DNA of 64,000 nt from Arthrobacter subterraneus. Lineage in GTDB: Bacteria > Actinomycetota > Actinomycetes > Actinomycetales > Micrococcaceae. Numbering within the stretch: the stretch's first letter is position 1; each line of letters opens with the position of its first letter. Location: contig NZ_FNDT01000002.1 of the NCBI RefSeq assembly GCF_900099735.1, positions 248,001-312,000 of the forward strand, read 5' to 3'. Shown piece after piece: positions 1 to 64,000 of this stretch. The translations under genes were made by a program, and so were the position numbers. The notes beneath the pieces are model-generated. The model saw nothing but the letters and a program-made list of their open reading frames with translations, did not search any database and was not told where the DNA came from.

Positions 1-1637
<1,637 letters not shown>

Positions 1638-1681
1638 GCACGGCCCCTAGGATGAGAAGACGCACCAACGAAGGAGCTTCC

Positions 1682-3631
1682 ATGGCCGCTTCCGGCATCA
1701 ATCTCGCGAATATCGACTCCGATGTCCGCCCTCAGGACGACCTCTTCCGCCACGTCAACGGCGGCTGGCTACGGTCCACGCCCATCCCCGATGACCGCGC
1801 ACGGGAAGGCTCGTTTTCCCAGCTTGCCGATGCCGCAGAGCTGGCAGTGCGGCACATCGTGGAGGACGCGGCAGCAGCCCGGGACGACGACGGCGACCGC
1901 TTCCGCATTGGGGCGCTGTTCGGGGATTTCATGGACACGGACCGTCTGGAGTCAGAAGGCGCCGCACCCGTTCAGCCCCTGCTCGCCGAGATCGATGCGG
2001 CCGGGACGGTCGAGGAGCTGGTCCGCCTCGACGCCCGGCTGACGCGGGCGGGCGCCGCAGCCATGGTGCTTCCCTACGTCAGCAACGACGCCGGTAATCC
2101 GGAACGCTACCTGCTGCACCTCTACCAGTCGGGTCTCGGGCTTCCGGACGAGTCCTACTACCGCGAGGAAAAGTTCGAGGACGCCCGGTTGGGATACGCC
2201 GAGCTGCTGCACCGGCTCTTTGAACTGGCCGGACGGCCCGAGAGCCGTGCTGCTGCGGCGACCGTGTTCGATCTGGAGGCGAGACTGGCGTCGTCGCACA
2301 TGGATACCGTGACCAGACGGAATCCGCAGGCCACCTACAATCTCCGCGCCACCGGTGAACTGACCTCTGCCACGCCGCACCTGGGAACCTGGCTGACTGA
2401 GCTAACGTCCGGCGTCGGACTTCCCGACGAGCTCATTGTGAACCAGCCCGATTACCTTGCCGCGCTGATGGTGAGCCTAGATGAGGTTCCGCTTTCCGCC
2501 TGGAAGAGCTGGCTTGCAGCCAGGGTACTGCTCCACGCGGCCCCGTTCCTCAGCGACGACTTCGTGGACGCGCATTTCTCCTTCTACGGCACGAGGCTCA
2601 GCGGCACGCCCCGGCTGAAGGAACGGTGGAAGCGCGGTGTGGCGGTCGTCGAGGGCGCGCTCGGCGAGGCGGTCGGGCGTGAGTACGTCTCGCGGCATTT
2701 CCCGGAGTCGCACAAGGCCACCATGCGCGGGCTGGTGGATAACCTTCTGGCCGCTTATCGCGAGCGGATCACGCACCTCGAGTGGATGAGCGGAGAAACC
2801 CGCGAGCGTGCGCTGGAGAAGCTCCGCCTGTTCACCACGAAAATCGGCTACCCGGACCGATGGATCGACTATTCTTCGCTGCGGATCGTACCCGGCGACC
2901 TGTACGGCAACGTACGCAGGTCCACCGAGTTTGAAACTAACCGGCAGCTGGAGAAACTCGGCGGGCCGATCGACCGCGGCGAGTGGCACCTCACACCGCA
3001 GACCGTAAATGCCTATTACATGCCGACCATGAATGAGATTGTCTTTCCAGCGGCCATTCTCCAGCCTCCTTTCTTCGATGCGGACGCAGACCCGGCAGCG
3101 AACTACGGCGCTATCGGAGCCGTCATCGGGCACGAAATCGGACACGGTTTCGATGACCAGGGCTCACAGTTTGACGGAACCGGCGCCCTGCACAACTGGT
3201 GGACGGAAGCGGACAGGACGGCGTTCGAGGCTCTCACGGGGCAACTGGTCACCCAGTACGCTGCCCTCGCACCCGCGGAGGCATCCGATCACCCGGTCAA
3301 TGGCAAACTTACCCTCGGCGAGAATATCGGAGACCTCGGCGGGCTGGGTATCAGCCTGGCCGCCTACGTGATCAGCCTGGAGGGAGCCGAACCTCCGGTG
3401 ATCGACGGACTGACCGGGATCCAGCGGTTCTTCTACTCGTGGGCGGAGTGCTGGCGGCAGAACATCCGACCCGAAGAGGCGGCACGGCGCATCGCGATCG
3501 ACCCGCACTCGCCGAACGAGTTCAGGTGCAACCAGGTGGTACGCAATCTGGACGAATTCCATGATGCTTTTTCCGTGGCCGCTACTGACGGACTGTGGCT
3601 GGCCCCGGAAGATCGCGTGCGGATCTGGTAG
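1682..3631 (+). CDS. M13 (neprilysin/PepO) family zinc metallopeptidase
   Basis: A gluzincin endopeptidase that cleaves peptides. With no signal peptide or membrane anchor it is probably cytoplasmic, unlike eukaryotic neprilysin. It is full length at 649 residues. The zinc site is HEIGH at residues 484-488, and the third ligand is Glu547 in ENIGD, with the general-acid Asp in the same motif. The substrate-binding NAYY motif and the C-terminal C-N-Q-V/R-N signature are also present. The frame opens at ATG 1652, but ATG 1682 is preferred because AAGGAG ends five bases upstream and family members start near GIDLSxID. A TAGGAT hexamer at 1648-1653 may be its -10 element. The gene is monocistronic, divergent from leuA and convergent with the LCP gene. 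Confidence 0.93.
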   Translation: MAASGINLANIDSDVRPQDDLFRHVNGGWLRSTPIPDDRAREGSFSQLADAAELAVRHIVEDAAAARDDDGDRFRIGALFGDFMDTDRLESEGAAPVQPLLAEIDAAGTVEELVRLDARLTRAGAAAMVLPYVSNDAGNPERYLLHLYQSGLGLPDESYYREEKFEDARLGYAELLHRLFELAGRPESRAAAATVFDLEARLASSHMDTVTRRNPQATYNLRATGELTSATPHLGTWLTELTSGVGLPDELIVNQPDYLAALMVSLDEVPLSAWKSWLAARVLLHAAPFLSDDFVDAHFSFYGTRLSGTPRLKERWKRGVAVVEGALGEAVGREYVSRHFPESHKATMRGLVDNLLAAYRERITHLEWMSGETRERALEKLRLFTTKIGYPDRWIDYSSLRIVPGDLYGNVRRSTEFETNRQLEKLGGPIDRGEWHLTPQTVNAYYMPTMNEIVFPAAILQPPFFDADADPAANYGAIGAVIGHEIGHGFDDQGSQFDGTGALHNWWTEADRTAFEALTGQLVTQYAALAPAEASDHPVNGKLTLGENIGDLGGLGISLAAYVISLEGAEPPVIDGLTGIQRFFYSWAECWRQNIRPEEAARRIAIDPHSPNEFRCNQVVRNLDEFHDAFSVAATDGLWLAPEDRVRIW

Positions 3632-3637
3632 CGACGC

Positions 3638-5146
3638 TCAGGACTGGCAGGTGACCTGCGCGGCCGTCTGGCCGCGCAGGTCACCGGTGACGCCCTCGGT
3701 CCTGATGACGTCGCCCTCGGTGAAGTCGCTGCCCACGGACAGCTCCAGCCCCACCGTGGTGGCGCTCGGTACCACCTGGACCTCTGCCAGCCCGAACAGC
3801 TCTGCGACGGCGGGGCCGATTCCCTCGTAACCCGGGCCGACAAACAGCTGCGTTGCCGGGAGATCGGTTGCATCCGCCACGGTCGCCTGCGTGTAGCCCT
3901 CGGCGAGAAGCACCTCCTGGAGCTCCTCACCGCGGTCGGACTCCCCGGATGCGTTAAGTACGGTGATGGGCACCAGCGCCGGGTCGAACCCGAGTTCCTC
4001 CGCGGTTTCAGTGGGCTCGGGCTCCTCTTCGGGTCCGGCGCTGCTGCTGGGGCTTGCGGTTGCCGAGGGTGCCGGCTCCTCCACCGGCTCGGTGATGTCC
4101 CGGTCCTGGCGCAGAGCGGAGAACAGGTCGTCCGCCTTGTCCTCGTCGAGGACAAGGCGGTTGGTGTCCGCCTCGTACGGAACCACCGGCACCGTCACGA
4201 AGGCTACATTGCCCAGGTCGACGTCCTGCAGCCGGCCGGCGAGCTTGAGCAGCTCCGGTATTTCCACCAGCCCGTCGTCGACCGTCAGGTTCTGTGTGAC
4301 GGCTTCAGCGATCGAGTAAAGGCGGGGAATATTGTTCAGGGTGCCTTCCTCCTTGATCTTCCGGGCGAGGGAAGCAAGGAACGCCTGCTGGGCACGGATG
4401 CGCCCCTCATCTCCGCCGGTGCCGAAGGAATGCCTGGTCCGCAGGAAGGCCAATGCCTGCTCGCCCTCGATCTCGCTGGTCCCGGCCGGCAGTTGCAGTC
4501 CCGAGTACTCGTCGTCGACCTTCTGGTTGACGCAGACCTCCACGCCGCCCACCGCCTTGGAGAGCTCTGTGACGGCGTTGAAGTCGGCCATCATGAAGTG
4601 GTCCACCTGGAGCCCGGTGACCTCGTTGATGGCCGCTACCGTACAGCCCGGCCCTCCGTTCGCCAGAGAGCTGTTGAGCTGGCCCAGGGCCATGGAATCG
4701 CTGGACTCCCCTGTCCCCGGATTGACGCAGGCGGGCAGCGGAACCATGAGGTCACGCGGAAAACTCACCATGGTGACGTTGCTTCGGTCGCCCGACATGG
4801 TCATCAGCATCATGACGTCCGCCTGGCCCTCTTCATCCTCCGGGTCCCCGCCCTGCCCTGCCCGGGTGTCGCTGCCGATGATGAGGATCTGGACCGGGTC
4901 CCGGCTGAGGTCCACCGGAAGCTGTGTCTCGCCGTCGGTCGAGAGATTAAGGGGTTGCGTCGCTACATTGCCCTGAAGGCGCACCACGGACAGTGCAACG
5001 AATCCCACAACAGCGACGAGCACCGCAACGAGTGAGATCGCGACAATCTGCAGTACGGGCACCCTGCCCCGGCCAAGATGACGCCCGCCCGCGCCCAGCC
5101 GGATGCCATCCGGGGAGCTGGTCTGCCCACCGCCGGGTACGCTCAT
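3638..5146 (-). CDS. LytR-CpsA-Psr (LCP) family protein with LytR_C domain
   Basis: LCP enzymes transfer undecaprenyl-linked polymers, such as teichoic acids or other glycopolymers, onto peptidoglycan outside the membrane. The 502-residue protein has a short cytoplasmic N-terminus, one membrane segment (about residues 31-55), an LCP domain with GSDTR, SFPRDL and RTRHSFGTGGDEGRIRAQQ arginine/aspartate motifs, a Ser/Pro/Glu-rich linker, and a C-terminal LytR_C domain starting near PITVLNASG. ATG 5146 is chosen; a TTG lies one codon upstream. AAAGG sits about ten bases before the start. It follows era on the same strand after a 114-base gap holding only a weak five-bp hairpin (5182-5199). The exact polymer cannot be told from sequence. 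Confidence 0.92.
   Translation of the reverse strand: MSVPGGGQTSSPDGIRLGAGGRHLGRGRVPVLQIVAISLVAVLVAVVGFVALSVVRLQGNVATQPLNLSTDGETQLPVDLSRDPVQILIIGSDTRAGQGGDPEDEEGQADVMMLMTMSGDRSNVTMVSFPRDLMVPLPACVNPGTGESSDSMALGQLNSSLANGGPGCTVAAINEVTGLQVDHFMMADFNAVTELSKAVGGVEVCVNQKVDDEYSGLQLPAGTSEIEGEQALAFLRTRHSFGTGGDEGRIRAQQAFLASLARKIKEEGTLNNIPRLYSIAEAVTQNLTVDDGLVEIPELLKLAGRLQDVDLGNVAFVTVPVVPYEADTNRLVLDEDKADDLFSALRQDRDITEPVEEPAPSATASPSSSAGPEEEPEPTETAEELGFDPALVPITVLNASGESDRGEELQEVLLAEGYTQATVADATDLPATQLFVGPGYEGIGPAVAELFGLAEVQVVPSATTVGLELSVGSDFTEGDVIRTEGVTGDLRGQTAAQVTCQS
3650..3685. terminator. Perfect 16-bp hairpin between convergent genes
   Basis: Arms 3650-3665 and 3670-3685 are exact reverse complements with a GTCT loop. 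The hairpin begins 18 bases after the M13 peptidase stop codon and lies inside the last codons of the convergent LCP gene, encoding its VTGDLRGQTAAQVT tail. It lacks a U-tract on either strand, which is common for actinobacterial terminators. It is probably a bidirectional terminator for the pair, since only six bases separate the two stop codons. Confidence 0.7.
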
Positions 5147-5263
5147 CAATCTATGGCCTTTCAGTTCGTTTCAAAGACATGGCCCCCGTAGAGCGGGGCA
5201 TCTGTAGCACAACGAGCAGGTGCCCGCCGAAGTGCCCGGAGGTGGGCAACGGAGCCGCGACGG

Positions 5264-6193
5264 CTAGAAACCGAGCTTCACCAGCTGTCTGGGATCACGC
5301 TGCCAGTCCTTGGCAATTTTCACATGCAGGTCGAGGTACACCCTCGTACCGAGCAGAGCCTCGATACCCTTCCTCGCCGTGGTCCCGACCTCGCGCAGCC
5401 GTGCGCCGCCCTTTCCGATGATGATCGCCTTCTGGGACGGACGCTCGACGTAGAGGTTGACCCGTACATCAAGCAGCGGGTTGTCGTCGCTCCGGCCCTC
5501 ACGTGGCACGATCTCCTCCACCACCACGGCCAGGGAGTGTGGCAGCTCATCGCGGACGCCTTCCAGCGCCGCTTCCCTCACCAGCTCAGCGACCATGACA
5601 GCCTCCGGCTCGTCCGTGAGTTCTCCGTCCGGATACAGCGGCGGCGACTCCGGCATATGCGAAGCGAAAACATCGGCCACTGTTGACACCTGATAGCCGT
5701 CCACCGCCGAAACGGGTACGACGTCGGCCCATCCGTCGGCGCCCAGAACCTCACGGCCCAGCTCGGTGACGGAGAGCAGCTGACGGGCGAGTGCTTCCTT
5801 GCTCACGAGGTCGGCTTTGGTGACGACCGCAATGATCGGCTTCCGCTGCAGCCTGGCCAGCTGGGCTGAGATGAAGCGGTCGCCGGGCCCCACCTGCTCA
5901 TTCGCCGGAAGACAGAACCCGATGGCATCCACTTCTGCGAGAGTGTCGGCGACCAGGTCGTTGAGCCGCTGTCCGAGGAGCGTCCGCGGGCGGTGCAGGC
6001 CTGGCGTGTCCACGAGGATGAGTTGTGCGTCCTCACGGTGGACGATGCCGCGGATGGTATGCCGTGTGGTCTGGGGTTTGGCCGAGGTGATAGCCACCTT
6101 GTGCCCGACGAGCGCATTGGTCAGGGTGGATTTCCCTGCGTTTGGCCGGCCGACCAGCGAGATGAAGCCCGCCCGGTATTGTTGGGTGCTCAT
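5264..6193 (-). CDS. era: GTPase Era
   Basis: Era is a Ras-like GTPase that binds 16S rRNA near its 3' end and assists 30S maturation. It has 309 residues, typical length. G1 is GRPNAGKS (15-22), switch I lies in the QTTR region, G3 is DTPG (62-65), and G4 is TKAD (125-128), a Thr variant of NKxD. The C-terminal KH RNA-binding domain contains IIGKGG. The start codon overlaps the stop of the upstream CNNM/CBS gene by four bases (ATGA), implying translational coupling. Together with ybeY and phoH upstream it forms the common phoH-ybeY-era rRNA-processing cluster. Confidence 0.97.
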
Positions 6194-7509
6194 GTGTTTT
6201 CCACCGTTTCCCTTGAGTCTTCATTGAGCTGGTTCGGCTGCGCCTCGTCGTCCGGAGTGCGTTCGACCCGCCAGGCAAGGATGTGCGAGACACGGTTGCG
6301 CCGGCCCTCGACCCGCTCTGCCCGCAGCGCGATGTCGCCGACCTGCACTTCACTTCCGACGATGGGAACGCGCCCGAGTGTTTTCGCCAGGAGGCCGCCG
6401 ACTGTATCCACCTCGTCATCCTCGAGGTCCAGGTCGAAGAGTTCACCGAGATCGTCGATGCTCATGCGTGCGCTGACGCGGAACCCGCCCTCGGGCAATT
6501 GCTCCATCTCGGGCACTTCGGAGTCATATTCATCGACGATCTCGCCGACTATCTCCTCGATGAGGTCTTCCAGAGTGACGAGGCCGGCGGTACCGCCGTA
6601 TTCGTCGATGACAATTGCAACGTGGGTCGATTCACGCTGCAGCTCCTGGAGGAAATCCCCCACCGGCTTGGACTCCGGCACATAGCGGACGTGGCGGCAT
6701 ACCCCGTCAACCGGATCACGCTCGCTAGGGTTGTTGCCGTTCAGGACGGCCACCACATCCTTCAGGTACAGGATCCCGCGGACGTCATCAGCGTTGTCGC
6801 CGATGACCGGCACCCGCGAATAGCCTGACCGGAGAAAAAGCGACATCGCCTGACGCAGCGTGGAGCCTGCCTCGATGGACACCATGTCTGTGCGCGGCAC
6901 CATCACTGACCGGACCTTGGTATCTCCGAGCTCGAAAACCGAATGGATGAGCTCGGCTTCACTGTCCTCGATCATTTCGGCCTCGTTTGCCCGGGACAGC
7001 AGCTCCCGGAACTCCTCCTCGGTGAAGAACGCTGCCTCAGCGCGGGCCGAGCCCGGGGACAGTGCGCTTCCGATTCCAACCAGCCAGCGGGGAATGGGCC
7101 CCAGGATGGACCGCAGAACACCCACCAGCCGGGCCGTGAGCGGCACCAGTTTCGCCGCGTGGGTGCGTCCCAACTGACGCGGGGAGACACCCACCAGCAC
7201 AAATCCCAGTCCGGCCATGGTCACGGTGGCCAGCAACCCGGCAATCCAGATGTTGTCCAGCACATCAGCGAACAGAAGCGCCACGGCCACCGCTGCAGCC
7301 ATTTCGAACCAGACCCGCCAGAAACGCAGCGCGTGCAGGTGTGCCACGGGTGACTCGAGGATGCGCCGGACCGGCTCCCCCACCGGTCCGTTCAGGTGGG
7401 ACTCGGCCTCCTGCCGCGGCAGGTAACTGAAGGCCGCCTCGGCAGCGGTGACAAGAGCGGCAATCAGGACGAAAACGATTGCCATCAGGGCCAGGAGTAA
7501 CACGATCAT
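6190..7509 (-). CDS. CNNM (DUF21)/CBS-domain membrane protein, CorC/HlyC family
   Basis: A 439-residue protein of the family linked to divalent-cation (Mg2+/Co2+) transport. It has an N-terminal four-helix DUF21/CNNM transmembrane domain (about residues 1-140, starting [20 protein letters not shown]), a tandem CBS pair (about 200-330, with VMVPRTDMV and [19 protein letters not shown] motifs) that binds adenosine nucleotides in relatives, and a C-terminal CorC_HlyC domain (about 345-425). It sits between ybeY, 31 bases upstream, and era, with which it overlaps by four bases. This is a frequent actinobacterial arrangement. The transported ion is not determinable here, and older annotations as hemolysin are not supported by function. 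Confidence 0.93.
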
Positions 7510-7540
7510 GGTGACGACGGCTCCGATGCTGCGAGCGTGG

Positions 7541-8014
7541 TCACTGGGTGGTTTCCCGGGGGGCCGCGCCGCCCAGGAAATCGGCGAGCAACTGACGCTG
7601 GAGTCCGAACATCTCCTTCTCCTCTTCGGGCTCGGCGTGATCGAACCCGAGAAGGTGGAGCATCCCGTGGGTGGTGAGGAGCAGGAGTTCCTCGTTCATG
7701 CTGTGTCCGGCGGTACCCGCCTGCGAACGCGCCACTTCCGGGCACAGGACAACGTCGCCGAGGATACCCGACGCGGTGGGACGGGTTGCCGTGCCCGGCC
7801 GCAGCTCGTCCATGGGAAAGGAGAGGACGTCGGTCGGTCCCGGCTCGTCCATCCACTCGATGTGGAGCTTCTCCATTGCCTCGACGTCCACCAGGATGAT
7901 CGACAGTTCCGACTCCGGGTGGACGTAGAGGCGCTCGAGCACGTGGCGGCCAAGGCGCACCAGGGCTTCGTCATCCACCTCGACGCCGGATTCGTTGTTT
8001 ACCTCAATGCTCAT
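7541..8014 (-). CDS. ybeY: Endoribonuclease YbeY (rRNA maturation factor)
   Basis: A zinc-dependent single-strand endoribonuclease involved in 16S rRNA 3'-end processing and ribosome quality control. It has 157 residues, the usual size. The diagnostic H-x3-H-x5-H zinc site is H116, H120 and H126 in THGMLHLLGFDH. TDVLSFPMD and GDVVLCPEVA are further family motifs. The ATG start overlaps the end of phoH by 11 bases, so the two are co-translated. Confidence 0.97.
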   Translation of the reverse strand: MSIEVNNESGVEVDDEALVRLGRHVLERLYVHPESELSIILVDVEAMEKLHIEWMDEPGPTDVLSFPMDELRPGTATRPTASGILGDVVLCPEVARSQAGTAGHSMNEELLLLTTHGMLHLLGFDHAEPEEEKEMFGLQRQLLADFLGGAAPRETTQ

Positions 8015-9074
8015 GGCGACCCGCCTTCGCTGTGCCCCGCCGGCCGTTCATGGACACCCGCTGCGACTCATCCCAGGCACTGTAGGCAGAGACTATGTCC
8101 CCGACGAGGCGGTGGCGAACGACGTCGGTCGCATCCAGGATGGAGAACGCAACGTCATCAACGCCCTGCAGGATTTCGCTCACGACGCGCAGGCCGGAAC
8201 TGGTCCCGCCGGGCAGGTCGACCTGGGTGACGTCACCGGTGACCACCATTCTGGAACCGAAGCCGAGCCTGGTGAGGAACATCTTCATCTGCTCCGGAGT
8301 GGTGTTCTGGGCCTCGTCGAGAATGATGAACGCATCATTGAGGGTGCGCCCCCGCATGTACGCGAGAGGCGCTACTTCGATGGTCCCGGCCGCCATCAGC
8401 CGTGGGATTGAATCGGGGTCCATCATGTCGTGCAAAGCGTCGTAGAGCGGCCGCAGGTAGGGATCGATCTTGTCGTTGAGGGTGCCCGGCAGGAACCCGA
8501 GTCGCTCCCCCGCCTCCACCGCCGGACGGGTAAGGATGATCCGGTTGACCTCCTTGTGCTGGAGCGCCTGCACCGCCTTTGCCATTGCCAGGTAGGTTTT
8601 GCCCGTACCGGCCGGACCGATGCCGAAGACGATGGTATGAGTGTCGATCGCCTCAACGTAGTTTTTCTGGTTCACGGTCTTCGGACGGATGGTCCTGCCC
8701 CGGGAGGAAAGAATGTTCATCGACAGCACGTCGGAGGGCTTCGCCGCGCCCTGCGTCTTCAGCATGAAAAGCAGCTGTTCGAGCACTTGTGCCGTAACCG
8801 GCGTCTGGCTGGCCGCAAGGCTGCGAATCTCGCCGATCAGGCGCTCGGTGCGACCGACGTCCGTGGGAGGGCCGGTGATGGAGAGTTCATTGCCGCGGAC
8901 GTGAAGACTGACTCCGGGGAACGCGCCTTCGATCATCGCGAGGGCTTCATCGTTGGCACCCAGCGACTGCACCATCTGGTCCGCCGAATCGAATTGGACA
9001 ACCCGGCTGTCCAGGCCCGCTGCCCCCATACCCACTGCAGAATCCGTCATAGTATCGGCCCGCGGGCCTTCCAT
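8004..9074 (-). CDS. phoH: PhoH family ATPase
   Basis: A cytoplasmic P-loop ATPase of the PhoH/YbeZ family that partners with YbeY in ribosomal RNA metabolism. An N-terminal KH-like region precedes the ATPase. Walker A is GPAGTGKT (about residues 153-160 from this start) and Walker B is ILDEAQ (about 251-256). The start is uncertain. ATG 9074 has AAGGAG just upstream, but only two bases away. GTG 9098 has no ribosome-binding site. ATG 9050 is eight codons further in and also plausible. It heads the phoH-ybeY-CNNM-era run. Confidence 0.92.
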   Translation of the reverse strand: MEGPRADTMTDSAVGMGAAGLDSRVVQFDSADQMVQSLGANDEALAMIEGAFPGVSLHVRGNELSITGPPTDVGRTERLIGEIRSLAASQTPVTAQVLEQLLFMLKTQGAAKPSDVLSMNILSSRGRTIRPKTVNQKNYVEAIDTHTIVFGIGPAGTGKTYLAMAKAVQALQHKEVNRIILTRPAVEAGERLGFLPGTLNDKIDPYLRPLYDALHDMMDPDSIPRLMAAGTIEVAPLAYMRGRTLNDAFIILDEAQNTTPEQMKMFLTRLGFGSRMVVTGDVTQVDLPGGTSSGLRVVSEILQGVDDVAFSILDATDVVRHRLVGDIVSAYSAWDESQRVSMNGRRGTAKAGRHEH

Positions 9075-9420
9075 CTCTCCTTGTGCCGCCGGAATCACCG
9101 GTGATGTGCGTGTCCGGGTCCGGAACGGGCCCTGCTACTAGCGTACCGCCGCGGGCCTGCCACCGCTCGCACCAGCCCCTCGCCGGAAGCGCCTCCGGAG
9201 CAAATATCTCAGGAACGCAACGGCCCGATATCGATCGCGTTTCAGTCAGGCGGCGATTCGGGAAAAGCACCCGGCAGAGGGTGTTTCCTGTGCCAAGCTG
9301 GATTGGGAGTGCGCGCAGCAGGATCCGTTGCTGCCGACATTAACCCACAAGCGGCGGCACCTGACCCGGTGAAGCCCATCAGAGCGAACCGGCAGGATGG
9401 AACGGGAGGAGCAGGAACAG
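9075..9420. promoter_or_regulatory. Divergent intergenic region between phoH and the GerMN lipoprotein gene
   Basis: About 345 bases without a credible ORF on either strand. A bulged hairpin lies at 9261-9288 (five plus five base pairs with a two-base bulge, loop GGCAGA), and a five-bp hairpin lies in the GCCGGAAGCGCCTCCGGAG block near 9200. On the minus strand TACGCT near 9142-9147 could be the phoH -10 box. I see no convincing -35 element and no match to a riboswitch I know. Confidence 0.35.
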
Positions 9421-10380
9421 GTGTCTCCCTTCCTTCTTCCCCGATGCAGGCCCGCAGCGCCGGCGAGGGCCGCTGTCTTCGTTGCGGTGGCTCTCGCGCT
9501 CCAGGCCTGCACTGTCCAGGCGCCGACCGGCCCTGACGCGGCGATCACCTCTGAAGCGGAAGTGCTGCTGGAATCCGCGGCGAGTATGCCCGAAGTTGCC
9601 CTGCGAAGCCCCGCTGCCGTGGACGCCGCTCCCCTTCTTCCCGTGTATTGGCTGGGCGACCGGAACGGGCTTCTGTACCGGGAATTCCTCCCCGCCGAGT
9701 CGACGGGGGATCCGGTTGCAGCCGCCGTCCAGGCAATGACCAGCGCCGAGCCGCTCGATCACGACTACTACAGCCCGTGGCAGCCCGCCTCGTCGGTCAA
9801 CACCTCCATCTCACCGGACAACGTGATCACGGTAGATATCTCCTCGGATTCCTTCACCGCGGGAATCGATGCGGCCGCTGCCGGCCAGGCGATCCAGCAA
9901 CTGGTGTACACAGCGACGGCCGCCGCAGCCAATTCGGGACTCGTCTCGGGCGGCAATCCGAGCAGTGTGCGTCTGCTGGTCGACGGCAAAGCCGGTTATA
10001 CGGCGTTTGGACATATCGGCCTGGGAGCGGTGCTGCAGCGGGACGTAAGCGCAGTTGCGCCCGTCTGGATCATCAACCCGCAGGACGGATCGGTCCGCAG
10101 CGACCGTACGGTGATCATCCAGGGCAGCACGACGACGACCCACACCGGTCTTGAATGGCGTGTGCGGCGGGTGGACGGCGGCGGCGTGCCGGCGGAGGAT
10201 GTGGTGGCGGGAACGGTCCCGGTGGAAGAGGGGACCGGCACGGTAGGGCTGTACGAGTTCAGCGTCGCCCTGGAACAGGGCACCTACCTCGTGGAGGTCT
10301 ACGAGGGTTCAGAAACCGAGCCGGGGTCGGGGCCGGCAGAAAACGCAATCGCCGACGACAAGTTGATCAGCCTCAGCTGA
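9421..10380 (+). CDS. GerMN/Gmad2-domain lipoprotein
   Basis: An exported lipoprotein of unknown role with sporulation-type GerMN and Gmad2 domains; in non-sporulating Actinobacteria such proteins are cell-envelope lipoproteins. A positively charged N-terminus and hydrophobic segment (AAVFVAVALALQAC) end in the lipobox LQAC, so Cys would be lipidated. The GerMN domain spans roughly residues 55-215 and an Ig-like Gmad2 domain the remainder (starting VWIINPQDGSVRSDRTVIIQG). I prefer GTG 9421, which has GGGAGGAG nine bases upstream; the frame opens at ATG 9397, but that would place the ribosome-binding site inside the gene. Convergent with rsmE. Function is not known. Confidence 0.85.
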   Translation: MSPFLLPRCRPAAPARAAVFVAVALALQACTVQAPTGPDAAITSEAEVLLESAASMPEVALRSPAAVDAAPLLPVYWLGDRNGLLYREFLPAESTGDPVAAAVQAMTSAEPLDHDYYSPWQPASSVNTSISPDNVITVDISSDSFTAGIDAAAAGQAIQQLVYTATAAAANSGLVSGGNPSSVRLLVDGKAGYTAFGHIGLGAVLQRDVSAVAPVWIINPQDGSVRSDRTVIIQGSTTTTHTGLEWRVRRVDGGGVPAEDVVAGTVPVEEGTGTVGLYEFSVALEQGTYLVEVYEGSETEPGSGPAENAIADDKLISLS

Positions 10381-10383
10381 GGC
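10370..10383. terminator. 14-base palindrome at the convergent GerMN/rsmE junction
   Basis: GCCTCAGCTGAGGC is a perfect palindrome spanning the GerMN lipoprotein stop codon, seven bases before the rsmE stop. It can form a short stem only and has no U-tract, so a terminator role is tentative. Confidence 0.3.
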
Positions 10384-10387
10384 GCGG

Positions 10388-11143
10388 CTACCAGCGGCCC
10401 GAGAGCTGGTTCAGCACCGCGATCGCAGCAGGACCGGCTGTGGATGCACGGAGTACATTGCTTCCGAGCTGAACCGCAACAGCGCCCTGATTCACAAAGA
10501 GCTCGACTTCCTGCGGACTGATGCCGCCCTCTGGACCCACAATGACCGCTACAGTTGCAGCGCCCATCGCCGGCGTGCGCGCCCAGTATTGCGCAAGTGA
10601 CAGCTCGGCGTCCTCATGCAGCAGGACCGGGCACTGCACTCCGGCCAGCCAGCGGGCAACTCCGCGCGAATCCAGGACGTCGAGGACCTCCGGTAGGCGG
10701 GTGCGCCGGCTCTGCTTGGAGGCAGCACGGACCAGGGATTCCCATTTCAGGCGCCCCTTGGCCGCCTTCTCGGCGCGCCACCGGACAATGCTGCGGTCCG
10801 CCTGCCACGGCAATACTGCATCGACGCCCAGTTCAGTGGCTGCCTCCACTGCCAGCTCCCCGCGGTCTCCCTTGGCAAGCGCCTGCACCAGAACAAGCCG
10901 TGTTTCAGGCGGCGGATCGAATGAAACCGCATCAACCCTTAGTACGACGGCGTCGGCCGCGGAATCAACTACGGTGCAGCTCAGACGGTGGCCGCTGCCG
11001 TCCACCACGTCGATCGACTCTCCAGTGGCGATGCGCTTCACTGTGGCGGCGTGATGGGCTTCCGGGCCCCGCAGCGTGAGGCTGGAGCCGGCAACGGCCC
11101 CCTGGACAGCGGCAGGATCCCCGAAGAAGGCCTGGTTGGTCAC
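10388..11143 (-). CDS. rsmE: 16S rRNA (uracil-1498-N3)-methyltransferase RsmE
   Basis: It methylates N3 of U1498 in 16S rRNA using SAM. The protein has 251 residues. The N-terminal PUA-like domain contains GPEAHHAATVKRI. The C-terminal SPOUT knot contains VIVGPEGGIS and LGSNVLRASTAGPAAI, which form the SAM site. The start is GTG 11143. It lies nine bases after dnaJ on the same strand, completing an hrcA-dnaJ-rsmE operon, a gene order common in Gram-positive bacteria. Confidence 0.97.
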   Translation of the reverse strand: MTNQAFFGDPAAVQGAVAGSSLTLRGPEAHHAATVKRIATGESIDVVDGSGHRLSCTVVDSAADAVVLRVDAVSFDPPPETRLVLVQALAKGDRGELAVEAATELGVDAVLPWQADRSIVRWRAEKAAKGRLKWESLVRAASKQSRRTRLPEVLDVLDSRGVARWLAGVQCPVLLHEDAELSLAQYWARTPAMGAATVAVIVGPEGGISPQEVELFVNQGAVAVQLGSNVLRASTAGPAAIAVLNQLSGRW

Positions 11144-11152
11144 GGCTGCCGG

Positions 11153-12280
11153 TCAGAAGTTCCCGAGCCGCTCGCGCAGCCGCGCGAAGACCCCCGACCC
11201 GCTGCTTGCCAGCTGGCCATCCGTGAACTGTTCGCCGCGCAGTTCAGCGAAGCGTCGGAGAAGCTCTTCCTGTGCGCCGTCGAGATTGCGCGGTGTCTCG
11301 ACACTGAGGTGGACCAGGAGGTCCCCCCGCCCGTAACCACGCAGGTGTGTGACTCCGAGGCCCTTCAGGGTGATCACCTCACCGCCCTGCGTACCCGGCC
11401 GGATGGTGAGCTCCTGATCGCCGTCGAAGCTGCTCAGTGTCACCGTGGTACCGAGGGCGGCAGCCGTCATCGGGACGCTGAGCGTCGCGTGCAGATCATC
11501 TCCCTCCCGCAGGAAGGTCGGGTCGCTGTTGACCCGGATCTCCACGTACAGGTCGCCCTGCGGTCCGCCGGCCGTTCCCGCCTCGCCCTGACCGGAGAGC
11601 TGGATGCGCGTGCCTGTGGCCACCCCTGCAGGCACCTTGATGGTGAGGCTGCGGCGGGAACGGATACGGCCGTCACCGTTGCACTCATTGCAGGGATGCG
11701 GGATGACGGTGCCATACCCCTGGCAGGTACCGCAGGCCGCCGTCGTCATGACCTGGCCGAGGATGGAGCGGACGGCCCGCTGGACCTGACCGGATCCGCC
11801 GCAGATGTCGCAGGTCTTCGGCGAGGTTCCGGGTTGGGTGCAGGAACCGTCGCAGGTAGGGCAGACCGCTGCGGAGTCCACCTCGATCTTCTTGTTGGTG
11901 CCGAAGACGGCGTCCTTCAGATCGATGCGGACAGCGATCAGCGCGTCCTGGCCACGCTGGGTCCGCGACGGCGGGCCGCTCGGCCCGCCTCCACCGAAGA
12001 ACGTCTCGAAGATGTCGTGGAAGGCGAATCCGGAACCGGCATAGCCGCCGCCGAAGCCGTTGTCAGTACCGTTCTCATTTCCGGTGGTGTCATAGACACG
12101 TCGTTTCTGCGGGTCCGAAAGCACCTCGTAGGCGCGCGTGACCAGCTTGAACTCTTCCGCGGCGTCCGGCCCGGAATTCACATCCGGGTGGAACTTGCGG
12201 GCGAGCTTCCGGTACGCCTTCTTGATCTCTTCGCCGCTGGCATCGCGTGCAACACCAAGGACCTCGTAGTGATTACTCAC
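11153..12280 (-). CDS. dnaJ: Chaperone protein DnaJ (DnaJ2 type)
   Basis: The Hsp40 co-chaperone that stimulates DnaK ATPase and delivers unfolded clients. It has 375 residues. The J domain at the N-terminus has HPD at 31-33. A Gly/Phe-rich linker follows (about 75-105), then the zinc-binding region with Cys pairs at about 140-143, 157-160, 183-186 and 197-200, then the C-terminal client-binding domains. GTG 12280 is the start. Being downstream of hrcA rather than dnaK marks it as the second actinobacterial DnaJ. Expression is probably controlled by HrcA through the CIRCE element upstream. Confidence 0.97.
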
Positions 12281-12346
12281 TCCTGCACATCTCTTCCTGT
12301 AATCTCACCGCGTGAGCGGCTCTGGTTCATGGGCTCCGTCATCCGG

Positions 12347-13363
12347 TCATGATTCATCGAGGATGCGGGAAAGGTAACGGGCCACCGCTCTCACTGCGGC
12401 CATGGTTGTGGGGTAGTCCATTCTGGTAGGTCCGAGGATGCCGACCTTCGCCAGCGCGTCCGGTCCGTACCCGGTGGCAATCACGGAGGCTTCCGCGAGA
12501 CCGCCGTATGGATTCTCACGACCGATCCGGACGGACACTCCAAGCGCATCCTGCTCCATTTCGGAGAGCAGGCGGAGCATCACGACCTGCTCTTCGAGCG
12601 CTTCAAGGACCGGTCCGATAGTGAGGGGGAAATCGAGCGTGGAGCGGGCGAGGTTGGCGGTGCCCGCCATGACGATGCGGTCCTCGCGGTTGGCCCCTGA
12701 CAGCTGCTCGAGGCTGTGGGCGAGCGACTTGCCGAGAGCCTGCCGGGCGGGCGGAAGTTCTGCCGTGCACGCCGCAAGCTCCTGGGGCACTGACGGCAGA
12801 CGCACGCCCGACACCTTCCCCAGGAAGCGATGGCGAAGGTCGGCGAGCTCATCCTCCTGGGTCCCGGCAGGTACGGAAGCCACCCGCTGCTGTACTGCGC
12901 CATTCGTGGAGATCAGCACCACCAGGACACGGCCGGGTGCAAGCAGTACAAACTCGATATGCCGCACTGAGGCGGCACCAAGGTGGGGATACTGCACCAC
13001 GGCCACCTGATTGGTCAGCTGGGCGAGGAGCCGGACGGTGCGGTCCAGAACGTCGTCGAGGTCATCGGCGCTTTCCAGCAGTGCGCGGATGGCGCGCTTC
13101 TCCGGGGCCGAGAGGGGCTTGACCTCGGCGATGCGGTCAACGAACAGCCGGTAACCCTTGTCGGTGGGAATGCGCCCGGAGCTGGTGTGCGGAGCCGTGA
13201 TGAGGCCCTCTTCCTCAAGCAGCGCCATGTCATTGCGGATGGTCGCCGAGGACACACCGAGCCGGTGGCGTTCAACAAGGGCCTTTGAGCCGACCGGCTC
13301 GCGGGAATGCACGTAGTCCTCAACGATGGCTCGCAGCACCTCAAGCCGTCTGGGCTCGCTCAT
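12347..13363 (-). CDS. hrcA: Heat-inducible transcription repressor HrcA
   Basis: HrcA represses class I heat-shock genes by binding CIRCE operators; its folding depends on GroEL. The 338-residue protein has an N-terminal winged helix (about 1-75, including [22 protein letters not shown]) followed by the GAF-like and inserted dimerization domains. ATG 13363 is preceded by a strong GGAGGTGAACC ribosome-binding site. It leads the hrcA-dnaJ-rsmE operon and carries a CIRCE operator in its own promoter, so it is probably autoregulated. Confidence 0.97.
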
Positions 13364-13398
13364 GGTTCACCTCCGATGTACTTCAACGCCGCTCTACG

Positions 13399-13427
13399 AG
13401 TTAGCACTCAACACGCCTAAGTGCCAA
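13399..13427 (-). promoter_or_regulatory. CIRCE operator overlapping the hrcA promoter
   Basis: TTAGCACTC (13401-13409), a nine-base spacer, then AAGTGCCAA (13419-13427) match the CIRCE consensus TTAGCACTC-N9-GAGTGCTAA in 16 of 18 arm positions. Read on the minus strand, TTGGCA forms a -35 box (13422-13427) and CTAACT, 17 bases on, a -10 (13399-13404), so both promoter boxes sit in the operator arms. HrcA binding would block RNA polymerase. This is the classical arrangement. Confidence 0.9.
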
Positions 13428-13507
13428 GTCTAATACGTTCGACCTGATTGTTAGCATTGGCTCTGCCTGTTCCGAAGGCAGGAATCTGCGGAAGCGAGCC
13501 AACTCAC

Positions 13508-14359
13508 ATGTCGTATCACCAGTGGGGCGCCCAGAACATCTCACAGCCCCGCCGCTCCGTCCTGGAGAAAATCGAGGCGCGCCCCGGCGTCGTGCTCGAG
13601 GATGTCCAGAGCGGATTTGTCGGTGAGATCCTCCGGACCGAGAAGTCCGGCGGGATGCACATCATGATCCTCGAGGACCGGCGGGGCAAACAACGGACCT
13701 TCCCGCTTGGATTCGGGTTCCACTTCGAGGGGTCTCCCGTGGAGATGGTGCCCGCGCTGGCGCAGCCGGCAGCCCCCGCGCGGACGGCGTCCGGTTCCGT
13801 TCGCGTTGAGGGGCACCGGGCTCGTGCGGCGCGTGCCAGCAGGATCTGGGTCGAGGGCCGCCATGACGCCGAACTGGTGGAGAAGGTGTGGGGAGACGAC
13901 CTCCGGGTGGAGGGCATCGTCGTCGAGCCGCTGCATGGCGTTGACGACCTGGCCTCCGCTGTCAGGGACTTCGGGCCCTCCCCCGGGCGCCGTCTTGGCA
14001 TCCTCGTGGACCATCTGCTGCCCGGCACCAAGGAAGCCCGGATCGCCGCCGAGGCCACGGCCGTTCCCGGTGCGGCAGGGAACGTGCTCATTGTCGGGCA
14101 TCCCTACGTGGATGTGTGGCAGGCGGTGAAGCCGCGCGCCCTGGGTCTCCAGGAGTGGCCTGTTATCCCCCGCAGCGAGGACTGGAAAACCGGGATCCTC
14201 AGCCGGTTGGGCTGGCCGCACGGCAGCCAGGCGGATACCGCCAATGGCTGGAAGCGCATCCTCGGCGGGGTCAACAGCTACGCCGACCTTGAGCCGTCCC
14301 TGTTGGCGCGGGTGGAGGAAGTGATCGATTTCCTGACCGTTCAGGCATCCGAAGCGTAA
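13508..14359 (+). CDS. DUF3097 family protein, possibly TOPRIM-like
   Basis: A 283-residue cytoplasmic protein conserved in Actinobacteria, with no established function. The first 80 residues look like a small beta-rich domain. Residues 112-200 contain SRIWVEGRHDAELVEKVWG, followed by LGILVDHLLPGTKE. A conserved Glu (E116) in a hydrophobic strand and an Asp (D168) in a later strand, with the PG turn after it, resemble the TOPRIM fold of nucleases and primases. That is my inference. ATG 13508 matches the family start MSYHQWG; the only purine-rich stretch (GGAAG) is about 14 bases upstream. It is divergent from hrcA. Confidence 0.85.
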   Translation: MSYHQWGAQNISQPRRSVLEKIEARPGVVLEDVQSGFVGEILRTEKSGGMHIMILEDRRGKQRTFPLGFGFHFEGSPVEMVPALAQPAAPARTASGSVRVEGHRARAARASRIWVEGRHDAELVEKVWGDDLRVEGIVVEPLHGVDDLASAVRDFGPSPGRRLGILVDHLLPGTKEARIAAEATAVPGAAGNVLIVGHPYVDVWQAVKPRALGLQEWPVIPRSEDWKTGILSRLGWPHGSQADTANGWKRILGGVNSYADLEPSLLARVEEVIDFLTVQASEA

Positions 14360-14371
14360 TCTGCGCGGCCC

Positions 14372-14399
14372 GACCGGCGGAATGCTACTCCGCACGGTC
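14372..14399 (+). terminator. Hairpin after the DUF3097 gene
   Basis: GACCGGCGGA pairs with TCCGC-A-CGGTC: ten base pairs with a one-base bulge and a seven-base loop (ATGCTAC), beginning 12 bases after the stop codon. There is no U-tract. It is a likely terminator of the actinobacterial type. Confidence 0.5.
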
Positions 14400-14473
14400 C
14401 GTCAACCAAGTACCCTTAGGAAGTAAACCCTGCGCAGAGCGCGGTGAAGTCCCACAGTCGACAGGAATGTTCG

Positions 14474-14902
14474 TTGTCTAACAGTGCAGACCGGAACGGT
14501 GATGCGAAGTCACGTCCGGCACCCCGGGAGGAAGTCCCTCTTCAGGGTGCCAGCTCCAGTGCTCCACCGCTGACGCCGTCCGAGGACCGCCAGTGGGCGA
14601 CGCTCGCGCACTTTCTCGGAATCCTCGGGTTTGTGCCCTCGCTGGTCATCTTCCTGATCTTCCGTGACCGGGGCCCTTTCACCGAACAGGAAGCAAAGGA
14701 AGCATTCAACTTCACCTTCCCGCCGAGCCTCGCTGCGGGCGTGTGCCTGCTGCTGTCCCTGATACCCGGAATCGGCGGGATCTTCGCAGTGCTGAACGCG
14801 CTCATCTGGGTCACCCTGGCAGGCTTCGCCGTTGCGGCGGGAATCCAGGTCAACCGCGGCAGGCCGTACCGGTACCCGTACAACCTGCGGCTGTTCCACT
14901 AA
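14474..14902 (+). CDS. Small DUF4870-like membrane protein
   Basis: A predicted integral membrane protein of about 142 residues and unknown function. A hydrophilic Pro/Ser-rich N-terminus is followed by an amphipathic stretch (RQWATLAHFLGILGFVPSLVIFLIF), the motif FTEQEAKEAFNF, and two further hydrophobic segments (SLAAGVCLLLSLIPGIGGIF and LNALIWVTLAGFAVAAGIQV). This layout matches DUF4870 proteins, related to Tic20. TTG 14474 has AGGA seven bases upstream; GTG 14444, ten codons earlier, is the alternative. It is convergent with hemW. Confidence 0.75.
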   Translation: MSNSADRNGDAKSRPAPREEVPLQGASSSAPPLTPSEDRQWATLAHFLGILGFVPSLVIFLIFRDRGPFTEQEAKEAFNFTFPPSLAAGVCLLLSLIPGIGGIFAVLNALIWVTLAGFAVAAGIQVNRGRPYRYPYNLRLFH

Positions 14903-14932
14903 ACGGTCAATCAACCGGTCAATCCGGCAGCG

Positions 14933-16162
14933 TCAGTCCGGCAGCAGGCGGCGCACCACGGCGTCAGCCAACAGCCGTCCGCGGTTACTCAGGCGCACCA
15001 CGCCGCGGAATGCTTCCCGGGGCTCGATCAGACCGTCGGCAATGAGCCCGGCCACGGCATTACGACCCGCCGGATTCAGGTCCGCCGTCGGATAGCCCTC
15101 CGCCAGCCGCGTGCGCAGGAGTACGTCCTCAACGTAACGGGCGCCGTCATCCAGGGTCTCCCTTCCCGCAGCCGGAGACTCGCCGGCCTCAAGCCGCTGC
15201 GCATAGGCGGTGGGATGCTTGACGTTCCACCATCGCGTCCCACCCACATGGGAGTGCGCACCGGGGCCGGCCCCCCACCAGTCGTGACCCTTCCAGTACG
15301 CGAGGTTGTGGCGGCACCGGTCCTCATCGGTGCGCGCCCAGTTGCTCACCTCGTACCAGGACATGCCCGCGGCCTGCAGCGCGCATTCGGCGAGTTCATA
15401 TTTGTCGGCGTGATCATCGTCGTCGACCGCAGGAACCTGGCCGCGCCGGATCCTGCGTGCCAGGGCCGTGCCCTCCTCGATAATGAGTGCATACGCGGAC
15501 AGGTGATCGGGTTCCAGGCTGAGTGCCGCGTCGAGGGATGCGCTCCAGTCCTGAAGCTTTTCCCCCGGAGTTCCATAGATCAGGTCGAGGCTCACCTTGA
15601 GGCCTGCCTCCCGCGCCCATTGAACAGCCAACGGCACCCGCTCCGGGGAATGGGTCCGGTCGAGCACCGCCAGGACATGGGGCACCGCGGACTGCATGCC
15701 GAAGGACACCCTGGTGAAACCGGCCGCAGCCAGCTCCTCAAGCGAGGCCGGCGTCACCGAGTCGGGATTTGCTTCCGTAGTCACCTCGGCCCCGGGTCGC
15801 AGCCCCCAGAGGGTCCTCGCCGTCGTGAGGACACGGGCAAGGTCCCCCGAGGGCAGGAGGGTAGGCGTGCCGCCGCCGAAGAACACGGTGTCAAGGGGGC
15901 GGCCGGTCACACCGGACCGGTCCAGTGCGCCTGCCGCAAACTCCAGCTCACGCTGCACCGTGGGCGCGTAATTGGCCTGCGATGCTCCCCCGCCGAGCTC
16001 GGCCGCGGTATAGGTGTTGAAATCACAGTAGCCGCAGCGGACGGCGCAGAACGGTATGTGGACGTACAGTCCGAAGTCCCGGTTGCTGCTGCCCGCGGCA
16101 GCCGAAGAGGGCAGCACACCGTCCGACGGCGCGGGGTCGCCGAGGGGAAGCGCGCTAGGCAT
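14933..16162 (-). CDS. hemW: Radical SAM family heme chaperone HemW
   Basis: A radical-SAM enzyme that binds heme and is thought to deliver it to respiratory proteins. Such proteins are often misannotated as coproporphyrinogen III dehydrogenase (HemN). It has 409 residues. The 4Fe-4S motif is C39-x3-C43-x2-C46 in HIPFCAVRCGYCDF, and GGGTPTLL and SFGMQS are further SAM-domain motifs. The C-terminal HemN_C domain is present. It lies 27 bases downstream of lepA, a widely conserved pairing. Confidence 0.94.
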   Translation of the reverse strand: MPSALPLGDPAPSDGVLPSSAAAGSSNRDFGLYVHIPFCAVRCGYCDFNTYTAAELGGGASQANYAPTVQRELEFAAGALDRSGVTGRPLDTVFFGGGTPTLLPSGDLARVLTTARTLWGLRPGAEVTTEANPDSVTPASLEELAAAGFTRVSFGMQSAVPHVLAVLDRTHSPERVPLAVQWAREAGLKVSLDLIYGTPGEKLQDWSASLDAALSLEPDHLSAYALIIEEGTALARRIRRGQVPAVDDDDHADKYELAECALQAAGMSWYEVSNWARTDEDRCRHNLAYWKGHDWWGAGPGAHSHVGGTRWWNVKHPTAYAQRLEAGESPAAGRETLDDGARYVEDVLLRTRLAEGYPTADLNPAGRNAVAGLIADGLIEPREAFRGVVRLSNRGRLLADAVVRRLLPD

Positions 16163-16189
16163 ACCTGCCCCCGGACTGGAGTACTTCCG

Positions 16190-18043
16190 TCACTTCCTGG
16201 CTTTGTCCTTGGACTCGTCCGACGACAGGGCGGCAATGAAGGCTTCCTGGGGAACTTCCACCCGCCCCACCATCTTCATGCGCTTCTTGCCCTCTTTCTG
16301 CTTTTCGAGCAGCTTGCGCTTACGGGTGATGTCACCGCCATAGCATTTGGCGAGCACGTCCTTGCGGATCGCCCGGATGTTCTCCCTCGCGATGATGCGG
16401 GCGCCGATGGCTGCCTGGATGGGCACCTCGAACTGCTGCCGTGGGATCAGTTCGCGCAGCTTCCCGGTCATCATCACACCGTAGGCGTAGGCCTTGTCGC
16501 GGTGCGTGATGGCGGAGAAGGCGTCCACCTGCTCTCCCTGGAGCATGATGTCCACCTTCACCAGATCGGCAACCTGGTCCCCGTCGGCTTTCCAGTCGAG
16601 TGAGGCGTACCCGCGTGTCCTGGATTTGAGCATGTCGAAGAAGTCGAAGACAATCTCGGCGAGCGGCAGCCGGTACCGGATTTCCACCCGATCTTCGGAG
16701 AGGTAGTCCATGCCGCCCATGACGCCGCGCCGGCCCTGGCACAGCTCCATGATGGTGCCGACAAATTCGTTGGGAGCAAGAATGGTGGCGGAAACCATGG
16801 GTTCGCGAACCTCGGCGATCTTGCCGGCCGGGTACTCGCTGGGATTGGTGACATGAACCACGCTCTTGTCCTCAAGCGTCACCTCGTACTCGACGTTGGG
16901 GGCGGTGGAGATGAGGCTCAGGTTGTATTCACGTTCGAGACGCTCGCGGGTGATCTCCAGGTGGAGCAGGCCGAGGAAGCCCACACGGAAACCGAATCCC
17001 AGTGCTGCGGAGGTCTCCGGCTCATACACGAGTGCGGCGTCGTTCAGCATGAGCTTTTCCAGCGCATCCCGCAGCACCGGGTAGTCCGCTCCGTCAAGCG
17101 GGTACAACCCGGAAAACACCATCGGCTTGGGATCCGCGTAACCGCTCAGCGAGGACGACGCCGGCTTTGCCAGGTTGGTGACTGTGTCTCCTACCTTGGA
17201 CTGGCGCACGTCCTTCACTCCGGTGATGAGGTAGCCGACCTCCCCCACACCGAGGCCCTTGGAAGGAGTGGGCTCCGGGGAGCTGACGCCGATCTCAAGC
17301 AGTTCGTGGCTTGCCCTTGTGGACATCATCTGGATGCGTTCACGCGGGCTCAGATGCCCGTCCACGACGCGGACATAGGTGACAACACCGCGGTAGGTGT
17401 CATACACGGAGTCGAAGATCATGGCCCGGGCGGGCGCGCTCGCGTCTCCGACCGGCGCGGGGAGGTCGCTCACGATCTTGTCCAGCAGCGCCTCCACGCC
17501 GACGCCGGTTTTGCCGGAAACCAGCAGCACGTCCTCCGGCTTGCCGCCGATGAGGTTTGCGAGCTCCGCGGCGTATTTTTCCGGCTGCGCTGCCGGCAGG
17601 TCGATCTTGTTGAGCACCGGGATGATCGTGAGATCGTTTTCCATCGCGAGGTACAGGTTGGCGAGTGTCTGCGCCTCGATGCCCTGCGCCGCGTCCACCA
17701 GGAGGATTGCTCCCTCGCAGGCGGCAAGGGACCGCGAAACCTCGTAGGTGAAGTCGACGTGGCCGGGAGTATCGATCATGTTCAGGGCGTAGCTGACGCC
17801 GTCGAGTTCCCACGGCAGCCGGACCGCCTGGGACTTGATGGTGATGCCGCGCTCGCGCTCGATATCCATGCGGTCCAGGTACTGTGCTTTCATATCCCGC
17901 TGCTCCACCACTCCGGTGAGCTGGAGCATCCGGTCGGCCAGCGTGGATTTGCCGTGGTCGATGTGGGCGATAATGCAGAAGTTCCTGATAATCGCCGGAT
18001 CCGTGGCAGCGGGCACCGGAGCGGTGCGGGCCATGGGTGACAC
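16190..18043 (-). CDS. lepA: Translation elongation factor 4 (LepA)
   Basis: A ribosome-bound GTPase that back-translocates or remodels stalled and initiating ribosomes. It has 617 residues. The G domain has AHIDHGKST (26-34), [16 protein letters not shown] and NKIDLP. Domain 2 follows, then EF-G-like domains III and V, then the LepA-specific C-terminal domain ([23 protein letters not shown] and [19 protein letters not shown]). GTG 18043 has AAGAGG seven bases upstream. It is divergent from the PemK-like gene. Confidence 0.98.
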
Positions 18044-18174
18044 TGACGTACCTCTTACTTTGTGGGACGGTTTGGGTTATCCACGGAGGGATCGACGACG
18101 CCGGGGCCGCGGACCGCGCGGAAGTGCAGGCTCCATTGTCCCATGGGGACGTGTCGAGCCCGCAATCTGGCGGG

Positions 18175-18186
18175 TACGCTGGCCGC
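18175..18186 (+). promoter_or_regulatory. -10 element of a probable leaderless promoter
   Basis: TACGCT (18175-18180) is followed by exactly six bases and then the ATG of the PemK-like gene. There is no Shine-Dalgarno sequence. This places the transcription start at or next to the ATG. No good -35 box is visible. Confidence 0.45.
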
Positions 18187-18732
18187 ATGGCATCTTTGGG
18201 ACAGTCGCTGCTTCGCCTGGCCGGGGCTGCATTGAAGTCCGTTGCGTCGCGTCAGGCACGCTCCCGCACCGATACCCCCGACGGCGGACGCACCGCGGGG
18301 CGGACGCCGACCCGGAAGCGGACACTGCGCCGTCGCGCCGCAGAGCCCGCGCCGCGACGCCCATCCGCAGTCAGTTACGATCCCCGGCCCGGAGACACCG
18401 CCGACCCGGGCGAGATCGTCTGGACCTGGGTCCCCTACGAGGACGACCCGCGCCAGGGGAAGGACCGTCCGGTACTGGTCATCGGCAGGGACGGAGCGGA
18501 ACTGCTTGGCCTGATGCTCACGTCACGGGACCGGAACAACGCCCGCAACCGCCATGAAGGCTACGTGGATATCGGCAGCGGACCGTGGGACAGCCGCGGC
18601 AGGCCGAGTGAGGTGTACCTGGAGCGGGTGCTTCGGATCGATGAGCAGGATGTGCGGCGCATCGGGGCCACCCTGGAACGGCCGCTTTTCGACCGGGTCC
18701 TGTCCCGCCTGGATCGGTCCCCCGGGCGGTGA
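18187..18732 (+). CDS. PemK/MazF-like toxin-fold protein without an adjacent antitoxin
   Basis: The last 110 residues resemble PemK/MazF endoribonucleases: GEIVWTWVPYEDDPRQGKDRPVLVIGR corresponds to the PGDIV...RPxLV strand pair, followed by LTSRD and a closing SEVYLERVLRI strand. The first 60 residues are a basic, low-complexity extension rich in Arg, Thr and Pro, absent from classical MazF. No small antitoxin ORF lies on either side; lepA is divergent and rpsT follows. The frame opens further upstream at 18037, but ATG 18187 is favoured by the -10 hexamer six bases before it. RNase activity is unproven. Confidence 0.75.
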   Translation: MASLGQSLLRLAGAALKSVASRQARSRTDTPDGGRTAGRTPTRKRTLRRRAAEPAPRRPSAVSYDPRPGDTADPGEIVWTWVPYEDDPRQGKDRPVLVIGRDGAELLGLMLTSRDRNNARNRHEGYVDIGSGPWDSRGRPSEVYLERVLRIDEQDVRRIGATLERPLFDRVLSRLDRSPGR

Positions 18733-18935
18733 CCGGCAGCCGCACAGACACGCCCGATCGTCCGGAGGCGCCGTGCGCGCGGACGGTCCGTGAGTTCTGG
18801 TAACCTGTATAGCTGTGTGTCCGCGCAGGTCGACGGGCACTTCGGCTCGGTCGCCACGGTATCCCCACGCCGCTCAGTCACTGGCCGCACCGAAATCCCT
18901 CACGACCAGTCCGCAATACAAAGAGAGTCTTATAC

Positions 18936-19199
18936 GTGGCAAATATCAAGTCCCAGAAAAAGCGCATTCTCACCAATGAGAAGGCACGTCAGCGCAACAA
19001 CTCGATCAAGTCCGAGTTGAAGACCGCTATCCGTGCGGTAACCAACGCGGTGGAGTCCACCGACAAGGCCGCTGCTGAGGCTGCGCTTTCCGTCGCCAGC
19101 CGCAAGCTGGACAAGGCAGTCAGCAAGGGTGTGCTGCACAAGAACAACGCAGCGAACCGCAAGTCGGGAATCGCACGGCGGGTCAACAACCTCGCCTGA
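18936..19199 (+). CDS. rpsT: 30S ribosomal protein S20
   Basis: An 87-residue primary 16S rRNA-binding protein. It begins [21 protein letters not shown] and is Lys/Arg/Ala-rich throughout with three predicted helices, as expected for S20. The start is GTG 18936 with AAGAGAG eight bases upstream. The 203 bases before it hold no gene; TAACCT and TATAGC near 18801-18813 could be -10 boxes, without a clear -35. It is followed by a strong terminator and is convergent with holA. Confidence 0.98.
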
Positions 19200-19227
19200 T
19201 CGCTTTACTTTCGCGGCGTGCAGCTGC

Positions 19228-19251
19228 GTGGCCGGCCCCCGGGCCGGCCAC
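19228..19251 (+). terminator. Terminator hairpin of rpsT
   Basis: GTGGCCGGCCC and GGGCCGGCCAC are exact reverse complements separated by two Cs (the working loop is slightly larger), beginning 29 bases after the rpsT stop codon. The downstream TGCTGTTT is mildly T-rich. It lies between convergent rpsT and holA and may act in both directions. Confidence 0.8.
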
Positions 19252-19255
19252 TGCT

Positions 19256-19294
19256 GTTTAAGGGAGATCGTTTAAGGGCGTGATCGTTTAGGGG
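19256..19294. repeat. Three short imperfect direct repeats
   Basis: GTTTAAGGG (19256-19264), GTTTAAGGG (19270-19278) and GTTTAGGGG (19286-19294), the last two preceded by GATC, are spaced 14 and 16 bases apart. They lie in the rpsT-holA gap just after the terminator. No function is evident. Confidence 0.55.
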
Positions 19295-19378
19295 TGGTGC
19301 TGTCAGGCGCCGGGCGCGGACCTGCAGAAGTGGGCGTACCGCCCTGTCAGTGCGCGGCAGTTGGTAGCCCTCAAAGGG

Positions 19379-20389
19379 TCAGCGTGAGCCGGCTGTTCCG
19401 GATCCGCCCAGGGCAATGGCGGTCACCGCGCGTTCAACGGCATAGACGGGATCCCGCGATTCACCCTTGACCTGTGCATCGGCTTCCGCCAGAACCTGAA
19501 TGCAGTGGTTGAGCCCCTCCGGCGACCATCGCCCGGCCTCACGGCGCGCCTGGTCCACCTGCCAGGGCGCCATCCCCAGATCCCGGGCAAGCTGGGCCGA
19601 ACTGCCCCTGAGGCCATATACCTTGGCTACCGCGCGCAGCTTCATTGCCAGTGCAGCGATCAGCGGTACCGGATCAGCTCCCGTGGACAGCGCGTGGCGA
19701 AGCATTGCCAGTGCCTGTCCGCCCCGGCCGGCCAGTGCCGCGTCGGCCACCTTGAAGCCTGTGACTTCAATCCTGCCGCCGTAGTACTTCTCCACCAGCT
19801 CGGCGGAGATTACGCCGTCGGCATCGGATCGAAGCTGGTGGCAGGCAGCCGCAAGTTCCGACAGATTTGAGCCCACCGCGGCCACCAGTGAGCGCACAGC
19901 ATCAGGTTCGATCCGCCGTCGGGCAGTGCGGAACTCCGCTGTCACAAAATCGACCTTCTCAGAGTCCTTCTTCAGCGGTTGGCACTCAACAAGCACGGCC
20001 CTGCCGGACTTGAGGGCATCGAGCAGCTTCTTGCCCCGGCTACCGCCGGCATGGTGCATGACCAGCACCACGTCGGGAGCGGGATCGGCGATATACCGCA
20101 GCGCGTCCTGCAGGAAGGCGTCATTCATCTGCGAGAGTCCGCGGACTTCGATGATCTGCGTACCGCCGAACAGCGATGGGCTGCCCATCATGATCAGTGA
20201 GCCGGCCTCATACTGGGCGGCATCCAGCCGGACGGTCTCGGCGTCAGGCTCCGCCTCCCGCATGCGCCGGCGGACAGATTCGAAGCCCTGCGCAGCGAGG
20301 TACTCCTCGGGACCCGACAGCAGGATGACCGGTGCCGGGGCAACCTCCCGCCAGCTAGCAGTAACCGCAGCTGCAGGGGTTGGGGACAC
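19379..20389 (-). CDS. holA: DNA polymerase III subunit delta
   Basis: The clamp-loader subunit that opens the beta sliding clamp. It has 336 residues. The N-terminal AAA+-like region starts PVILLSGPEEYLAAQGFESVRRRM and lacks a functional P-loop, as expected for delta. LFGGTQIIEVRGL and the C-terminal domain (GRGGQALAMLRHAL...PLIAALAMKLR) fit the family. The start is GTG 20389 with AGGAG eight bases upstream. It sits 70 bases downstream of comEC, the usual comEA-comEC-holA order. Confidence 0.95.
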   Translation of the reverse strand: MSPTPAAAVTASWREVAPAPVILLSGPEEYLAAQGFESVRRRMREAEPDAETVRLDAAQYEAGSLIMMGSPSLFGGTQIIEVRGLSQMNDAFLQDALRYIADPAPDVVLVMHHAGGSRGKKLLDALKSGRAVLVECQPLKKDSEKVDFVTAEFRTARRRIEPDAVRSLVAAVGSNLSELAAACHQLRSDADGVISAELVEKYYGGRIEVTGFKVADAALAGRGGQALAMLRHALSTGADPVPLIAALAMKLRAVAKVYGLRGSSAQLARDLGMAPWQVDQARREAGRWSPEGLNHCIQVLAEADAQVKGESRDPVYAVERAVTAIALGGSGTAGSR

Positions 20390-20459
20390 GGGCGTCGCTC
20401 CTGAATCGAAAAGGGATTGGCTGGATCAACTTTGCCACGGGTGCCGGACGCATCCAAGC

Positions 20460-23045
20460 TCACCGGAAGGACCTGATGTGGAGCGCATCCGCTTCAGCGG
20501 TAAGCAGCACTGTGCCGCGCAGGTCCGTCCGCGCCACATGCACGCCGGCCGTATCCAGCGCGGCGAGCGTCTCTGCATGCGGGTGTCCATAATCATTCCC
20601 GCCACCGACGGAGATGACTGCCACCCGGGGGGATAATGCCTCGATCATGCCGGCCCCTCCGTTGCGGGCACCATGGTGTGCAACCTTGAGGATATCCACC
20701 CCCGCCTCGGTGAGCTGCGCGTTGTCCGCGAGGAAACGGTCAGCGGCGTCCTCCTCAAGGTCGCCGGTAAGGAGGATCTCGACGCCGGAGGTGCCGTCCG
20801 GACCCGCTGCGGTGACAAGAAGGACCGCGGAGGCGTTGTTTTCCGAATCGGCCGCCATTCCGGCTTGCGGCCAGAGCACGGACCAGTCCGCAGTGCCGGC
20901 CCTCCCGGCGACGCCGGTGCTCACCAGCTCGCCCACTATGCCGGCTGCTGCCGCCGCCTCCGTCACGGTCCGGGGCAGTGATTCCCCGGCGGTGGAGTAG
21001 AGCAGGCGGTGAACCGAGCGACCCTCAAAGACCCCCGAAACCCCGCCATAGTGGTCCTCGTGCAGGTGGGTGAGGACAAGCACATCCACCGTGTCCACCC
21101 CCAGCCGGTCAAGGCACCTGTCCATCAACGCCGGATCAGGACCCGCGTCAAACACCATGGCGCTGCGCGGTCCGGTCCTGACGGCCAGCCCGTCACCCTG
21201 CCCCACGTCGCAGGCGGCTACCGTCCACCGCTCTCCGCCGTTCCCGCGGATCCCGTTTCCCGCCCACAGCGCGGCGAGGCCGAGAACGCAGCCGATCGCC
21301 AGCCACGGCACCGTCCGCAGCAGGAAACGCGCCCGCCGGTTTCCATCCGCCCTGCCCCTGCTGCCGTCCCCGGTGAGGGCACGCACTACATCTGGAACAC
21401 GACGCATCCGGCCCATGAGCTGAGGCCCCCACATCACGGCGGCGAGTACAACTGCACTGCCGGACGCGCTCAGGAGCATCCCCCGGGTACCTGACGGCCA
21501 GGGAATTGCTGCAAGCGGCGCCGAGGCGAAGAACCGCGCGATCTGGGCCACGCCGGCCGCAGCCCATCCGGCGCCCGCAGCGAACGGTGCAGCACCCCAC
21601 GGAACCACGGCAGACAACACAACCGACACCATCCCCACAATGGTGATGAACGGGACCAATGGGGACGCCGCGATGTTGGCCGCCAGGGAGTAGGTCGGCA
21701 GGCTTGGCTGCAGCAGTGCCAGAACGGGCGAACAGAACAACTGGGCGGCCAGGGGAACTGCGATCAGCTGTGCAGCCCACACCGGCATAACCGCGCCCAA
21801 CCGCGCAGCGATGAGCGGTCCGGCCAGCACCAGACCGCTGGTGGCTGCGACGGAGAGAATGAACGCATAGTCGCCGCTGAGCCACGGGTCGGCCGCGAGA
21901 AGGACAGCGATGGACAGAAACAGGAGGGTCATGGACAGCCGGCCACGGCCGGTCAGGACCGCGAGCACGCCGATGGCGCCCATGACCGCGGCCCTCAGGA
22001 CGCTCGGTTCCGGCCGAACGAGCAGAACAAATCCGGCCAGCGCAGCGACCCCAGCTGCTCCGGCGGCCCACCGCGGCAGCCTGCAGCCGCGGCAAAGCAG
22101 GAACACGAAGGCGAGCACGTAACTGCAGTTCGCCCCGGACACCGCCGTCAGGTGGGTAAGCCCGGTTGCCTTCATCGTGTCGGCAAGGTCCTGGCTCACC
22201 GACGACCTCGCGCCGATGACCATTCCGGGCATCAAACCGTCATCGGGGGCGCCGCTGGCAGCCGACAGTTCCAGAAAGCGCAGCCGCAGCCGGTCCACCG
22301 GTGAATCGCGTGCGGAGGCCCCGGCAAGCGGCACCGGCTCCGTCGTCGCGATGAGCAGCGCCGCTGCGCGGGACCCGGGATCGGTCGCCCGCGGCCGCGC
22401 CGCCGCGCGCACCACGTCTCCATGGCCAACGGAACTCCATTCCGGGCCTCCGAGGACCACTACCGGCGTGCGTGCACTGAATCTCGATCCGTTGAAAGTG
22501 CCATCAAGGAGTTCGGCTTCAAGAAGCCACCGAGGGGAGCCGTCCGGACCGCCGGTCCGCGCCTGGCGCGGCTCGCCCGTAATGCGGAGTTGGGCGGTGA
22601 TGTGTGCGTGGCCGGCGACGGCGGAGGATAGCGGGGCCGACGCCCGCTGTTCGATGTGCGCGGCAGCGGACAGGGCCACCATGGCTGAGACCCCGAGCGT
22701 CAGGAGCAGGACCCGCAACACCGGAGGGCTTTTCGGTCTCCGCACCGCAACCGCGATGCAACCGAGGGTACATACTCCCAGCAGCGTTGCGGCCAACAGC
22801 GCACCGCCAGCCCCCAGCCGGATCATCAGCGCGGCCGCCACCCAGGCAGCCGCTGCCCCGGGAAGCAGGCGCAGATCCCGCGCCGGGCTCTGCCGCGCTT
22901 CCGCGGAGCCGGCCCTCCGCGGATGTGCGCGCTCCCGACGCCGGGCAGAAGCTGGCTGCGGCGTCTTTGAACCTGTGGCGGATACCCCGGTCACGGGCGC
23001 CCGCGCGGCAGACCGCACGAAAGGCTCCCACGCGGCGCGCGCCAT
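20460..23045 (-). CDS. comEC: ComEC/Rec2 family DNA-uptake channel protein
   Basis: A predicted membrane channel for uptake of single-stranded DNA. It has 861 residues: an N-terminal membrane part and DUF4131-like extracellular domain (to about 250), the Competence domain with many helices (about 255-560, including HLTAVSGANCSYVLAF), and a C-terminal metallo-beta-lactamase domain with THLHEDHYGG (H660, H662, D664, H665) and HHGARNGG. The MBL domain could degrade the non-transported strand. The ATG directly abuts the comEA stop codon. I see no other competence genes in the window, so natural transformability is not shown. Confidence 0.94.
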   Translation of the reverse strand: MARAAWEPFVRSAARAPVTGVSATGSKTPQPASARRRERAHPRRAGSAEARQSPARDLRLLPGAAAAWVAAALMIRLGAGGALLAATLLGVCTLGCIAVAVRRPKSPPVLRVLLLTLGVSAMVALSAAAHIEQRASAPLSSAVAGHAHITAQLRITGEPRQARTGGPDGSPRWLLEAELLDGTFNGSRFSARTPVVVLGGPEWSSVGHGDVVRAAARPRATDPGSRAAALLIATTEPVPLAGASARDSPVDRLRLRFLELSAASGAPDDGLMPGMVIGARSSVSQDLADTMKATGLTHLTAVSGANCSYVLAFVFLLCRGCRLPRWAAGAAGVAALAGFVLLVRPEPSVLRAAVMGAIGVLAVLTGRGRLSMTLLFLSIAVLLAADPWLSGDYAFILSVAATSGLVLAGPLIAARLGAVMPVWAAQLIAVPLAAQLFCSPVLALLQPSLPTYSLAANIAASPLVPFITIVGMVSVVLSAVVPWGAAPFAAGAGWAAAGVAQIARFFASAPLAAIPWPSGTRGMLLSASGSAVVLAAVMWGPQLMGRMRRVPDVVRALTGDGSRGRADGNRRARFLLRTVPWLAIGCVLGLAALWAGNGIRGNGGERWTVAACDVGQGDGLAVRTGPRSAMVFDAGPDPALMDRCLDRLGVDTVDVLVLTHLHEDHYGGVSGVFEGRSVHRLLYSTAGESLPRTVTEAAAAAGIVGELVSTGVAGRAGTADWSVLWPQAGMAADSENNASAVLLVTAAGPDGTSGVEILLTGDLEEDAADRFLADNAQLTEAGVDILKVAHHGARNGGAGMIEALSPRVAVISVGGGNDYGHPHAETLAALDTAGVHVARTDLRGTVLLTAEADALHIRSFR

Positions 23046-23924
23046 TCAGACCGTCACCAGCGGCAGCAGGGCTTCGAGCATGGCCGGTCCAATTCCGGGT
23101 ACGGCGTCAAGATCCTCGGGACGGGTGAAGCTCCCATGCTCTGTCCGCCATTGCACGATCCGCTCTGCCAGCACTGGACCCACCCTCGGCAGCACCTCGA
23201 GGTCCGCTGCGCCCGCCGTGTTGATGTTGACGGGCGCAGCGGTCTGCCCGGCCGCAGCGGCAGCCCCGGCATCTGGCGGCGGCAGCGGTTCCCCGATGCG
23301 GGGAACCAGAATCTGCTGGCCATCCAGGACTGCGGCGGCGAGGTTCACGGCGGACAGATCCGCTTCAGGCAGGGCACCCCCGGCCCTTTCCAGTACCTCG
23401 AACACCCGTGACCCGGCTGCCGCCTCGACCACGCCGGGCGCCTGCACCGCACCGGCCACATGAACGACGACGGTGCCTGCGCCTGACGCTGGAGTCCCCT
23501 CTCCTGCCCCGCCGCCCGCCTCGCCTTTCCCGGCCGGCTCTCCATTCCCCGGCGGCGATGAACGTTCCGCCGCGGGGCCGGCGCCGGGTGCAGGCCGGGA
23601 TGACGGCCGCGCGTCGGCGTTGATCGGGACCACTTCCGCCGGACTCCTGTCTGTCCCGGCAAACTGCCAGCCGCCGACCGCAAGGGCGCATCCTGCCGCC
23701 ATCAGCGCAGCCCGCCTGGTTGCCGCCCAGCGCCGCGGCGGCTGAGCCCGTGCAACTGCCCCCGCGACGCCTGCAGGACCGGCTTCGGCTGAGGCGAATT
23801 CCGGCCCCGGGTCCATGGAATGCCCTCTTCGCCGGTCCGGCTCGGCACGGCTCAGCTGTAGGGCGCGATCCAACCGGTCCGGGGCGGAAGTGCGCTCCTG
23901 GGTTGCCCAGCGGTGCCTTGCCAT
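23046..23924 (-). CDS. comEA: ComEA family helix-hairpin-helix DNA-binding protein
   Basis: A membrane-anchored double-stranded DNA receptor for uptake. It has 292 residues with a long cytoplasmic N-terminus, one membrane segment (about 71-88), a Pro/Gly/Ala-rich linker, an SLBB domain (about 150-212, VVVHVAGAVQAPGVVE), and a C-terminal pair of helix-hairpin-helix motifs (about 232-290, VNINTAGAADLEVLPRVGP and LDAVPGIGPAMLEALLPLV). It is directly followed by comEC with no gap. The N-terminal extension before the membrane segment is longer than in Bacillus ComEA. Confidence 0.94.
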   Translation of the reverse strand: MARHRWATQERTSAPDRLDRALQLSRAEPDRRRGHSMDPGPEFASAEAGPAGVAGAVARAQPPRRWAATRRAALMAAGCALAVGGWQFAGTDRSPAEVVPINADARPSSRPAPGAGPAAERSSPPGNGEPAGKGEAGGGAGEGTPASGAGTVVVHVAGAVQAPGVVEAAAGSRVFEVLERAGGALPEADLSAVNLAAAVLDGQQILVPRIGEPLPPPDAGAAAAAGQTAAPVNINTAGAADLEVLPRVGPVLAERIVQWRTEHGSFTRPEDLDAVPGIGPAMLEALLPLVTV

Positions 23925-24018
23925 GCCGACCAGCGTAGGGACCCCGGCCTGCTTCGCCGACGGCCCGAGGGACTATGTGGGCAAACCGCAGGGAGCCGGC
24001 TGAATGTGGAGCGGAGGA

Positions 24019-24942
24019 TCAGCCGTGGTCCGGGCTGAGTGGATCCGAGAGAGCGACGGCGAGCACGCCCAGCCCGGTGTGGGCGGCGAGGACGGCCGGC
24101 ATCCGGGTCAGCAGCGCCTCGGCGCCTGCAGGTACCCTGGACGCCGCCGCTTCGGCCTCTGCCCTGTTACCGAAGTAGTGGAACGCCGCGATACTGCCTG
24201 CGGCACGCTGCCGGAGGTCATCGCGGACCAGTTCCTCGAGGCGCTGCCGGGCCCGTGCAGCGCTGCGCACCTTCTCCAGGGGCTCGATCGCCCCGTCCCG
24301 GACAGTCAGGAGCGGTTTCACCGCGAGCAGGGTCCCGAAGAAGCCTGCAGCTGCCCCGATCCGCCCTCCCCTGCGAAGCTGCTCAAGGCTGGGTACGTAG
24401 AAGAAGATCCGGGTCCCTGCGCAGTACGCAGCCGCCCGTAAGGCTGCCTCGGAAGCGGTTGCCCCGTCCCGGAGGGCAAGGGCTACGGCTGCCACCGCGC
24501 ATCCCTGCGCCATTCCGACGGTTCCACTGTCGACCACGTGGACGGGCACGGATACGGTGCGCGCCGCCCAGCGGGCCGCCTCGACGGTGCCGGAGAGCTT
24601 GCCCGAGAGGTGGATCGACACGATCTCCTGCGCCCCCTCACGCTCGAGCCGCCGGTACACGTTCTGGAACTGGCCCGGAGAGGGGCGGGATGTCCGCACT
24701 TCCGAACCCTCGACCAGCGCCACGGACAGGGGTTCCAGCAGGTTGTCGGCTCCTTCGCCGTAATGGCGGCCGCCGATGATCACCGGCATGGGCACGATCG
24801 TCACGCCTACCGCGGGTCCGTTCCCCGTGATCCAGTCCTGCGGAAGCGCGGCAGCGGAATCCGTGACAACGGCCGTCGCCGGTTCCGCGGAGGCTTCTCC
24901 GACGACGGCAGCCGTGCCTCTTCGGCGATCAAACCAGGCCAC
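24019..24942 (-). CDS. DegV family (fatty-acid-binding) protein
   Basis: A cytoplasmic two-domain protein whose characterised relatives (FakB) bind fatty acids for phosphorylation by FakA. It has 307 residues. Motifs include VVTDSAAALP near the N-terminus, SRPSPGQFQ, IVSIHLSGKLSGTVEAAR (Ser-rich lipid-head site), VVDSGTVGMAQG, and RRGGRIGAAAGFFGTLLAVKPLL. GTG 24942 has GGAGAAGG seven bases upstream. It lies 24 bases after leuS on the same strand. The first 20 residues precede the usual DegV start and may be a lineage-specific extension. Whether it acts with a fatty-acid kinase cannot be said. Confidence 0.92.
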   Translation of the reverse strand: MAWFDRRRGTAAVVGEASAEPATAVVTDSAAALPQDWITGNGPAVGVTIVPMPVIIGGRHYGEGADNLLEPLSVALVEGSEVRTSRPSPGQFQNVYRRLEREGAQEIVSIHLSGKLSGTVEAARWAARTVSVPVHVVDSGTVGMAQGCAVAAVALALRDGATASEAALRAAAYCAGTRIFFYVPSLEQLRRGGRIGAAAGFFGTLLAVKPLLTVRDGAIEPLEKVRSAARARQRLEELVRDDLRQRAAGSIAAFHYFGNRAEAEAAASRVPAGAEALLTRMPAVLAAHTGLGVLAVALSDPLSPDHG

Positions 24943-24966
24943 TGTGGAACCTTCTCCCCCGGCAGG

Positions 24967-27465
24967 TCAGGCCGGAACGATGTTCACCAGTTTGGGCGCT
25001 CGGACAATGACCGTCCGGATCTCCCGACCCGCCAGCGTGCGCTGGATCTGGGCGGAGCCGAGCGCAAGCTCCCTGAGTGCATCCTCGGTGATGTCCGCCG
25101 GGACTTCCAGGCGGTCGCGCACCTTCCCCTGCACCTGCACGACGGCGGTGACCGTGTCCTGGACGAGCAGCGATTCATCCAGCGGCGGCCAGCCGGCTGC
25201 TGCAACCGAAGCGGGATGGCCCAGCCGCTCCCAGAGGTCCTCCGCGGTGTAGGGGGCGAAGAGGCTCAAAATAACCGCTGTCACTTCTGCCGCTTCACGG
25301 ACGGCAGGGTCCGCGCCGCCCGGTCCCGAGTCGATCGCCTTACGCGTGGCGTTGACGAGCTCCATGAGCTTGGCGATGACCACGTTGAACTTGTTGTTGT
25401 GCAGCAGTTCAGCGGCGTCGGCGAGGGTGCGGTGTGTCACCGAGCGCAGCGCACGGTCCCCCAGTGCCGGGTCGGTGCCCGGTGCCGAGGTGACGTCGGC
25501 GCCAAGCCGCCAGGCACGGGCCAGGAACTTCGCCGAACCCGACGGCGACACATCCGCCCAGTCGACGTCGTCCTCCGGCGGGGAGGCGAACACCATGGTG
25601 AGCCGGATGGCGTCGACCCCGTAACGGTCAAGCTGTTCGCCCAGGTTGACCCCGTTACCGAGGGATTTGCTCATGGCCTTGCCGCCGTTGAGCACCTGCC
25701 CCTGGTTCAGCAGCGCGGAGAAGGGTTCGGTGAAGTTGACCAGTCCGAGGTCAAAGAGCACTTTGGTGAAGAACCGGCTGTAGAGCAGGTGCAGGATGGC
25801 GTGCTCCACTCCGCCCACGTACTGGCCCACGGGCAGCCACTGGTTGACCTTGTCCGGATCGAACGGCGCGTCGTCGCACTGCGGGTCGGCAAACCGCAGG
25901 TAGTACCAGGATGAATCGACGAAGGTGTCCATGGTGTCGGTGTCCCGCGTCGCTGGTCCGGAGCACTGCGGGCACTGTACGTTGACCCACTCGGTTGCCG
26001 CAGCGAGCGGCGAGGTTCCCTTGGGCGCGAGGTCCTCCCCGCGCAGATCGCTCGGGAGCCGCACCGGAAGCTGGTCATCGGGTACCGGCACCTCACCGCA
26101 GGCACCGCAGTGGATGATGGGGATGGGTGTGCCCCAGAAACGCTGCCGGGACAGGAGCCAGTCCCTCAGTCGGTAGTTGACCGTGCGCTCACCCGTGCCC
26201 TGGGCCGCGACCAGTTCGATGGCACGCTGGATGGCCGCTTCCTTGGTCAGGCCGTTCAGCTCACCGGAGTTGACCAGGGTGCCTTCACCGATGGTCGCCT
26301 TGCCGGAGAACGCAGGGTCCTCTTCGCCGGTATCCACCACCATGCGCACGGGGAGCTCGAAGGCGCGTGCGAAGTCAAGGTCCCGCTGGTCGTGGGCGGG
26401 AACCGCCATGATGGCGCCGGTGCCGTAGTCGGCGAGCACGTAGTCGGCTGCCCAGACCGGCAGCTTTTCGCCGTTCAGCGGGTTCACCGCGTAACGGCCG
26501 GTGAAGACGCCCGTCTTTTCCCGTTCGGTGGACTGCCGTTCGATATCGCTCAGCGCGTTCACGCTCTCGCGGTAGCGGTTGAGCGCGGGCGCAAGCTCGC
26601 CAGTCACCAGCTCCGCGGCGAGGTCCGCGTCTGCGGCAACGACGAAGAAGGTGGCTCCGTGGAGGGTGTCAGGCCTCGTGGTGAAGACCGTGACGTCGCG
26701 GGCAGGCAGGTCATCATCGGCTTCGATGGTGAAAGTTACATGGGCGCCCTCTGACCGGCCGATCCAGTTCCGCTGCATCGCCAGCACCCGTTCAGGCCAG
26801 TGACCGGTCAGCGGCTCCATGTCCTCGAGCAGCCGGTCGGCGTAGTCAGTGATACGGAAATACCACTGATTGAGGCTCTTCTTGGTGACCGGGCTGCCGC
26901 ACCGCTCACACGCGCCGTTGACTACCTGCTCATTGGCGAGCACGGTCTGGTCCCGCGGGCACCAGTTGACCGGATGGTCCTTGCGGTAGGCGAGCCCCTT
27001 CTCGAAGAACCGCAGGAACAGCCACTGCGTCCACCGGTAGTAGTCGGGATCCGAGGTGTGCAGCCGCCTGGACCAGTCCGCGCTGATGGCGTAGCGCTTG
27101 AAGGACGCCGCCTGCGTGTCGATATTCGCGTAGGTCCACTCGCTCGGATGCGCGTTGTGCTTGATGGCGGCGTTTTCCGCCGGCAGGCCGAAGGAGTCCC
27201 AGCCGATCGGGTGAAGAACGTCGTAGCCGAGCTGCCGCCAGTAGCGGGCGACGACGTCGCCCATTGCGAAGGCTTCGGCGTGACCCATGTGAAGGTCCCC
27301 GGATGGGTAGGGAAACATGTCCAGCACGTAGCGGCGTTCCCTGCTGCCGTCGTCGACCGGGGTGAAGGTGTTGAGCTGTTCCCAGACCGGAAGCCATTTG
27401 GCTTCGATATCCGCGAAACTGTAGGTACCGGCGTCCGACTCTTCGGCCGTGGGTTTCATGCTCAC
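24967..27465 (-). CDS. leuS: Leucyl-tRNA synthetase
   Basis: It charges tRNA-Leu with leucine and edits mischarged amino acids. From GTG 27465 the protein has 832 residues, a usual length. The class I HIGH box is HMGH at 59-62 in [11 protein letters not shown], and the second signature reads AMSKS at 597-601. The CP1 editing domain contains TTRPDTLHG, and the [14 protein letters not shown] and SQRFWGTP motifs are present. The frame stays open upstream through the leader terminator, so longer starts are unlikely; ATG 27459 is two codons downstream of the chosen GTG. A leucine-codon leader peptide and terminator precede it. Confidence 0.97.
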
Positions 27466-27561
27466 TGTTACTTGCCCTGTCTGTTGATCACTGGTGACCG
27501 TCTTCAAATTCGCCGGACCGCTCCCGGTGGTGTGCCTGGACGCCGAACGGGACCCGGACAT

Positions 27562-27589
27562 ACAAAAGCCCCTCGACACTTCGAGGGGC
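27562..27589 (-). terminator. Intrinsic terminator in the leuS leader (attenuator)
   Basis: On the minus strand GCCCCTCG, a six-base loop and CGAGGGGC form a perfect eight-bp stem followed directly by TTTTGT. It lies 20 bases after the leader peptide stop and about 100 bases before leuS. A U-tailed terminator between leader peptide and gene is the defining part of an attenuator. I do not see a clean antiterminator by eye. Confidence 0.8.
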
Positions 27590-27591
27590 GG

Positions 27592-27608
27592 CCGCGCGGA
27601 ATGCGCGG
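27592..27608 (-). promoter_or_regulatory. Leader hairpin immediately after the leuS leader stop codon
   Basis: CCGCGC-ATTCC-GCGCGG (minus strand) forms a six-bp stem starting at the first base after the leader TAG and ending two bases before the terminator arm. It could be the pause or anti-antiterminator hairpin. The leader codons TTC GCG C can alternatively pair with GCGCG of this element. Confidence 0.45.
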
Positions 27609-27635
27609 CTAGATAAGGAGCAGTTGCGCGAACAT
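27609..27635 (-). CDS. leuS leader peptide MFAQLLLI
   Basis: An eight-codon ORF, ATG TTC GCG CAA CTG CTC CTT ATC TAG, with three consecutive Leu codons. AAGG lies seven bases before the ATG. The overlapping hexamer TAAGGT ends exactly six bases before it, so translation could be leaderless or Shine-Dalgarno-driven. The stop is followed by a hairpin and then an intrinsic terminator. The arrangement supports leucine-responsive attenuation of leuS; translation of the peptide is inferred. Confidence 0.75.
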
Positions 27636-27762
27636 GCTTTTACCTTAGCGCAGTTTGGTCTCCGGGGCGTTTTCGAAGCGTTACCATATTTCCATTGGAC
27701 TCTTTTATCTGTTATTGAGCCCAGGACGCCGAGGCGGAATGCGCCCGCGGCTGATCGGCCAG

Positions 27763-27778
27763 CCACCCCGAGGGGTGG
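27763..27778. promoter_or_regulatory. Palindrome upstream of putA
   Basis: CCACCCC-GA-GGGGTGG is a perfect inverted repeat 46 bases before the putA start. An AT-rich block (about 27680-27718, unusual in this GC-rich sequence) lies further upstream and probably contains the putA promoter, the leuS leader promoter, or both. The palindrome could be an operator or a 5'-UTR hairpin. Confidence 0.35.
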
Positions 27779-27823
27779 ACTGCTTCGCAGGCACTCTGGC
27801 CCGTCGTCGTTAGGTAGACGAAC

Positions 27824-30800
27824 ATGACACAGACAATTCCTACCGCAGATCCCTCACCGCTGGCCCTTGGCGATGACGCAGTCGCGCTGGTGCGCCGGTG
27901 GCTGCACCTGGATGAGGCACGCACCGCGGCACAGCGGCCCGCAGCCACCGTGAGCTCGCGTGGCTCCAAGTCAGCGCAGCTCCTCGCTGAGGTCCTCAAG
28001 GACCAGAACGGACTGGACTTCACGATCGGATTCGTGGACCGGGTGATCCGCCCCGAAGACCCGTCCGTCGCTGCACGGAACCTCGCCCGCCTCGCACGGA
28101 AGGCGCCGTCGTTCCTGCCCTGGTATATGAAGGGAGCTGTGCGCCTGGGAGGGGTCATGGCACCGGCCCTTCCCCGGGTGGTTGTGCCCGTTGCGCAGCG
28201 GGTGCTGCGCGAGATGGTGGGCCATCTGATCGTTGACGCCCGTCCCTCCCACCTTGGCAGGTCGATCGCCGCCCTGCGCGGGGAGGGTGTCCGCCTCAAT
28301 ATCAACCTTCTCGGTGAAGCAGTGCTGGGCGACCGGGAGGCGGATGCGCGGCTTACCGGAACCCGGGAACTGCTCGCGCGCGACGACGTCGACTATGTCT
28401 CCATCAAGGTCTCTTCGGTTGTGAGTACGCTCAACCTCTGGGATTTCGAGGGGACCGTCGAGCGGGTGGCCGAACGGCTGCTGCCGCTGTACCGGCTGGC
28501 GGCGTCCTCACCGGCTCCGAAGTTCATCAACCTGGACATGGAGGAGTACCACGACCTCGATCTGACGGTGGCGGTGTTCAAGCGCATCCTGGAGACGCCG
28601 GATCTGCGCAACCTAGAGGCGGGAATCGTGCTCCAGGCCTACCTGCCGGATGCGCTCGCCGTCCTCCAGGATCTGACCGCGTGGGCCCAGGAGCGGCGTG
28701 CGGCCGGCGGTTCCGCCATCAAGGTGCGCCTGGTCAAGGGCGCCAACCTGGCCATGGAACTGGTGGATGCCGCCGTCCACAATTGGGAGCCCGCCACCCT
28801 TCCCAGCAAGCAGGCGACGGACACCAACTACAAGCGCTGCCTGGACTGGGCCCTGCGGCCCGAGAACGCGGACGCGGTCCGGTTGGGCGTGGCCGGGCAC
28901 AACCTGTTCGATATTGCCCTTGCGCGTACCCTGTCCGTTGCCCGCGGTGTCGAGGACCGGATCGAGTTCGAGATGCTGCTCGGCATGGCCGAAGACCAGG
29001 CCGCCGAGGTGCGCAAGGATGTCGGGTCGCTGCTGCTGTACACCCCGGTGGTGAAGCCCGCGCAGTTCGACGTCGCCATCAGCTACCTGATTCGCCGCCT
29101 TGAGGAGAACGCGAGCCAGGAAAATTTCATGAGTGCTGTCTTTGAACTGACGAAGAACAGTGAACTGTTCGAGCGCGAGAAGGACCGTTTCCTGGCCTCG
29201 CTCGCGGAGCTTGACTCCACGGTTCCAGAGCCCAACCGGTCACAGGCTCCGGACCGCTTCACCGCGACCGGGCCGGGGAAATTCCACAACCAGTCCGATT
29301 CCGACCCCTCGCTACCTGCTATCCGGGCGTGGGCCGCCGGCATCCTCGACCGGGTTCCCGGTTCCACCCTGGGTGTTTCCCTGGTCGAGTCCTCCCGGCT
29401 CGATGCGGAGGGTGAGGTGGATGCCGCCGTCCGGTCGGCACGCGCAGCACAGCGGGACTGGTCTTCCCGGACCGGTGCGGAGCGGGCGGTGGTGCTCCGC
29501 GCTGCGGCTGCCCAGCTTGCTGCCCGCCGGGGTGACCTCGTGGAGGTCTCGGCAAGCGAAACCGGGAAGACCATCGCGGAGTCCGACCCGGAGATTTCGG
29601 AGGCGATCGACTTCGCCAACTACTACGCATTTCTCGCCGAAGAGCTGGACCAGGTGGAGGGTGCACGCTTTGTTCCTGCCGCGCTGACCGTGGCCACCCC
29701 GCCGTGGAACTTCCCCGTTGCCATTGCGGCCGGATCCGTCCTCGCTCCACTGGCCGCCGGAAGCGCCGTGATCCTGAAACCGGCACCCCAGGCCAAGCGG
29801 TGCGCCGCCGTCATGGTTCAGGCCCTGTGGGACGCCGGCATCCCCCGCGACGTGCTGGTATTTGCCGACGTCGAAGAGGGACCCGTCGGCCAGCACCTGA
29901 TTTCCCACCCGGACGTGGACCGGGTCATCCTGACCGGCGCATATGACACCGCCAGGCTCTTCCGCTCCTGGCGCAGGGACCTGCCGCTGCTGGCCGAGAC
30001 GAGCGGTAAAAATTCGCTGATCGTTACGCCGAGCTCGGACCTGGACCTTGCCGCCGCCGACGTCGTCAGATCGGCTTTCGGGCATGCCGGCCAGAAGTGC
30101 TCCGCTGCATCGCTGGCTATCCTGGTGGGCTCTGCGGGCACCTCCGCCCGCTTCCGCAACCAGCTCATCGACGCCGCGGCTTCCCTGAAGGTCGGGTACC
30201 CGGAAGACCCTGAGACCGAGATGGGTCCGATCATTGAGCCGGCCGCCGGCAAGCTCAAGGACGCCCTCACCACCCTCGGAGAGGGTGAATCATGGCTGGT
30301 CGAGCCGAAACAGCTCGACGACACCGGACGGCTCTGGAGCCCCGGCGTACGGACCGGGGTCCGGCCGGGCAGCTACTTCCATCTCACGGAATTCTTCGGC
30401 CCGGTGCTGGGGATCATGCACGCCGAGTCGCTCGAACAGGCCATCGAGTGGCAGAACGCCAGCGCCTACGGACTCACCGGCGGCATCCACTCGATGGACC
30501 CGGACGAGGTGTCGCAGTGGCTCGACTCGGTGGAGGCCGGAAACCTCTACGTCAACCGCGGAATCACCGGAGCGATCGTCCGGCGGCAGCCGTTCGGCGG
30601 TTGGAAGCGCTCGGCGGTCGGGCCCGGCGCCAAGGCGGGTGGACCGAACTACCTCATCCATCTCGGCAGCTGGGAGCGTGAGGAACTGCACGCCGGGAAC
30701 GTCCACGCCCCGCTGAACGATTCCGTCCGCCGCCTGCTTCATGCAGCGGAGGTGCCGGACGGAGACCGGGGCTTCCTTGCCCGATCGGCAGCTGACGACC

Positions 30801-31294
30801 AGCGCCACTGGGTGCGCACCTTCGGCACCCATGAGGACGTATCGGCCCTCGGCGTGGAGCGGAACGAGTTCCGCTACCGGCCGGCCCCCGTCACTGTCAG
30901 GCTCAATGAATCCGGAACCATGGCGGACATCCTCCGCGTGGTTGCAGCCGGGGTGCGCAGCGGCTCCGCCATGGCGGTCTCCACGCCGGAACCGCTGGCT
31001 CCGGCGGTCACGGCAGTCCTCTCGGGTCTGGAAGTGACCCACCGGGTAGAGGACGACGCCGCGTGGCTGGCAGCTGCGCCCTCAGCGCGCCTCGGCCGCG
31101 TGCGCCTGGTGGGGGGCGGCTACCGGGAGCTCTGCGAAGCCACGGACGGCGATCCCGACGTGGCGATCTACGCTGGGCCGGTCACCGAGGCCGGCCGGAT
31201 CGAGCTTCTGCCGTTCCTTCGGGAGCAGGCGGTCACGATCACCGCTCACCGGTTCGGCAACCCGGACAACGTTTCAGGTGAAGTCCTTCGCTGA
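27824..31294 (+). CDS. putA: Bifunctional proline dehydrogenase / L-glutamate gamma-semialdehyde dehydrogenase
   Basis: It oxidises proline to glutamate in two steps, FAD-dependent proline dehydrogenase then NAD-dependent P5C dehydrogenase. It has 1156 residues. The proline dehydrogenase barrel is in the N-terminal half (about 75-450, with LNLLGEAVLGDREAD, YVSIKVSSV and VRLVKGANLAMELVDA). The aldehyde dehydrogenase domain follows (about 520-980) with general-base Glu725 in LAETSGKN and catalytic Cys759 in GHAGQKCSAASLA. It lacks the ribbon-helix-helix DNA-binding domain of enterobacterial PutA, so it is not its own repressor. The residues after about 1000 are less conserved. ATG 27824 is used. 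Convergent with glpK behind a strong hairpin. Confidence 0.95.
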   Translation: MTQTIPTADPSPLALGDDAVALVRRWLHLDEARTAAQRPAATVSSRGSKSAQLLAEVLKDQNGLDFTIGFVDRVIRPEDPSVAARNLARLARKAPSFLPWYMKGAVRLGGVMAPALPRVVVPVAQRVLREMVGHLIVDARPSHLGRSIAALRGEGVRLNINLLGEAVLGDREADARLTGTRELLARDDVDYVSIKVSSVVSTLNLWDFEGTVERVAERLLPLYRLAASSPAPKFINLDMEEYHDLDLTVAVFKRILETPDLRNLEAGIVLQAYLPDALAVLQDLTAWAQERRAAGGSAIKVRLVKGANLAMELVDAAVHNWEPATLPSKQATDTNYKRCLDWALRPENADAVRLGVAGHNLFDIALARTLSVARGVEDRIEFEMLLGMAEDQAAEVRKDVGSLLLYTPVVKPAQFDVAISYLIRRLEENASQENFMSAVFELTKNSELFEREKDRFLASLAELDSTVPEPNRSQAPDRFTATGPGKFHNQSDSDPSLPAIRAWAAGILDRVPGSTLGVSLVESSRLDAEGEVDAAVRSARAAQRDWSSRTGAERAVVLRAAAAQLAARRGDLVEVSASETGKTIAESDPEISEAIDFANYYAFLAEELDQVEGARFVPAALTVATPPWNFPVAIAAGSVLAPLAAGSAVILKPAPQAKRCAAVMVQALWDAGIPRDVLVFADVEEGPVGQHLISHPDVDRVILTGAYDTARLFRSWRRDLPLLAETSGKNSLIVTPSSDLDLAAADVVRSAFGHAGQKCSAASLAILVGSAGTSARFRNQLIDAAASLKVGYPEDPETEMGPIIEPAAGKLKDALTTLGEGESWLVEPKQLDDTGRLWSPGVRTGVRPGSYFHLTEFFGPVLGIMHAESLEQAIEWQNASAYGLTGGIHSMDPDEVSQWLDSVEAGNLYVNRGITGAIVRRQPFGGWKRSAVGPGAKAGGPNYLIHLGSWEREELHAGNVHAPLNDSVRRLLHAAEVPDGDRGFLARSAADDQRHWVRTFGTHEDVSALGVERNEFRYRPAPVTVRLNESGTMADILRVVAAGVRSGSAMAVSTPEPLAPAVTAVLSGLEVTHRVEDDAAWLAAAPSARLGRVRLVGGGYRELCEATDGDPDVAIYAGPVTEAGRIELLPFLREQAVTITAHRFGNPDNVSGEVLR

Positions 31295-31315
31295 CGGCTC
31301 CCTTTAACCCGCCGA

Positions 31316-31354
31316 GCGGGCGGAGATGACGAGGTCCTCGTCATCTCCGCCCGC
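31316..31354. terminator. Perfect 19-bp hairpin between putA and glpK
   Basis: Arms 31316-31334 and 31336-31354 are exact reverse complements around a single T (the working loop is about five bases). It begins 22 bases after the putA stop and ends 29 bases before the glpK stop, between convergent genes. It is almost certainly a bidirectional terminator and is one of the longest perfect stems in the window. There is no U-tract. Confidence 0.85.
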
Positions 31355-31383
31355 CCGAGCCGGGCAGGTGGCTGCTGCTGCCC

Positions 31384-32898
31384 CTAGTTCACGTCCTCAT
31401 CCACCCAGTCGAAGGTCTTGGTGACGGCCTTCTTCCAGTTCCGCATCTGACGATCGCGTTCCGCACCATCCATGGTCGGTTCCCAACGCTTGTCCTCGGA
31501 CCAGTTCGCGGCAAGCTCGTCGGTGTCCTTCCAGAAGTCGACGGCGAGGCCCGCGGCGTAGGCTGCGCCCAGCGCGGTGGTCTCCGTGACCTTGGGGCGG
31601 ATGACGGGAATGCCCAGGATGTCTGCCTGGAACTGCATCAGCGCATCATTGGCAACCATGCCGCCGTCGACCCTCAGGTCCTCCATGTTGACGCCGGAGT
31701 CAGCGTTGGCGGCGTCGAGCACTTCGCGGGTCTGGAAGGCGGTCGCTTCCAGGGCGGCACGTGCGATGTGGCCCTTGTTCACGAAGCGCGTCAGACCGAC
31801 GATCGCGCCGCGGGCATCCGACCGCCAGTACGGTGCAAAAAGTCCCGAGAAGGCCGGAACAATGTACACGCCGCCGTTGTCCTGGACAGTCTTGGCGAGC
31901 TGCTCCACCTCGGGAGCGCTGTTGATGATCCCAAGGTTGTCGCGGAGCCACTGGATCAGCGAACCGGTGACGGCGATGGCCCCTTCCAGTGCGTAAACGG
32001 GCTTGGCATCGCCGAGCTTGTAGCAGACGGTGGTGAGCAGGCCGTTCTTCGAGTGGACAATCTCCTCACCGGTGTTGACGATCATGAAGTTGCCGGTTCC
32101 GTAGGTGTTCTTGGTGCCGCCCTTCTCGAAGGCAGCCTGGCCGAACGTGGCAGCCTGCTGGTCCCCCAGGATGCCCGCGACGGGCACCTCCCGGAGCAGC
32201 TGTGAGCTGTGCACCTTGCCGTAGACCTCGGAGGATGAGCGGATTTCCGGCATCATCGAGGCCGGTACGCCGAATGTGTCAAGGATGGCGGAGTCCCAGC
32301 TCAGCGTCTCGAGGTCCATGAAGAGGGTGCGTGAAGCGTTCGTCACATCGGTGATGTGCACCCCGCCGTCGGTCCCGCCGGTGAGGTTCCAGGTCACCCA
32401 GGAATCGGTGTTGCCGAACAACAGGTCCCCGGCGTCGGCCTTCTCCCGTGCACCCTCGACGTTGTCGAGAATCCACTTGATCTTGGTTCCGGAGAAGTAG
32501 GTTGCCAGCGGCAAGCCGACCTGCTGCTTGAAACGTTCAACTCCCCCGTCCGCCGCCAGCTCGTCCACGATGGGCTGGGTGCGGGTGTCCTGCCAGACAA
32601 TGGCGTTGTAGACGGGCTTGCCGGTGTTCTTGTCCCACACCACCGCTGTCTCACGCTGGTTGGTGATGCCCACTGCGGCGATGTCGTGGCGGGTCAGGTT
32701 TGCTTTGGAAAGTGCGTTGCCGATGACTTCGCGGGTGTTGTCCCAGATTTCCATCGGGTCATGCTCCACCCAGCCGGCCTTCGGGAAGATCTGCTCGTGC
32801 TCCTTCTGACCGGAGGACACAATGTTCCCCTGGTGGTCGAAGACGATCGCGCGGCTTGAGGTGGTTCCCTGGTCAATGGCGATAACGTACTGCGGCAT
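31384..32898 (-). CDS. glpK: Glycerol kinase
   Basis: It phosphorylates glycerol to sn-glycerol 3-phosphate with ATP. It has 504 residues. FGGY-family motifs include [15 protein letters not shown] at the N-terminus, [35 protein letters not shown] and [16 protein letters not shown], which is the FGGY_2 signature region. ATG 32898 has GAGGAG seven bases upstream. It lies 81 bases downstream of glpF, so uptake and phosphorylation are probably co-transcribed, and glpD is just upstream on the same strand. Confidence 0.97.
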
Positions 32899-32979
32899 TA
32901 ATTGCTCCTCGTTGAGTTTGGTGCGGGGTTGGTTGGACGGTGGCGGTCCGGGCGATCCGGACCGCCGGTCGGTTGTAGG

Positions 32980-33723
32980 TCAGGCTGGGGCAGGGAAAGT
33001 GACCATCATGGCAACCAGGCCGCCGAGCAGGCCGCCGATGATCGGCCCGACGACGGGAACCCAGGCGTAGCTCCAGTCGCTGCTTCCCTTGCCCCGGATA
33101 GGCAGGAAGGCATGAGCGATGCGTGGGCCGAGGTCACGGTTGGGGTTGATGGCGTATCCGGTGGGTCCACCGAGCGATGCGCCGATACCGACGACGAGCA
33201 GAGCCACCGCAAGAGGGCCGAGGCCGGACGGCGTACTTGCAAAGGCAAGGATGACGAAAACGAGCACAAACGTGCCGATCACCTCAGTCACCAGGTTCCA
33301 CCCGTAATTCCGGATTGCGGGGCCCGTCGAGAAGACACCGAGCTTGTTCGCCGGGTCGGGTTCCTCGTCGAAGTGCTGCTTGTAGGCGAGCCAGCAGCCC
33401 ACCGCACCCAGAATGGAACCGAGCATCTGCGCAGCAAAATAGGCGAGCGCATTGACCAGGTTCTTGTCCACTCCGGGAGCGAACTCGCCCACGTCGCCGT
33501 TGGCCCAGAGACCGACGGTGACGGCGAAGTTCAAGTGGGCCCCGGAGAGCGCGGCGACGTAGACACCGGCGAAGACCGCGAGTCCCCAACCGAAGTTGAC
33601 CATCAGGAACCCGCCGTTATTTCCCTTGGTTCCCGCCAGCGCGACGTTGGCCACCACGCCTGTACCAAGCAACAGCAGCATGAACGTGCCGAATGTTTCG
33701 GCGACGAATACTTCCAGAGACAT
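32980..33723 (-). CDS. glpF: Glycerol uptake facilitator (MIP family) with altered NPA motifs
   Basis: A six-helix membrane channel for glycerol diffusion, 247 residues from ATG 33723 (GGAGGAG seven bases upstream; an in-frame ATG at 33738 would consume that site). Family features include AETFGTFMLLLLGTGVVANVAL and GASLGGPTGYAI. The two pore motifs are unusual: the first reads SGAHLNFAVT (NFA instead of NPA) and the second GYAINPNRDLGPR (NPN instead of NPA); the selectivity Arg after the second is kept. A hairpin GGGCCG-ATG-CGGCCC lies 28-42 bases upstream (33751-33765). Context, between glpD and glpK, supports glycerol transport. Confidence 0.93.
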   Translation of the reverse strand: MSLEVFVAETFGTFMLLLLGTGVVANVALAGTKGNNGGFLMVNFGWGLAVFAGVYVAALSGAHLNFAVTVGLWANGDVGEFAPGVDKNLVNALAYFAAQMLGSILGAVGCWLAYKQHFDEEPDPANKLGVFSTGPAIRNYGWNLVTEVIGTFVLVFVILAFASTPSGLGPLAVALLVVGIGASLGGPTGYAINPNRDLGPRIAHAFLPIRGKGSSDWSYAWVPVVGPIIGGLLGGLVAMMVTFPAPA

Positions 33724-33824
33724 CTTTGACTCCTCCATTGATTCAACTGTGGGCCGATGCGGCCCCGGTGCCGTGATGGTCGCGACACCGTGTAACTCCC
33801 CCGGCAGCTGTTGCCGTTGGTTCC

Positions 33825-33843
33825 CAGCCGCCTCAAACGGCTG
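33825..33843 (-). terminator. Possible terminator hairpin after glpD
   Basis: CAGCCG-N7-CGGCTG forms a six-bp stem 15 bases beyond the glpD stop on the minus strand, without a U-tract. It may end glpD transcription or merely attenuate read-through to glpF. Weak support. Confidence 0.3.
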
Positions 33844-33858
33844 GAGGCTGCCCAGGAC

Positions 33859-35595
33859 TCAGGCAACCAAACTTTGCACACTCACCTTGTGCTTCTCCTG
33901 CAGGACACGGCGTGTTTCCTCGACTTCACGCTTCCTGTCCGACTCGGACCAGCCAAGGAGCCCGCCCAGGACATCAGCGATTTCCTCCACGAGTTCGGCC
34001 GACAGCAGACCGTTGAAGGCCAGTGCAGTCCGCCTGATGAGCACGTCTGAAATGTGCTGCACCTGCTCGTGCCGGACCATATATTCAAGCTCGCGGGTTG
34101 AGACTTCACGGGTGGTCTGCAGGGGTGCGTCTCCCCCTTCGGCGAGAAAGGCAGCAACGCCGGCGGCGCGGGTGCCATAGCGCCCGAGCAGGAGCCTGAC
34201 ACGTTCCGGGGGCAGACCTGCACTGTTGGCCTCGATCCAGGCCGCGACGTCGCGGGGTTGCTGCGGGAAAGCCAGCCCCCCGCCGATAGGCAGGGCCGCG
34301 GTGGAGACTGTCCGGCCCCGCTGCAGCAGCTCGAGCACCTCATTTGCGAGGTGTTCGGAGAGTGCGCGGAAGGTTGTCCACTTGCCTCCGACCAGGCTGA
34401 GAATGGGGCGTCCCGAGGTGGTGCCGCGTTCGATCCGGTAGTCCCGTGACACAAAGCCGGGCTGCGTGTCGTCGTGGCGCGGCAGCGGCCGCACTCCCGA
34501 GAAGGAGTAGACAATGCTTTCCCTGCTGACCCGTACGGTCGGAAACACGTGGTGGATGAGGTCGAAGAAATAGTCGATCTCGGCGTCGGTACACACGGCC
34601 GGGGTATCCATGTCCGTCTCGATGTCCGTGGTGCCGACCAACACCCGCTCGCCCATGGGATAGATGAGGACGATTCGTCCGTCGGAGTGCTCGAAGAATA
34701 TCTCCCGCCCGTCGCAGGCCGCCAGCAGCTCGGGATGGTCGAGCACCACATGGGAACCCTTCGTTCCGCCCATGAAGCTGCTCCCCTGCCCGAGCGCACT
34801 GTTGGTGCCATCCACCCACGCGCCGGTGGCGTTGACGACGACGTCCGCCTGAATGGTGAAGACGTCACCGGAGAGCTCGTCGCGGAGCACCACCCCGTCT
34901 GCGTTGCTTCCGACCGCGCTGACGTAGTTGACCGCCCGCGAGCGGGGGTTGGCGGCCAACCCGTCCTGGAGGACGTCCAGGGTCAATCGCTCAGGGTTGT
35001 GGACCGAGGCGTCGAAATAGGTGGCGGTGTACTTGACATCGGGGCGCAGCCTGGGGAGCTGCTGAAGGGATTTCTTCCGTCCCACGAACCGGTGGCGGGG
35101 CACCGTTCCGCCAGCGCGGGAGAACGCGTCATACAGGGTTAGCCCCGCCTTGATCAGGACGGCGCCGCGCTCACGGGGAGCTCCCTGCCGGTGGGTCAGG
35201 AAGCGCAGGGGCGCCGCCATGATTCCGGAGAACGTGCTGAATATCGGGATGGTTGTCTGGAGCGGCTTGACGTAGTGCGGCGCGAGTTTGAGGAGCGCGT
35301 TCCGCTCGATCACTGATTCGCGTACCAGCCGGAACTCGCCGTTCTCGAGATAGCGGATGCCGCCGTGGATCATGTGGGAGGAAGCGCCCGAAGCGCCCTG
35401 GCAGTAGTCGCCGCGTTCAACGAGCGTGACGTCGATGCCCTGCAGCGACAGGTCACGGAAGGTCCCGACCCCATTGATTCCGCCTCCGATGATCAGTACG
35501 GAGGCCTTCCCGCCGTCCCTGAGCTGCTGAACGCTCTCGCGCACTGGACGGTTCTGTTCTGCCGACGGCGTCGTCGACCCGGTGCTGTTTCTCAC
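33859..35595 (-). CDS. glpD: Glycerol-3-phosphate dehydrogenase (FAD, aerobic type)
   Basis: It oxidises sn-glycerol 3-phosphate to dihydroxyacetone phosphate and feeds electrons to quinone at the membrane. It has 578 residues. The FAD-binding Rossmann motif is VLIIGGGINGVGTFRDL (about 33-49). GASGASSHMIHGGIRYLENGEF, VNATGAWVD and LVGGKWTTFR are conserved motifs of the family, and the C-terminal DAO_C domain is present. GTG 35595 has AAGGAG eleven bases upstream. It is divergent from a SorC-type regulator and upstream of glpF and glpK. Confidence 0.96.
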   Translation of the reverse strand: MRNSTGSTTPSAEQNRPVRESVQQLRDGGKASVLIIGGGINGVGTFRDLSLQGIDVTLVERGDYCQGASGASSHMIHGGIRYLENGEFRLVRESVIERNALLKLAPHYVKPLQTTIPIFSTFSGIMAAPLRFLTHRQGAPRERGAVLIKAGLTLYDAFSRAGGTVPRHRFVGRKKSLQQLPRLRPDVKYTATYFDASVHNPERLTLDVLQDGLAANPRSRAVNYVSAVGSNADGVVLRDELSGDVFTIQADVVVNATGAWVDGTNSALGQGSSFMGGTKGSHVVLDHPELLAACDGREIFFEHSDGRIVLIYPMGERVLVGTTDIETDMDTPAVCTDAEIDYFFDLIHHVFPTVRVSRESIVYSFSGVRPLPRHDDTQPGFVSRDYRIERGTTSGRPILSLVGGKWTTFRALSEHLANEVLELLQRGRTVSTAALPIGGGLAFPQQPRDVAAWIEANSAGLPPERVRLLLGRYGTRAAGVAAFLAEGGDAPLQTTREVSTRELEYMVRHEQVQHISDVLIRRTALAFNGLLSAELVEEIADVLGGLLGWSESDRKREVEETRRVLQEKHKVSVQSLVA

Positions 35596-35661
35596 GGGCT
35601 GTCAGGCTCCTTGACTGTGGTGGTGGTTTCGGGATCTGACCCCTATTCTTTTGAGCATTGG

Positions 35662-35694
35662 GAATATTCGTCAATCACTTTGCACAAACGTGCA
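35662..35694. promoter_or_regulatory. Putative operator between glpD and its SorC-type regulator
   Basis: Two palindromes lie in the 118-base divergent gap: GAATATTC (35662-35669), flanked imperfectly by TTG and CAA, and TGCAC-AAAC-GTGCA (35681-35694). The second is 20 bases before the regulator start. Their position between a catabolic operon and a divergent sugar-phosphate-sensing regulator suggests operator sites. The protein-site match is inferred. Confidence 0.45.
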
Positions 35695-35713
35695 CATGCC
35701 CCCGGAGAAACCT

Positions 35714-36721
35714 GTGAGCCCTGCCGCCCAAAATGGTGCCAACCGCGCAAATGTCCGCAATTCCGATCCGACGCCGCCGCGGAGCCGTGACGCCTTGCGT
35801 GCGGCCCAGATGTACTACCTCCAGGACCTGACAATGAATGCGATCGCCAGGGAATTGCGAACCTCGAGGTCCACCGTGTCGAGGCTGCTTTCCATGGCGC
35901 GCGAGACCGGACTGGTACAGATCCAGATCAACAATCCCCTTGACCGTGCGCCGGCACTCGAGCGTGAAATCCGGAACAACTTCGGTGTCGATGCACACGT
36001 GGTACCCGTGACGGATCTGGTGAGCGATTCGGACGTGCTGGACCGCGTGGCCATCCAAGCGGCCCGGACGCTCGGTCCGCTGGTTGATTCCAACGCGATC
36101 ATCGGGGTTGCGTGGGGCTCGACCATCAGCGCGGTCAGCCACCACCTCACCCGCAAGGTCACCCATGACAGCACTATCGTGCAACTGAACGGTGCCGGCA
36201 ATACCCAGACAACAGGAATCACGTACGCCAGCGAGATTCTCCGCAGGTTCGGCGCGGCCTACGGTGCGCGGGTTGAGCAGTTCCCCGTTCCGGCCTTCTT
36301 TGACCATGCTGAGACGAAGACAGCAATGTGGGCTGAGCGCAGTGTGAAACGCATCCTCGACCTGCAGGAGCGGATGACCATGGCGATCTTCGGCGTAGGC
36401 TCCACCGGATCCGGTATACCCAGCCATGTATACGCGGGCGGCTACCTGGATGAGGAAGACCTTGCCATCCTGCGCCGGAACCAGGTTGTCGGCGATGTGG
36501 CGACCGTCTTCTTCCGCGCAGACGGTTCGCACAGCGACATCGTGCTCAATGAACGAAGCACCGGTCCCGACCTCGGTATGCTGCAGCAGGTCCGCAGGCG
36601 GATCTGCGTGGTCTCGGGCGAGTCGAAAATCAATGGACTGCGCGGCGCACTCGCCGCAGGACTTGCCACGGACCTGATTCTTGACGAACGCTCGGCCCGA
36701 ACGCTGGTGCACAACAGCTAG
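35714..36721 (+). CDS. SorC/DeoR-type sugar-binding transcriptional regulator
   Basis: A 335-residue DNA-binding regulator. An N-terminal HTH (about 15-60, RAAQMYYLQDLTMNAIARELRTSRSTVSRLL) is followed by a SorC effector-binding domain of NagB/GlcR-like fold (AWGSTISAV, GVGSTGSG, VVGDVATVFF) that binds a phosphorylated sugar or polyol in relatives. GTG 35714 is chosen because GGAG lies six bases upstream; ATG 35696 is an alternative. Divergent from glpD, so glycerol 3-phosphate is the natural candidate effector and the glp genes its targets, by inference. Confidence 0.9.
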   Translation: MSPAAQNGANRANVRNSDPTPPRSRDALRAAQMYYLQDLTMNAIARELRTSRSTVSRLLSMARETGLVQIQINNPLDRAPALEREIRNNFGVDAHVVPVTDLVSDSDVLDRVAIQAARTLGPLVDSNAIIGVAWGSTISAVSHHLTRKVTHDSTIVQLNGAGNTQTTGITYASEILRRFGAAYGARVEQFPVPAFFDHAETKTAMWAERSVKRILDLQERMTMAIFGVGSTGSGIPSHVYAGGYLDEEDLAILRRNQVVGDVATVFFRADGSHSDIVLNERSTGPDLGMLQQVRRRICVVSGESKINGLRGALAAGLATDLILDERSARTLVHNS

Positions 36722-36767
36722 TCCGACGCGCGCGGCAGGACCCTGCATCTGCGCCGCCGCCGCTCGG

Positions 36768-36779
36768 TAGAGTCAGGGT
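36768..36779 (+). promoter_or_regulatory. -10 element of a probable leaderless promoter
   Basis: TAGAGT (36768-36773) followed by exactly six bases and the ATG of the aldo/keto reductase gene. There is no properly spaced Shine-Dalgarno. The -35 region shows no clear consensus. Confidence 0.45.
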
Positions 36780-37616
36780 ATGCATAAACCCGGCAAGGTA
36801 TCGCTTTCCAACGGTGTGGTCATGGACCGGTTGGGGTATGGCCTCTACAAGGTGCCCGCGGATGAGGCACACGGGCTGAGTACACTCGCGCTCGAGGCAG
36901 GATACCGGCTTCTCGATACGGCGGCGATGTACGGCAATGAGGAAGGCGTGGGCCGCGCGGTCAGGGACGCGGTGGACGCCGGCTACGTGGACCGGAGCGA
37001 TATCTTTGTCACCTCCAAGGTATGGAACGACAGCCACGGCTACCGTGCCACCCACGAAGCCTTCGACGAATCCCTCAAGCGTCTCGGTCTCGATTACCTC
37101 GACCTTTACCTGATCCACTGGCCGTGTCCGGGCAGGGACCTGTATGTCGATTCCTGGCGGGCGCTCGAGGAGCTCTACGCGAGCGGTCGCGTGCGCGCCA
37201 TCGGAGTGTCCAACTTCCAGCGCCACCATCTGGAGAGGCTACTGACCGAGACGGAAGTTGTCCCGGCCGTCAACCAGATTGAACTCCACCCGTTTCTCCA
37301 GCAGGAAACTCTCCGGAAGTTCAACGCAGAACACGGAATTCTCACTCAGGCGTGGAGTCCGTTGGGTCGCGGAACACTGCTCAACAACCCCACCATCACG
37401 CATATCGCGGCCAAGCACCGCCGGTCTCCGGCGCAGGTTGTCCTCCGCTGGCACCTTCAGATCGGAGGCACCGCGGTGGTCAAGGCAAGCTCCAGGGACC
37501 GGATCGTGGAGAATCTGCACATTGAGGACTTTGCCCTCGACCCGGTAGACCTGATTGCCATCGCACAGCTCAACTCGGATACGCGCGTCGGTTCCCATCC
37601 GGATCGGGTCAACTGA
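36780..37616 (+). CDS. Aldo/keto reductase
   Basis: An NADPH-dependent oxidoreductase with a TIM barrel, 278 residues. The catalytic tetrad is D46, Y51, K80 and H113 (LLDTAAMYGNEE, VTSKVW, LIHWP). The C-terminal cofactor site contains VVKASSRDRIVENL, where typical members have IPKSxxxxRIxEN, so the loop is slightly altered (VKASS). The closest group by motif is AKR5, 2,5-diketo-D-gluconate reductase-like. The substrate is unknown. It heads a three-gene operon, with four bases to the hydrolase gene, and is likely leaderless. Confidence 0.9.
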   Translation: MHKPGKVSLSNGVVMDRLGYGLYKVPADEAHGLSTLALEAGYRLLDTAAMYGNEEGVGRAVRDAVDAGYVDRSDIFVTSKVWNDSHGYRATHEAFDESLKRLGLDYLDLYLIHWPCPGRDLYVDSWRALEELYASGRVRAIGVSNFQRHHLERLLTETEVVPAVNQIELHPFLQQETLRKFNAEHGILTQAWSPLGRGTLLNNPTITHIAAKHRRSPAQVVLRWHLQIGGTAVVKASSRDRIVENLHIEDFALDPVDLIAIAQLNSDTRVGSHPDRVN

Positions 37617-37620
37617 GGTG

Positions 37621-38499
37621 GTGTCGCTCACCCGCGCCGCTGATGTACGGACAATCCGGATGGACGGCGGCCTTCGACGGTTCTGGGACTTCCCCGCGGT
37701 GCACAGCACCGCAGAGGGCCCGGCCATCTTCATGGTGCACGGATTCCGCGGCGATCATCACGGACTGCTGCGCATCGTCGAGGCGCTCCCGGAACATCGG
37801 GTTCTCGTCCCTGATCTCCCCGGCTTCGGGCAGTCCGATCCCCTGCAGGGAACACACGACGTCGCCGCTTACGCTGCCTTTGTGCGGGGCGGTGTGGACC
37901 GGCTCGCACTCGGGAGCCGGACTGTGCTCCTGGGCCACTCCTTCGGTTCCATCATCGCCGCCAGGGCGGCGGCCGATGCCCCGGATGCTTTCTCCTCGCT
38001 GGTCCTGGTCAACCCGATCAGCGCCCCGGCGCTCGAGGGATCAAGCCGGATGGCTACGCGCCTGGCCGAACTGTACTACCGGGCGGGCGGAGCCCTGCCG
38101 GAGGGCGCAGGCCAGGCGCTCCTGCGCAACCGGCTGATCGTACGGGCCATGAGCGAGCTGATGGCGAAGACCGGGGACCGCCGCCTGCGGCGCTGGATCC
38201 ACGCCCAGCACAGGGCCTACTTCAGTGCGTTTGCCTCACGCGAGGTTGTGTTGGAGGCATTCACCGCGTCGATCACCGCCACGGTCCGCGACAGCGCTTC
38301 CAGCCTCAACCTGCCCGTCCTGCTGATCGCTGCGGAGAAGGACGATCTTGGGACCGTCGAGACGCAGCGTGGACTCGCAGCGTTGATCCCCGATTCCACC
38401 CTCGTGGTCCTGCCCGGGGTAGGGCACCTCGTCCATTATGAAAAGCCCGATGCTGCTGCAGCGCACATCACCGACTTTGTGAAGTCGAGGGTCCGATGA
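37621..38499 (+). CDS. Alpha/beta hydrolase
   Basis: A 292-residue alpha/beta-fold hydrolase of unknown substrate. The oxyanion region is MVHGFRGDHHG (about 38-48), the nucleophile elbow GHSFG gives Ser107, and the acid and base are likely Asp in AAEKDDLGT and His in GVGHLVHYE. GTG 37621 begins MSLTRAADVR and is preferred over an adjacent in-frame GTG (37618). It lies four bases after the reductase stop and overlaps the glycosyltransferase start by four bases, so the three genes are probably one transcript. Confidence 0.88.
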   Translation: MSLTRAADVRTIRMDGGLRRFWDFPAVHSTAEGPAIFMVHGFRGDHHGLLRIVEALPEHRVLVPDLPGFGQSDPLQGTHDVAAYAAFVRGGVDRLALGSRTVLLGHSFGSIIAARAAADAPDAFSSLVLVNPISAPALEGSSRMATRLAELYYRAGGALPEGAGQALLRNRLIVRAMSELMAKTGDRRLRRWIHAQHRAYFSAFASREVVLEAFTASITATVRDSASSLNLPVLLIAAEKDDLGTVETQRGLAALIPDSTLVVLPGVGHLVHYEKPDAAAAHITDFVKSRVR

Positions 38500-39602
38500 G
38501 GGTCGTGATCGACGCGCGGTTCACCCGCACAGACCACCATGACGGCATCAGCCGCTACGGCGCCAGCCTGATCGAGGCCCTCTCCCACCGTGCCGACGTG
38601 ACCATGCTCATCCACGACCGCCGCCAGCTTGCACTGCTGCCGCAGGTACCGCACGTGATGATCAACAGTCCCCTCTCCCCTGCTGAGGTCTTCATCGCCC
38701 GGCGGATCAACGGCCTCCGGCCGGACGCCGTGTTCTGTCCGATGCAGACCATGGGCTCGTTCGGGCGCCGCTACCCGCTGGTGCTCACCCTGCACGACCT
38801 CATCTACTACCAGAACCGCACGCCCCCGGGGTTCCTTCCGCTGCCCGTCCGCGTCCTCTGGCGGCTGTACCATCTCGCGTACTGGCCGCAACGGGTCTTG
38901 CTGAACCGGGCGGACGTTGTTGCCACCATCTCGGAGACCACCCGTGCCCTGATGCAGCAACACCGGTTGACGCGCCGCCCGATCCGCATTGTGGGCAACG
39001 CGCCGCAGCCGGGCATGGTGCCCCGGTCCGCCGGACCCGCGCCGGCAAGGACCCTGCTCTACATGGGTTCCTTCATGCCCTACAAAAACGTGGAAACCCT
39101 CCTGGCAGGTATGGCGGGGCTGGACGGTTACACGCTTCATCTCCTGAGCCGGATCACCCCGGAGCGGCGGCGCGAGCTGGAAGCGCTCATACCCGCCGGC
39201 GCAGAGGTTGTTTTCCACAATGGAGTGAGCGATGACGACTATGATCATCTGCTGCGCTCCGCCACCGCCCTGGTGACGCTCTCCCGCGCCGAAGGGTACG
39301 GACTACCCGTCATTGAGGCGATGGCAGTCGGCACCCCGGTCATCGCCGCCGACACGCCGATCTTCCGCGAGGTGGGGGGCAGCGCGGCGCTGTATGTCGA
39401 CCCGGACTCCCCCGCCGGGTTCAGCAGGGCGGTCCGCACACTCGACGATCCGCGCCGCTGGGAGGCTGCCTCAGAGGCCGGCCGAGCACAGGCCGGCAGC
39501 TACACCTGGGAGAAATCCGCTGATTCACTCCTCGCGGCACTGGAGGAAGCCGTTCAGGCCCGGGGAAGCGCGCCCCGTCCAACGCGCTGTGAGGGCCACT
39601 GA
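38496..39602 (+). CDS. GT4 family glycosyltransferase
   Basis: A GT-B fold retaining glycosyltransferase, 368 residues, transferring a sugar from a nucleotide donor to an unknown acceptor. The N-terminal half shows MRVVIDARFTRTDHHDGISRYG and TLHDLIYY, and the C-terminal donor-binding half shows LLYMGSFMPYKNVETLL and EGYGLPVIEAMAVGTPVIAAD with the E-x7-E arrangement. It starts within an ATGA overlap with the hydrolase gene. Possible roles include glycolipid or exopolysaccharide synthesis; the neighbours do not settle it. Confidence 0.9.
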   Translation: MRVVIDARFTRTDHHDGISRYGASLIEALSHRADVTMLIHDRRQLALLPQVPHVMINSPLSPAEVFIARRINGLRPDAVFCPMQTMGSFGRRYPLVLTLHDLIYYQNRTPPGFLPLPVRVLWRLYHLAYWPQRVLLNRADVVATISETTRALMQQHRLTRRPIRIVGNAPQPGMVPRSAGPAPARTLLYMGSFMPYKNVETLLAGMAGLDGYTLHLLSRITPERRRELEALIPAGAEVVFHNGVSDDDYDHLLRSATALVTLSRAEGYGLPVIEAMAVGTPVIAADTPIFREVGGSAALYVDPDSPAGFSRAVRTLDDPRRWEAASEAGRAQAGSYTWEKSADSLLAALEEAVQARGSAPRPTRCEGH

Positions 39603-39619
39603 CTTTCGAGAGTCACTGA

Positions 39620-41716
39620 CTAGAGAAGCTCGGCAGCGTCCACCCGGACATGGACCGGTTCGCTGGTTCGCCGGGCCGACAATGATGCCCGGCGCGACCG
39701 CAGGGCACCCACCACCTCCGCAGCGTCCCGGTAGCGGAAGAACAGCAGGGTGCGATGGGATCCCGCCGCGGACTGCTGGCCCGGCTTCTGCGCCGGCGGA
39801 GGACCTGCCGCGTCCCGCACCGCGGTGGGCCCCACAACCCTGCACGACGGCGGCAGCTGAAGACCGTCGATGAATACGGCCAGTGCCTCCAGTGAGCCGG
39901 TCAACGCCGCATACCGGACAGCCGGCGGCAGTCCCAGGTCAGTTCTGACCGCCAGTTCGCGCGCAGCCGCACCGTCCGGGTCCCAGCGGACGAGGTGACC
40001 GGCAGCGACGTCGTCGTCCGCGGTGACCACCACCACCCCACCGGCAGACGCCGGACGGGCAAGGACCGCTGCGTTGAACCAGCGCTGGAGGGTGGCAGCA
40101 AGAGCGCGCAGGGATTCCCGGCCGAGGAGGGCGTTGCCGTCCAGCAACAGCACGGCGGCATACCCGGAGGCAACCACCGGCTCGGCACCCGGGGTTGCCA
40201 CAACCACCCGCGGTGAATCATCAATCCGGTCGATGATGTGGTCCCCGGACGAGGACACGACGACGGCCCCGGGGAAGGCCCGTCCCAGCTCCTCCGCGGT
40301 CCGCGCGGCGCCGCTGACTGTCGAGCGGAGCCGTCCTCCCTCGCAGTTGAGGCAGCGCCACCGGTGCTCGGGCCGGCCGCACCAGCGGCATGCCACCGCG
40401 GACCCGCGCCCCGACTGCGCCAGCGGCCCGGCGCAGTGCCGGCAGCGCGCAGGTTCCCGGCACTCCTGGCAGGCCAGCGCCGGCGAGAAGCCGGTACGCG
40501 CCACCTGGATCAGCACCGGTCCGCGCTGCAGTCCATCGCGGGCCGCACGCCACGCTACGGGAGGAATCCGCACCTGGTGGGTCAGCGGCTCGTGCTCGGC
40601 GTGGAATGTGTCGGCTGAATGCTGGACGCGGGGGGTGAGCCGGCGCGTGGTCTGCCGGTCCGCGGAGACGGACCGCGCCCAGCCCGAGTCGACCAGCCGC
40701 TGGGATTCGACGCTTCGCGACGGCGCCGCGAAGAGCAGGCCGCAGGACTGAAGTTCGCTGCGCAGCAGCAGCACGTCGCGCACGTGCTGGTAGGGGGCAC
40801 GCGGTTCACTGTGGGAATCGTCGCCGTCGTCCCAGAGGCACACCAGCCCCAGATCGCGTACCGGCGCGTACGCGGCGGACCGGGTTCCGACCGCCACGCG
40901 CACGTCCCCGTGCAGCAACCGGAGAAAGCTGCGGTATCGCGGGGTGGGCCCGTCCTCGGCTGTGAGCCGCACAAAAGCGTCGGCGCCCAGGCGGTCCCGC
41001 AGGGCCTCCTCGACGCGGGCCAGATCGCGCTGGTCCGGAACGACGACGACGGCGCCCCTCCCGCCTGACCAGACGGCGTGGACCGCCTCGGCAATTTCAG
41101 CCGGCCACCCGGCCGGCCCGTAACCGCCGAGGGTGGTCAGGACGGCACGGGGACTCTCACCCGCAGCCAGCCTCGCCGGGAAGGACCCCCCGTTGGCGTA
41201 ACGGGCGTACAGGGACGGTGGGGCACCTCTCCCCGGGGTCGGTGCAGGAGCGGTATCGGGGGCGGCCTGCGGGCTGCCGGCGCTGAATTCCTTTTCCACC
41301 CGAGCCACCCGCGGGGGCACCGCCGATCGGAGGACGTCGCTCGTTGAGCCTGCATACCTGGCCGCCACGGCCTCGGCCAGGGCCAGTATCTCCGGGGTAA
41401 CAACCGGCTGGTTGGACACCACCCGCGCCAGGGGCAGCAAACGTGCCGGGCTGTCCGAGACCGCGCGCCGCTCGACGAGGAACGCCGCGTGCTCCCGCCC
41501 GGCGAACCGGACCTTGACCCGGGCACCCGGCACCGCGTCGTCGTCGTACTCCGCCGGGACCAGATAGTCGAAGGGCCGGTCCAGATGCGGCAACGGTGAG
41601 TCGATGATCACCCGGGCGACCGGAAGCGTGGCCGCGACAGGCGATTTCCCGCGCGGCGCAGCGGAGGCGGTAAAGCCCTGCAGCAGGGACAGCTGCTGCC
41701 CGTGATCGGAACTCAT
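39620..41716 (-). CDS. priA: Primosomal protein N' PriA, helicase motifs lost
   Basis: PriA recognises stalled or D-loop forks and starts replication restart. The 698-residue protein has the N-terminal 3'-DNA-binding domain (VARVIIDSPLPHLDRPFDYLVP) and a zinc region with eight Cys (C416 to C458; CQECREPARCRHC and CRWCGRPEHRWRCLNC). There is no GxGKT Walker A, and the DEEH box position reads WDDGDDSHSE, so ATP hydrolysis looks lost. Such degenerate PriA proteins are typical of Actinobacteria. It lies 18 bases downstream of metK and is convergent with the glycosyltransferase, 17 bases apart. Confidence 0.93.
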   Translation of the reverse strand: MSSDHGQQLSLLQGFTASAAPRGKSPVAATLPVARVIIDSPLPHLDRPFDYLVPAEYDDDAVPGARVKVRFAGREHAAFLVERRAVSDSPARLLPLARVVSNQPVVTPEILALAEAVAARYAGSTSDVLRSAVPPRVARVEKEFSAGSPQAAPDTAPAPTPGRGAPPSLYARYANGGSFPARLAAGESPRAVLTTLGGYGPAGWPAEIAEAVHAVWSGGRGAVVVVPDQRDLARVEEALRDRLGADAFVRLTAEDGPTPRYRSFLRLLHGDVRVAVGTRSAAYAPVRDLGLVCLWDDGDDSHSEPRAPYQHVRDVLLLRSELQSCGLLFAAPSRSVESQRLVDSGWARSVSADRQTTRRLTPRVQHSADTFHAEHEPLTHQVRIPPVAWRAARDGLQRGPVLIQVARTGFSPALACQECREPARCRHCAGPLAQSGRGSAVACRWCGRPEHRWRCLNCEGGRLRSTVSGAARTAEELGRAFPGAVVVSSSGDHIIDRIDDSPRVVVATPGAEPVVASGYAAVLLLDGNALLGRESLRALAATLQRWFNAAVLARPASAGGVVVVTADDDVAAGHLVRWDPDGAAARELAVRTDLGLPPAVRYAALTGSLEALAVFIDGLQLPPSCRVVGPTAVRDAAGPPPAQKPGQQSAAGSHRTLLFFRYRDAAEVVGALRSRRASLSARRTSEPVHVRVDAAELL

Positions 41717-41734
41717 CGGCTCGAAGCTGACCTG

Positions 41735-42949
41735 CTAGGCGTTGAAGTAGCTCTTGAGCTCGTCAGTTCGGTCGGTCAGTTCCCAGTTGAAGCCCTCCCC
41801 CTCGCGGCCGAAGTGGCCGTGGGCGGCGGTCTTCTGGTAGATCGGCCGGAGGAGGTCAAGAGAGTTGATGATGGCCAGGGGGCGCAGGTCGAAGATGTCG
41901 TTGATCGCGGAACTGATCGCGGCAGGATCCACCTGCTCGGTTCCGAAGGTCTCAACGTAGATTCCCACCGGCTGCGCCATGCCGATCGCGTAGGCGATCT
42001 GGATTTCAGCACGGCGGGCGAGCCCTGCCGCCACCACATTCTTGGCCACCCAGCGCATGGCGTAGGCCGCCGAGCGGTCGACCTTTGACGGATCCTTGCC
42101 GCTGAACGCCCCGCCGCCGTGGCGGGCCATTCCGCCATAGGTATCCACGATGATCTTGCGACCGGTCAGCCCCGCATCCCCCACCGGACCGCCGATGACA
42201 AATTCACCGCCGGGATTGAGAATGTGCCGCACGTTCGAGACATCCAGGTGCGAGGTGGCCAGGACCGGGGTGATCACATGTTCAACGAGATCGGCGCGGA
42301 GGGTTTCCAGCGCTACTCCCTGCGCGTGCTGGGAGGAGATCACAACTGAGTCCACGCTGACCGGCTTGTCCCCGTCATAGCCGACGGTGACCTGGGTCTT
42401 TCCATCGGGGCGGAGGTAGCCCAGCGTGCCGTTCTTGCGGACATCGGTAAGCTGCTCGGACAGCCGGTGGGCCAGCCAGATGGGCGTCGGCATCAGCACC
42501 GGTGTCTCGTCGCTGGCATAGCCGAACATGATTCCCTGGTCTCCGGCACCCTGCGCATCATACGGATCGGTGCTGGTGCCTTGACGCGTCTCCAGGGAGG
42601 TGAAGACGCCGGACGCGATCTCGGGCGACTGCTGCCCGATGGACACCGAAACACCGCAGCGTGCGCCGTCGAAGCCGTTTGCGGATGAGTCATAACCGAT
42701 CCCGAGGATGGTCCGGCGGACAATCTCCGGAATTTCCACATAGGCTTCCGTGGTGACTTCACCGGCCACGTGGACCAGACCGGTGGTCACGAGGGTTTCC
42801 ACCGCTACGCGCGACCGCGGATCCGCTTCGAGCAGCGCATCCAGAATACCGTCGCTGATCTGGTCGCAGATCTTGTCTGGATGGCCCTCAGTCACCGATT
42901 CCGAGGTGAACAATCGCAAGGCAGGGCTAGGCGTATGGGGTGAATTCAC
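41735..42949 (-). CDS. metK: S-adenosylmethionine synthase
   Basis: It makes SAM from methionine and ATP. The 404-residue protein has [21 protein letters not shown] (GHPDK at 22-26), [10 protein letters not shown] and [19 protein letters not shown], the substrate and metal-binding signatures. The start is GTG 42949, with only a weak ribosome-binding site. It follows coaBC by about 100 bases containing a strong hairpin; I looked for a SAM riboswitch there and saw none I recognise. Confidence 0.97.
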
Positions 42950-43042
42950 GTGATCACTCTACTTGGTCGGGTGCTGTATCTGGCTGGTTGTGTGACCGGG
43001 TGCTACAGCGGGACGGCGGCTCCCGAAGGAGGACCGGGGGCG

Positions 43043-43064
43043 GCGCCGGGGTGCTACCCGGCGC
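43043..43064 (-). terminator. Hairpin spanning the coaBC stop codon
   Basis: GCGCCGGG-TAGCAC-CCCGGCGC (minus strand) is a perfect eight-bp stem, with the coaBC stop codon TAG in the loop. There is no U-tract. It could terminate coaBC or attenuate read-through to metK. GTGCTAC recurs about 40 bases away. Confidence 0.5.
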
Positions 43065-44280
43065 TCCCGAGCGCCAAGGCAACCCGGCTTACAACCACTT
43101 CTGCAATGCGGTTCTTGCTTCCGCTCACGGTCTCCGGTTCGGCGCCGCCCGCGTCAAGGATGGTTACCTCAGTGGAATCCTGTCCGAAGACGAGCGACCG
43201 GCCCACCCGGTTCAGGACCAGTTGGTCGCAGCCTTTGCGCTTGAGCTTGGCCAGCCCGTGCGCAAGCGGCGTGGCGTCGCTGTCCCCGGTTTCTGCGGCA
43301 AATCCGACGATCACGGCGGGGCCGCCCGACGAACCGCGCTGCTGAACCACTTCGGCGAGGATATCCGGGTTCCGGGTGAGGGTGATGACCGGGTTCTCAC
43401 CGTCGTCGCGCTTCTTGACCTTGGTCTCGGAGACCGAATCGGGCCGGAAATCGGCGACAGCCGCTGCCATGATCAGCGCGTCCGATTGCGGGGCCAGCCT
43501 GAGCGTTGCCTCCCGCAGTTCAGCGGCCGTCTCGACAGTGGTGAGCTCCACGCCGTCCGGCGGCTGCACGTCCATATGCGCGGCGATGAACCGGACGGTC
43601 GCGCCGGCGGCGAGTGCCGCCGCTGCCAGTGCCACACCCTGTTTTCCGGAAGAGCGGTTGCCGAGGAACCGGACCGGGTCAAGCGGCTCACGGGTGCCGC
43701 CCGCTGTGATGGTGACGGTGCGTCCGGTGAGCGGGCGGTGCGCCGGGTCGCCGCTGCTGGACGCCGTCCTGAGCGCCGCCGCGAAGATGGCTTCCGGCTC
43801 CGGGAGCCGGCCGGGACCGCTGTCTGTCCCCGTCAGGCGGCCGACGGCGGGCTCCAGCACCACTGCACCGCGTCCCCTCAGCGTGGCGACGTTGGCCACG
43901 GTGGCGGGGTGCTGCCACATTTCCGTATGCATGGCCGGTGCAAAGAGGACAGGTGCCCGGGTCACCAGCAGGGTTCCCGTCAGCAGATCATCGGCTCGTC
44001 CCGCGCTGGCGCGGGCCAGGAGGTCAGCGGTAGCTGGAGCCACCACCACCAGGTCCGCTTCCTGGCCAAGGCGCACATGGCGCACCTGGTCGACGGCATC
44101 AAAGACACTGTTGCTCACAGGATTCCCCGAGAGGGCTTCCCAGGTGGCGGTTCCCACGAAGCGCTGGGCGGCTTCGGTGGGAATGACTGTCACGTCATGG
44201 CCGGCCTCGGTGAACAAACGCAGGAGGGACGCCACCTTGTAGGCGGCGATCCCTCCTCCAACTCCCAGGACGATACGCAC
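43054..44280 (-). CDS. coaBC: Bifunctional phosphopantothenoylcysteine decarboxylase / phosphopantothenate-cysteine ligase
   Basis: It performs two consecutive steps of coenzyme A synthesis. It has 408 residues. The FMN-dependent CoaC half has GVGGGIAAYK, FVGTATWEALSG and PAMHTEMW. The CTP-dependent CoaB half has TAGGTREPLDPVRFLGNRSSGKQG, AAAVADFRP and KVKKRDDG. The CoaC flap reads LTGTDSGPGR, without the Cys of the E. coli enzyme, as in mycobacteria. GTG 44280 is the start. It follows rpoZ by 27 bases in the gmk-rpoZ-coaBC order common to Actinobacteria. Confidence 0.96.
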   Translation of the reverse strand: MRIVLGVGGGIAAYKVASLLRLFTEAGHDVTVIPTEAAQRFVGTATWEALSGNPVSNSVFDAVDQVRHVRLGQEADLVVVAPATADLLARASAGRADDLLTGTLLVTRAPVLFAPAMHTEMWQHPATVANVATLRGRGAVVLEPAVGRLTGTDSGPGRLPEPEAIFAAALRTASSSGDPAHRPLTGRTVTITAGGTREPLDPVRFLGNRSSGKQGVALAAAALAAGATVRFIAAHMDVQPPDGVELTTVETAAELREATLRLAPQSDALIMAAAVADFRPDSVSETKVKKRDDGENPVITLTRNPDILAEVVQQRGSSGGPAVIVGFAAETGDSDATPLAHGLAKLKRKGCDQLVLNRVGRSLVFGQDSTEVTILDAGGAEPETVSGSKNRIAEVVVSRVALALGSAG

Positions 44281-44307
44281 GTCGGTATTCTGCTGACCGG
44301 CCGGAAA

Positions 44308-44568
44308 TTACTCCGAGGCTTCAGCCGGGGCCGCGACGAGCATGCCCTCGTTGATCTCGCGGAGGGCGATGGACAGCGGCTTCTCGTTCAGCTTGGTCTC
44401 GACCAGCGGGCCGACGTACTCAAAGAGGCCCTCATGGAGCTGCGAGTAGTAGGCGTTGATCTGGCGCGCGCGCTTGGCACCGTAGATGACGAGGGCGTAC
44501 TTCGAATCCGACGCTTCCAGCAGGGAGTCGATCGGCGGGTTGATGATGCCTTCGGGCTGAGTAGACAC
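44308..44568 (-). CDS. rpoZ: RNA polymerase omega subunit
   Basis: The small RNAP subunit that helps beta-prime folding. It has 86 residues, from GTG 44568 with GGAG six bases upstream. It matches the actinobacterial omega pattern: [35 protein letters not shown] followed by [15 protein letters not shown]. It sits 46 bases after gmk on the same strand. Confidence 0.96.
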
Positions 44569-44614
44569 AAAATCTCCAATAGTAGCTGGGCCGTAAGGGT
44601 ACCGTGCACGCAGG

Positions 44615-45184
44615 TCAGTGCGAGTGCGCGGTCAGGCCCATCAATGAAACAAGCTCATCTGCTGCGCGCTGGACGTCGTCATTAATGACCGTGTGGTCGA
44701 ATTCCGACTCGGCAGCAAGTTCCAGTTTAGCGGTTTCGAGGCGCTGCTGTTGCTCCTCGGGTGTTTCAGTGCCGCGGCCGATAAGCCTCCGCACCATTTC
44801 CTCCCAGGTTGGAGGTGCTAGAAATACGAAATTCGCCTCCGGCATGCTCTTCTTGACCTGCCGCGCACCCTGCAGGTCAATCTCGAGAAGGACGGCTTTG
44901 CCGGCCGCCATGGCCGCGTTCACGGTGCGTCTGAGCGTGCCGTACCGGTTGCGCCCGTGGACCACGGCCCATTCCAGCAGTTGGCCGTCTTCCACGAGGG
45001 CGTCGAACTCCTCGGAGGAGACGAAGTGGTAATGGACTCCGTCCACTTCGCCGGGGCGGGGCGGACGGGTGGTGGCCGAAACCGACAGCTCCACTTCGGG
45101 ATAGTTGTCGCGGATGTAGGTCGACACCGTCCCCTTGCCTACAGCCGTTGGGCCCGCAAGTACGGTCAGCCGCGGCTGATTCAC
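44615..45184 (-). CDS. gmk: Guanylate kinase
   Basis: It phosphorylates GMP and dGMP with ATP. It has 189 residues. The P-loop is GPTAVGKGT, and the GMP-binding region has [21 protein letters not shown] and [16 protein letters not shown] 45184 has GAAGGAAG seven bases upstream. It follows mihF by 24 bases. Confidence 0.97.
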
Positions 45185-45208
45185 GAATACTTCCTTCTCT
45201 AGTTGCGA

Positions 45209-45535
45209 TTACTCGCTTCGGTGGTGCTTCAAGTGTTCCACGAGGGCCTTGCGCTGGTGGACGCCCAGCCCGCGCACCCTGCGGGTCGCGGCGATGCCGA
45301 CCGTCTCCATGATTCCGGCCGCCCGCTTCTCCCCCACCCCGGGTAACGCCTTCAGCAGGTCCAGGACTTTCAGCCTTCCGACTGCATCCTCGTGGCCGGC
45401 GCCGTTGATGACTTCGTCCACGGTGATCTCACCGGACTTCAGGCGGGACTTCAACTGCGCCCGCACTGCCCGGGCCGCCGTGGCCTTTTCCCGTGCCAGT
45501 GTACGTTCGCTATCAGTGAGGGGCTTCAGGCTCAC
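45209..45535 (-). CDS. mihF: Integration host factor, actinobacterial type (mIHF)
   Basis: A nucleoid-associated protein unrelated to proteobacterial IHF, which bends and compacts DNA. It has 108 residues. An N-terminal basic helical region (LAREKATAARAVRAQLKSRLKSGEI) precedes a C-terminal helix-two-turn-helix with KALPGVGEKRAAGIMETVGIAATRRVRGLG, close to the mycobacterial and streptomycete proteins. GTG 45535 has GGGAG six bases upstream. A possible promoter lies in the 99-base gap after pyrF. Its presence is good evidence for Actinobacteria. Confidence 0.95.
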   Translation of the reverse strand: MSLKPLTDSERTLAREKATAARAVRAQLKSRLKSGEITVDEVINGAGHEDAVGRLKVLDLLKALPGVGEKRAAGIMETVGIAATRRVRGLGVHQRKALVEHLKHHRSE

Positions 45536-45608
45536 GCGGGCTCCCTGGGCAGTTGTTACCGTCGGCCGTGCACCGGCAGTTCCGGATCTGGAGTTTGGGC
45601 TTGCACTG

Positions 45609-45638
45609 AACCTATCTGCTCGGCTGGCTGAAAATCAA
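45609..45638 (-). promoter_or_regulatory. Possible mihF promoter
   Basis: On the minus strand TTGATT (45633-45638) and TAGGTT (45609-45614) are separated by 18 bases and lie just after the end of pyrF, 74 bases before the mihF start. The -35 matches four of six consensus positions. It would let mihF-gmk-rpoZ be expressed independently of the pyr operon. Confidence 0.4.
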
Positions 45639-46483
45639 TCCATTCCAGGGCCCGCGTCGCCGGCCAGGCCCAGTGAACGCTGGGTGGCGGCAACGGCTGC
45701 CCGCAGCGCCGCTACGGCCGGACCGGCGCTGAGAATCTCCCTGCTCGAGTTCGGCAGGACAACACCGGAGGTGCCTGCGAAGGTGCTCTCGAGTTCCCCG
45801 CGCCCGGCACCCTGCGCGCCCACCCCGGGCGCCAGAATGGGGCCGTTGAACCCGGCCAGGTCCAGCCCCAGCTCCCGCACGGCTGGCCCCGTGGTGGCTC
45901 CGATCACCAGGCCCACTGAGCCGGGCACACCGCCGTCGTTCTCTGCGGCGGCCGCCTGCACGATGCGGCGGGCCACGGAATTCTCCCCACCCGCATGCTG
46001 CACCGACGCACCCTCCGGATTGGAGGTCAGGGCCAGGACAAACACGCCCCGCCCGGTTTCACGGGCGGCCGTCAGCGCCGGACGCAGGGATTCGAAACCC
46101 AGGTAGGGACTCAACGTCAGGGCGTCTGCCGCCAATGCCGAACCGTCGCGGAGCCAGGCGTCGGCATAGCCGGCCATGGTGGACCCGATGTCGCCGCGCT
46201 TGGCATCGGCGATGGTGAGGACCCCGCTCTCAGTGCCGCGCGCCAGCAGCCGCTCCAACGCCGCCATGCCCCGGGAACCGTGCCGCTCAAACAGCGCAAC
46301 CTGCGGCTTGATGACTGCCACGTGGCCCGTTACTGCCTCGAGAACGGTGGCGGAGAACCGGTCAATCCCATCCGGTGTATCCGGAAGCCCCCACGCTGCG
46401 AGCAGCGCGGGGTGCGGGTCGATTCCCACGCAGAGAGTTCCGAACCGCCCGACGGCGTCGGCCAGCCGGATACCGAACGTCAC
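45635..46483 (-). CDS. pyrF: Orotidine-5'-phosphate decarboxylase
   Basis: It decarboxylates OMP to UMP, the last step of de novo UMP synthesis. At 282 residues it belongs to the longer group found in Actinobacteria. CVGIDPHP near the N-terminus, VAVIKPQVALFERHGSRG and the catalytic LTIADAKRGDIGSTM (D-A-K-R-G-D) are clear. GTG 46483 has GGAGG six bases upstream, placed within the end of carB. It is the last pyr gene of the operon. Confidence 0.96.
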   Translation of the reverse strand: MTFGIRLADAVGRFGTLCVGIDPHPALLAAWGLPDTPDGIDRFSATVLEAVTGHVAVIKPQVALFERHGSRGMAALERLLARGTESGVLTIADAKRGDIGSTMAGYADAWLRDGSALAADALTLSPYLGFESLRPALTAARETGRGVFVLALTSNPEGASVQHAGGENSVARRIVQAAAAENDGGVPGSVGLVIGATTGPAVRELGLDLAGFNGPILAPGVGAQGAGRGELESTFAGTSGVVLPNSSREILSAGPAVAALRAAVAATQRSLGLAGDAGPGMD

Positions 46484-46485
46484 CG

Positions 46486-49797
<3,312 letters not shown>

Positions 49798-51042
49798 CTA
49801 GTTTTCTTCCTGCGCGTGGGTGGGAGCTTTGGAGACTTCGGAAGCATCAAGGTCGTCGGAGCCGTCGCCCGAACGTGCAGCGTCAGCCATGAAGTCGATA
49901 AACCTGTCGAACAGGTAGGCGGAGTCATGCGGACCGGCTGCCGCTTCCGGGTGGTACTGGACCGAGAACGCCGGCAGGTCAAGGCACGCCAGGCCTTCAA
50001 CGACGTCGTCATTGAGGCACACGTGGCTGACCTCTACCCGCCCGAAGCGCTCCTCGGGAGCCGTAACCGGGCCGTCAAGCGGCGCATCAACGGCAAATCC
50101 GTGGTTCTGGCTGGTGATCTCGACCTTGCCGGTGCGGCGGTCGAGCACGGGCTGGTTGATGCCCCGGTGTCCGTAGCGCAGCTTGTAGGTGCCGAACCCT
50201 AGTGCGCGGCCGAGGATCTGGTTGCCGAAGCAGATTCCGAAGAACGGCTTCTTCGCGTCGAGGACCTTCCGCAGCAGCGCCACCTGGGCATCGGCGGTGG
50301 AGGGGTCTCCCGGCCCGTTCGACATGAAGACGCCGTCCGCTCCCACTGCCACGACGTCGTCGTAGGTTGAATCCGCGGGCAGGACCACCGTGCGGACCCC
50401 ACGCTGGGCGAAATGTTTCGGGGTCATCGCCTTGATTCCGAGGTCAAGGGCGGCAACGGTGAACCGGGGCTCGCCCTCCCAGCCGTAATCGGAGGGTTCG
50501 ACGACGTAGCGGGAGTCGATGCTCACTTCCTCCGCGAGCCTGGAGCCTTCCATGCCCCGCTGGCCGTTCACCGCGGCAACGAGCTCGGCGTCAGTGCGCG
50601 CGGCGTCGGCGCCGGAGAAGATGCCGGCCTTCATGGCTCCGCGCTCACGCAGGTGCCGCGTGATGGCGCGGGTATCAACGCCCTGGATTCCCACGACGCC
50701 CTGTTCGATGAGTTCCTCGTCCAGGCTCTTCTCGGACCGCCAGTTCGACGGACGCCTCGCCGGATCGCGGACCACGTACCCTGCAACCCAGATCCTGCGC
50801 GACTCCGCGTCCTCGCTGTTGACCCCGGTGTTTCCAATATGCGGGGCGGTCTGGACCACGAGCTGTCGGGCGTAGGAGGGATCGGTGATGGTCTCCTGGT
50901 AGCCGGTCATTCCGGTAGCGAAGACGGCCTCACCGAGCGCCGTGCCCTGCGCACCGTAGCTGCGTCCCCGGAAGGCCCGGCCGTCCTCAAGGACCAAAAC
51001 CGCAGCGGCACCGGTTCCTGTTACTGGCGCGTTCTCTGTCAC
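49798..51042 (-). CDS. carA: Carbamoyl-phosphate synthase small subunit
   Basis: The glutamine amidotransferase subunit, channelling ammonia to CarB. It has 414 residues: an N-terminal CPSase_sm domain ([29 protein letters not shown]) and a class I amidotransferase domain with nucleophile Cys in [10 protein letters not shown], plus SVQYHPEA for the His/Glu. GTG 51042 overlaps the preceding PH-like gene by four bases, with AAGGAAG upstream. An acidic, Ser/Asp-rich tail of about 30 residues follows the catalytic domain. Confidence 0.97.
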
Positions 51043-51569
51043 TGTACTTCCTTGCCTGTGGGGTGGATGAGGGGGTCTGTGTCTTCGATCAGCGCGCTGA
51101 TCGAGGACAGGAGCGGCGTCTTGTCGGCGGCATAGCGGGTGCGGAAACCCGTGTCGAAGGAGTGTGCATCCTGTACCCAGGACACCACGATCAACCCGTC
51201 CTTTTCGACGAACTTCCCGGCGATGCCGCGCTCGAGCCGGACACCGGTGAGGTTCTTCCTCGGGATGTAGACCTCACCGGCGCCGGAGCGGTCAAAGAGC
51301 AGTCCGTGTGGGTACACGGCAGCAGTGGCTGTTGCCTTGTTTCCCAGACCGTGCGCGGTGACGCGGTCCAGCCAGTCGCCGCCGGAAGTGGTCACCACAT
51401 ACTGGCCTTCCGCGGCGTAGAGCGGCGCTCCCGGATCCCCGGGGGGACCGGCCGGAGCCGGCACTTCCTGCTGCCGCCTGACGCGGTTCCGCCAGCCCAG
51501 CGCCATGAGCCCGACCAGCAGCACGATGACACCCACTGACAGCACGACGGCGGTTGTTGCTACGTCCAC
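51039..51569 (-). CDS. PH-like domain membrane protein of the pyr operon
   Basis: A 176-residue protein with one N-terminal membrane helix (about residues 5-25, [19 protein letters not shown]), a basic stop-transfer segment (RNRVRRQQ) and a soluble domain of PH-like type (about 48-165, [22 protein letters not shown]...[15 protein letters not shown]). Homologues sit between pyrC and carA in many Actinobacteria. No function is established. It starts three bases after pyrC and overlaps carA, so it is co-translated with the pathway and could tether pathway enzymes to the membrane, which is speculation. Confidence 0.85.
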
Positions 51570-51572
51570 GCT

Positions 51573-52892
51573 TCAGTCCTTCTGCGCATCTGGATGCGGT
51601 GCATTAAGCCGCCCTTCCAGCACGGTGGGGTGCCCGGCGAAGAAGGTTGCGACGACGGCGCCCGGCAGTTCGAGGCCGGCGAAGGGACTGTTGCGGCCCT
51701 TGGTTGCCATTTTATGGGGATCGACTGTCCATCGCGCCGCCGGATCCACCAGTGTGAGATTTGCCATCTCGCCCGCCTCAAGCGGCCTGCCCTGGGTCTG
51801 GACCCGTCCAATACGGGCGGGGAGGACCGACGTCGCCTCGGCGAAGCGGGACCAGTTCATCAGCCCGGTGTCGATCATGGTGTGCTGCACCACCGACAGC
51901 GCTGTCTCCAGGCCGGTCATCCCCATCGCGGCCTGCGCCCATTCGCATTCCTTGTGCTCTGAGGGGTGCGGCGCGTGATCGGTCCCGACCACATCGATGG
52001 TTCCATCAGCCAGCGCCTGGCGGAGGGCCGTGACGTCGTCGTCCGTGCGCAGCGGCGGATTGACCTTGTACACCGGGTTCCAGGAACGCACCAGCTCGTC
52101 CGTCAGCAGCAGGTGGTGCGGTGTGACTTCCGCCGTCACGTTGACGCCGCGCTGCTTGGCCCACCGGATGATTTCGACGGAACCGGCGGTGGACACATGG
52201 CACACGTGGAGGCGGGAACCCACGTGCTGGGCCAGGAGCACGTCCCTGGCGATGATGCTTTCCTCGGCCACTGCGGGCCAGCCGGCCAGACCGAGCACGG
52301 CTGACACTGCGCCCTCGTTCATCTGCGCCCCTTCGGTGAGGCGGGGCTCCTGCGCGTGCTGGGCCACAACGCCGTCGAACGCTTTGACGTACTCGAGCGC
52401 GCGGCGCATCAGCACCGGATCCGAGACGCAGATTCCGTCATCGGAGAAAACACGGACCCCCGCACGCGACTGCGCCATGGCACCGATCTCCGCGAGCCGC
52501 CCCCCTGCCAGGCCAACGGTGACGGCGCCCACGGGACGCACATCGACCCAACCGGAGCGCCGCCCGAGTGCGTGGACCTGCTCCACCACTCCGGCGGTGT
52601 CGGCAACGGGCATGCTGTTGGCCATGGCATGGACGGCGGTGTAGCCGCCCAGCGCAGCCGCCCGCGTACCGGTTTCGACGGTCTCGGCGTCTTCCCGGCC
52701 GGGCTCCCTCAGGTGGGTGTGGATGTCGACCATTCCCGGCAGCAGGACCAGCCCGGCGGCGTCGACGACGGCCGCGTCCGCAGCGGACAGGGAACGCCCC
52801 CGCTCAGCAATGCGTCCGTCTCTGATCAGCACATCGACGCCGCCCTCACCGGCCGCGGTGGTGGCGCCCTTGATCAGGTAACTGGTGCTCAT
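51573..52892 (-). CDS. pyrC: Dihydroorotase
   Basis: It cyclises carbamoyl aspartate to dihydroorotate. At 439 residues it is a class I dihydroorotase of the amidohydrolase superfamily. The metal site is [10 protein letters not shown] near residue 57, with [10 protein letters not shown] and GTDHAPH further on supplying the remaining ligands and catalytic Asp. ATG 52892 overlaps the pyrB stop by four bases. Confidence 0.97.
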
Positions 52893-53887
52893 ACTCTTGC
52901 CTCCTGGGCTGGGGTAGGCTGCGCGGAGTCATCGCCGGACAGCAGCAGGTAAAGGACGGCCATCCGTACCGACACGCCGTTGCGTACCTGGTCCAGGACT
53001 GTTGACCGGGACGAGTCAGCGGCCGCCGAGGAAATTTCGAGGCCGCGGTTCATCGGACCCGGATGCATGATGATGGTGTCCTTCGCCGGTGACGCTTCAA
53101 GAGCGGCCAGCCGTTCGTCGTCGAATCCCCACGTGCGCGCATATTCACGCGTCGAGGGGAAGAATGCGGCGTTCATCCGTTCTCCCTGAACGCGGAGCAT
53201 CATGATGGCGGAAGGGTGCGTCGCCAGCACTTCGTCCAGGTCGAAGCTGACTTTGCACGGCCAGCTTTCGATGCCGACCGGAAGCAGGGTGGGGGGTGCC
53301 ACCAGGGTCACCTCGGCGCCGAGCGTTGTGAGCAGCCACAGATTGGAGCGGGCCACCCGGGAATGCAGCACGTCTCCGACGATCGCAATGCGAAGTCCGC
53401 TGAGGTCTTCGCCGAGCGAGGTCCGGCCTGCAATCCTGGACCAGTGCCGGCGCAACGTGAAGGCGTCCAGCAGCGCCTGCGTGGGATGCTCGTGCGTTCC
53501 GTCGCCTGCGTTGATCACGGCGGCGTCGATCCAGTCGGAAGCGGCGAGCCGCGCGGGAGCCCCCGACGCCCAGTGCCGGATGACCACGGCGTCGGCGCTC
53601 ATCGCCTCAAGTGTCTGCGCCGTGTCCTTGAGCGATTCACCCTTCGAGACGGAGGAGCCCTTGGCGGCGAAGTTGATGACGTCGGCGGACAGCCGCTTTG
53701 CGGCCGCCTCGAAGGAGATGCGGGTGCGGGTCGAGTCCTCAAAGAACAGGTTCACCACCGTGCGCCCACGGAGCGCCGGAAGTTTCTTCACTTCCCGCTC
53801 GCCGACGACGGCCATTTCCTCGGCTGTGTCGAGGATCCTGATGGCATCGGCGGCTGTCAGGCCGTCAGTGGACAGGAGGTGCTTCAT
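52889..53887 (-). CDS. pyrB: Aspartate carbamoyltransferase catalytic subunit
   Basis: It transfers the carbamoyl group to aspartate. It has 332 residues. Carbamoyl-phosphate-binding [19 protein letters not shown] and aspartate-side [11 protein letters not shown] are intact, as is [14 protein letters not shown]. No pyrI regulatory subunit is present, as usual in Actinobacteria. The ATG overlaps the pyrR stop by four bases. Confidence 0.98.
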
Positions 53888-54459
53888 GCCGGACCTTCAA
53901 TCACAACTTCGTCAACGGCGTCGACCTCGCTGATCCGCACCCGGACCTTCTCGGCGGACGAGGTGGGGAGGTTCTTTCCCACATGGTCGGCGCGGATGGG
54001 CAGTTCGCGGTGGCCGCGGTCGACGAGCACTGCGAGCCGGACGATCCGCGGCCGCCCGATGTCGACGATTGCGTCGAGCGCTGCCCGGATGGTGCGGCCG
54101 GAGTAGAGGACGTCGTCCACCAGCACCACAACCTTGTTGTCGATGCCTGCCGGAGGAAGCCTGGTGGGTCCGGGCGGGCGCGTGGGGTGCCTGCGCAGGT
54201 CATCCCGGAACATGGTCACGTCAAGACGGCCGACCATGCGCTCGGGATCCGCTGCGGGGTCGGTGCGCGCAATTTTGGCCGCCAGTCGCTGGGCCAGGGG
54301 ATATCCGCGGCGGGGAATGCCGAGAAGCACGAGGTCTTCAGAGCCCTTGTTGGCTTCGATGATCTCGTGGGCAATCCGGGTCAGGGCCCGGTCAATGTCT
54401 GCGTCACCGAGGACCGTGCGGAACACGGAGCCGCCGGATCCGGGACTGGGTACACTCAT
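53884..54459 (-). CDS. pyrR: Pyrimidine operon regulator PyrR / uracil phosphoribosyltransferase
   Basis: A UMP-dependent RNA-binding regulator of pyr mRNA that also has uracil phosphoribosyltransferase activity. It has 191 residues. The PRPP-binding motif is [22 protein letters not shown], and basic residues such as [13 protein letters not shown] match the RNA-binding face. ATG 54459 has a long purine-rich site (GGAGAAGGAGGAG) upstream that abuts a PyrR-loop sequence, suggesting translational autoregulation of the whole operon. Confidence 0.96.
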
Positions 54460-54465
54460 GGAACA

Positions 54466-54493
54466 CTCCTCCTTCTCCGCCTCACAGGACGGC
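54466..54493 (-). promoter_or_regulatory. PyrR-binding RNA hairpin next to the pyrR ribosome-binding site
   Basis: Minus-strand GCCGTCCTGTGAGGC (54479-54493) carries the conserved PyrR loop core GTCC-N-GTGAGG, with GCC/GGC stem ends. It continues directly into the ribosome-binding stretch GGAGAAGGAGGAG (54466-54478). PyrR plus UMP bound here would hide the site. I see no terminator or antiterminator in the leader, so translational repression, as known for mycobacterial PyrR, fits better than the Bacillus attenuation mode. Confidence 0.75.
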
Positions 54494-54545
54494 CTTTAAA
54501 GGGGTTGGCTGCGCGTTCAAAGCTATCACAGGCATCAGCCGCACC

Positions 54546-54557
54546 TATCCTGTGGAG
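54546..54557 (+). promoter_or_regulatory. -10 element of a probable leaderless promoter
   Basis: TATCCT (54546-54551) followed by exactly six bases and the ATG of the PrsW-like gene. It lies in the gap shared with the divergent pyr operon. Confidence 0.45.
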
Positions 54558-55826
54558 ATGAGTATGAACTCCGGGCGGGGCCATGCCGGACGCGGGAACC
54601 ACGTTCCGCCGCACCTCCAGCCGCCGCTGGGCATGTGGCAGCAGGTTCAGGACGGGCCCCCGGTGCCTCCGCCCGCCCGCCCTTCGGCCGGTCTTCGTCC
54701 CACCGGAAGGAAGTGCTCGCACCCGGTCGGTTCCACCGTCGTCAACGCGTTGCTGATTATCGTGGCGGGTCTGGTCCTGGCCGGGGTTGCGGTGCTCGTC
54801 ACTGCCCAGCTCGGCACCGCGGCCCTTGTTCTCTGCGCCGCACTCGCGCTCGTACCGTTGGGCATCTGTCTCGCAGGTATCCGCTGGGTCGACCGGTGGG
54901 ACCCTGAACCCCGCGGAGCTCTCGTCTTCGCTTTTCTGTGGGGTGCGGGAATGTCCGTGGCGGTGACGCTCCTCTTCGGCCCTGCTGTCACGGCGCTTCT
55001 CAGCGCGGGGCTGGACGGGGCGAGCCCAGACGTCGTGGGTCCGGTGTTCCAGGCACCGCTCGTGGAGGAGATTGCGAAGGGCCTCGGTGTCCTCGTCCTC
55101 GCATTCTCGCGGCGCACGCACTTCGACGGTCCGGTCGACGGGATTGTGTACGCGGGTACGGTCGCGGCCGGGTTCGCCTTCACCGAAAACATCCTCTACT
55201 TCGGATCGGCGCTCACGGACCCCGCAGGGCTCGGTGGACTGATCACGGTATTTGTCATGCGCGGGATCTTCTCACCCTTTGCCCACGTCATGTTCACCGG
55301 AGCACTGGGCTTTGTCCTCGGGGTGGTCCTTGCCAAGCGCCGCACGGGCGGGCGGCTGGTTGGGGCATTCCTGGTCGGTCTTGTTCCCGCCATCGCCGGC
55401 CATATGCTGTGGAACGGCGGACTGGTGGTCGTGTTCACCGACTTCTTCTCGTTCTATTTCCTGGTGCAGTTGCCATTGTTTCTCATTGTGATCGCGGTGG
55501 TGCTCGGGCTGCGCCGCGCGGAACGGGCCGTGACGTACCAGCGCCTCGCGGAATACTCCGCTTCCGGCTGGCTCACCGACCGGGAGGTGGAGATGGTGGC
55601 CTCGCCCGGCGGACGGTCGTCTGCTCTCGCGTGGGCCGCGCGGGTGGGTGCCGCGCCGGCCATGAAGCGCTTCATCAGCATCGGCGTGCGGCTCGCCTTT
55701 GTACGCCAGCGGCTACGGGCCGGCCACGCAGCCGCGACTGATCCGCAGCTGGAGCTCCAGCTGCTCCACGACCTCGATGCAGCCCGCGGGGAAATCATCT
55801 CCGCCGCGTCGGCGCGCCGGTTCTGA
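54558..55826 (+). CDS. PrsW family intramembrane metalloprotease
   Basis: A multi-pass membrane protein, 422 residues, of the PrsW/CPBP-related glutamic or metalloprotease clan; B. subtilis PrsW cleaves an anti-sigma factor. A Pro-rich cytoplasmic N-terminus (about 55 residues) is followed by about eight membrane segments. Signature motifs are APLVEEIAKGLGV (Glu-Glu), GFAFTENILYF, RGIFSPFAHVMF and PAIAGHMLWNG. GTG 54552 is possible, but ATG 54558 sits exactly six bases after a TATCCT -10 box. The C-terminal 120 residues are soluble. The substrate is unknown; no anti-sigma gene is nearby. Confidence 0.87.
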   Translation: MSMNSGRGHAGRGNHVPPHLQPPLGMWQQVQDGPPVPPPARPSAGLRPTGRKCSHPVGSTVVNALLIIVAGLVLAGVAVLVTAQLGTAALVLCAALALVPLGICLAGIRWVDRWDPEPRGALVFAFLWGAGMSVAVTLLFGPAVTALLSAGLDGASPDVVGPVFQAPLVEEIAKGLGVLVLAFSRRTHFDGPVDGIVYAGTVAAGFAFTENILYFGSALTDPAGLGGLITVFVMRGIFSPFAHVMFTGALGFVLGVVLAKRRTGGRLVGAFLVGLVPAIAGHMLWNGGLVVVFTDFFSFYFLVQLPLFLIVIAVVLGLRRAERAVTYQRLAEYSASGWLTDREVEMVASPGGRSSALAWAARVGAAPAMKRFISIGVRLAFVRQRLRAGHAAATDPQLELQLLHDLDAARGEIISAASARRF

Positions 55827-55839
55827 GTGTCCGGCGCGC
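55812..55839. terminator. Hairpin at the convergent PrsW/nusB junction
   Basis: GCGCGCCGG (55812-55820) and CCGGCGCGC (55831-55839) are exact reverse complements with a ten-base loop containing the PrsW stop codon. It lies 21 bases before the end of convergent nusB. A likely bidirectional terminator, without a U-tract. Confidence 0.7.
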
Positions 55840-55859
55840 GGAGCGCTCAGCAGGCGCGA

Positions 55860-56270
55860 CTACGCCAGTAGTGTGGGCTTGAGCTGCTGCAGACGGCCGA
55901 GCAGCCCGTTGATGAACGCGGGCGATTCATCCGTGGACAGCATGGTGGCCAACTGTACTGCTTCGCTGACCGCCACGGTATCCGGAACATCCTCGTTGTA
56001 CAGGAGTTCCCAGGCGCCGACGCGCAGAATCATGCGGTCGACCGCCGGCATCCGGTCCAGCGTCCAGCCCTGCGAATAGGTGCTGAGGAACTCATCGATC
56101 TGAGCGCCGTGCGCCATCACGCCGTCAATAATCTCGACGGAGTACTCATTGATCACGGTGTCGGTCTTCTCGCGCCGGCCGCGTAGGGCCTCCAGCGGAG
56201 ATACCGACCGTTGCTCGGCCTCGAACAGGATGTCGAGCGCCCGACGCCGTGCCTTGCTGCGCGCACTCAC
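55860..56270 (-). CDS. nusB: Transcription antitermination factor NusB
   Basis: It binds boxA RNA with S10 (NusE) in rRNA antitermination complexes. It has 136 residues and is all-helical. It begins [21 protein letters not shown] and ends [12 protein letters not shown], both standard NusB motifs. GTG 56270 overlaps the efp stop by four bases. Confidence 0.97.
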
Positions 56271-56830
56271 TCGTTGACGCGTCCCAGGTACTCACCGGTG
56301 CGGGTGTCTACCTTGACCTTGGTGCCGGTCTCGAGGAACAGCGGAACCTGGATTTCGTAGCCGGTTTCCACCGTGGCCGGCTTGGTGCCGCCGGTTGAGC
56401 GGTCACCCTGCAGGCCCGGCTCGGTGTACGTGATTTCGAGAACGACAGACGGCGGGAGCTCCAGGTACAGCGCTGACCCCTCATGCATGGCGATGGTTGC
56501 CATCTGGCTCTCGAGCATGAAGTTCTCGGCGTTGCCCACGGTTGCCCCGGGCACGGTGATCTGGTCATAGTCGGTCGTGTCCATGAACACGAAGTCGTCG
56601 CCGTCCTTGTACAGGTACTGGTAGTCGCGGCGGTCCACCGTGGCGGTCTCGATCTTGAGCCCGGCATTGAAGGTCTTGTCGACAACTTTGCCGGAGAGGA
56701 TGTTGCGCAGCTTCGTGCGGACAAACGCGCCGCCCTTGCCCGGCTTCACGTGCTGGAATTCGAGCACGTTCCAGAGGTTCCCCTCGAGCTTGAGGACAGT
56801 GCCGTTCTTGATGTCGTTCGTGGTGGCCAC
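56267..56830 (-). CDS. efp: Elongation factor P
   Basis: It rescues ribosomes stalled on polyproline. It has 187 residues with three beta-barrel domains. The tip loop reads [12 protein letters not shown], the K-P-G-K type used by Actinobacteria; I see no lysine-modifying gene in the window, so the modification state is open. The C-terminal domain has the [25 protein letters not shown] signature. GTG 56830 is the start. The 122-base gap to aroB upstream shows no gene; a promoter there is likely but not clear. Confidence 0.97.
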
Positions 56831-56952
56831 GGATTCACTTTCGTCGATTGACTGATGGTTGGCTTACGTTGCAGCAGGCGCAGTACCGAAACCATTGCGC
56901 GTGTGCCCGCCAAAAGACCAGAGACCAGTCTACCCTGCCCGCCGCGGCCTGC

Positions 56953-58590
<1,638 letters not shown>

Positions 58591-58591
<1 letters not shown>

Positions 58592-59790
58592 CAGGGCGTG
58601 ACCGAGTTCAGCGACGCCGGAATGTTCGCCAGGTAGGACTCGAGGTTCCGCCTGGTTTCCGTGATCGAGTCACCGCCGAATTTCTCCGTCACCGCCTCTG
58701 CAAGGACCAGGGCAACCATCGCTTCGGCGACCACACCGGCTGCAGGGACAGCGCACACGTCGGAGCGCTGGTGATGTGCCTTGGCGGCGTCGCCGGTGCT
58801 GACGTCGATTGTCTGCAGGGCACGTGGAACGGTGGCAATCGGCTTCATCGCCGCCCGCACCCGGAGGACGTCGCCGATACTCATCCCGCCCTCGATTCCG
58901 CCTGCCCGGTTGGTGGCCCTGCCGATCCGGCCGCTTTCCGCCCGCACGATCTCATCATGGGCAGCGGACCCCCGACGGCGCGCGGTCTCGAAACCATCGC
59001 CGACCTCGACACCCTTGATCGCCTGGATACCCATCAGCGCAGCGGCCAGACGCGCATCAAGGCGGCGGTCCCAGTGCACGTAGCTCCCAAGCCCCGGCGG
59101 GAGTCCGTAGGCAAGGACCTCGACCACGCCCCCCAGGGTCTCGCCCTCCTTGTGCGCGGCGTCGACCTCGGCGACCATCGCGGTGGAGGTTTCACGGTCG
59201 AAGCAGCGCAGCGGATCCTCATCCAGTGCCAGAACATCGCGGGGCCCGGGAAGCTCTGCGCCTTCCGGCACCGCTACCGACGCAACAGCAACGGTGTGGC
59301 TGAGGAGCTCGATGCCCAGCGCGGAGAGAAACCGGGCTGCTACGGTCCCCAGTGCCACCCTGGCGGCGGTCTCCCGCGCACTGGCGCGTTCCAGGACAGG
59401 GCGGGCCTCATCGAATCCGTACTTCTGCATACCGGTGAAATCTGCGTGACCGGGACGCGGCCGCGTCAGCGGCGCGTTGCGCCCGGACTCCTGCAATGTT
59501 CCGGGTTCCACAGGATCGGCGGACATGACCTGCTCCCACTTCGGCCACTCGGTGTTGCCTACCTCAATGGCCACGGGGCCGCCCTGGGTAAGGCCGTGCC
59601 TCACTCCCCCGATGATGCGGACCTGGTCCTGTTCGAACTTCATCCTTGCGCCCCGGCCGTACCCGAGCCGCCGGCGCGCCAGGGCAGCCTGAATGGACTC
59701 GCTGGCGACCTCGACGCCTGCGGGCATTCCCTCGATGATTCCAACCAGAGCAGGGCCGTGGGATTCCCCGGCCGTCAACCAACGCAACAT
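58591..59790 (-). CDS. aroC: Chorismate synthase
   Basis: The last shikimate-pathway step, FMN-dependent elimination giving chorismate. It has 399 residues from ATG 59790, which has AGGA seven bases upstream and gives the standard [13 protein letters not shown] start. The frame is open to 59850, but that extension does not match the family. [15 protein letters not shown]-type motifs ([17 protein letters not shown]) and the C-terminal [19 protein letters not shown] are present. Confidence 0.97.
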
Positions 59791-59821
59791 ACGTCCATCC
59801 TGCCACGGGCTGCGGACGTCA

Positions 59822-60715
59822 TCAGCGCCGGGGAGCCCCCACAGCGTCACACATCACATTTATGACAGCGGTCTCGTCCCTGAAGACGTCCCCGGCAAAG
59901 AGCTTCACCTGCGCAACGGCCTGGTACAGCAGCATTTCGAGGCCGGGAACGATCACACCGCCGCGCTCTGACCAGGCGGCGGCCAGGGCACTGGGCCAGG
60001 GGTCGTACGCAACGTCCAGCAACACCCGCGGCCCGGACGATGCTTCGCTTGCCATGAAGGGTTCGGACAGCAGGGATCCAGCCAGCCCGTCAGCGCCGCG
60101 GGGCGGCAGTGTCGAGATGACCAGCTGGGAGGCCCCGCAGAGTCCGGCTGCGGCAGCGAATTGCCGAAGCTCAACGGTAATGCCCAGCCTGCGGCCGGTT
60201 TCCACGAGCGGCGCGGCTTTCTCCGGAGTCCTCACGCAGACGTCGACCCGCTCGACCCCCATGCTGGCCAGTGCCGCCAGCGCCGCTGCAGCGGTGCCCC
60301 CGCCGCCAAGGATCAGCGCCCGCTGCGGGTGCGCGGCACCCGCCTGGCGGACCGCCCGCACAATACCCTCGACGTCGGTGTTGTAACCCACCAGGCGTCG
60401 TGAATCCGTCTCCCCCACCGCGAGCACGGTGTTGATCACGCCGAGCTCCCTGACACCGGGGCCGACACTGTCCATGTGGGGCAGCGCCGCGGCCTTGTGC
60501 GGCATGGTGACCGAAAGCCCCCGCCATGAGGGTTCCCGCCTGAGCTCCGACAGGAGGCTCCCGAGCGATTCCGGGGGCGTGTCAATCGCCGTATAGCTGC
60601 AGTCGAATCCCAGATAGGCGTAGGCTGCGCGGTGCAGGCGCGGGGATTTCGAGTGCGCGATGGGATGACCTGTGACGCCGGCCCGGTAACGGGCCGGCGT
60701 CAGGTCGGGAACCAC
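59822..60715 (-). CDS. aroE: Shikimate dehydrogenase
   Basis: It reduces 3-dehydroshikimate with NADPH. It has 297 residues. Shikimate-binding [13 protein letters not shown], catalytic Lys in [10 protein letters not shown] and NADP-binding [15 protein letters not shown] are clear. GTG 60715 directly abuts the mltG stop codon. A 13-bp perfect hairpin occupies codons 5-14. It is followed by aroC after 31 bases. Confidence 0.95.
60673..60702 (-). promoter_or_regulatory. 13-bp perfect hairpin in the first codons of aroE
   Basis: TGACGCCGGCCCG (60673-60685) and CGGGCCGGCGTCA (60690-60702) are exact reverse complements around GTAA. Four more pairs (60667-60670 with 60703-60706) extend it past a two-base bulge. 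It starts about 14 bases after the mltG stop and lies within aroE codons 5-14. It could terminate part of the mltG transcripts or slow translation entry into aroE. Confidence 0.55.
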
Positions 60716-61939
60716 CTATTCGCACCTTCCGGCGTTGTCGGCGCACCATTCCTGGTATTCCTGGACGTAGACGGCGTGCTCGGCCAGCGTCTCGGAGAAC
60801 TTGGTTTCGCCGGTGTCGAGGTCGACCGTCACCCAGTAGTAGTAGGGAACGTCAGCCGGGTTGACCGCCGCCTCGATTGCTTCCGCGCTCGGAGAACCGA
60901 TCGGTCCGACAGGCAGGCCCTCAATGGCGTAGGTGTTGTACGGATTGGACTTGTCGGCCTTTTCCTCGTCCGTCAGGTTGTAGCTCTTGCGGTCGAGTCC
61001 ATAGGTGACGGTGGCATCCGACTGGATCAGTCCGTTTGTCTCCGTGTTGTCCGGACCCAGCCGGTTCATGATGGCACCGGCCACCTGTGCATAATCCGCC
61101 TGTCCTGCTTCAGCCTGGACAATACTGGCGATCGTCAGAATGCGGTACTGCTCATCCGGGTCGGTGACGCCGGCCTCCTCGAGAGCGGCCTTGGTGTTGT
61201 CCACCATCTGCTGGATCACTTCGGTTGCCGTGATGTCGAGGTCGAACCGGTATTCGCCCGGGTAGAGGTAGCCTTCGAGGCTCGGCGACTTCTCCGGGAT
61301 ACCGAACTGCGTCGGGTCCTCAGCGAGAGCCTCGAATTCTTCACGGGGGATCCCCGTCGATTCAGCCAGGATGTCCAATACCTCGTTCTGCCGGAGGTCG
61401 CGGGCGACAGCCGCGTAGTAAACTCCGGCGCCTCCCTCGGCGAGCAGCGCCTTGGCTGCCTCCGCGGAACTCATCTGGTATTTCATCTCGTAGTCACCGG
61501 GCTGAATCACGCGGCCGTCAGCCTCGGCCGCAAGCGCGTTGAGGAACTCATCAGCACTCGCCACGATGTCCTGTTGTTCGAGTTCGTTGCCCACGATGAG
61601 CGGGCCCGCACCTGCCTCAACCGTGAAGGTCACGGAGCCGGTGCCAGGACCGGCGTAGTCGGTGACCTCACCGACTCCGAGGAGGTTCCTGAGGAACATC
61701 GCTGCGCCGAACACGACTCCCACGAAAAGGAGCACCACGACGAGCATGACGATGGTGCCCCGCCTGCGGCGACGCTGGCGGGCCTTGGACGGCCGCCTGG
61801 TCCGGCGGGAGGGCACATCCGCCTCGAAAAATTGCTCGACAGGCTCAGGATGCACGGGGTGGTGCTCCTCGTAGTAGTCGTCCGGATGCTTCTCAGCTCC
61901 ATGATCGGCTGCCGGGAAAGGAGGATGACGATGGCTCAC
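60716..61939 (-). CDS. mltG: Endolytic murein transglycosylase MltG
   Basis: A membrane-anchored lytic transglycosylase that cuts nascent glycan strands and so sets their length. It has 407 residues: a long acidic/His-rich and then Arg-rich cytoplasmic N-terminus, one membrane segment (about 62-83), a LysM-like region, and the YceG domain (about 130-390) with LEGYLYPGEYRFD and IASIVQAEAGQ carrying the conserved catalytic Glu, then GLIQSDATVTY and GLPVGPIGSPS. GTG 61939 overlaps ruvX by four bases with AGAGGAG upstream. Confidence 0.95.
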   Translation of the reverse strand: MSHRHPPFPAADHGAEKHPDDYYEEHHPVHPEPVEQFFEADVPSRRTRRPSKARQRRRRRGTIVMLVVVLLFVGVVFGAAMFLRNLLGVGEVTDYAGPGTGSVTFTVEAGAGPLIVGNELEQQDIVASADEFLNALAAEADGRVIQPGDYEMKYQMSSAEAAKALLAEGGAGVYYAAVARDLRQNEVLDILAESTGIPREEFEALAEDPTQFGIPEKSPSLEGYLYPGEYRFDLDITATEVIQQMVDNTKAALEEAGVTDPDEQYRILTIASIVQAEAGQADYAQVAGAIMNRLGPDNTETNGLIQSDATVTYGLDRKSYNLTDEEKADKSNPYNTYAIEGLPVGPIGSPSAEAIEAAVNPADVPYYYWVTVDLDTGETKFSETLAEHAVYVQEYQEWCADNAGRCE

Positions 61940-62487
61940 TGCTCCTCTTTCCTCCCACTGTAGGTTTGCGTAATTTCTGACTCCTCGGATGAGGCCGACG
62001 ACGGGTGGTCAAGATTCCGCCGCCGATGCTGAACGACCGGCTCCCCCACATCCCGCTCAAGACTGCGTTGCGTGTCTATGGCATGTTGGAGTATCTCCAC
62101 AGCTGCCACCTGATCTACCACCTTACGGTGTTCGCGACTGTTCAAGCCAGCCTGCCGGAGCGACCGGTGCGCTGACACGGACGACAACCGCTCGTCAATG
62201 AGCCGGACCGGAACGTCCAGTCCCGCCCCGGAGAGTGCTTCGACGAGTGCGGCTGCATAGTCTCGCGCCATGGCCGTGGAAGCGGATTCGGTTCCGCTCA
62301 GATTGCGGGGCAACCCGACGAAGACTTCAACGGCCGACAGGTCCTCGATGTTCCTGAGCAGCAGCCGCAGGTCCCTGTTCTTCCGGGAGTCCCGGTTGAG
62401 GGTGCACACCGGCGTCGCGATCAGGCCGTCCCTGTCGCACGCTGCAACTCCAACGCGGACCATGCCGACGTCGACGCCGATCTTCAC
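61936..62487 (-). CDS. ruvX: Holliday junction resolvase-like protein RuvX (YqgF)
   Basis: An RNase H-fold nuclease implicated in 16S rRNA 5' processing and possibly recombination. It has 183 residues from GTG 62487 (GGAGG about 13 bases upstream, a longer spacing than usual). The acidic motifs are IGVDVGMVRVG (GxDxG), EVFVGLPRNLSG and RLIDERLSSVSA. The frame continues upstream to 62712 across the alaS end, which I reject. The C-terminus has an extra 35-residue polar tail. It keeps the alaS-ruvX-mltG-aroE order of Actinobacteria. Confidence 0.93.
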   Translation of the reverse strand: MKIGVDVGMVRVGVAACDRDGLIATPVCTLNRDSRKNRDLRLLLRNIEDLSAVEVFVGLPRNLSGTESASTAMARDYAAALVEALSGAGLDVPVRLIDERLSSVSAHRSLRQAGLNSREHRKVVDQVAAVEILQHAIDTQRSLERDVGEPVVQHRRRNLDHPSSASSEESEITQTYSGRKEEQ

Positions 62488-62530
62488 GCCGCGCGGGTAT
62501 CCTCCGGATGCCACCGACGGATGATCCGCG

Positions 62531-64000
62531 CTACCGGCCGGCAACCGCGGCCCGGACGGACTCAAGCGCCGCCGTGATTCTGGCAGGATCGGAACCGCCG
62601 CCCTGGGCCATGTCATCCTTGCCGCCGCCGCCGCCGCCAAGAACGCCCGCGGCGGTGCGGACCAGGGCGCCCGCCTTGACCCCGGCGCTGCGAGCCTCCT
62701 CGTTGGTGACAACGAGAATGACCGGCCGGTCCTTGCTCACGCCCGCCACGGCAACAACCGCGGCTCCCGACCCAAGCCGGCCACGCAGGTCCAGTGCGAG
62801 GTTGCGGAGGTCGTCGGCACTGCCGACCGTGCCGGCGTCGTGCGTGATAAGGCGTACGCCGGCAATATCCTGTGCCGAACCGACCAGCGAGGCGGCAGCG
62901 TTGGACAGCTGTTCCTTCCTGAGCCGCTCAAGCTCCTTCTCCGCTGCCTTCAACCGGTTCAGGGTTGCGCCAAGCCGTTCCGGCAGCTGCTGGGAGGGCA
63001 CCTTGAGCATTTCCGAGAGCTCGGTGACCAGCGCGCGTTCGGCTGCTGCATGGCGGAAGGCATCCAGGCCGACAAGTGCTTCGACACGGCGGTTGCCTGA
63101 ACCGACCGACTGCTCGCCGAGCAGTGTCAGCGTGCCGATGAGCGACGTCGCCTCGACGTGGGTGCCGCCGCAGAGCTCCCGTGACCATGCACCGTCGATT
63201 TCGACGACGCGGACCCGGTCTCCGTACGCCTCGCCGAACAGCGCCGTGGCGCCCAGGGCCTTGGCTTCATCCAGGCCCATCACCCTGGTTTCAACGGTGT
63301 GGTTGCTGCGGATCGCGAGGTTCGAGACCTCCTCGATCTCGGAGCGGGCGGCGGGGCTGATGCCTTCCCCCCAGGAAAAGTCGAACCGAAGGTAGCCTGC
63401 CTTGTTGAACGAACCGCGCTGAAGAGCTTCAGGGCCGAGAACCTGGTGGAGTGCAGCGTGCACAATGTGCGTGCCGGAGTGGGCCTGCTCACCTGCGTGG
63501 CGACGCTGACGGTCGACGGCGGCAGTCACCGGCGCATCCTGGGTGATCTCTCCCTCGCGCACGAGTGCACGGTGGACGCTCAACCCCCTGATCGGCTGCT
63601 GGACGTCAGTCACTTCAACGGTGAAACCGTTGCCGGTGACAAGCCCGACGTCGGCCGCCTGGCCGCCGGCTTCAGCGTAGAAGGGGGTTCGGTCGAGGAT
63701 CAGTTCGATTTCCTCGCCCTGACGGGCGACGGGGACAGCGGCGCCGTTGCTGAGGATACCGCGCACAATAGCCTCGCTGGTGAGTTCGTCGTAGCCGGTG
63801 AACGATGTCTCGCCGGAGGCAAGGAGCTCGTTGAATACCGTCATGTCGGCGTGCCCGGCCTTCTTCCCGCGGGCGTCAGCCTGCGCACGCTGACGCTGCT
63901 CGAGCATCAGCGAACGGAACCTCTCAGCGTCGACCGAGACGCCGGCTTCCTCAGCCATTTCGAGCGTCAGGTCGATGGGGAATCCATAGGTGTCGTGGAG
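62531..64000 (-). CDS. alaS: Alanyl-tRNA synthetase (5' part outside the window)
   Basis: It charges tRNA-Ala. The visible 489 codons are the C-terminal part, starting inside LHDTYGFPIDLTLEMAEEAG of the catalytic and tRNA-recognition region; the frame runs through the window edge with no stop. The editing domain has the zinc motif HSGTHIVHAAL and the paired CGGTH, and the C-terminal DHHA1-type domain ends GGGGGGKDDMAQGGG. The stop is TAG 62531. Confidence 0.96.
   Translation of the reverse strand, partial: LHDTYGFPIDLTLEMAEEAGVSVDAERFRSLMLEQRQRAQADARGKKAGHADMTVFNELLASGETSFTGYDELTSEAIVRGILSNGAAVPVARQGEEIELILDRTPFYAEAGGQAADVGLVTGNGFTVEVTDVQQPIRGLSVHRALVREGEITQDAPVTAAVDRQRRHAGEQAHSGTHIVHAALHQVLGPEALQRGSFNKAGYLRFDFSWGEGISPAARSEIEEVSNLAIRSNHTVETRVMGLDEAKALGATALFGEAYGDRVRVVEIDGAWSRELCGGTHVEATSLIGTLTLLGEQSVGSGNRRVEALVGLDAFRHAAAERALVTELSEMLKVPSQQLPERLGATLNRLKAAEKELERLRKEQLSNAAASLVGSAQDIAGVRLITHDAGTVGSADDLRNLALDLRGRLGSGAAVVAVAGVSKDRPVILVVTNEEARSAGVKAGALVRTAAGVLGGGGGGKDDMAQGGGSDPARITAALESVRAAVAGR

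Follow-up and report, generated by a model that had tools for sequence, protein, structure and literature searches.

How leuS, the gene for leucyl-tRNA synthetase, is controlled in Arthrobacter subterraneus is a question raised by the short structured leader that precedes it. In the window (the whole 64,000-nt stretch of contig NZ_FNDT01000002.1 that was analysed), this leader element occupies positions 27647-27562 of the - strand, 5' of leuS, and a gap of ~100 nt separates its terminator hairpin from the gene. It is very likely a leucine leader-peptide attenuator of leuS, with the following parts.

27642..27647, - strand: -10 box TAAGGT, 6 nt 5' of the leader ATG, from the sequence
27609..27635, - strand: leader ORF ATG TTC GCG CAA CTG CTC CTT ATC TAG, encoding MFAQLLLI and a stop, from the sequence
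27615..27623, - strand: Leu codons CTG CTC CTT of the leader, from the sequence
27591..27609, - strand: hairpin P1, GCCGCGC-AUUCC-GCGCGGC, 7 bp, from covarying pairs, with pairing seen in divergent members too
27568..27589, - strand: terminator hairpin T, GCCCCUCGA-AGUG-UCGAGGGGC, 9 bp, from terminator scan, covariation and fold
27562..27567, - strand: U-rich tract TTTTGT, from the sequence
24967..27465, - strand: leuS, leucyl-tRNA synthetase, with the GTG start taken (NCBIfam TIGR00396 leuS_bact, 961 bits)

The 5' end of P1 is the last base of the leader stop codon, and a single spacer nucleotide separates P1 from T. A first-pass annotation had placed a leader ORF with a Leu run, a hairpin at its stop codon and a terminator before leuS, and these parts and their coordinates were correct; it was also right about T as a terminator with a TTTTGT tail, but the stem that it gave as 8 bp has 9. 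On the opposite strand a long ORF starts at 27824 and heads away from leuS, which means that T does not mark the 3' end of a gene lying farther upstream on the - strand. An in-frame ATG at 27561, directly 3' of the U-rich tract, would give LeuS an N-terminal extension.

The 68-nt leader folded at -33.6 kcal/mol, compared with -22.9 ± 2.9 for shuffled sequences (z -3.7; 0/200 shuffles as good). A generic terminator scan gave 2 hits, no significant excess over the 1.5 expected from shuffled sequence, and the generic scan for sigma-70 promoters returned none with both hexamers, a -35 match being absent before the leader. It is conservation in the genus that was decisive in showing the element to be non-random. 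A covariance model trained on 28 sequences (that of the window plus 27 obtained by pattern matching) matched next to leuS in 36/38 genomes of the genus at E ≤ 5.5e-13; most of these matches are independent of the model, while the window's own E-value of 7e-17, as that of a training member, is not. The two exceptions are a genome masked by N (G015) and one cut by a contig end (G034). On genus conservation, linkage to leuS and covariation, a chance origin was rejected, the non-significance of the bare terminator scan notwithstanding.

The model matched 211/393 genomes of the class at E ≤ 1e-3. Matches at E < 1e-7 carried 22 of 43 family labels, and for 21 of these 22 at least one fetched element lay before leuS. 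In a sample of the phylum, 18/296 genomes had model matches at 1e-6, and four of these 18 belong to other classes. The position directly upstream of leuS, seen in the window, was found in 194 of 200 aligned elements, which had a LeuS N-terminus at most 400 nt downstream on the same strand. Among the remaining six (L212, L262, L243, L242, L245 and L263), L212 precedes a second leuS with a partly masked start, and L262 (by NCBIfam) and L243 (by reading of the protein) precede acetolactate synthase genes.

The 200 matches represent 184 distinct sequences, with exact duplicates alone merged and close relatives counted repeatedly, notably those of one large genus (f24 g35). Nine were left out to give 175: L242, L243, L245, L262 and L263 as ilvB-like or not linked to leuS, L270 as masked, L244 as cut, and L070 and L076 for poor terminators. 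Removal of one sequence with N gave 174, and removal of L246, without P1 by the criterion used, gave 173. In the alignment step 15/88 sources had no match. Twenty-seven of 29 named loci matched, but these were picked by eye or by pattern from 80 and provide no prevalence figure; the two without a model match were L011 and L023. Upstream of leuS in L011 (Glutamicibacter sp. JC586), a degenerate leader encoding MNSQHNLA and a stop, with one Leu codon (CTA), is visible by eye together with a hairpin and a terminator. The window itself holds a third own-genome match to the model, at 1577-1638 on the - strand, which is very weak (E 0.16) and probably due to chance.

The leader peptide was conserved together with its promoter. 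TAnnnT precedes the start codon in 174/174 elements (by 6 nt in 140 and 7 nt in 34), in a set selected by a model that includes the -10 box. As a spacing of 6-7 nt fits leaderless transcripts, the transcript probably begins at the leader AUG. Leaders start with ATG (128) or GTG (46; n = 174), and 171/174 contain at least two consecutive Leu codons; by sequence, then, the leader peptide has a Leu run and begins at, or close to, the 5' end. For the last Leu codon, CTT is used in 164/174 and CTC in 10/174, never CTG, while the penultimate one is CTC in 81, CTG in 50 and CTT in 40. The ilvB-like leaders L243 and L245 carry GTT at the place of the last regulatory codon. The stop codon lies at the P1 base (LLLx and stop) or within P1 (LLLxxPR and stop, and longer), and is 5' of the P1 3' arm in 173/173.

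Both hairpins covary. In alignment A3 (99 sequences) 97.9% of cells were paired, compared with 91.1% after shuffling and 47-67% when columns were slid by 1-3, and two-sided changes occurred in 11/16 pairs, A3 being an alignment fitted to the covariance model. In the 28 starting sequences 9/16 pairs had such changes. The first-pass annotation had named covariance analysis and conservation of the leader ORF as its checks, and both came out in its favour. P1 ranges from 19 to 68 nt (36.6 ± 11.6 nt), and the spacers around it vary little: 4-6 nt from the last Leu codon to P1 in 159/173, and a gap of 0 or 1 nt between P1 and T in 146/173, with an overlap of 1-2 nt in 17/173. In the U-rich tract, positions 3-5 after the G run are thymine in 148-165/174, and an intrinsic terminator before leuS is predicted from sequence and fold.

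The effect of ribosome position on the RNA was modelled in 174 leaders by masking a footprint around the A-site codon that reached 18 nt in the 5' direction and 9, 10 or 12 nt in the 3' direction, with folding at equilibrium rather than co-transcriptional. With footprints of 9-10 nt, P1 pairing was 0.98 for an A site two codons upstream of the last Leu codon and 0.58-0.78 for one a single codon upstream; it was 0.00-0.15 once the last Leu codon itself was in the A site, and 0.00 past it. A 12-nt footprint moved the change one codon earlier. T pairing was ~0.98-0.99 in every masked state (174 sequences), although in single sequences it went down to 0.00-0.19, probably because the stem caller picked another stem. 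The Leu run thus coincides exactly with the codons at which the position of the ribosome determines pairing of P1, and of P1 alone. As in trp-type leaders, the regulatory codons are placed so that stalling changes RNA structure, and the structure that switches is P1.

The defining feature of a classical attenuator is mutually exclusive pairing of terminator and antiterminator. 'Classical attenuator architecture' was the first-pass description of this locus, with the remark that no antiterminator was evident by eye; the comparative tests upheld the remark, finding no base-pair competition, and did not support the description as worded. A helix scan of all column pairs revealed no long covarying helix other than P1 and T, the shorter runs being rich in G-U or shifted copies. 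One exception was a 4-bp pairing of the P1 5' base with the T end (AGCC:GGYU; two-sided changes in 17 cells of A3 and 3 of A2), which may be a minor competitor of T. Upstream complementarity to the T 5' arm was depleted (5.3 observed, 9.7 in shuffles preserving composition alone; 30/174 above their own shuffles). P1 as a classical antiterminator extending into T was rejected since the extension gave 0 pairs in 169/173 and one pair in 4/173; with 2-nt bulges allowed, a 3-pair run appeared in 11 of the 173. Helix scan, complementarity, extension and masking all failed to reveal a trp-type antiterminator sharing bases with T.

It is unlikely, therefore, that the locus is a classical attenuator with an antiterminator that was missed, in which P1, the Leu codons or the T arms would engage in some other pairing, or in a tertiary contact, at the expense of T. 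A conserved long alternative helix and shared pairs at the P1/T boundary are both absent, complementarity to the T 5' arm is depleted, and T stays at ~0.98 in all masked states. Published descriptions do point the other way: the available text on two Streptomyces leuS leaders speaks of 'antiterminator and terminator hairpins' (PMC1262725), and related ilvB attenuators are described, in the accessible parts of three papers, as having overlapping hairpins (PMC11857589, PMC10272879, PMC13236596). Complementarity of the Leu codons to the T 3' arm is slightly raised as well (13.9, compared with 12.3 in shuffles preserving composition alone; 135/174 above). As a regulatory pairing this was rejected, since pyrimidine-rich Leu codons predict it and a stalled ribosome would block it, which is the wrong direction.

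The best explanation, and a probable one, is that leuS is coupled to the supply of leucyl-tRNA by ribosome-mediated transcription attenuation. As to how it works, our best guess, at close to even chances, is a ribosome-bridged mechanism with no exchange of base pairs. Switching through ribosome position was already hinted at in the first-pass annotation and is the reading that we favour. Transcription would start at the leader AUG. When leucyl-tRNA is plentiful the ribosome would reach the stop codon, 5' of the P1 3' arm, and melt P1; T would close and RNA polymerase would terminate, a ribosome past the Leu codons staying, or dropping off, farther from T. When leucyl-tRNA is short the ribosome would stall at the first or second Leu codon and P1 would remain folded, holding it ~11 nt (folded distance) from T. 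The block formed by ribosome and P1 at the RNA exit of the polymerase would prevent T from closing, and leuS would be transcribed. RNA base-pair exchange would have no part in this. Sequence and computation show the parts with their conservation and covariation, the switching of P1 by ribosome position, the lack of antiterminator pairing and the constant folded distance. We infer that T terminates in vivo, that leuS responds to leucine and in which direction, and that the block is steric.

P1 is proposed to act as a strut because the first Leu codon and T are a constant folded distance apart and because nearby ribosomes repress terminators in E. coli. With P1 folded this distance is 10.9 ± 1.8 nt (47.5 ± 12.2 nt unfolded), while from the stop codon to T with P1 melted it is 29.1 ± 9.9 nt, and at least 27 nt in 76/173. 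In E. coli, according to the available text of one study, the efficiency of a terminator drops from ~90% to < 10% when a ribosome occupies a stop codon 5 nt away, and repression ends beyond a ribosome distance of ~27-30 nt (PMC4824070). By these figures, which may not apply here, a ribosome at the leader stop could still repress T, and the contrast in the window is small (12 nt from ribosome to T when stalled, 19 nt at the stop). The overlap of P1 and T by 1-2 nt in 17/173 also counts against a strut, and an isolated P1 beside T might instead stabilise T by stacking.

P1 could alternatively be a polymerase pause hairpin and nothing else, like the trp 1:2 hairpin, synchronising ribosome and polymerase so that timing regulates, which we consider rather improbable. 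Hairpin pauses occur at 10-12 nt after the hairpin, and a pyrimidine-G step is present 10-12 nt after P1 in 158/173; however, the count of such steps is also high at 13-15 nt and comes without a control comparison, and timing alone leaves unexplained how T is prevented. A pause role for P1 is compatible with its acting as a strut.

It is quite improbable that T acts mainly on translation, with GAGGGG in its 3' arm as a hidden ribosome-binding site serving a start codon located 7 nt 3' of it. ATG or GTG is present exactly 7 nt 3' of T's G run in 114/174 (TTG in 7) and the window's ATG is in frame with leuS, but the start is lost in 29/174 (TTT, ATT), conservation does not extend to the frame behind it and the U tract favours termination. 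A constitutive T with a separate downstream promoter for leuS is very improbable despite the ~100 nt between them, as a promoter at fixed spacing precedes the leader, a scan between T and leuS gave no sigma-70 match and, in the available text, the leuS transcript of S. lividans starts at the leader (PMC8079986).

The element precedes two types of LeuS, whose N-terminal 200 residues are 35.7% identical. For 144 of the 194 leuS-linked elements the downstream protein is nearest to the window's type, and for 50 it is nearest to the other. Genome G225 (L176, L271) has two different leuS genes, one of each type, and both are preceded by an element of their own. We tentatively suggest, at somewhat less than even chances, that P1, between the Leu codons and T, brings the stalled ribosome against the polymerase, that the ribosome itself serves as the antiterminator, and that this is the usual control of leuS in much of the class, retained across replacement of the LeuS type. 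If this is right, it offers a testable mechanism of attenuation that needs no competing hairpins, and accounts for the variable length of P1 between flanking spacers that are nearly constant. An essential synthetase gene would be tuned by the supply of its own product in many actinobacterial families, and a control element would outlive the type of enzyme that it controls. If the steric step is wrong, there is still a broad, covariation-backed account of a known attenuator for which Rfam has no matching family.

The closest known systems are the leuS attenuators of Streptomyces, which have the same gene, a leaderless Leu-run leader, a hairpin and an intrinsic terminator. For S. avermitilis and S. 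coelicolor, according to the available text, Seliverstov et al. (2005) predicted such attenuators and gave them antiterminator and terminator hairpins (PMC1262725), and for S. lividans TK24 the accessible part of a later paper describes the leaderless, TSS-mapped peptide LeuL2, MRAVRLLLSEPR, with a hairpin and U stretch before leuS (PMC8079986). Exactly this peptide, MRAVRLLLSEPR, is encoded by L161, L166, L168-L170 and others, which match the same model; the window element therefore belongs to the known Streptomyces kind. It differs in that its stop is at the P1 base (LLLx and stop) while that of Streptomyces is inside P1, and in that Streptomyces has the second LeuS type. Moreover, the published text names one hairpin an antiterminator, whereas here no competition for T was found. 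Among open-licence papers, our search found none that describes the leuS element for Micrococcaceae, nor any that reports the lack of an antiterminator. What the present analysis adds is the wide spread, the presence before two LeuS types and the absence of a base-pairing antiterminator.

The ilvB/ilvBNC attenuators of Actinobacteria are similar in having a leaderless Leu/Val/Ile leader, a P1-like hairpin and a terminator. In the same genome as the window, an ilvB leader encoding MQLVSVVLVTKRVA and a stop, followed by a hairpin and terminator before the acetolactate synthase gene ilvB, matched the leuS model weakly (E 0.002; G000:C38:128900-129045, L262:2401-2546, - strand). Weak ilvB-like matches to the model recur across most genomes of the genus list. 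In C. glutamicum ilvBNC, a boundary GCC is common to both hairpins, as stated in the available text (PMC11857589). In the leuS elements, by contrast, no boundary trinucleotide pairing in both hairpins was found.

In pyrBI-type attenuation it is the ribosome, not an antiterminator, that keeps the terminator hairpin from forming. The terminator-proximal repression described for E. coli, in the accessible text, is of this type, a nearby ribosome preventing the terminator hairpin without an antiterminator (PMC4824070). In those cases translation runs up to the terminator or into it, whereas here the ribosome would stall upstream and be bridged to T by P1, and the logic of substrate supply would be opposite.

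T-box leaders likewise control aminoacyl-tRNA synthetase genes by tRNA charging, but here the sensor is a translated peptide. A search of Rfam gave no match in the window or at the leaders of six other loci (one tRNA was found elsewhere in L161), and a T-box was rejected as no T-box covariance model matched, in agreement with the first-pass view of a Leu leader peptide and intrinsic terminator in place of a T-box. In the LEU element of leuA, the Leu codons pair with the leuA Shine-Dalgarno box in a pseudoknot; here the gene is leuS, not leuA, and the Leu codons are weakly complementary to the G-rich 3' arm of T.
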